Assembly: GCA_016196625.1 (NCBI GenBank)
Contig: JACPXH010000006.1
Location: 1-32,659, forward strand
DNA length: 32,659 nt
Direction of reading: 5' to 3'
From: Candidatus Parcubacteria bacterium
Lineage (GTDB): Bacteria > Patescibacteriota > Minisyncoccia > JACPXH01
The stretch's first letter is position 1. Each line of letters opens with the position of its first letter. Both the position numbers and the translations under genes were made by a program. This document shows positions 1-32,659 of the stretch, piece after piece. The notes under the pieces are model-generated. The model made no database searches. It was given only the letters and a program-made list of their open reading frames with translations, and was not told where the DNA came from.

Positions 1-394
1 GATGCGCGGCCTGAACGTATACCGACAGCCCGCGCACCGGACACGCCCTGAGGCCAGCTGCCATAACCGTCTTGTTCTGCACCGAGGACAGACCATTGAT
101 CCCATTGTGCCATAATCGGTGTCATTTTTGAGACTTTACCCAAGATAATTAAGAGGATCCTCGGCGATATCGGATTATCCGCGGAGGATTTCGAGCGGCT
201 CTAAAAAGCGGCTGACCATGAAAGTAAGTGTATTGCGTTTCCACTGCCCGGATTGTAAAATATAGAAGTGGACGGGCATCCGTGTCGGCACCGCGCGTCA
301 AGTTGTGGCCGCGGGCGCAAGGCGGCTTGCGGCAGGGTCGGCGCTGTTTGGGGCACAAGATTTTGCTGAAGCGTTGCGATTGCTCCGAGAAGAC

Positions 395-721
395 ATGGGA
401 TATCTGGGTTATTTACTTATTGCGCTTGCGCCCATCATGTGGGTTGGTTTTGCATTATGGCGGCACAGGGCTCGTCTTTTCCGGACAGCCCCGTCTTCCC
501 GCACCCCTTTTGGGTTTTTAGCGTGTGGTATGCTAGTGCTGTTTGTCTGGAGCTCCTTTTATACGGTTGGTTTGGCCTTAAGCTTCGTCTTTTCTAGTGG
601 CGCTTCTTTTACTGAGGGTTGGTTCGATAAGGGCGGTGTATTCCTGTTTATTTTTATCTTTCAAATGATCAGTGCGATTATACTCAAGGAGATTGTTTCT
701 AAAGCGTCTCGTGTGGATTGA
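395..721 (+). CDS. small multi-TM hypothetical membrane protein
   Basis: ORF 305..721; likely start ATG at 395 (MGYLGYLLIALAPIMWVGFALW...); several hydrophobic segments; no family recognised. Confidence 0.5.
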   Translation: MGYLGYLLIALAPIMWVGFALWRHRARLFRTAPSSRTPFGFLACGMLVLFVWSSFYTVGLALSFVFSSGASFTEGWFDKGGVFLFIFIFQMISAIILKEIVSKASRVD

Positions 722-727
722 ACCAAT

Positions 728-1594
728 ATGCCCGAAGAATCTCTTCACGACGACAAGGCAAAATTCCTCGAAGAGAAGGCGAATGAGATTCGTCAGGATT
801 TGATTTCGATGCTGGTCGAAGCCAAATCCGGGCATTCCGCCGGGCCTCTTGGCATGGCTGATATTTTTACAGCCATGTACTTTCACGTTTTGAACCACGA
901 CCCGAAGAATCCCGATTGGCCCGAGCGCGACCGGCTTGTGCTTTCCAACGGGCACATCTGTCCGATTCATTACGTTACGCTCGCTCACGCCGGCTACTTC
1001 CCCAAAGAAGAGCTTACGACGCTGCGCAAATTCGGCGCGCGCCTGCAAGGCCATCCTCACCGCGGTTCACTGCCCGGCATTGAAACGACCTCGGGTCCTC
1101 TTGGTTCCGGCACCTCGCAAGCCGCAGGTATGGCGTTGGCGGCGCGCATGGACAAAAAAACCGTTCGCATCTATTGTCTCACTTCTGATGCCGAGCATCA
1201 GGCGGGCAACACGTGGGAGGGCGTCATGTTTGCCGGCAAAAACAAGCTGCACAACCTGACCTCGATCATTGATCGCAACAACATCCAAATAAACGGCATG
1301 ACCGAAGACGTGATGCCGCTCGAACCCCTTAAAGCCAAATACGAAGCGTTCAATTGGCACGTCTTGGAAGTTGACGGGCACAACTTCCGACAAATCGTTG
1401 ACGCGGTTAACGAGGCCAAGGCTATTTACGAAAAACCCACTTGTATCATTGCGCACACGATTCCCGGCAAGGGGGTTTCCTTCATGGAGTTTGATTACAA
1501 ATGGCACGGCATCCCGCCCAAGCCCGAAGAAGCCGAGAGGGCATTGGTGGAGTTGCGCACACTCGGAGGGAGAATCAAGAGCGAGCACGAATAG
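728..1594 (+). CDS. transketolase, N-terminal (TPP-binding) subunit
   Basis: GHSAGPLGMADIFTAMYF, DRLVLSNGHICPIHY, GPLGSGTSQAAGMALAARM, SDAEHQAGNTWEG: typical split transketolase N-half. Confidence 0.93.
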   Translation: MPEESLHDDKAKFLEEKANEIRQDLISMLVEAKSGHSAGPLGMADIFTAMYFHVLNHDPKNPDWPERDRLVLSNGHICPIHYVTLAHAGYFPKEELTTLRKFGARLQGHPHRGSLPGIETTSGPLGSGTSQAAGMALAARMDKKTVRIYCLTSDAEHQAGNTWEGVMFAGKNKLHNLTSIIDRNNIQINGMTEDVMPLEPLKAKYEAFNWHVLEVDGHNFRQIVDAVNEAKAIYEKPTCIIAHTIPGKGVSFMEFDYKWHGIPPKPEEAERALVELRTLGGRIKSEHE

Positions 1595-1627
1595 CTTCGC
1601 AACCTAGACGGGAGTAAGTTCAACATC

Positions 1628-1870
1628 ATGCAGCGACACATTTTTCGCATGAAGCGTTTCCTGGCGGCCCAAGCGGCGTTGGTGATGGTTATGTTCCTCT
1701 TCGGATCAGCGTCAACCGTATGGCGATGGTGCCCGGTTCCCACTGCTGGCGATCTTAGTTGCTTTGGCCAGATGGCGGCTGGCTGACTGTTTCATCTGGC
1801 GTTCGTGGTGGCCGTAGTGTACCTCGCGGTGTTCGGCATTTATAAGCTGGCAGATTTGTTAAACGATTAG
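1628..1870 (+). other. possible small two-TM protein ORF interrupted by one in-frame UGA (1784-1786)
   Basis: Manual translation: MQRHIFRMKRFLAAQAALVMVMFLFGSASTVWRWCPVPTAGDLSCFGQMAAG-[UGA]-LFHLAFVVAVVYLAVFGIYKLADLLND-TAG; same frame before and after the UGA, next gene begins at 1872. Confidence 0.4.
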
Positions 1871-1871
1871 T

Positions 1872-2477
1872 ATGCGTTCAGGCGCCTTGGACGCCAAAGA
1901 GCAGCCGGGAGAATTCTGGGGGCGCAAGGCCCTGCACATTCTTGCCTTTGCGGTCCTAGGGGCCTTCTGGTGGGTGGAAGCTAACTATTCGAGACCGGTT
2001 GCGCTCGTGGGGATGGTGGCGGTGGTCCTGGCGTTGCTCGGCTATGAGTTTGCGCGTATGGAGCTCGGCCTTCGCGTACCGTTCCGGCAGGTGCTGCGGG
2101 TCAAAGAACAGCGCACCCTCGCTGCCTCGGTGCATCTGTTTTTGGGCATGACGGTTGCGCTCGCAGTCTTTGATCCCCGCGTGGCCAACGCCGCAATTCT
2201 CATGACGATTTTCGGCGATTCTGTCTCCGCCATGATGAGCTACAACCACGAGGGTTTTCGCGTGCCCGAGCGCCCCGAGAAAAATTGGGAAGCGGCGCTG
2301 GCAGAGTTTACGGTTGATTTGTTTATCGGGTTGCTGTTTCTGCCGGTTTTCTGGCTGGCGCCGCTCATGGCTGCAGCCGCCACCATGGTCGAGATGTCCA
2401 CGCGCTACCTCGACGATAACCTCACGATTCCGGTCGTAGCCGGACTCGTGGGGCAGGCGGGGATGATGTTTCTCTAA
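1872..2477 (+). CDS. dolichol kinase / CTP-dependent phosphatidate cytidylyltransferase-like membrane protein
   Basis: FWGRKALHILAFAVLGAFWW, LTIFGDSVSAMM, KNWEAALAEFTVDLFIG, EMSTRYLDDNLTIPVVAGL: DGK1/SEC59-like pattern. Confidence 0.75.
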   Translation: MRSGALDAKEQPGEFWGRKALHILAFAVLGAFWWVEANYSRPVALVGMVAVVLALLGYEFARMELGLRVPFRQVLRVKEQRTLAASVHLFLGMTVALAVFDPRVANAAILMTIFGDSVSAMMSYNHEGFRVPERPEKNWEAALAEFTVDLFIGLLFLPVFWLAPLMAAAATMVEMSTRYLDDNLTIPVVAGLVGQAGMMFL

Positions 2478-2547
2478 AATTTTCAATTTGCAATTATCAA
2501 TTTTCAAAACCCTGAACATTAAGTCATTGATTGATAATTGAAAATTT
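2478..2547. repeat. AT-rich inverted repeat built from CAATTATCAATTTTCAA-type units
   Basis: AATTTTCAATTTGCAATTATCAATTTTCAA ... TTGATTGATAATTGAAAATT; arms complementary. Confidence 0.7.
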
Positions 2548-2555
2548 GTCGTATC

Positions 2556-3551
2556 ATGCTCAATCCCAAAGTGAAACTAGTTCCCAACGTACTCGACTCC
2601 CAAAAGGTTGAGCACAAGCCCATCCGCGACGGTTATGGGGACGGGTTGCTTTTGGCGGGCGAGGCGAATCCAAACGTGGTCGCACTCTGCGCCGATCTTT
2701 CGGAGTCAACACGCACGCAGCCCTTCCAGAAAAAGTTTCCGGAGCGGTATGTGGAGTTGGGTGTGGCCGAGCAGAACCTGGCTACGGTGGCCTCCGGCAT
2801 GGCCGCGATGGGCAAAATTCCGTACATTTCGTCTTATGCCATGTTTTCTCCGGGTCGCAACTGGGAGCAGATCCGGACCACGATTGCCTACAACGGCCAG
2901 CACGTTGTTATTGCGGGGGCCCATGCCGGCATTTCTGTGGGGCCAGATGGAGCCACCCATCAGGCCGTAGAAGACCTCGCCATTATGCGGGTGATGCCAA
3001 CTCTGACTGTGATGGCTCCGTGCGATGCGATTGAAGCGAAAAAAGCCACCTTGGCCGCACTGTCCCTGTCCGGGCCGGTCTACATCCGTTTTGCGCGAGA
3101 GAAAACAGCAGTTGTGACGACCGAAGCGACGCCGTTTCAAGTAGGCCGGGCGGAAATGTTCCGCGAGGGCAGCGACGTTGCTATCATTGCGTGTGGCCCG
3201 CTCGTGTACAACGCACTGGTTGCCGCCGAGGAACTTTCCACAGAGGGCATCGAGGTTACTATCATCAACAGCCACACGGTCAAACCCCTCGATGTCGAGA
3301 TGGTCGTGCAGGCTGCCAAGGCGTGCGGTGCGGTGGTCACGGTCGAAGAGCATCAGATTAACGGCGGCTTGGGCTCGGCAGTGTGTGAGACACTGGCTGA
3401 ACAGCACCCGGTGCCGGTCGAACGCATTGGAGTTCGCGATCGCTTCGGAGAGTCAGGGGACCCAAACGAGCTCGTCGAGCACTTCGGCATGGGAGCCCAG
3501 AGCATCAAGGAGGCGGTTCGCCGGGCGCTGGGTCGAAAATCGCCCCGCTAG
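2556..3551 (+). CDS. transketolase, C-terminal subunit
   Basis: GLLLAGEANPNVVALCADLSEST, ERYVELGVAEQNLATVASGMAAMG, VVIAGAHAGISVGPDGATHQAVEDLAIMR. Confidence 0.93.
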   Translation: MLNPKVKLVPNVLDSQKVEHKPIRDGYGDGLLLAGEANPNVVALCADLSESTRTQPFQKKFPERYVELGVAEQNLATVASGMAAMGKIPYISSYAMFSPGRNWEQIRTTIAYNGQHVVIAGAHAGISVGPDGATHQAVEDLAIMRVMPTLTVMAPCDAIEAKKATLAALSLSGPVYIRFAREKTAVVTTEATPFQVGRAEMFREGSDVAIIACGPLVYNALVAAEELSTEGIEVTIINSHTVKPLDVEMVVQAAKACGAVVTVEEHQINGGLGSAVCETLAEQHPVPVERIGVRDRFGESGDPNELVEHFGMGAQSIKEAVRRALGRKSPR

Positions 3552-3580
3552 ATCAGTTGAGGAGTTAACCTATCAACTCC

Positions 3581-4567
3581 ATGGATGTTGTTACCATCGG
3601 TACCGCCACTCGAGACGTTTTCCTTAAGTCCGAGGCATTCAAGGTGATCTCGGACCCCCATTCGGTGACGGGGCAGTCCGAGTGTTTTGCTTTGGGTTCA
3701 AAAATTGATATTGAGGAAATTGTCTTTGATACGGGCGGCGGGGCCACGAATGCTGCGGTTACCTTTGCCCGTCAAGGTTTGAGCACGGCGTGCTTGACCC
3801 GCGTGGGCGCTGACGATAACGGGGCGACTGCCTTGGGCAACCTCGCGCTCGAGGGCGTGGAGATTCAGCACACCCAGCGCGACGAGCGGGCGCTCACCGG
3901 TTATTCGATGCTTCTGGTCACCCCTGCCGGGGAGCGGACTGTTTTGGTCTATCGGGGCGCGAGCGAAGGATTTGACCCGGAAGAGGTGCCGTGGGACAAA
4001 ATTGACACCAAGTGGTTTTACGTCTCGTCCTTGTCCGGCAACCGCGCGGTGCTCGAAGTGCTGGTGGATCGAGCGCAGCGCACCCAAGCGAAAATTGCCT
4101 TCAACCCCGGCAAGAAAGACCTGCAGCTCGGCTATGAGGTTCTCGCGCCATATCTCAAGTCAATCAATGTGCTCTTGCTCAACCGCGAGGAGGGAGCATA
4201 TTTCACCGGCATTTCGTTTGAAAATGAAGCGGCCATCTTCCAAAAGCTCGATGCGTGGATCGATGGGTACGCGGTTATGACTGACGGCCGGCGCGGCTCG
4301 GTGGTCTCTGACGGTAAAACGCTGTGGCGGGCGGGGATCTATCCGGAGCATGCCCTCGTAGATCGGACCGGCGCAGGCGATGCGTTCGGCTCCGGTTTTG
4401 TGGCCGCACTTGCCAAGGGCGGCGACATTCCCACCGCACTCCGGCTTGCTTCAGCCAATGCGACGTCGGTCGTTGAGTACATGGGCGCGAAACGCGGCAT
4501 CCTGACCGCCCGCGAGTTCTCCGACCCTCGCTGGGCAAGTCTCGATGCCCGCACCGAGACGCTCTGA
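3581..4567 (+). CDS. PfkB-family carbohydrate kinase
   Basis: DTGGGATNAAVTFARQG and C-terminal DRTGAGDAFGSGFVAAL signature of the ribokinase/PfkB family. Confidence 0.92.
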   Translation: MDVVTIGTATRDVFLKSEAFKVISDPHSVTGQSECFALGSKIDIEEIVFDTGGGATNAAVTFARQGLSTACLTRVGADDNGATALGNLALEGVEIQHTQRDERALTGYSMLLVTPAGERTVLVYRGASEGFDPEEVPWDKIDTKWFYVSSLSGNRAVLEVLVDRAQRTQAKIAFNPGKKDLQLGYEVLAPYLKSINVLLLNREEGAYFTGISFENEAAIFQKLDAWIDGYAVMTDGRRGSVVSDGKTLWRAGIYPEHALVDRTGAGDAFGSGFVAALAKGGDIPTALRLASANATSVVEYMGAKRGILTAREFSDPRWASLDARTETL

Positions 4568-4573
4568 AACACA

Positions 4574-5848
4574 ATGGTAGATACTCACGCCGACCCGCTC
4601 ACGCACATCGCCCGCATCCTGCGCACGGACCAGGATGTGCTCCGTGAGATCGTGGATAAAATGGATGCGGTTACTGGCAAGCGCGGCGTGATTGAAGCTA
4701 TCGTCGAGGAAAATCACGCCAAGATTGAAGACCGCCTCGCCAAGCTCGGCGTTACGCGGGCTGATTCGGCTCAAGAGGTCTATCAGGCGCTCATCGGCAA
4801 AATCCGCGAGCACGACGCCAAAATTCAAGTGTTGCTGCATCAGCCAGCACAAATTACGCCGCACGGTTCGGCTTCGCTTATCAACTTTGCGATCGAGCTT
4901 TCGCAGGTCTCGCCGGGATTTTTTCTCAAGGAAGAGCGGGCTGTTTTTTATCTGCAGCAGAACCCGCCCCAACGCATCATCTCGGCCCTCGGCTATGCGG
5001 ACGTCGGTGAGCTCCTCGCGCATGAAAACATCTGGGAGGTCTATAGTGCCCTTCGGTTTGTGGAAGACAAAGAGTGGCTTAACAATGTGTTCTTTGCGGT
5101 TTATAAAGATTTGACGCCCGCTGAATTTGAGGAGCGTAAGATGACGGTTCGGGTGCTTGATGCAAAGTGGTTAAGGGTTGCCGAGAAGTTCGTCAAGAAA
5201 AAGCACCATAACGTCTCGCACTTAAAAGAGCTCGGCGTCATTTTCGTTCTGCCCCTTTTCATGAACGTGCCGGGTGAGACTACACGGTTGCTCACGCTCG
5301 TGCTCCATTACCTAAACGAGATTACTTTTTATTGCCGGCTCTTCCGGCGCTACGCCGAGGAGCCGGCGACCTTTGCGCCGCAATTCATCTCCGCCTTGCG
5401 CGGCGATGTGCTTGATGCGCGTCTGCCTGATCACGAGGCCATCAATTGGATGGTCGTGCAGCGGTATTTGGCCAAAGACGACGAATACGACTGGCGGCTG
5501 TTTGAGCCGCACGTGAATCCCGAAGCCATCCATTGGCAGAAGGCCGAAGCCAACTTGGTTGAACTTTCGCACCGCTTCCCCGAACTCGATGTGGATTTTT
5601 GGGATGGGCTCGGATATGTGGGCGATTACTTCAAGTCCGAGGTGGGCACCGAGATTTTGGCTTCTTTTAACGTGATTGACACCGTGATGTCGCTTGTCCA
5701 AGAGCGAGCGTTTACGAAGTTTCTCTACCACCATCAGGAAGCGCTCTGGAACCGAATTTTTGCGGGTTATGTGGGGCAAGAGCAGATGGAAGATCTGATT
5801 GTGGAGAACTTTACGAGAGGGTATATCAGCGTTCAAAAATCCAAATGA
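4574..5848 (+). CDS. hypothetical protein, 424 aa, no recognised family
   Basis: Long ORF with coding-like composition, tightly spaced after the pfkB-like gene. Confidence 0.75.
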   Translation: MVDTHADPLTHIARILRTDQDVLREIVDKMDAVTGKRGVIEAIVEENHAKIEDRLAKLGVTRADSAQEVYQALIGKIREHDAKIQVLLHQPAQITPHGSASLINFAIELSQVSPGFFLKEERAVFYLQQNPPQRIISALGYADVGELLAHENIWEVYSALRFVEDKEWLNNVFFAVYKDLTPAEFEERKMTVRVLDAKWLRVAEKFVKKKHHNVSHLKELGVIFVLPLFMNVPGETTRLLTLVLHYLNEITFYCRLFRRYAEEPATFAPQFISALRGDVLDARLPDHEAINWMVVQRYLAKDDEYDWRLFEPHVNPEAIHWQKAEANLVELSHRFPELDVDFWDGLGYVGDYFKSEVGTEILASFNVIDTVMSLVQERAFTKFLYHHQEALWNRIFAGYVGQEQMEDLIVENFTRGYISVQKSK

Positions 5849-5962
5849 TAAAATCCAAATTTCAAATAAAACCCAAAGCTCAAAATCCAAAACGTGTTTT
5901 GACATTTGAATTTTGGATTTGATTTGCCATTTGGGCTTTGGCATTTGTCATTCAAAGAAAGT
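5838..5962. repeat. low-complexity imperfect inverted repeat of CCAAATxxxAAATCC / TTTGG-type units
   Basis: TCCAAATGATAAAATCCAAATTTCAAATAAAACCCAAAGCTCAAAATCCAAAACG...TTTTGACATTTGAATTTTGGATTTGATTTGCCATTTGGGCTTTGG. Confidence 0.75.
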
Positions 5963-5977
5963 TTGTTGGGCTGTGCC

Positions 5978-6850
5978 ATGACCATTTTTTCTTCCGTTGA
6001 GGTGCTTAAACGGGCTCGACTCGGCCGCTATGCCGTCGGCCAATTCAACGTCTCTGACAACGAGCAGTTGCGTGCCGTGGTTGAAGCTGCGGTCAAGCTC
6101 AAAAGTCCGGTTATACTTGGCACCTCCGAAGGAGAGCGGAAGTTTTGGGGGTTGAAACAGGTGACGGCGCTGGTCGCGGCGTGGCGGGAGCAAACGGGGC
6201 TGCCCATCATTTTGAACGCCGATCACTCCAAGTCGTTTGGGGCCGCTAAAGAGGCTTGCGACGCGGGCTACGATGCGATTCATATTGATGCCTCGGAGAA
6301 GCTTTTCGAAGAAAATCTGCGCATCACCAAGCAGATCGTTGAATACGTAAAGTCAAAAAATCCTGATATCCTCGTGGAAGGGGAGTTGGGGTATCTCCCC
6401 GGCAGCTCCGCGCTCCTCAAAGAGGCGGTTGAAATCAAGCCCGGATACCTCACCGATCCTTCTGCCGCAGCGCAGTTTTCGAAGGAAACCGGCATTGATA
6501 CGCTGGCGGTTTCAATTGGCAATTTTCACGGCATTACCGTTGCCGAGGAAGCTTCCGAGCACCTCGACCTTGATCGCCTTGTAGAAATCCGTAAGGCGAC
6601 AAGTGCCATGCTCGTGCTTCACGGCGGGTCGGGCATCGCGGCTCGCGAGGTGCGATCCGCGATCGCTCGGGGTATTGTGAAAGTGAACATTAATACCGAA
6701 CTGCGCGTGGCCTACGTGGGCACGCTTGAAAAAACCCTCGCCGAGTCTGACGAGACGACTCCGTATAAGATTTGGCCAGAGGCGATTGAAGCGGTGGCCA
6801 AAGTGGTGGAAGAAAAGTTGCACCTTTTTGGCAGCGTTGAGAAAGCGTAG
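5978..6850 (+). CDS. fba: class II fructose-bisphosphate aldolase
   Basis: YAVGQFNVSDNEQLRAVVEAA, ILNADHSKSF, DAIHIDAS, VEGELGYLPG, LVLHGGSGIAAREVRSAIARGIVKVNINTELR. Confidence 0.9.
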   Translation: MTIFSSVEVLKRARLGRYAVGQFNVSDNEQLRAVVEAAVKLKSPVILGTSEGERKFWGLKQVTALVAAWREQTGLPIILNADHSKSFGAAKEACDAGYDAIHIDASEKLFEENLRITKQIVEYVKSKNPDILVEGELGYLPGSSALLKEAVEIKPGYLTDPSAAAQFSKETGIDTLAVSIGNFHGITVAEEASEHLDLDRLVEIRKATSAMLVLHGGSGIAAREVRSAIARGIVKVNINTELRVAYVGTLEKTLAESDETTPYKIWPEAIEAVAKVVEEKLHLFGSVEKA

Positions 6851-6880
6851 TATAATTAAGTTACTATATTTAATAACCCT

Positions 6881-7405
6881 ATGGATATACAGCCACCAAC
6901 GTCTTTTCAGCAACCGTCAGCGTCTGCACCGAACGAGGGCAGTCAGACGCGGTTTGGTTCTCGGAGCGTCGCGCCGTGGATGGCGCTCGCTCTCGTTGTC
7001 GGTGTCTTCACGGGGGTGACGACCGACTCGTGGTCAAAAACGTGGCAGGAGGTGGATTCGTACCACGCGACCGCATCCGTGCCCGCGAGCCGGGCAAAGT
7101 TGGCGTCAATTCAAGCAGCTGTATCAGAGAACGACATTCTTGATCCGTCTCCTCAGTATGGGTTCGGGCATCGGTTAGTTTGTCGGGAGTTGCTTGTTCG
7201 GTTTCGGACTGATGCAATGGGTTCAGTTTTGGGGATCGTGCGGCGGCACAATGCCGAGATTGCTGATCCTGTGCTGCCCGGACCTCGCGGCTGGTTGGTG
7301 TCGGTGGGCGGAGCATGCACGCACGGGGCCTTGCAAGCTGCGATTAGTGATTTCGCCGCTGATCCAGACGTGGTTTCAGTCGGGCCGCATTACATCGGTA
7401 TTTAG
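6881..7405 (+). CDS. membrane-anchored hypothetical protein with subtilase-propeptide-like C-terminus
   Basis: N-terminal TM then ELLVRFRTDAMGSVLGIVRRHNAEI...LQAAISDFAADPDVVSVGPHY, resembling I9/fervidolysin-N-type propeptides. Confidence 0.5.
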   Translation: MDIQPPTSFQQPSASAPNEGSQTRFGSRSVAPWMALALVVGVFTGVTTDSWSKTWQEVDSYHATASVPASRAKLASIQAAVSENDILDPSPQYGFGHRLVCRELLVRFRTDAMGSVLGIVRRHNAEIADPVLPGPRGWLVSVGGACTHGALQAAISDFAADPDVVSVGPHYIGI

Positions 7406-7440
7406 CATGGATGTGATGTTGGGCGAGTGGCCACCCCGAA

Positions 7441-7476
7441 TCCGTTTTCTAATGTATTAATACATTAGAAAACGGA
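7441..7476. repeat. perfect 36-bp palindrome, zero spacer
   Basis: TCCGTTTTCTAATGTATT|AATACATTAGAAAACGGA. Confidence 0.97.
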
Positions 7477-7519
7477 CAGCTGTTCGTTGTCTTCAAATAT
7501 CGTTCTACTGCGATAGCGT

Positions 7520-8563
7520 ATGGTCGAATCGGAATCGGGTTCCGGCAGCCAGCAACCAACCCCGCCGTCCTCTTCTGCGAGCGGCGGAACAGTTACGCCA
7601 GCCGGTCAGAAAAAGGTTCAACTGTTTAACTCTGACAAGTGGGTTGAGTCTGGCCGTCTGATGCCGTGGGTGGTGCTGGCTGCGGTTATAGCAACGTTCA
7701 CCTGGATCGTCTCGGACGCATGGTCAAGAACGTGGCAGGAGGTGGAGGTGGATCAAGCACCCCTTGTCAGATTATCCCGGCAGGCGAATGCAATTCCCTC
7801 CGGTTGGAAGATCTATCGCGTGGTGGTAGATGGAGAAACCATGCCCCTGCCGTTTACTTTCGCGTATCCGCCGATACTTGGTGAAGTACGATCAAAGTCA
7901 GGTATCGGACTCCCCCTACCCGCTTCCCAGAGCTACGCTGCATCACTAGAGATTTTGGGCGTACCAGATCAGCCGGAGATTCCCTTTATACCAACAGTCT
8001 ACCTTACGAGGGACGCCATCATAGCGCCGTATCTCGGGCCGATTCACGGGGCCCACGAGGCCTTCATTGATGATGACGGGGACTACGGCGGGCAGAAGAA
8101 AGAACAGCGCGTATACGAGAGCGTTCTTGCACACCTTGCAGGCGTAACAGCCCAGAATTTCTGTGAAGAACTCGGGAGTGGTCCCTTGAACCATGGGGGC
8201 CATCTCGTTCTCCCCGACCATCTCAAACGCCGCGTTATTGAGCTTGAACAGACCAATGACTTCCGTGGGCTGTATGGTTTCTCGCAGCGAGTCGTTTCGT
8301 GTGAGGTCGAGGGGAATATCGCTTCCTTTATTGTTGCAATACAAATGCCAGCTCGCTGGACGCCGAATGCCGATATAGTTGAGGTGCGTAGTGTGGGCGC
8401 TGTGAAGTTCATGGATGGTACAAGTGAGTTCTCATCGTTCGCGGTAGTCAGCCTCGTTCGTTTCGGCGAAGAGTACGCCGCACAGTATTCAGAGGGAGAA
8501 GTTCTGCGTATTATAAGATTGATGGTGCGATCCTTTCGATTTACGGATGATGGCGTTAGGTAA
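7520..8563 (+). CDS. membrane-anchored hypothetical protein sharing an N-terminal TM module with the 6881..7405 product
   Basis: MPWVVLAAVIATFTWIVSDAWSRTWQEVEVD vs APWMALALVVGVFTGVTTDSWSKTWQEVDSY. Confidence 0.75.
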   Translation: MVESESGSGSQQPTPPSSSASGGTVTPAGQKKVQLFNSDKWVESGRLMPWVVLAAVIATFTWIVSDAWSRTWQEVEVDQAPLVRLSRQANAIPSGWKIYRVVVDGETMPLPFTFAYPPILGEVRSKSGIGLPLPASQSYAASLEILGVPDQPEIPFIPTVYLTRDAIIAPYLGPIHGAHEAFIDDDGDYGGQKKEQRVYESVLAHLAGVTAQNFCEELGSGPLNHGGHLVLPDHLKRRVIELEQTNDFRGLYGFSQRVVSCEVEGNIASFIVAIQMPARWTPNADIVEVRSVGAVKFMDGTSEFSSFAVVSLVRFGEEYAAQYSEGEVLRIIRLMVRSFRFTDDGVR

Positions 8564-8581
8564 ACAGGTGGCTATATTACG

Positions 8582-8686
8582 ATGCCCAAAATATTTGTAA
8601 CCCATAACATCCCCACTACCGATACTGCGCGGGTTGCGAGGTTGTATATTCGAACAGCGCGTGATACCATGATAGTGGAACCATGA
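8582..8686 (+). CDS. possible 34-aa ORF coupled (ATGA overlap) to the antitoxin-like gene
   Basis: MPKIFVTHNIPTTDTARVARLYIRTARDTMIVEP; stop TGA overlaps ATG at 8683. Confidence 0.35.
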   Translation: MPKIFVTHNIPTTDTARVARLYIRTARDTMIVEP

Positions 8687-8883
8687 GAACGGCTACCATC
8701 ACGAAAGGAGAATACACGAAGCTCGTCGCCGCAAAGAGGAAACTCGCGGCGCTTTTCAAAGTACCCTCGGGGATAACGAAGAAAGCGGGGTTTTTCGACG
8801 GCGCTTTCGGGGTCCTCAAGGGCAGGTTCGGCGGGGTGTCATCGAAAGCGTACGTGGCCAAGACGAGAAAGGCATGGAGGTGA
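8683..8883 (+). CDS. putative antitoxin partner of the PIN-domain protein
   Basis: Small basic 66-aa ORF overlapping the start of the downstream PIN gene. Confidence 0.6.
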   Translation: MRTATITKGEYTKLVAAKRKLAALFKVPSGITKKAGFFDGAFGVLKGRFGGVSSKAYVAKTRKAWR

Positions 8884-9263
8884 TAGATGGACTCTGTATT
8901 GATTACGATATCCTCATTGATTACCTGCGGGGTGTTGAACGTGCCCGCGGTTTTTTGTTAGCGCAGAGTCAAAGAGTCGTCCTGTGCGTTAGCATCATCA
9001 ATGTAGTAGAGCTCTACGCCGGTCGAGAGACACGAGAGCTGCGTACGCGTCGACACGTCGATGCATTTGTGGAGAATTTTGCCGTTCTCGATCTGACGCT
9101 CCCGATCGCGAAGCTCGTCGGTCAGCTACGTCGTGACTACCAGAAACCATTCGCCGATATGATTGTGGCCGCAAGCGCGCTTTCCCACCGTCTTCCGCTC
9201 GCGACGAAGAACTTGAAGCACTTCCAGGCGATCCAGGGCTTGAGGCTGGTATCGCCGTACTGA
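8874..9263 (+). CDS. PIN-domain (VapC-type) ribonuclease toxin
   Basis: CIDYDILIDYLRG, SIINVVELYAG, FADMIVAASALSHRLPLATKNLKHF: PIN acidic-residue pattern. Confidence 0.85.
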   Translation: MEVIDGLCIDYDILIDYLRGVERARGFLLAQSQRVVLCVSIINVVELYAGRETRELRTRRHVDAFVENFAVLDLTLPIAKLVGQLRRDYQKPFADMIVAASALSHRLPLATKNLKHFQAIQGLRLVSPY

Positions 9264-9287
9264 CCGAGACAATTTAGGAGAAAACCT

Positions 9288-10259
9288 ATGGCCCGCATTT
9301 TTGTTACCCGCCGTATCCCAGAACGAGGCCTCGCGATGCTCCAAGAAAAGGGCTACGAACTTACGGTTAGCCGGCACGATCGGGTGCTTCAAAAGGAGGA
9401 GATTATTGCGGAACTGAAAAATGGCTATGACGCGATGCTGTGTTTACTCACGGATAAAATTGATGCCGAAGTTATGGATGCCGGATTGCCGCAGATGAAA
9501 ATGATCGCAAACTACGCGGTAGGGTTTGACAACATTGATCTCAAGGCCGCAGCCGAACGCAACCTTGTTATAACCAACACGCCCGGCGTGCTCACTGAAA
9601 CCGTGGCTGAACATACGTTTGCGCTTCTGCTTTCGCTTGCGCACCGCATTCCAGAATCAGATCGTTTTACCAGAGTAGGGAAGTACGTGGGGTGGGGGCC
9701 GATGCTACTACTCGGAACCGATGTCTCGGGCAAGGCGTTGGGTGTTGTGGGTCTTGGTCGCATCGGAAGCCGTGTCGCACACCACGGCGCAAATGGTTTT
9801 GGTATGAAGGTGCTGTACCACGATCCCAAACCCAACCTTGATTTTGAGAAAGAGTATGGTGCTGTGTATAAAGAAAAATTGGAAGACTTATTGGCTGAAG
9901 CAGATTTCGTTTCGATCCACGTGCCGCTTATGGATTCGACCCGGCATCTCATCAATGCCGAACGCCTCAAGCAGATGAAACCAACCGCCTACCTCATCAA
10001 CACTTCGCGCGGGCCGATTGTGGACGAAGCGGCGCTCGTCGAGGCGCTCAAAGCTGGCACCATCAGAGGAGCCGCGCTTGATGTGTATGAAAACGAGCCC
10101 AAGCTCGCAACCGGGCTGGCCGAGCTTGAAAATGTGGTGCTGACTCCCCATACTGCCTCGGCGACCGAGGAGACCCGAAGCAAAATGGCCGAGCTGGCAG
10201 CAACCAACCTCATCGAATTCCTCGAAGGCCGCACGCCACCAAATACGGTCAAGCAATGA
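9288..10259 (+). CDS. D-isomer 2-hydroxyacid dehydrogenase (glyoxylate/hydroxypyruvate reductase-like)
   Basis: NYAVGFDNIDLKAAAERNLVITNTPGVLTETVAEHTFALLL, GKALGVVGLGRIGSRVA, NTSRGPIVDEAALVEAL, LTPHTASATEETR. Confidence 0.93.
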   Translation: MARIFVTRRIPERGLAMLQEKGYELTVSRHDRVLQKEEIIAELKNGYDAMLCLLTDKIDAEVMDAGLPQMKMIANYAVGFDNIDLKAAAERNLVITNTPGVLTETVAEHTFALLLSLAHRIPESDRFTRVGKYVGWGPMLLLGTDVSGKALGVVGLGRIGSRVAHHGANGFGMKVLYHDPKPNLDFEKEYGAVYKEKLEDLLAEADFVSIHVPLMDSTRHLINAERLKQMKPTAYLINTSRGPIVDEAALVEALKAGTIRGAALDVYENEPKLATGLAELENVVLTPHTASATEETRSKMAELAATNLIEFLEGRTPPNTVKQ

Positions 10260-10271
10260 ATCACTGATGGA

Positions 10272-10305
10272 CGTCGGTCAGCAGCCTTGACCGGCGGTTT
10301 TGTTC
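10272..10305 (+). terminator. intrinsic terminator candidate
   Basis: CGTCGGTCA gcagcct TGACCGGCG GTTTTGTT. Confidence 0.6.
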
Positions 10306-10321
10306 ACCGTAGACTATCAGT

Positions 10322-10699
10322 ATGTCCAACCGGCAGCTCCAAATAGATTCCGAACACCTGCAGTTTTTAGGCAAATGCGCGGTCTGCTCGACAGAATACC
10401 GTCTGCAGCAGGTCAAAGTCATTGATAAGAAGGGCGAGGCAGCTCTTATTCACGCTGACTGCAGCCAGTGCAACACCTCTACGCTTTTTGCCGTGATGAC
10501 GGGCGAAGTTGGGTATGTGGTTACTATGGGGATGCTCACGGATTTGACCAAGGAGGACCTCAAACGTTTTGGCAGCGCCCGTCCTATCACGCTCGAGGAT
10601 GTGCTCGACTGGCATGTGCAGTTCGAGCAGTCAAATGCTCTCCAGGGCCTCAAGGCGAAAGCGGCCGGCGGACGGAACAGCGCCTCGTCAGAACGTTAG
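10322..10699 (+). CDS. hypothetical protein with CxxC...CxxC zinc-ribbon-like motif
   Basis: CAVC ... CSQC spacing in a 125-aa ORF upstream of the L25 gene. Confidence 0.6.
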   Translation: MSNRQLQIDSEHLQFLGKCAVCSTEYRLQQVKVIDKKGEAALIHADCSQCNTSTLFAVMTGEVGYVVTMGMLTDLTKEDLKRFGSARPITLEDVLDWHVQFEQSNALQGLKAKAAGGRNSASSER

Positions 10700-10709
10700 C
10701 GTACTCGCC

Positions 10710-11390
10710 ATGGTTCAGCTTTCTGTCACCGAGCGCCGGATCTTCGGCAAGCAAACTCGCAAGCTGAGGCAAACCGGTCAAGTTCCGGCTGTGGTCTATG
10801 GCCACGGAATTTCGTCTTTGGCGCTGGCGGTGTCCGGGGAAGATCTGCGGCGCGCCTACCGCGAGGCCGGCGAGAGTTCTCTCGTGGCCTTGACCGTTGA
10901 CGGGACTAAAACACGCAACGTGCTCATCCACGACATAAGCCGCGATGCGCTCACCGGGAGTTTCCTGCACGTGGATTTCTATGAGGTGAAGATGGACGAG
11001 AAAATTAAGACCCATGTGCAACTTAACTTTGTGGGCGAGGCGCCTGCGATCAAAGCCTTGGAAGGAACGCTGGTAAAAAATATCCACGAGCTGGAAGTCG
11101 AAGCGCTGCCCAAGGATCTGCCGCATGATCTCACGGTTGATTTGGGCAAACTGAAGACCTTTGAAGATCACATTACGGTGGCCGACATTCCGTTGCCGTC
11201 TGGGGTGACGGTTGAGGCGGATCCGGACGAGATTGTGGCCGTGGTTATGCCGCCGCGGGCCGAAGCTGCGGAGCCAGCTCCGCCCGCCGAAGGGTTGGGA
11301 GAGCAGGTTGAGCAGGTGAAGGTGGAGGGTGAGGAGAAACGCAAGGAGCGAGAGGCCAAGCGCGAGGGAGAAGAGAAGGGGGAGTCTTGA
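10710..11390 (+). CDS. rplY: 50S ribosomal protein L25 (general stress protein CTC form)
   Basis: KQTRKLRQTGQVPAVVYGHG, TRNVLIHDISRDALTGSFLHVDFYEV, plus charged C-terminal extension. Confidence 0.9.
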   Translation: MVQLSVTERRIFGKQTRKLRQTGQVPAVVYGHGISSLALAVSGEDLRRAYREAGESSLVALTVDGTKTRNVLIHDISRDALTGSFLHVDFYEVKMDEKIKTHVQLNFVGEAPAIKALEGTLVKNIHELEVEALPKDLPHDLTVDLGKLKTFEDHITVADIPLPSGVTVEADPDEIVAVVMPPRAEAAEPAPPAEGLGEQVEQVKVEGEEKRKEREAKREGEEKGES

Positions 11391-11656
11391 GGTCGAGATT
11401 CAGAAGCGATGTTTACCCCTCGGGTGCTGTCTCGAAAAGACGCGTCGACCCGCCCAGCGCTTTTGCCGAGGCCGCCGCAGTCGGCACGCAAAACCGCGGT
11501 CGCCATCTTCCGAGTCATTCGAGCTCCATTCTCTTCGCCGCTTTCGCTCGCCGCGCTCGAGGCCATTATATTCCGCGTTCAATGTATCGCGGCTGCGCGA
11601 AATTTTGCTTAGCCGACATGCGGCGGCCTCAAATCCATCCCACGGCAGCTGCGGCC

Positions 11657-12997
11657 ATGAAAATGTTCCACACTTGGGTCAAGAGCGTCGCCGCGGGGGC
11701 TACGCTCGTTCTGAGTCTATTTTTCCTCGCGTTCTTGTGGGGTGGGGGGGGAACGATTGGAAACGCCGCCTCGCTCTCTGATTTTGAGGCTACGCTCCGC
11801 GAGCAGGTCAGGCAGCTGACGGAAGAGATCAATAAGTACGGCAGCGAAATCAGCAACCTCCAAAAAGAAGCCAAGACCCTCAAGCGCGACATTTCCATTA
11901 TTGACGCGCAGATCAAGAAAGCCGAGCTGGAAATTCAGGCGCGCAAAGTCGCGATTCAGGAGTTGACCGAGCAGATTGGAGATAAGCAGGCGGCGATCGC
12001 GGCAGCGGAAGCGCGCATTGCCAAACGCAAGGCAGATTTGGAGCGTAGCATCCGGGTGCTCAACGCCCGAGCCTCTGATTCGCCCCTGACCGCGCTGCTC
12101 CGCCACAGCCACCTGGCAGGCTACTTTGATGAGTTGGCTTCGCTGGAGCAGTTGTATCAATCGATCGAAGCCGATATCCGCGAGATTAAAGCTCTGAAGA
12201 TCGATCTCGAGACGCAGCGGCGCGATCTGGAAGACGAGCAGAACGAACAGGTGGCGCTGCAACAGGCCCAAGAGCTCCAGAGGCAAGACGCGCTCCGACG
12301 GGAAACGGACAAAAAACGAATTCTTTCGGACACCAAGGGTAAAGAGTCGAGTTTTCAGAAACTGGCCAAAGAAGGCCGGGAGAAGCTGGCCGTGCTCCAG
12401 CAGCAGCTCTACCTTCTGGACACCCAAGGCTCGGTGCTTACGATCGAGCAGGCGCGCTCCATGGCCACGCGGATTGCCAATGCCGTGAGTATCCGGCCGG
12501 TGTTTTTGCTTGGGGTACTCAAGGTTGAATCGGACTTGGGGCGCAATGTTGGTCGGGGTACATGGACCAAAGATATGAGTCCCAAAGAGCGGCCCATTTT
12601 TCAAACGCTCATGGCGCGTCTCGGGCTTGACCCCGATCAGGTGGCTGTTTCCAAGAAACCGTGGTACGGGTGGGGCGGAGCCATGGGGCTCGCGCAGTTT
12701 ATCCCTTCGACCTGGGTAGCGTATGAGCAGGCCATTTCCGCGGTCACCGGCCATGTGCCGCCTTCGCCTTGGAATGCCGAGGATGCGTTTACCGCAGCGG
12801 CCATCAAACTCTCGCGGGATGGGGCCACGGCACAAACGCCTGAAGCCGAGCGGAAAGCCGCGCAGATTTATTTTGCCGGTTCAAATTGGAAAAAACCCGC
12901 CTATGCGTTCTACGGTGAGCGCGTGATGGACTTGGCCAGCCAGTTTGCCGAAGCCTTTGCGCTGGCGGATTCGGGCGGGAACGCGGCGAGGTTGTGA
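11657..12997 (+). CDS. coiled-coil murein hydrolase with lytic-transglycosylase-like domain
   Basis: Signal/TM, long coiled coil, then GVLKVESDLGRNVGRGTWTKD and GWGGAMGLAQFIPSTWVAYE. Confidence 0.8.
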   Translation: MKMFHTWVKSVAAGATLVLSLFFLAFLWGGGGTIGNAASLSDFEATLREQVRQLTEEINKYGSEISNLQKEAKTLKRDISIIDAQIKKAELEIQARKVAIQELTEQIGDKQAAIAAAEARIAKRKADLERSIRVLNARASDSPLTALLRHSHLAGYFDELASLEQLYQSIEADIREIKALKIDLETQRRDLEDEQNEQVALQQAQELQRQDALRRETDKKRILSDTKGKESSFQKLAKEGREKLAVLQQQLYLLDTQGSVLTIEQARSMATRIANAVSIRPVFLLGVLKVESDLGRNVGRGTWTKDMSPKERPIFQTLMARLGLDPDQVAVSKKPWYGWGGAMGLAQFIPSTWVAYEQAISAVTGHVPPSPWNAEDAFTAAAIKLSRDGATAQTPEAERKAAQIYFAGSNWKKPAYAFYGERVMDLASQFAEAFALADSGGNAARL

Positions 12998-13021
12998 TGA
13001 GAAGCTATATCAAACCGTTTT

Positions 13022-13112
13022 GTCATCGCGAGGAGGCCGAAGGCCGACGTGGCGATCTCGTCATGTGGTTCAGTGGGGAGATTGTTTCGTCGCTGTCGCT
13101 CCTCGCAATGAC
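13022..13112. repeat. GTCATTGCGAG-type palindromic (REP/MITE-like) element, copy 1
   Basis: GTCATCGCGAGGAG...GGCGATCTC / GGAGATTG...GCTCCTCGCAATGAC inverted ends. Confidence 0.75.
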
Positions 13113-13216
13113 CGAAAATTTATTTTTGAGATAGCTTCTCAACATTTTCTGGCGATCGCATAAAAATGTCGAGTTTGCGATTTCGATTGTTGGAGCTCGT
13201 AACCATCGAAAAGTTT

Positions 13217-13242
13217 GAGCCCGACCACTCGTGGTCGGGCTC
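13217..13242. terminator. hairpin terminator candidate between convergent genes
   Basis: GAGCCCGACCAC TC GTGGTCGGGCTC. Confidence 0.7.
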
Positions 13243-13266
13243 TGTCGTTGTCGGGGCTGGAGTCGC

Positions 13267-14148
13267 TCAGCCCTTTTTCTCGAGCATGGCGACCTCCTCC
13301 GTGGTCAGCCCCAGCTCCTTTGACGTGAAGTTCCAACTTCTCGTTGCCTCTTGGGCGACGTAGAGGATCGCTTCTGCGCCGCCATCCAAGGCCTTCGTCC
13401 TGCCAGCTTTGATCTCGCTCCGGAGGTAAGCGATTTGCTCGCGCAGGTCTTTGAGAAGCACCTGCCGGAGCATTGCCGGTGAAGATCCGATGGCCTTCGG
13501 TTCGGCCTTAATCGGTTGGAGGACCCGGGTGATTTCCCACATGATGCGCAAACCATCACCTAGCTTGAATACCCCCTCCCCTCTGCCGCATTCCATCTCC
13601 TGGCGCGTTTCGCGCGGAAGACTGAAAAACGCAAGGAGAGATTTGGCCACAGCAAGGCCGGTATCCCGGTGGAGCTTCCGGGCCTGACTCTCCTCGAGGC
13701 CGATCTCGAGCCAGCTGATCCGGTTTTCCTTTTCTTCCGTCTCCGGGTTCATCTGGTCGAGGGCCCAGTCCATCTGGTGGAGCATGTCGAGGTTATCGCA
13801 GGTCTCGCCAGCGGGCTGCGGGCTGCCGCGCCGGAGCTCGGTTACCCAAGTAGGCTGATCGCCAACCGACGCTGCCGCCTTCGGGTCGAACGCAGCGCGG
13901 ATACTCTTGATGCTTTCCGCCCGTCGTTCGGCACGACGCTCGCGCGCCTGTTGCTCCCTTTCGGCCTCGGCTTTCTTCTTTTCATCCTCTCGTTGTTTCT
14001 GTTCCTCGGCCCTGGCCTTCGCCACGGCCTCCTCTGCCTTCTGGTCGGCGGCCTCCTGCTTGGAGTTGCCGTCGCAGGCCGCTAGGTCGAGCGAGAGCCC
14101 CAGCACGATGGCAAAGAACAGCCCGGTCCACATCCGCAGTCCCTTCAT
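13267..14148 (-). CDS. putative lipoprotein with charged coiled-coil region
   Basis: MKGLRMWTGLFFAIVLGLSLDLAAC lipobox, then E/K/R-rich helix. Confidence 0.7.
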   Translation of the reverse strand: MKGLRMWTGLFFAIVLGLSLDLAACDGNSKQEAADQKAEEAVAKARAEEQKQREDEKKKAEAEREQQARERRAERRAESIKSIRAAFDPKAAASVGDQPTWVTELRRGSPQPAGETCDNLDMLHQMDWALDQMNPETEEKENRISWLEIGLEESQARKLHRDTGLAVAKSLLAFFSLPRETRQEMECGRGEGVFKLGDGLRIMWEITRVLQPIKAEPKAIGSSPAMLRQVLLKDLREQIAYLRSEIKAGRTKALDGGAEAILYVAQEATRSWNFTSKELGLTTEEVAMLEKKG

Positions 14149-14295
14149 GCGATGCCTCCTTTCGCGAAGGGTTGGCGGTTTCGGCTTTCATACGCAAATC
14201 GTGATATATAATATACTCTCTATGAGTTTCTGTGTCAATAGTGTGAATAACTCCTTTGGGTGGTTGCCTGGCGTAGTGGTAGAATACGGGAAGCG

Positions 14296-14562
14296 ATGAA
14301 TCCGGTTTCTCTCGTAGTTCTGACCAGCCCTGGCTGCACACACTGCCATGCCTTTTTGAAGTTTTGGAAAGAGGTGAAATCCGATTTTCCGAGTGTTGCC
14401 TTGCGAGAGGTGAGCATTCTTGAGCCAGAAGGGCAGCAGCTGGCAATGGACCACCAGATTTTCTCGGCCCCGGGGATTTTTTTGGACGGCGAGATGTTTG
14501 CCTCCGGCGGGGTCAACAAAGAGGAATTTTTGACAAAGATGCACGCGTTGACGAAGTCATGA
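14296..14562 (+). CDS. thioredoxin/glutaredoxin-like protein (CTHC)
   Basis: VVLTSPGCTHCHAFLKFWKEV...FSAPGIFLDGEMFASGGVNKEEF. Confidence 0.75.
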   Translation: MNPVSLVVLTSPGCTHCHAFLKFWKEVKSDFPSVALREVSILEPEGQQLAMDHQIFSAPGIFLDGEMFASGGVNKEEFLTKMHALTKS

Positions 14563-14570
14563 ACGTGGTA

Positions 14571-14717
14571 GCCGACCGCCGTTGCTCCCGAAGCGACATC
14601 CGCAGCCGAGCGGCACGGTCCGCATGCTCAACACGTTGAGTATGCGGCGCTCGGCGAGGACAGAGTGAGCGAGTCGCTGGACGAGCGAACGATCGCTGAG
14701 GGAGTGCGGCGGTCGGC
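14571..14717. repeat. dispersed nested-palindrome element, copy A
   Basis: Ends GCCGACCGCC / GGCGGTCGGC; core hairpin CCGCATGCTCAA-CACG-TTGAGTATGCGG; 34-nt block identical (inverted) to copy B. Confidence 0.85.
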
Positions 14718-14739
14718 ACATGTCTTATTATAGTTTCAA

Positions 14740-15117
14740 ATGGCTAACAAACTTCCCATCTGGTCTCTCCGATTGGGCCTGGGCGCAATGTACGCGTACT
14801 CGGGCTATGATCTCATCACGACCCCGGCCCACTGGTACGCCTTCGTGCCGCCGTGGTTTTCCCAGAGTCTGCGGACGATCGGCCTGGATATCAATACGTA
14901 CCTGCGGCTGCAAGGCGCGGTCGAACTGCTGTTTGCTTTTGTGCTACTCGCGTGGTTCATGCCGCGGTTGGCGGTCTTATGGGTTGCGGTTATCTCGGGC
15001 CTGGAACTTTTGCTTATTTTGGTATTCTCCGGCGTTGACCTGATTACCTTCCGCGACATTGGCGTGGTGGGCGCATCTGCGGCACTCGCTTTATCCTTGG
15101 CACGTTCCTATGCCTGA
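14740..15117 (+). CDS. DoxX-like four-TM membrane protein
   Basis: LRLGLGAMYAYSGYDLI...LQGAVELLFAFVLLAWFMPRLAVLWVAVISGLELLLILV; stop overlaps next start. Confidence 0.65.
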   Translation: MANKLPIWSLRLGLGAMYAYSGYDLITTPAHWYAFVPPWFSQSLRTIGLDINTYLRLQGAVELLFAFVLLAWFMPRLAVLWVAVISGLELLLILVFSGVDLITFRDIGVVGASAALALSLARSYA

Positions 15118-17242
15118 ATCCGGCAAGGTCAAAACCATCGCTGCGGTTTCGGCCGCAATCCTCTGTGCGGCTATCGCCCTCGGGTTGCTCTGGTTTTTCC
15201 TCTCTGCCGGAAACTCGCCCGTGGGCACGGGCTGGTACCTGTTTAGTTTTGCTGCGGGGCTGACTATGATCGTGCTGCCCTGTACGTTGCCGCTTGCTTT
15301 TGTCATTGTGCCGCTGTCCATGGGTAAAGGGGTGGCCAAGGGGCTGGGGATTGCGCTTTCGTTTGGGTTGGGGGTGGCGTTCATGTTGAGCCTGTATGGG
15401 GTGGCGGCCGCAGTCGTGGGGCAAGTCGCGATCGGCACGCTCGGGGCGCCGCTGGAGGTCGTCAAGAACTGGCTGTATCTGGTGGCCGGGCTTTTCGCAT
15501 ACATTTTTGCATTGGGAGAATTGGGTTTGGTGAAATTCCGCATGCCTTCGTACACCGGTGCGGCCCCAGCCTTCATCCAAAAGAAGCGCGATTACTTAAA
15601 GGCGTTCCTATTGGGGCTATTTCTTGGTAACGTCGGAGTTGGCTGCCCGCATCCGGCCACCCCTGTGATCCTGACCCGCATTGCCGCCTCGGGCGACATT
15701 TGGTACGGCTGGCTTCTCTTTTTCGTCCATGCGGTTGGGCGCATTCTGCCGCTCCTCCTGCTTGCGCTCTTGGGCATTTTAGGGGTCAATGCGCTTTCTT
15801 GGCTTGTTAAACGCAAAGACAAAATTGAGCGGGCGACTGGTTGGGGCATGGTGTTCGTGGCCGGCTTTATCCTTGTCCTCGGGCTTTTCACCCATGACTG
15901 GTGGGTGTATTCGGGACAGCACACGCTCCTTGAATCCTTCACGCAGGAAGAGCGGTTTCTTGATGTGATCGCGCAGCAAATCGGTAGCGCCGTTCAACAC
16001 CGCCACGGCATCCCCGCCGGCACCGGCCTCTTTGGCTTGCCGCTGTGGCTTGGGAATTGGGCGTTAGTCGCGCTCTGGGTGTTCCCGATGTTTTGGTACT
16101 ACCGGAGAAAAAAACGCGCTCTCGCGACTTTGCCGGATTCGGATAAACAGGTGGAAGCGCGGCTGATGCCGTTCCGGTTCTGGCTCATTACCACGTTGAC
16201 CGCGCTCTTGGCGCTTATATTTATCTGGGTTTTGCCGGATCGGTTCCTCTACCATGAAAATCAATCGCAGCGTGAAGTGATGCACGAAGCGATGGCCGGC
16301 GCGGAGCATGGCGCGCCGGTGCATCCAGGCGGCACGAGCGAGGATCTTGATCTGCAGTTTGGGCACAGCTCAAACCCGACTGCTGGCAGCCAAACACTCT
16401 TGAGCCTCCGGCCGCTGGCCAAGCCCGGCAACACGCCCATTACCGAGCTTCCGCTCGTGCACGAAGCGCAGGTGCATCTATTTGGTATTCGTGAAGATTT
16501 GCACGAGTTCTTCCACCTCCATCCGCAGTCAACCGCGCCGGGCTTGTGGGAGCTCAACGTGACTTTTGTTCAACCCGGCAACTATACCCTTTGGGCCGAG
16601 GTGAATCACCTGGGGGTTGACCATATTTTTTCGTACCCGATCGAGATAGGCGGTGCGGGCGAGCGAACCCTGTCCAAACCAGCTCTAGCGAGCGAAGTCG
16701 TGGTGGGGGGACTGACCGTCCGGCTCGCGAGCGCTGAAGCCTTTTACGCGAGCGAAGATACCGTCTTTAACGTTGAGGTCCATAACCCAGACGGTTCAGA
16801 GGCGGTACTGGAAGAGTATCTCGGCGAAAAGATGCATTTGGTAGTTCTCTCCGAGGATTTGTCTGATTTTGGTCATGCGCATCCGATCGTGATGCGCACA
16901 GATGGAGAGCATGCTCTCCGGCTTATTCCGGTTGCCTCGGCTCATGAGGGCGAAGAGGAAGGTTCCATGGTTGGGGGCGAGCATGCCGTACAGTTCCAGC
17001 ATCGATTTGCGCGGTCGGGCACGTACGTGTTCTTCGCCCAGTTTCGACCGAAGGGTTTCGGACGGCCACCTTCCGAGGCCCTGACCGCTCAGTTTGGTGT
17101 GGAGGTTCGGCCGGCCCGGAACACGACTTCATCCATCTTCAATTCGTGGGCCGGGAAACTGATCGTTTCTCTCACACTCGCCGCGTTGCTCGCATGGCTT
17201 ACCCATGGGTACATCACCAAAGAAATGCGTCCAAAGCCATGA
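15110..17242 (+). CDS. CcdA/DsbD-like transmembrane electron-transfer protein fused to two His-rich extracytoplasmic repeats
   Basis: TM cysteines in VLPCTLPLAF and VGVGCPHPATP; VHLFGIREDLHEFFHLHP and MHLVVLSEDLSDFGHAHP repeats; C-terminal TM. Confidence 0.75.
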   Translation: MPESGKVKTIAAVSAAILCAAIALGLLWFFLSAGNSPVGTGWYLFSFAAGLTMIVLPCTLPLAFVIVPLSMGKGVAKGLGIALSFGLGVAFMLSLYGVAAAVVGQVAIGTLGAPLEVVKNWLYLVAGLFAYIFALGELGLVKFRMPSYTGAAPAFIQKKRDYLKAFLLGLFLGNVGVGCPHPATPVILTRIAASGDIWYGWLLFFVHAVGRILPLLLLALLGILGVNALSWLVKRKDKIERATGWGMVFVAGFILVLGLFTHDWWVYSGQHTLLESFTQEERFLDVIAQQIGSAVQHRHGIPAGTGLFGLPLWLGNWALVALWVFPMFWYYRRKKRALATLPDSDKQVEARLMPFRFWLITTLTALLALIFIWVLPDRFLYHENQSQREVMHEAMAGAEHGAPVHPGGTSEDLDLQFGHSSNPTAGSQTLLSLRPLAKPGNTPITELPLVHEAQVHLFGIREDLHEFFHLHPQSTAPGLWELNVTFVQPGNYTLWAEVNHLGVDHIFSYPIEIGGAGERTLSKPALASEVVVGGLTVRLASAEAFYASEDTVFNVEVHNPDGSEAVLEEYLGEKMHLVVLSEDLSDFGHAHPIVMRTDGEHALRLIPVASAHEGEEEGSMVGGEHAVQFQHRFARSGTYVFFAQFRPKGFGRPPSEALTAQFGVEVRPARNTTSSIFNSWAGKLIVSLTLAALLAWLTHGYITKEMRPKP

Positions 17243-17661
17243 GCAACAAGTATTTCTGGTTGGCAGCAGGGATTGCGCTATTGATCGGCGCCGGCGTTGC
17301 CTACCGAGCTTTTTTGCGCCCCCCAAGTCGCGCTCCGGTTTCAAGCGGTAAAACCGTCCGGCAGACCGTGGTGGCGAGAGAGAACGCGTGGCTCTTTGAC
17401 CCGGAAGTGGTTGAAGTTTACCAGGGAGATCGCGTCATCCTCGATGTGGTCAACGAAGATGCGTACGATCACGGTATCGGCATTGACTTTTTTGGGGTAA
17501 GCCAGCGCATGCCCCCTAAAAGTACGATCACGGTTGAGTTTACCGCCACGCAACTGGGGGACTTTCCCTTTTACTGTTCGGTGCCCTGCGGCGATGGTAT
17601 ATATAAAGGCAAGAAACGAACGCACTTTGACATGACCGGGCATATTAAGGTGGTACCATGA
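17239..17661 (+). CDS. membrane-anchored cupredoxin (COX2 CuA-like)
   Basis: YDHGIGIDFFGV...FTATQLGDFPFYCSVPCGDGIYKGKKRTHFDMTGHIKV: H...CSxxCG...H...M ligand pattern. Confidence 0.8.
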   Translation: MSNKYFWLAAGIALLIGAGVAYRAFLRPPSRAPVSSGKTVRQTVVARENAWLFDPEVVEVYQGDRVILDVVNEDAYDHGIGIDFFGVSQRMPPKSTITVEFTATQLGDFPFYCSVPCGDGIYKGKKRTHFDMTGHIKVVP

Positions 17662-17662
17662 A

Positions 17663-17780
17663 AATGGCAAATGTCAAAATCCAAATGACAAATCAAATCC
17701 AAAGCTCAAAGTTCAAAACGATTTTGGCTTTAGATTTTGAACTTGATTTGATCTTTGAGTTTTGGCATTTGGAATTGAGG
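17663..17780. repeat. low-complexity imperfect inverted repeat, same family as 5838..5962
   Basis: CAAATGTCAAAATCCAAATGACAAATCAAATCCAAAGCTCAAAG...TTTTGAACTTGATTTGATCTTTGAGTTTTGGCATTTGG. Confidence 0.75.
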
Positions 17781-17797
17781 TGTCGTTTGATCTCCGT

Positions 17798-20347
17798 ATG
17801 ACCGAAACCGCAACAATTCCGCAGAACGCAACAAACATCGTCCTTCACGTCAAGGGCATGCATTGCGCTGCCTGTTCCACCCTCATCAATAAAGTGTTGG
17901 GGCGGCAGCGAGGGGTCACGGCGGTCAACGCCAACTTCGGCTCCGAGAAAGTAAGCATCACGTACGACTCCATGCAAACGACTCTGCGCGAGCTTGAAGC
18001 GGTCCTCGCTAAAGTGGGGTATGATTTGGTGCTGCCTGAAGAGGAGGCCACTTCGGTTGAAGCCAGAGAAGCGCAGGAAGCGCGTGAACTGGATAAAGCT
18101 CGCCGGCGCGTGATCGCGAGCTTTATCTTGGCCGCGCCCATCATTCTTTATTACATGGGCGTGCACATGTTTAACCTCAAGCATGTGCACGAACTGTTTG
18201 ATGTTCTCAATTTGAGCCGGCCCATGCTCGAGGGGGCGGGATTCAACGGCTACGGATCTTACGTTACGAATTACCTCTTTTGGCTGGTGGCCCAACCCCT
18301 TAAGTTCCTGATGGGGTTTTTTGTGAACGTCACCGATCCGCCGTTCCGTATTGATCTCAACTATGTGTACTGGGTTCTCTCCACACCCATTCAATTCGTT
18401 GTCGGCTGGCAGTTCTATCGAAATTCCTACACCGCCCTGCGGGTGGGCAGCGCCAACATGGACGTGTTGGTGGCCTTGGGCACCTCGGCCGCGTACTTCT
18501 ACAGCCTCTTGGGGTTTCTCTTCTTTAATATCAGCCACCCCTTCTGGGAGAGTTCGGCCGCGCTGCTCTCGTTTATCGTGCTGGGGCGCTACTTTGAGCT
18601 GCTTTCGCGCGGCCGAGCTTCGGCCGCCATCAAAGAACTGTTGAAATTGGAAGCCAAAGAGGCGCATGTGATTATCAGTGGCGAGGAAGTAACCGTGCCC
18701 ATTGATAAACTTAAAGTTGGTGATCTCATCCGGGTGCGGCCGGGCGAGAAAATTCCTGTCGATGGCGTGATTGTGGAAGGCAAAACGCACCTTGATGAAA
18801 AAGTGATTACCGGAGAATCCATGCCAGTCGGGAAAGGGGTGGGGGATGAAGTGATCGGGGCCACGGTCAACCAAGAGGGTTTGATTACTTTCAAAGCCAC
18901 CAAAGTCGGCAAAGAAACGTTGCTCAATCAAATCATCAAGATGGTTGAAGAAGCCCAAGCCTCTAAGGCTCCGATTCAAAACTTGGTGGACAAAATTAGC
19001 GAGTATTTCGTGCCGGCCGTAGTGGTGATTTCAGTGCTCGCTTTTATCGGTTGGTACTTTGTGGCCGGGGCTCCCTTCCGGGCGGGGCTCCTCATTTCGA
19101 TTGCGGTCTTAGTTATTTCGTGTCCGTGTGCGATGGGTTTGGCCACGCCCACCGCGCTCATCGTGGGGGTGGGACGAGCGGCCAAATTCGGAATTTTGAT
19201 TAAAGGCGGCGAAGCCTTGGAGAAGGCCTATCGGCTTACGCACATTGCTTTTGACAAAACCGGAACCCTTACGGTCGGCAAGCCCGCGGTAACCGACATC
19301 GTTACGATCTCCGGCACGGCTGATGAGTCGCTGCGTTTGGCTGGCACACTTGAGATCGGCTCCGAGCACCCTTTGGCGTGGGCCATGGTGGAAGCAGCCA
19401 AGCAAAAGTTCCCGGGCCTTTCTGCGCCCACCGACTTTCAGGCAATTTCCGGCAAGGGGATTAAGGGTACTGTTGAGGGCCGTGAAGTGTTGGTGGGCAA
19501 TACCATGTTGCTTTCTGATCGGGGCATTGACGCCGGGCCCTACCAGCGCGATCTCGAGCGGCTTCAGAACGAAGCGAAGACGGTGGTATTTTTAGTGGTG
19601 GATGGTAAGCCCGCCGCCCTCATTGCCATGGCCGATGCGTTAAAGCCCCAGGCGAAAGAAGCCATCTTGGCACTCCAAAAGATGGGTATTGCCATCACCA
19701 TGATTACCGGCGACAACGAAAAGACTGCGCATGCCATTGCGCGTACCGTGGGCATTGACCAGGTGCTCGCCCAAGTGCTGCCCCAAGACAAAGCGACTGT
19801 GGTTAAAAACCTCCAAGGCGAGGGCAAGGTGGTGGGGATGGTGGGGGACGGCATCAACGATTCGCCGGCCTTAGCACAAGCAGACATGGGTATTGCGATT
19901 GGTTCCGGCACGGATGTGGCCATTGAAACGGGCGATATCGTGCTCATCAAAGACGATCTGCGCGACGTGGTAACGGCGATCCAGCTTTCTGGCCGCACCA
20001 TTCGGAAGGTCTGGCAGAACCTGTTCTGGGCGTTTATTTATAATGTCGTTGCCATTCCCATTGCGGCCGGGCTGCATCTGGTATTTACCCAATCTGGCGG
20101 CCTGCCGGCTGCGTGGATTTTGGGCCTCAAGGATGCGGGCGGGTTTGGCAGCGTGCTTTTTAGCCTCTCCCAGTCCACCCTGCGTCCCGAGATTGCTGGG
20201 TTCGCCATGGCCTTCAGTTCGGTGTCGGTCGTGGCCAATTCGCTTTTGCTCCGGCGGTACGTGCCTCCGATGGAGCGGGTCAAGTCTCCGTCCCGGCAGA
20301 ACACCGGCATTGGCCAAACTGCCAAACTTAAACCCCAGGGCGCATAA
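17798..20347 (+). CDS. copA: Cu(+)-translocating P-type ATPase with N-terminal HMA domain
   Basis: [75 protein letters not shown]. Confidence 0.97.
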
Positions 20348-20364
20348 TTCCTTAATCACATCAG

Positions 20365-20580
20365 ATGTCTATGGATAAAACCACACTCAAACTGGAGGGA
20401 ATGCACTGCGGGGCGTGCGCCACCGCGATTCAGATGTATCTTTCGACGTCCGACGGGGTAAGCGGGGCCACGGTTGACTACGACAAGAAGGAAGCCGAAG
20501 TGGAGTTCGATCCGTCCAAGATTACGGTGGACGCGCTTATCGAAAAGGTCAAAGAGATCGGGTACGGGGCGCATCAGTAG
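20365..20580 (+). CDS. copZ: HMA-domain copper chaperone
   Basis: LKLEGMHCGACATAIQMYLSTSDGVSGATVDYDKKEAEVEFDPSKIT. Confidence 0.85.
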   Translation: MSMDKTTLKLEGMHCGACATAIQMYLSTSDGVSGATVDYDKKEAEVEFDPSKITVDALIEKVKEIGYGAHQ

Positions 20581-20588
20581 CAGCCATC

Positions 20589-20663
20589 GTCATTGCGAGC
20601 GAAACCCCGCTTAGCGGGGCGAAGCGAAGCAATCCCATGCGGAGCATCGTCCTTCGCAACGAC
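20589..20663. repeat. GTCATTGCGAG-type palindromic element, copy 2 (degenerate right end)
   Basis: GTCATTGCGAGCGAAACCCCGCTTAGCGGGGCGAAGCGAAGCAATCCC...GTCCTTCGCAACGAC. Confidence 0.65.
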
Positions 20664-20675
20664 GTACGGAAAATA

Positions 20676-20706
20676 CACCCGCCGCCCCCTGAAGGGGCGG
20701 CGGGTG
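20676..20706 (-). terminator. strong hairpin terminator
   Basis: CACCCGCCGCCCC CTGAA GGGGCGGCGGGTG; minus strand continues into TATTTTCC. Confidence 0.8.
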
Positions 20707-20732
20707 TTGGTAGTCCGCGCTCTTCGTTATCG

Positions 20733-21389
20733 TTATCGGAGCGACGGCACAAGCGGTACGTACTGCGAGAGGTTTTCGAGTTGTTTGGGTGTTAAGTTCT
20801 TTGCTTTGGCCATTGCGTCTTTCACCAGATCGTTTGAGAACTGGCGTTCTTCGCCAACGGAGAGCGACTTGGCGCCAATCTTTTTCATAACGTAGTCCTC
20901 AATGTAGATTTTGTGCTCGGCTTTGAGGTCAAAATCAGCACTGTTTGATTCAAGGTACGATTTGAGCGCGCGGCGCGCCAGATGCGTTACCCCTTCGCCG
21001 CGGCTTGCGGCCACGGTAATAGATGTATCGGTCTTGGTGATTTTGCCCGGTTCGGCCAGAGAGAGCCCTTTGGTTTCCGTCTGGCCTTGGGCTTCGGTCG
21101 AAGCTGGCACGTTGAGGTCAACATTCTCAAAGCTTTCTTCCACGGTGGCCGGTCCGCGGGCCCGGAAGAGATCTCCCAGTTTGCCGAAGCGGTTACGATT
21201 GAGCGTCGCCAGTCCTCCGATGACCAGCACGGCGACGATGCCGATGACCGTGATAGTGCGCGCGTTGGCCTTGAGCCAGCTGGTGAGCCGCCCCGATCCG
21301 CTTCCCGTTTCCGTCTCGAAGTCTGGACCAAAGGTAAAGCGAGGTTCCGGGTCTTGATTGCGGTTTAAGTGTGTGCGGTCGTCCGCCAT
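20733..21389 (-). CDS. single-TM hypothetical protein, possibly LysM-like C-terminal region
   Basis: MADDRTHLNRN...TITVIGIVAVLVIGGLA...ASRGEGVTHLARRALKSYLE...LKAEHKIYIEDYVMKKIG. Confidence 0.65.
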   Translation of the reverse strand: MADDRTHLNRNQDPEPRFTFGPDFETETGSGSGRLTSWLKANARTITVIGIVAVLVIGGLATLNRNRFGKLGDLFRARGPATVEESFENVDLNVPASTEAQGQTETKGLSLAEPGKITKTDTSITVAASRGEGVTHLARRALKSYLESNSADFDLKAEHKIYIEDYVMKKIGAKSLSVGEERQFSNDLVKDAMAKAKNLTPKQLENLSQYVPLVPSLR

Positions 21390-21544
21390 ACGAGGTGTCT
21401 CCTTTCTTGAAGTAGGGGACACCCTCCGCCCTCCTGGGCAGAGAGTGCCCAAGAGTGCCGCTCGCCCAAGCGAGCCCCGTAGAATCGCGGAGCGATTTGC
21501 ACGGGGCGAGCAGCGTTAACTGCTATAAGGTGGGCGGAGTTTCG

Positions 21545-22288
21545 TCAGCGTAACTCCGGTTTCGGGTGCAGAGCCTTTTGGAGATCGTTGATCAAACGAT
21601 CAAGGTCTCCGGCTAGGATCCGTTCGAGATGGTGCCACGTTTTTTTCGCCCGATGGTCGGTGAGGCGATCCTGCGCCAGGTTGTAGGTGCGGATCTTCTC
21701 GGCGCGTTCGGCGGTGCCGATTTGGCGCCGGCGTTCATCGCCCACTCGGGCCACGGCCTCTCGCTGCTGGTTTTCAAAGAGCCGAGCGCGAAGAACTTCC
21801 ATGGCGATTTCTTTATTCTGAATTTGGGTACGGGACTCCTGGCTTGTTACGGTGAGCCCCGTGGCGAGATGGGTTATCCGGACGGCGGACTCGCGTCGGT
21901 TGACGTATTGCCCGCCGGGCCCGGAAGCCCGGTACACATCAATGCGTACATCCTGTGGCCGGATCTCCAGCTCCTGCGGTTTCGGCTTGGGCAGGACGGC
22001 GACGGTGGCGGTTGAGGTATGGGTGCGGCCTGATTTTTCAGTGGTGGGGATGCGTTGGATGCGGTGGACGCCGCTTTCATACCGCAGGGCTTCAGTTGTA
22101 CCGGGCCCCTTCACTATAGCGATTCCTTCCCGCAACCCCCCAAGTTCCGTGGGTGTCATCGAGCCAACCTCAAATTTCCAACCCTTGCGTTCGCTGTAGC
22201 GTCGGTACATTCGAAAGAGCTCGGCTGCAAATAGCGCTGCTTCTTCTCCGCCCGTGCCCGGGCGAATTTCCAAAATGACTTCAGTCAT
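21545..22288 (-). CDS. prfA: peptide chain release factor 1, lacking N-terminal domain 1
   Basis: [36 protein letters not shown] (PxT), [10 protein letters not shown] (GGQ), [19 protein letters not shown]. Confidence 0.88.
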
Positions 22289-22532
22289 TGTCTGCAGCGG
22301 TCTTCTTGCGCTTGGCGTTCTTGAAAGTTTTGGCCTTTTCTACCATGCGCTGGTACCGATCCACGCGGCCGGCGGTGTCAATCAGTTTTGCCTTGCCGGT
22401 GTAAAAAGGGTGGCAGTGTGAGCAAATTTCAATTTCAAACTCCGGCTTTGTCGAGCCGGTCTTCCAGGTTTGCCCGCAGGCGCAGCGCACCGTTGCCTCT
22501 GGGTAGTAAGTGGGGTGGATGTCTTTTTTCAT
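22281..22532 (-). CDS. rpmE: 50S ribosomal protein L31
   Basis: [60 protein letters not shown]. Confidence 0.95.
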
Positions 22533-22629
22533 TTGGGAGCCTGCCAAGATTGATTCGCGCAGCTGGGAGTGTAGCATGCCTCCCCTACCCTTGCAAGGGA
22601 GCTTTTCTTTTGCTAGATTATGTTTCGCA

Positions 22630-23481
22630 ATGGAAGAACAAGCACCTCAAACCAATCCTGATATCGTTGGTGCTGCCGATGCCGTAATCGCAGGGGACGG
22701 GCCGGCAGAAACTGTTGTCCCCGAAATCGCCGGGAAACCGAGCGAGCTGGAAGCAATGCTGCGGGCCGGGGTTCACGTTGGCCACCGCCGGGCTCGGGGC
22801 AACCCCAAGATGAAGCCGTTCATCTTTACCACTCGCAACGAGTTCCAGTTCATCGATCTGGCCGAGACAGAACGGACTCTTTTAGTCGCCCAAGCGTTTC
22901 TCCGCGGGGTCGCGGCCAAAGGCGGGCAGGTGTTGTTTGTGGGGACGAAGCCTGCTGTCCGGCAGATAGTGCGGGAGGTTGCCGAACGGCTCAATATGCC
23001 CGCGGTCTGGACCAGATGGCTCGGGGGTACGCTCACGAACTTTAAGACGATTTCTAAGCGTCTGGCAGAACTGGCTGATTTGGAGCGGCAGAAAAACGCG
23101 GGTGAGTTTGTTAAATACACGAAAAAGGAAGCGCTCCTTTTGGAACGGCAGCTGGCCAAGCTCGAGCTCAAGTTCGGCGGCATCCGCCGGCTCACGAAGT
23201 TGCCGCAGGCAGTGTTGATTTTCGATTTGAGTGAAAATCCTACCGCTGCTCGCGAGGCCAAGCGTGTCGGCGTCCCGGTGGTGGCCGTGGCTGACACCGA
23301 CGTGGATCCGGGGCTCGTGGCGTATCCAGTTCCGGCCAACGATGACGCGGTCTCTTCAGTTCGCTACATTGCCGGATGCCTGGCCGAAGCCATTGCCGAG
23401 GGACAGCGTGAGTTCGAGGTCGCTGCCCGCGAGGAGCCTGCGCCCGTCCCCGTCGAGGCACCAGCAGTCAATCATGAGTAA
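22630..23481 (+). CDS. rpsB: 30S ribosomal protein S2
   Basis: [80 protein letters not shown]. Confidence 0.95.
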
Positions 23482-23923
23482 CGCCGAGCAGATTCGGACG
23501 CTGCGGGCGCAAACCGGAGTTTCGGTGGGTGAAATTAAGGCTGCGCTTGACGAGGCGCGGGGGGACGTTGCCGCGGCCCTTGAAATTTTGCGTAGACGCG
23601 GTGCCGCAATTGCCGAAAAGAAAGCCGGCCGCGAGGTGCACGCCGGTATTGTGGAGACGTATGTACATGCTGGTGGCAGGATTGGCGCGATGGCGGAAGT
23701 GCTGTGCGAGACTGATTTCGTGGCGTTGAACGCGGACTTTCAGGCGCTTGCGCATGATATTGTCATGCAGATTGCCGCCGCGGATCCTAAGTCCGCAGCA
23801 GAGCTATTGGAAAGTCAGTTCATCAAAGACCCGAGTCAGACAGTCGAGGATCGCATTCAGGCGGCTACTCTGAAACTGGGCGAGAATATACGGCTCGGAA
23901 GGTTTGCGCGCTTTTCTCTCTAG
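23474..23923 (+). CDS. tsf: elongation factor Ts, short form
   Basis: IRTLRAQTGVSVGEIKAALDEARGDVAAALEILRRRGAAIAEKKAGREVHAG; MAEVLCETDFVALNADFQALAHDIVMQIA; ends after GENIRLGRF. Confidence 0.92.
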   Translation: MSNAEQIRTLRAQTGVSVGEIKAALDEARGDVAAALEILRRRGAAIAEKKAGREVHAGIVETYVHAGGRIGAMAEVLCETDFVALNADFQALAHDIVMQIAAADPKSAAELLESQFIKDPSQTVEDRIQAATLKLGENIRLGRFARFSL

Positions 23924-23935
23924 GTCTCTTGGGCC

Positions 23936-24529
23936 ATGTACGATTTTGTGCCGATCGCAGTAATTCTGCTCGCACTCGTTGGCATGATCGTCGTCATCGG
24001 GCGGAAAATCCCGGTGCTGGCGGAGCTTACCAACACGCCGCCTGCCCAGAGCGTTTGGCGCACCACGCTCCTGCGTCTCCGGCGGCTCGCGGGGAGACTG
24101 CCCTACCAGCGATACTGGGGGTTTGCGCTGCGCGTCTGGGAGAAGATTTTGCGGCGGATGAGAATCTTTGTGCTCAAAGCTGAGAACAAATCAGCGGCGT
24201 GGCTCGCGGGCGTTAAAGACCGATCCCGACAGGTAGCCCAAAGGTCCAAGTTTCTGCGGGGCGAGGGGATTCCTCTTAAGGTGGACGTGCCCGCGCCCGC
24301 GACGCCGGACGGCGAGCTGGGGCAGCTTTTGGCAGCCGTGCGGCGCAATCCGGAGGACGCACCGGCGTACTTGGCATTGAGCGATTTTTATCTTAAACGG
24401 GGTCAGCTGCAGGAAGCCAAGGTGGCGCTCGAAAAGTTGCTCGCGATTGACCCGGCGCACTCGATCGCGCGCCAGAAGCTTGAGCAGATCGCCGTAAGCG
24501 TGACCCAACCTCCCGAAGCGCCAGTATAG
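23936..24529 (+). CDS. membrane-anchored TPR-like hypothetical protein
   Basis: N-terminal TM; DAPAYLALSDFYLKRGQLQEAKVALEKLLAIDPAHSIARQKLEQI. Confidence 0.65.
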   Translation: MYDFVPIAVILLALVGMIVVIGRKIPVLAELTNTPPAQSVWRTTLLRLRRLAGRLPYQRYWGFALRVWEKILRRMRIFVLKAENKSAAWLAGVKDRSRQVAQRSKFLRGEGIPLKVDVPAPATPDGELGQLLAAVRRNPEDAPAYLALSDFYLKRGQLQEAKVALEKLLAIDPAHSIARQKLEQIAVSVTQPPEAPV

Positions 24530-24590
24530 CTCAGTGGCAGAGCAGCGGTTTTGTAAACCGTGTACGGGGGTTCGATTCCCTCTACTGGCT
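24520..24590 (+). tRNA. tRNA-Thr (anticodon TGT)
   Basis: GCCAGTA acceptor pairs with TACTGGC; loop TTTGTAA; T-arm GGGGGTTCGATTCCC. Confidence 0.93.
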
Positions 24591-24623
24591 CTGTTCAGTT
24601 CTTTCTATTATCATTTCTTCATT

Positions 24624-24906
24624 GGGCAGGTACCGAAGTGGTCAAACGGGGCAGACTGTGGTAAGCGCAGCTCGTCGGGGAAACTCGGCGATGAACATTC
24701 CGGGATAACGGTGGAGCCCTTCGGGGTAATACCGTGGGAACCCCGAGTATATTGGGGACCCGTAGAGACTAGATACCGGAGCACCCCCTCCTTCGACTCA
24801 ATGTCGGAGTCGGGTGAAGATATAGTCCACGCCCTTGGGAAACCTCGGGATCAGTGAAATCTGCTGGCTTTCGCCTTCGGGGGTTCGAATCCCTCCCTGC
24901 CCACCA
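24624..24906 (+). tRNA. tRNA-Tyr (anticodon GTA) split by group I intron; exons 24624..24659 and 24857..24906, CCA encoded
   Basis: Joined exons give GGGCAGG...CCTGCCC-A-CCA, anticodon arm GCAGA-CTGTAAA-TCTGC, long variable arm, T-arm GGGGGTTCGAATCCCTC (class II tRNA as expected for bacterial Tyr). Confidence 0.92.
24660..24856 (+). ncRNA. group I self-splicing intron, ~197 nt, no ORF
   Basis: 5' exon ends in U with IGS GCAG at 24667-24670 (P1, G.U); P2 CGTCGGG-GAAA-CTCGGCG; P5 ACGGT/ACCGT; R-like AGAGACTAGA (24764-24773) with S AAGATATAGTCC (24817-24828), P7 GACTA/TAGTC; P8 CACCC/GGGTG; terminal G at 24856. Confidence 0.93.
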
Positions 24907-24947
24907 ATCAGAAAACTACCGAGACGTGTCTCGGTAGTTTTCTGATT
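24906..24947 (+). terminator. 20-bp hairpin terminator after tRNA-Tyr
   Basis: AATCAGAAAACTACCGAGAC GT GTCTCGGTAGTTTTCTGATT, then TTG. Confidence 0.85.
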
Positions 24948-24959
24948 TTGTACGGTTGA

Positions 24960-25104
24960 GGAGGGATTCGAAAGGTATCCCCAAAACGCAAACTGCTTTG
25001 CGTTTTGGGGAACCCCGGCTCTGGGGGAGAAATCGAGCCTGTCCCGAGCGGCGTCGAGGGACGTGCGAGATTTTGGAGGAAGAGGAATCCCTCCCTGCCC
25101 ACCA
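24960..25104. repeat. element bounded by inverted tRNA T-arm fragment and a duplicate of the tRNA-Tyr 3' end
   Basis: GGAGGGATTCGAA (24960-24972) inverted copy; GAATCCCTCCCTGCCCACCA (25085-25104) direct 20-nt copy of 24887-24906; internal CCCCAAAACGCAAA-CTGC-TTTGCGTTTTGGGG palindrome (24979-25010). Confidence 0.85.
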
Positions 25105-25106
25105 AG

Positions 25107-25138
25107 ACAAACCGCCGCGGGATCCAGCGGCGGTTTGT
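25107..25138 (+). terminator. hairpin after the duplicated tRNA 3' end
   Basis: ACAAACCGCCGC...GCGGCGGTTTGT. Confidence 0.7.
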
Positions 25139-25311
25139 GCTCTGGATTAGTTTTCGTGTCGATCTTTTGTCGAGGAATGTGTATAACGTGTGGATTTTTT
25201 GAGTGTTGGATACTCGCTATGTTGGCGAAAACGGCTCAACCGAGGCGTTTTCGTTTTTCTCTGGAAGTCTAGAGTCAGAGTGGTTGACCGTGGGTGCAAG
25301 AGAACATAGAA

Positions 25312-25347
25312 TGGGTGAGAAGTGGGAGATTGTGGATGAAAGTGGGG
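25312..25347 (+). promoter_or_regulatory. MraZ operator boxes
   Basis: TGGGT-N6-TGGGA-N5-TGGAT-N5-TGGGG upstream of mraZ; matches the known TGGGN-N5 repeated MraZ box. Confidence 0.7.
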
Positions 25348-25362
25348 AAAAGTAAGAGAAAC

Positions 25363-25371
25363 TGTGGATAA
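25363..25371 (+). promoter_or_regulatory. perfect DnaA-box 9-mer
   Basis: TGTGGATAA (reverse complement TTATCCACA). Confidence 0.4.
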
Positions 25372-25400
25372 GTAGCTAGCGCGTACTCTGTCTGAAGTTC

Positions 25401-25542
25401 GGCACGCCTCAGCCCCTCTACGAACATTCGCTCGTCCAGCGACTCGCTCACTCTGTCCTCACCGAGTGCCGCGCGCTCAGCGCGATGAGCGCGCGGGCCA
25501 TGCCACTCGGCTGCGGATGTCGTCTCGGGGCTGTGGCGCGCC
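25401..25542. repeat. dispersed nested-palindrome element, copy B (inverted relative to copy A)
   Basis: Ends GGCACGCCTCAGCCCC / GGGGCTGTGGCGCGCC; core CCGCGCGCTCA/TGAGCGCGCGG; blocks identical to copy A. Confidence 0.85.
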
Positions 25543-25584
25543 TCATCTCCACAATTTCTGTAAGGGCAAACAAGCAGAACGAAA

Positions 25585-26019
25585 ATGCTCATCGGCGAAT
25601 ACCGACACTCGATTGATCCGAAAAAGCGCTTGGCGGTTCCGGCGAAGCTGCGCAAGGAACTGGGCGAGAAGGTGGTGCTGACCCGCGGGCTCGACAGTTG
25701 CCTTTTCCTGTTTCCGATGAAGGACTGGGAGGCGCTTGCGGCAAAACTCAACAGTCTGCCCATGGGGCAGGGGGGTACGCGGGGGTTTGTGCGTCTTATG
25801 CTCGCTGGCGCAGGAGAAATTGAGATAGACAAACTGGGTCGGGTGCTCGTGCCGGATTACTTGAAGCAGTACGCGAACCTCAAAAAGAACGTGGTCATCG
25901 TTGGACTTGTGAACCGGCTGGAAATTTGGGAAGAGGCTCGTTGGAACGAATACAAGAGCGACACCGAAAAGCAGACGGGAGACATTGCAGAAAAGTTGGG
26001 AGAATTAGGAGTTCTTTGA
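25585..26019 (+). CDS. mraZ: transcriptional regulator MraZ
   Basis: MLIGEYRHSIDPKKRLAVPAKLRKELGEKVVLTRGLDSCLFLFP...LDKLGRVLVPDYLKQYANL duplicated SpoVT/AbrB fold. Confidence 0.95.
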   Translation: MLIGEYRHSIDPKKRLAVPAKLRKELGEKVVLTRGLDSCLFLFPMKDWEALAAKLNSLPMGQGGTRGFVRLMLAGAGEIEIDKLGRVLVPDYLKQYANLKKNVVIVGLVNRLEIWEEARWNEYKSDTEKQTGDIAEKLGELGVL

Positions 26020-26148
26020 TTTTTATAGTGCGACATTCCTCGAGCACTGCCTCACCGGGACGTGTCGCTCGCCCCAGCGTGGCTCGCGCACTCTCGCTCG
26101 GCTGCGCTCTCCTCAAGGAATTCCCGGGGCGTTGCGCTCGGCCTCGCG

Positions 26149-26177
26149 TCCCTCGATGCGACTCGGGACAAGCTCGG
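26149..26177. repeat. TCCCTCGAYGCSRCTCGGGACARGCTCG repeat, second (inverted) copy at 25034..25061
   Basis: TCCCTCGATGCGACTCGGGACAAGCTCGG vs reverse complement of CGAGCCTGTCCCGAGCGGCGTCGAGGGA. Confidence 0.7.
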
Positions 26178-26300
26178 CCGGCAACGCCCGTTCGGAGCGA
26201 AGCAGTTCGCTCCTCACCCCGCGCAGCCTCCGCGACGCCCTGTTCGGCAGCGCTGCTCGGAAGTCGCACCTCTCCAATTATGACGGCAGGAAGTGGAAAC

Positions 26301-27188
26301 ATGGGTAGGCACGTTCCGGTTCTGCTGGACGAGGTCATACGATTTCTTGATCCGCAGCCGGGAGACGACTTTATTGACGCCACGGTCGACGGCGGCGGTC
26401 ATGCGTTGAAGATTCTCGAGCGCATTACGCCCACGGGGCGTCTCTGCGGCGTTGACCGCGACGAGACGCTGCTGCGGGCGCTTGAGGAGCGCGCAAGCAC
26501 TGAAACTTTCCGCCCCCAGCTTACCCTGGTGCAAGGAAACTTCCGTGAACTTGCTACGCTCGCGCAAGGGGCAGGGTTCGGTCGGGTGAAGGGCATCCTC
26601 ATGGATTTGGGCATGTCCTCTGAACAGCTGGAGGGAAGCGGTCGCGGGTTTTCTTTGCTGCGCGACGAGGCACTCGACATGCGTTACGACAGCTCGGGCG
26701 AGACGACCACCGCAGCCGAGATTGTGAATTCTTGGCGGCGCGACGAGCTCGAGCGGCTGTTTCGAATATACGGCGAGGAGCGCCACGCCAGGCGCATTGC
26801 CGAGGCGATCGTGATGAGCCGGCGCAAGCACCGAATCTTCCGCACGACCCAGCTCGTTGAGCTTATAAGCCGAATCTCGCGTCGCACGGAGCGGATTCAT
26901 CCGGCGACCCGGGTCTTTCAAGCGCTGCGGATCGCGGTCAACGATGAGCTGGATAGTTTGCGGGCCGGGTTGGTCCAAGCGCTCGGCTTGCTCCGTTCCG
27001 GCGGGCGCCTGGCGGTCATCGGCTTCCACTCGCTCGAAGACCGCATCGTCAAAAACACATTCCGCTCGGCGCCGCCTCACTATGCGGTGCTCACGAAAAA
27101 GCCGATTGTGCCGACTGTCCAAGAAGTACTTCGCAACCCGCGTTCACGTTCCGCCAAACTTCGCGTCATTGAGCGAATTGAAAATTAA
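26301..27188 (+). CDS. rsmH: 16S rRNA (cytosine(1402)-N4)-methyltransferase
   Basis: HVPVLLDEVIRFLDPQPGDDFIDATVDGGGHALKIL, ILMDLGMSSEQLEGSGRGFSLLRDEALDMRYD, ATRVFQALRIAVNDEL, GFHSLEDRIVKN. Confidence 0.95.
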   Translation: MGRHVPVLLDEVIRFLDPQPGDDFIDATVDGGGHALKILERITPTGRLCGVDRDETLLRALEERASTETFRPQLTLVQGNFRELATLAQGAGFGRVKGILMDLGMSSEQLEGSGRGFSLLRDEALDMRYDSSGETTTAAEIVNSWRRDELERLFRIYGEERHARRIAEAIVMSRRKHRIFRTTQLVELISRISRRTERIHPATRVFQALRIAVNDELDSLRAGLVQALGLLRSGGRLAVIGFHSLEDRIVKNTFRSAPPHYAVLTKKPIVPTVQEVLRNPRSRSAKLRVIERIEN

Positions 27189-27281
27189 AAATTGCTGTAC
27201 CTTGGTCGGTTCATACTTGGGTGATGGGGGCTCAACCACCACAAAACTTCCCCTCATCCCCAGATATGAGCTGATGAAGCA

Positions 27282-27632
27282 ATGACACACGCCACGCTAG
27301 TTTTGCAACACCATCGAGTAGCTCGCGTAACAGCCTCCGGGCCGTGGCGGATTTCCGCTGTCGGCTGTTTAGTGTTGGGAGTGCTTGCGGTGGTGGGGTT
27401 GGCGGCGGCGTACGTGGTGGTTACGAACCGCATTGTAATTGCGAACTACGCCATCCGGCGCGATGAGACGAAGATGCAAGAGCTGCGCGAAGAGCTAAAA
27501 GTGTTCGAAGCTGAAGTGGCCAAGGCGAGATCATTGGATCAGCTGGAAGCCGCAGCCCGGGCGAGGGGCTTGGTGACTGCAGACCGCGTCTCTTACATTG
27601 TCGTTCCCCAGTCGCAACTGACCCAGCGTTAG
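27282..27632 (+). CDS. FtsL-like small bitopic cell-division protein
   Basis: Single TM plus heptad region, located between rsmH and the PBP gene. Confidence 0.6.
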   Translation: MTHATLVLQHHRVARVTASGPWRISAVGCLVLGVLAVVGLAAAYVVVTNRIVIANYAIRRDETKMQELREELKVFEAEVAKARSLDQLEAAARARGLVTADRVSYIVVPQSQLTQR

Positions 27633-27645
27633 TCCGCGCGACCAC

Positions 27646-29364
27646 ATGCCCAAGGTGTCGGCTAGTGCCTTAAGTCAAAGGCGTCTTGCCGTTTTGGCAA
27701 GTTCATTCATTATCGTCTCCCTTGTTCTGGCGGGGCGTTTTTTTCATTTGCAGATCGCACGCCACGACGAGTACGTGGCCTTGGCCCGCGGTCAGCAGCA
27801 GACGCGCGAGGTGCTCACCCCCGAACGCGGTCGAATTTTTGCGCATGACAAAACCGGCGCGCGCTATCCTTTGGCGGTCAACAAACCCTTCATTGCGGTT
27901 TATGCCGTGCCCAAGCTGATTCGCGATCCCGATGGCGTCGCCACGGCCCTTGCTCCGGTGCTTAACCGTTCGGTCGAAGATCTGGCCGGGCGTCTCAAGA
28001 AAATTGACGATCCGTACGAGCTTTTGGGCCGGGGGCTGGATGAAACCATCGAGGCTAAGGTCCTCGATCTTAACCTTACTGGTATCGGCACGAGCCGCGA
28101 GTTGGGTCGTTACTATCCCGCGAGCGCCACCGCCGCACAGGTGCTTGGGTTCGTGGGGTATCGCGGCGACGAGCGCATCGGCCAGTATGGCCTGGAGGGC
28201 TTTTACGAGAGCTGGCTGCGGGGACAATCCGGAGCGTTCGTTGGCACAAAGGACGCGCGCCTTGGCCGGCTTTTCACCGGCGCCCAACAGTTTACTGCCG
28301 CCCAAGCCGGCGCGGATTTGTTGCTGACGGTTGACCAGAATGTTCAGTTTAAAACCGAAGAGATTCTGGGAGCGGTTATGAAGCGCTGGCAGGCCACGCG
28401 GGGCACAGCCTTAGTGCTTGAACCCAAGACCGGGAAAGTTTTGGCCTTGGCCAACGCGCCCGCATTCAATCCGAACCGCTACGGCGCGGTTTCCGACAGT
28501 GACGTGTTCCTCAACTATGCCCTGCAGGCCCGGTTTGAGCCCGGCTCCATATTCAAGCCCATCACCATGGCCGCGGGCATTGACGCGGGGGTCATCACGC
28601 CCTCGACCGTCTACCGCGATACTGGCGAGCGCACTTTTGGGCAGTACACCATTCGGAATTTCGACCTTAAAGCCCGTGGGGTTCAAACCATGACGCAGGT
28701 GATAGAGCGTTCGCTCAACACCGGCGCGGTGTTCGTTGAGGAATTGCTGGGGCGGGAACATTTCCGCGAGTACCTCGAACGGTTCGGGTTCGGGAAAAAG
28801 ACCGGCGTGGATCTTACCGGAGAGATTGCGGGAGACCTGGCCAATCTGTTTACGATCCGCGACGTCAACTTTGCGACTGCCGCTTTCGGTCAAGGTATTG
28901 CGGTTACACCCTTGGAGATGGCTTCGGCTATAGGTGCCATTGCTAATGGCGGCAAGCTTATGCGGCCGTACCTAGTTGATCGCATTGAGTACGCCGACGG
29001 GCGCAGTACGGCCACGAATCCCGCGGTCATGGCCGAGCCAATCAGCCGCGAGACCGCCGCGCTCACCGCTGCCATGATGGTGTCGGCCGTTGAGAACGGC
29101 TACGACCGCGCGCGCATTCCCGGCTACAGCATTGCCGGCAAAACCGGCACCGCGCAAATTCCCAAGCCCGGCGCAGGCTACGAAGAGGACTTCATCCATT
29201 CGTTCGTCGGCTTTGCACCTGCGTTTGACCCACGCTTCCTCATTTTGCTAAAAATAGAGCGTCCCCGGGGGATTGAATTTGCTTCAAACTCGCTTACGCC
29301 CTCGTTCAGGGAGCTCACGCAGTTTCTACTTAACTACTACGAAATTCCCCCGGACCGTCCGTAG
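27646..29364 (+). CDS. ftsI: class B penicillin-binding protein (FtsI/PBP3-like)
   Basis: RGRIFAHDKTG, FEPGSIFKPITMAAGID, ERSLNTGAV, GYSIAGKTGTAQIP. Confidence 0.93.
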   Translation: MPKVSASALSQRRLAVLASSFIIVSLVLAGRFFHLQIARHDEYVALARGQQQTREVLTPERGRIFAHDKTGARYPLAVNKPFIAVYAVPKLIRDPDGVATALAPVLNRSVEDLAGRLKKIDDPYELLGRGLDETIEAKVLDLNLTGIGTSRELGRYYPASATAAQVLGFVGYRGDERIGQYGLEGFYESWLRGQSGAFVGTKDARLGRLFTGAQQFTAAQAGADLLLTVDQNVQFKTEEILGAVMKRWQATRGTALVLEPKTGKVLALANAPAFNPNRYGAVSDSDVFLNYALQARFEPGSIFKPITMAAGIDAGVITPSTVYRDTGERTFGQYTIRNFDLKARGVQTMTQVIERSLNTGAVFVEELLGREHFREYLERFGFGKKTGVDLTGEIAGDLANLFTIRDVNFATAAFGQGIAVTPLEMASAIGAIANGGKLMRPYLVDRIEYADGRSTATNPAVMAEPISRETAALTAAMMVSAVENGYDRARIPGYSIAGKTGTAQIPKPGAGYEEDFIHSFVGFAPAFDPRFLILLKIERPRGIEFASNSLTPSFRELTQFLLNYYEIPPDRP

Positions 29365-29369
29365 CTTCC

Positions 29370-29450
29370 TAGCTGGTTAGCTTTTTAGCTTATTAGCTTG
29401 CTGGGATCGATACGCCGTCGCAAAGCTAAGAAGCTAAGAAGCTAAAAAGC
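29370..29450. repeat. inverted repeat built from AGCTAA/TTAGCT units
   Basis: TTAGCTTTTTAGCTTATTAGCTTGC...GCAAAGCTAAGAAGCTAAGAAGCTAAAAAGC. Confidence 0.8.
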
Positions 29451-29454
29451 GCGC

Positions 29455-30732
29455 ATGCGTAGATTCATCCAGCACATCCTCCGTTGGTTCACGCAACGCA
29501 TCTTAGAGCAGTATCGTCCTACCGTCGTCGGTATCACCGGCAGCGTTGGCAAGACGAGCACGAAAGATGCGGTGGCATGCGTGTTGGGGGCGGCCTTTCC
29601 CGGCCGGGTGCGCGCGAGCATCAAATCATACAACAACCAACTCGGGGTGCCGTTTACTGTGATTGGCTTGAGTTCTGCCGGGCGGAGCGTTGCCGGCTGG
29701 CTTCAAGTATTGGGGAAGGCGGCGTGGCTCATAGTCAAAAAGCAGGACTACCCCAAAGTGTTCGTGCTAGAGATGGGGGTGGACCGGCCGGGCGATCTTG
29801 AGTATCTGCTCGCATTCGTGCCGGTGAAGGTGGCGGTCATGACTGCGGTGGGAGAGATGCCGGTCCATGTGGAGTTTTTCTCCGGGCCAGAAGAGCTTTT
29901 GCGGGAGAAGGCAAAGCTTGCCGCGGCGGTGCCTGCGTCGGGGTATACGATTTTGAACGTAGACGATGAAGCTTCTGCCGCAACGTTCAGAAAGGCGTCT
30001 GCCGGAGCGGTGCTCACCTACGGGTTCGGGCCTCAAGCCGATGTGCGTGCAAGCAACTACAGCCTCAAGCCAGATGGTGCCGGCACCATCTTCAAGTTAA
30101 ACCACAAGGGTGCGACCGTGCCGGTTGCGCTCGGGGACGCTTACGGTCGTCAACAGGTTTATGCAGCACTCGCGGGTGCGGCCGCCGGGATTGCCTTTGG
30201 ACTCAACTTGGCCCAGATTGCTCAAGCTCTTGGGGGCTACCAAACTTCACCCGGTCGGCTGCGACGGCTCAAGGGTATTAAGGGCGCGTGGATTTTGGAT
30301 GATTCGTACAACTCTTCGCCCTTGGCGGTTTTGGCCGCGCTTGAAGTGTTGATGGAACTCCCCGCTGGAAGACGGATCGCCGTTTTGGGAGATATGACTG
30401 AACTTGGGAAATACACGCCGGAAGCGCATACGTTTGTGGGCGATGAAGCGGCCAAAGCGGCGGATATCATTTTTGCGGTGGGGGTGCGAGCGCGGTTCAT
30501 GGCCGAAGCTGCGCGTCGGTCTGGCATGGCCTCCGAGCGCGTGCGGGAATTCGATACGGTCGGCGAGGCTGGTCGTGTCCTCCAGGAGATTCTCCGGCCC
30601 GAAGATTTGGTCTTGGTTAAAGGCTCGCAGGTTATGCGCATGGAGAAGATTGTCGAAGAGGTGATGGCCGAGCCGGCGCGGGCCGGGGAGCTTTTGTGCC
30701 GGCAGGATGAAAGTTGGGAAACTAAGGCCTAA
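29455..30732 (+). CDS. murF: Mur ligase (MurF-like)
   Basis: VVGITGSVGKTSTKDAVACVLG, SYNNQLGVPFTVIGL, EMGVDRPGDLEYL, WILDDSYNSSPLAVLAALEVL, VLVKGSQVMRMEKIVEEV. Confidence 0.88.
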   Translation: MRRFIQHILRWFTQRILEQYRPTVVGITGSVGKTSTKDAVACVLGAAFPGRVRASIKSYNNQLGVPFTVIGLSSAGRSVAGWLQVLGKAAWLIVKKQDYPKVFVLEMGVDRPGDLEYLLAFVPVKVAVMTAVGEMPVHVEFFSGPEELLREKAKLAAAVPASGYTILNVDDEASAATFRKASAGAVLTYGFGPQADVRASNYSLKPDGAGTIFKLNHKGATVPVALGDAYGRQQVYAALAGAAAGIAFGLNLAQIAQALGGYQTSPGRLRRLKGIKGAWILDDSYNSSPLAVLAALEVLMELPAGRRIAVLGDMTELGKYTPEAHTFVGDEAAKAADIIFAVGVRARFMAEAARRSGMASERVREFDTVGEAGRVLQEILRPEDLVLVKGSQVMRMEKIVEEVMAEPARAGELLCRQDESWETKA

Positions 30733-30745
30733 GCTGTGCGATTGG

Positions 30746-30754
30746 TGTGGATAA
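30746..30754 (+). promoter_or_regulatory. perfect DnaA-box 9-mer
   Basis: TGTGGATAA. Confidence 0.35.
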
Positions 30755-30815
30755 TTCTGTTAATACTGTCTGGACAATCGGTGTATAATACAGGTGAGAG
30801 AGGAGGTGGGGCGCG

Positions 30816-31076
30816 ATGGAACGCAGATGGGGGTGGCTTCCGTACAGCATTTGTATGAAGTGTCCGATCTGCGGTACGGGAAACGAATTGGTCTTTTCGG
30901 CGGTCGAAACCGTGTTTGAAGTGCCGGTGAATGGGCAGCGAATTCGGTTCAAGCTGCCCGTAAAGTACTGGGTGTGCGCGGCTGGGCATCCCTGTTTGCC
31001 GGCCCGAGGATACGAAGAGTATCGGGAGTGGCCGGTGGAGCCAGTCTGCCCCGGTTTAGTGCCGGCCGCCGCGTGA
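30816..31076 (+). CDS. small zinc-finger-like protein (YgiT/MqsA-N-like)
   Basis: MKCPICGTGNELVFSAVETVFEVPVNGQRIRFKLPVKYWVCAAGHPC. Confidence 0.55.
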   Translation: MERRWGWLPYSICMKCPICGTGNELVFSAVETVFEVPVNGQRIRFKLPVKYWVCAAGHPCLPARGYEEYREWPVEPVCPGLVPAAA

Positions 31077-31109
31077 GGTGTCCTTCGTGGACACCTCACA
31101 TCTTTTTGA
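31073..31109 (+). terminator. intrinsic terminator overlapping the stop codon
   Basis: GTGAGGTGTCC TTCGT GGACACCTCAC ATCTTTTT. Confidence 0.9.
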
Positions 31110-31152
31110 GTTGTGTCGGTGCTGCCGGTTTGCTATCCTAGTCGCGTGCCCC

Positions 31153-31322
31153 TATCGCCCCGCACTGCAATTGCTTCGCAATTGAGTACGGGGTGGAGCC
31201 CCGCCGACGGGAGTCGGCGGCACCTCTCATTTCGGTGGCGGGGCGGAACCCCGCACCGAAGGCCTACGCACCAACCATCCATCCACCGGCCCGCTTCGCC
31301 CGCGAAGCGAGGCGAGCAGGAG
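31153..31322. repeat. cluster of GC-rich palindromes
   Basis: CCCCGcactGCAATTGCTTCGCAATTGagtaCGGGG; CCGCCGACGGGAGTCGGCGG; TTCGGTGGCGGGGCGGAACCCCGCACCGAA; GCTTCGCCCGCGAAGC. Confidence 0.7.
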
Positions 31323-31349
31323 ACGATGGCCTTCTGGTGCGTTGGGTAA

Positions 31350-31387
31350 ATCTAGTGGTTCAGGACAGGTGGTTCTCCGCCTGCCAG
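31350..31387 (+). pseudogene. partial tRNA-Glu-like fragment (D-arm and anticodon arm, no T-arm)
   Basis: TCTAGTGGTTCAGGACAGGTGGTTCTCCGCCTGCC aligns with TCTAGTGGCCCAGGACACTAGGTTCTCAGCCTAGG of the adjacent tRNA. Confidence 0.55.
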
Positions 31388-31390
31388 AGT

Positions 31391-31466
31391 GCCCTTATCG
31401 TCTAGTGGCCCAGGACACTAGGTTCTCAGCCTAGGAACCGGGGTTCGATTCCCCGTGAGGGCGCCA
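31391..31466 (+). tRNA. tRNA-Glu (anticodon CTC), CCA encoded
   Basis: GCCCTTA...TGAGGGC-G-CCA; anticodon arm CTAGG-TTCTCAG-CCTAG; T-arm CGGGGTTCGATTCCCCG. Confidence 0.92.
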
Positions 31467-31479
31467 CAGTTTTTGTGCA

Positions 31480-31824
31480 GTGAACGTTCTTTCCGTAATG
31501 GAGGGATTGATGGTCTCTTCGGTGCCAGAGCGTAAGATGGGAGGCGTTATTGCCTTGAGCGAAAAGGGCGTGGAGGCGGACGGTTGGGTGGACCTCGCGT
31601 TGGTAGATGCGGGCGATGAACGCCACAAGCCGCTGCGCCAAACGTCCAGGCTTGTACTGCCTCTCAACGGCACAGGCATCAACGAATTTTTCTATCGGTT
31701 CAAGATTATCTGGGCAGAAGTTGATGCCGCCTGGGAAGGAGGGTATGCAGAGGGTGGAGTTCCAGGGGCATTAAGCCGAGCCAAGGCCGTCATCGGGCGC
31801 TACCAGCGCCAATTTCCAGTATAG
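31480..31824 (+). CDS. hypothetical protein, 114 aa
   Basis: Uninterrupted ORF, plausible composition; no family recognised. Confidence 0.4.
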   Translation: MNVLSVMEGLMVSSVPERKMGGVIALSEKGVEADGWVDLALVDAGDERHKPLRQTSRLVLPLNGTGINEFFYRFKIIWAEVDAAWEGGYAEGGVPGALSRAKAVIGRYQRQFPV

Positions 31825-31878
31825 CCGTACTCGCTTTGGCGAGTTGACGTCCTGCGTATGCGGGGCGTCTTCCTCTCA

Positions 31879-32418
31879 ATGAAACTTTCGCCAAAATTTT
31901 TTGCACGCCCCACGCTCACCGTAGCGCGGGAACTGTTAGGCAAAAATCTTGTCGTGCTCCGGCGCGGCCGGCGCTGTGTCGGACGCATCACGGAAACCGA
32001 AGCCTATATCGGTGAAGACGATCCGGCGTGCCACGCGCGCTTTGGCCGCACGAAGCGCTCGGAAGTTTTGTATTGGCGTCCGGGTACGCTCTACGTGTAT
32101 TTCACGTACGGCATGCACTGGCTTTTGAATATCGTAACTGAACGGCCGGATTTTCCCGCAGCGGTTTTGATTCGGGCGGTTGAGCCGATGGATGGCATTT
32201 TAGAAGGCGTGCGCACCGACGGCCCGGCCCGGTTCACCAAGGCCTTTGGCATTGACAGCACATTCCATGGCACGGTGGTCGGCAAAAAGCTGTGGGTTGA
32301 AGATGACGGGTTTAAAATTTCTCCAGACGCCATCAAAACCGGTCCGCGCGTCGGCGTGGCATATGCCGGCAAAGCCAAAGATTGGCCGTGGCGGTTTCGG
32401 CTTTCGGTAGTTCGATAA
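31879..32418 (+). CDS. DNA-3-methyladenine glycosylase (AAG/MPG family)
   Basis: ARELLGKNLV, GRITETEAYIGEDDPACHARFGRTKRSEVLYWRPGTLYVYFTYGMHWLLNIVTE, GPARFTKAFGID. Confidence 0.94.
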   Translation: MKLSPKFFARPTLTVARELLGKNLVVLRRGRRCVGRITETEAYIGEDDPACHARFGRTKRSEVLYWRPGTLYVYFTYGMHWLLNIVTERPDFPAAVLIRAVEPMDGILEGVRTDGPARFTKAFGIDSTFHGTVVGKKLWVEDDGFKISPDAIKTGPRVGVAYAGKAKDWPWRFRLSVVR

Positions 32419-32480
32419 GGGAGGAAGTAATACTTATCTGCGATCGCAAGTAAGCATAACCAATCCGATTAAAAGAAGAG

Positions 32481-32506
32481 CCGGCGGCTCAAGATTGAGC
32501 CGCCGG
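32481..32506 (-). terminator. hairpin terminator overlapping stop of the minus-strand CDS
   Basis: CCGGCGGCTCAA GA TTGAGCCGCCGG, minus strand continues CTCTTCTTTT. Confidence 0.7.
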
Positions 32507-32659
32507 AGCCGTGCCCGGCTCTTCCGGTGCCAGGGCTTTTATGAGCCCTCGGATTTCGCCAATAATGAGTACCGCGTCCTGCGGACTCGATTTCGTGCCG
32601 AAGCCATCCACCGCCTTTTTGATTTTCCGGATCAGCTCAGCGAGGCGTTCGGCGGACGT
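32489..32659 (-). CDS. C-terminal part of a minus-strand protein running off the window
   Basis: Open frame with no ATG in window: TSAERLAELIRKIKKAVDGFGTKSSPQDAVLIIGEIRGLIKALAPEEPGTAPAAQS*. Confidence 0.55.
   Translation of the reverse strand, partial: TSAERLAELIRKIKKAVDGFGTKSSPQDAVLIIGEIRGLIKALAPEEPGTAPAAQS

Follow-up and report, generated by a model that had tools for sequence, protein, structure and literature searches.

Locus and surroundings

The window (the whole 32,659-nucleotide stretch analyzed here) carries two copies of a palindromic repeat. Copy A is flanked by a thioredoxin-like gene and a small ORF, and copy B, on the opposite strand, separates putative mraZ operator-like repeats from the mraZ start codon (Table 1). 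The two form a 125-nt inverted repeat with 82% identity, in agreement with the original prediction, and they were the sole strong matches when the window was scanned in full, unfiltered, with the final model. Because copy B is placed between the operator-like repeats and the start codon (window 25401-25585), the cell-division operon may carry an element in its 5' leader. The repeats adjoining copy B resemble mraZ operator boxes by eye (GTGGGA-like). In another family of the class (locus L058, genome G330), a copy in the same relative orientation as copy B is found just upstream of an mraZ-sized ORF and rsmH.

Three further features of the window were recorded. At 24895-24970, a perfect 19-bp hairpin (ATCAGAAAACTACCGAGAC/GTCTCGGTAGTTTTCTGAT) directly follows a sequence resembling a tRNA 3' end, GGGGGTTCGAATCCCTCCCTGCCCACCA, and is itself followed by an inverted GGGATTCGAA; no tRNA was called in this interval by ARAGORN or Rfam. 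A second inverted repeat pair (5896-5952 and 17663-17719) is of the low-complexity AATGTCAAATCCAAA type, 57 nt long and 84% complementary. The direct repeat at 6973-7056 and 7663-7746 (70% alike) is apparently the same stretch of two adjacent paralogous genes.

Table 1. Window coordinates of the two copies and of their structural parts.
Feature	Position	Strand	Remarks
Copy A, whole three-way-junction repeat	14571-14717	+	
Copy A, outer stem, 5' arm	14571-14589	+	partner 14700-14717
Copy A, GA of tandem G.A mismatch	14590-14591	+	partner GA 14698-14699
Copy A, P1b (TCC)	14599-14601	+	partner GGA 14658-14660
Copy A, P2, 5' arm, 8 bp	14605-14612	+	partner 14648-14655; two-sided change in 7 of 8 pairs, every cell paired
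Copy A, conserved bulge GCACGGT	14613-14619	+	GC-YGGU, phylum-wide
Copy A, P3 hairpin	14620-14647	+	hypervariable; two-sided change in 12 of 12 pairs
Copy A, P4 hairpin	14665-14690	+	GTGAGCGAGT[CGCTGG]ACGAGCGAAC; contains two tandem G.A mismatches
Copy A, terminal loop CGCTGG	14675-14680	+	conserved phylum-wide
Copy A, outer stem, 3' arm	14700-14717	+	partner 14571-14589
Copy B, whole element	25401-25542	-	
Copy B, bulge GCATGGC	25497-25503	-	conserved
Copy B, P4 loop CGCTGG	25436-25441	-	conserved

Fold and conserved motifs

The element is approximately 100-370 nt in size and forms a three-way junction in which a long outer stem leads to two hairpins, one bulged (P2/P3) and the other termed P4. 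Read inward, the outer stem, which is broken by tandem G.A mismatches (CCC-GA-AGCGA / TCGCT-GA-GGG), is followed by a short helix designated P1b, P2 (8-10 bp), a 7-nt bulge (GC-YGG-T), P3, and then P4, which is capped by the loop CGCTGG. In the source genome P4 reads GTGAGCGAGT[CGCTGG]ACGAGCGAAC, its two tandem G.A mismatches being of the CGAG/CGAG type. Other genera keep the loop, often on an ordinary Watson-Crick P4 stem. The two unpaired motifs, GC-YGGU in the bulge and CGCUGG in the loop, are kept throughout the phylum, and the stems are nearly unconstrained in sequence while their pairing is kept.

Copies A and B were much more stable than dinucleotide shuffles of the same sequences (z of -7.6 and -6.7, respectively; 0 of 200 shuffles as good). 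Their core and outer stems are unlike in sequence and have retained complementarity, as originally described. The identity of a 34-nt block shared by both copies was also borne out. This block occurs exactly four times in the genome, twice besides A and B, and two more occurrences carry one mismatch. Its description as unpaired did not hold, however, as it is partly paired and contains P4.

The same P3 hairpin (CCGAGCACTCAA...TTGAGTGCTCGG, or one close to it) was observed at L008, L011, L033, L035 and L041, which represent different genera and have different P2 and outer stems. Recurrence of P3 across genera suggests that hairpin modules are exchanged, or that horizontal spread has occurred.

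Covariation and folding strand

For nine copies from the source genome, aligned after long loops in four rows had been cut or N-padded, two-sided change was found in 23 of 37 pairs and 96% of cells were paired. None of 500 shuffles matched this, and sliding the partners reduced pairing to 31-42%. All 42 pairs covaried among 33 copies from many genera, and 103 distinct copies yielded 1590 two-sided cells, with 87.8% pairing versus 36-51% for slid partners. Note that the 33- and 103-copy alignments were fitted to the structure model and are therefore biased toward it; given the severity of the sliding control, this bias leaves the conclusion unchanged. In all three sets the stems of further copies stay complementary. 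That a structure (RNA or ssDNA) is under selection is thus strongly supported by covariation in approximately 100 copies of many genera, together with the strand asymmetry described below.

To avoid bias in comparing the arms, both G.T and A.C were scored as mismatches. Outer stems contained 29 G.T versus 5 A.C and 44 G.A versus 4 C.T, and the few mismatches in P2/P3 included 6 G.T versus 4 A.C. In 31 of 38 copies, folding was better for the copy-A strand than for the complementary strand. From the tandem G.A mismatches and the excess of G.U over A.C in the outer stems (29 to 5), the copy-A strand is the one that folds. The same outer-stem excess leans toward RNA rather than ssDNA as the folded strand. 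The nine source-genome copies alone contain 5 G.U and 6 A.C, effectively equal numbers, and G.U fills 6 of 824 cells in P2 (<1%), fewer than would be expected of an RNA helix that drifts freely.

Some copies that are otherwise alike within one genome differ by blocks of three or four compensated pairs, with no intermediates (P4 in genome G159 and P3 in G306), and one-sided steps are seen in other copies (G173 and G301). Change probably proceeds both by stepwise compensation and by rewriting en bloc.

Copies in the source genome

The source genome (25 contigs, 818 kb) yielded approximately 11 copies with R1, a covariance model built from four copies, extending the two from which the element had been predicted. 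Seven are short, at approximately 110-160 nt, and have the form of A and B or one close to it. A copy at C12:54294 has a long inner hairpin domain, and in those at C16:110441-110662 and C16:173456-173672 a long domain replaces ACAGAGTGAGC. The copy at C10:29604-29948 has both long domains and measures 368 nt when the outer stem is counted. At C10:18825 lies a copy without its 3' half, and at C16:34714 a solitary P3-like hairpin.

No coding potential was recognizable by eye in the 368-nt full-length copy. A decayed protein-coding gene, which the original prediction had named as one finding that would overturn it, was considered as the source of the shared blocks and rejected: no shared frame makes the block changes synonymous, and inspection by eye of the reading frames in the full copy revealed no conserved protein.

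Distribution

Model R2 detected the family in 26 of the 387 class genomes and in 5 genomes elsewhere in the phylum. A broader covariance model (R3), used at E <= 0.001, raised the class count to 130 of 387 genomes, about a third; the rough E-values predict well below one false genome at this level. In a sample of 363 genomes from the phylum, the same model detected the family in 15 that lie outside the class. Many class genomes have at least 8-9 copies by R3, all copy numbers per genome being lower bounds since no more than nine or ten candidates were scored in each, and one genus has dozens of related copies over four genomes. Public records carrying the pattern include Candidatus Staskawiczbacteria and Parcubacteria group bacterium GW2011_GWA2_45_30; the class appears to belong among Parcubacteria-type Patescibacteria. 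Phages gave no match to the element. One pattern match on a viral contig (L090) proved to be a chance match in coding sequence, and a phage origin was rejected.

Genomic setting and probable mobility

Copies are intergenic and occur in both orientations. In each of four genomes (G306, G301, G159 and G173), copies with near-identical cores and unrelated flanks occupy unrelated sites. Those of G306 and G301 start at approximately AGCGAGG and end at approximately CCGAGCG, and inspection of them by eye revealed no apparent target-site duplication. In genus g61 the cores are nearly identical, and the outer stems and P4 vary between copies and are still paired. An empty-site comparison at the rnc locus of one genus resolved no empty site, as the orthologous spacers were too diverged.

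No recurrent neighbor gene was found beyond housekeeping genes, and neighbors share no function; next to the recurring neighbors recA, aspS and gatA, the side and orientation of copies vary. Of 66 copies with close neighbors on both sides, 42 lie between tandem genes (16 sense and 26 antisense), 17 between convergent genes and 7 between divergent genes, the rarest arrangement. No promoter-like site was found near copy A. Four close pairs of copies (L086 1501-1762, L055 1501-1794, L188 801-1079 and L180 626-911) are all arranged 5' to 5', their model matches being 45-60 nt apart, and are reminiscent of inverted doublets. No autonomous relative was found.

Interpretation

The best reading of these data is that the feature being preserved is a folded strand (the + strand at copy A) and not a sequence. 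The repeat, which is dispersed, multi-copy and non-coding, is probably a non-autonomous mobile element of Patescibacteria, selected as folded RNA or ssDNA. Under this model, a trans-acting factor would recognize the invariant GC-YGGU bulge and CGCUGG loop, and would copy or move the element without duplicating target DNA. The stems could then drift or be rewritten so long as pairing holds.

A structured regulatory or functional ncRNA family with many paralogues, acting in cis at gene ends or in trans and kept for the benefit of the host, would likewise be expected to covary strongly, keep unpaired motifs and show strand asymmetry. Copies are indeed often near gene ends, with convergent settings exceeding divergent ones (17 to 7). 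We nevertheless consider such a family unlikely, because orientation to the neighbors is not fixed (16 sense and 26 antisense among tandem settings), the neighbors lack a common function, near-identical copies are present at unrelated sites of one genome, and copy A has no promoter-like site nearby. Quite unlikely is a non-autonomous ssDNA element of the RAYT/IS200 type, that is, an outsized REP/REPIN mobilized in trans by a Y1 (HUH) transposase. The original prediction had pointed to such an enzyme, and the hairpin-based architecture, the lack of a visible target duplication, the four 5'-to-5' pairs and the abundance of Y1 proteins in the class (233 of 387 genomes) are all in keeping with it. 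The link itself found no support: 20 Y1 loci (66 kb, scanned with R2 and R3) held no copy within approximately 1.5 kb of their Y1 genes. Co-occurrence is weak, Y1 proteins being present in 86 of 130 element-bearing genomes versus 147 of 257 others (odds ratio 1.46, Fisher p = 0.10), and the source genome itself has only a truncated IS200-like fragment. The element is also much longer than REPs, and no conserved GTAG/CGTC tag was seen at its foot (by eye in copy listings).

Joint rewriting of both arms by replication had been proposed as an alternative to selection. A reading of this kind takes the repeats as neutral palindromes homogenized by template switching (quasipalindrome correction), with covariation reflecting DNA replication error and not selection. 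The near equality of G.U and A.C in the source-genome copies (5 and 6) and the compensated blocks without intermediates in G159 and G306 are in keeping with this, and the blocks make joint rewriting a candidate contributor. Alone, it leaves the outer-stem strand asymmetry (29 to 5) and the conserved unpaired motifs unexplained. Arm correction would erase or ignore those phylum-wide motifs and the tandem G.A mismatches, and P2 holds at approximately 8-10 bp with its bulge in place, so a neutral origin is very improbable. It is also unlikely, though a little less markedly so than mobilization by Y1, that the repeat is an RNA-based mobile element or catalytic RNA of a new class, whose folded strand drives its own copying into new sites; this would entail a ribonucleoprotein or ribozyme built on the GC-YGGU bulge and CGCUGG loop across Patescibacteria.

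Genomes of Patescibacteria are small and streamlined, yet this folded and so far undescribed repeat is present in about a third of those sampled in the class, frequently with at least 8 copies. It is an extreme case of structure being retained and sequence discarded, with two short motifs persisting phylum-wide. Identifying what binds the bulge and loop would reveal a new mobilization or RNA system. With many independent copies per genome, the family also offers a test of whether compensatory change proceeds stepwise via G.U or in both arms at once.

Comparison with known systems

Searches of Rfam 15 with the window and with five related loci returned tRNAs only, and copy A and the 368-nt copy gave no credible match even at lax E-values. 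No earlier description of the element was found in the literature searched, which covers part of the field.

Small self-cleaving ribozymes such as the hammerhead combine a junction fold, hypervariable stems and short conserved unpaired motifs with scattered occurrence. The element resembles them in all of these respects, but a known ribozyme core is missing and Rfam gives no match. MITEs and intergenic imperfect palindromes (ERIC, Correia, RUP, BOX) are short, non-autonomous, dispersed and hairpin-forming. Like MITEs, the element is short, non-coding, dispersed, multi-copy and hairpin-forming; unlike them, it has no fixed terminal inverted repeat, and its terminal arms vary between copies in the same genome and covary. 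Target duplications were not apparent by eye in the G306 and G301 copies.

Dispersed double-hairpin or palindromic elements of organelles are regarded as selfish (e.g. PMC2670323, PMC4478555). The present element differs in being bacterial and phylum-wide, and in forming a three-way junction with conserved unpaired motifs. REPs are given as 20-40 bp, most with a GTAG or CGTC tag (PMC3733652). The element shares with REP/BIME/REPIN (RAYT) sequences its intergenic, multi-copy, palindromic and non-coding character and, in some cases, inverted close doublets. It departs from REP/REPIN in its size (approximately 100-370 nt), its three-way junction, its conserved bulge and loop, and the absence of any RAYT linkage in our searches. 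Since it lacks tested defining features of the REP-RAYT and MITE families, we place it in the broad kind of bacterial interspersed palindromic elements. There it represents an undescribed family of folded, dispersed repeats of Patescibacteria, most likely a non-autonomous mobile element under selection as a folded single strand.
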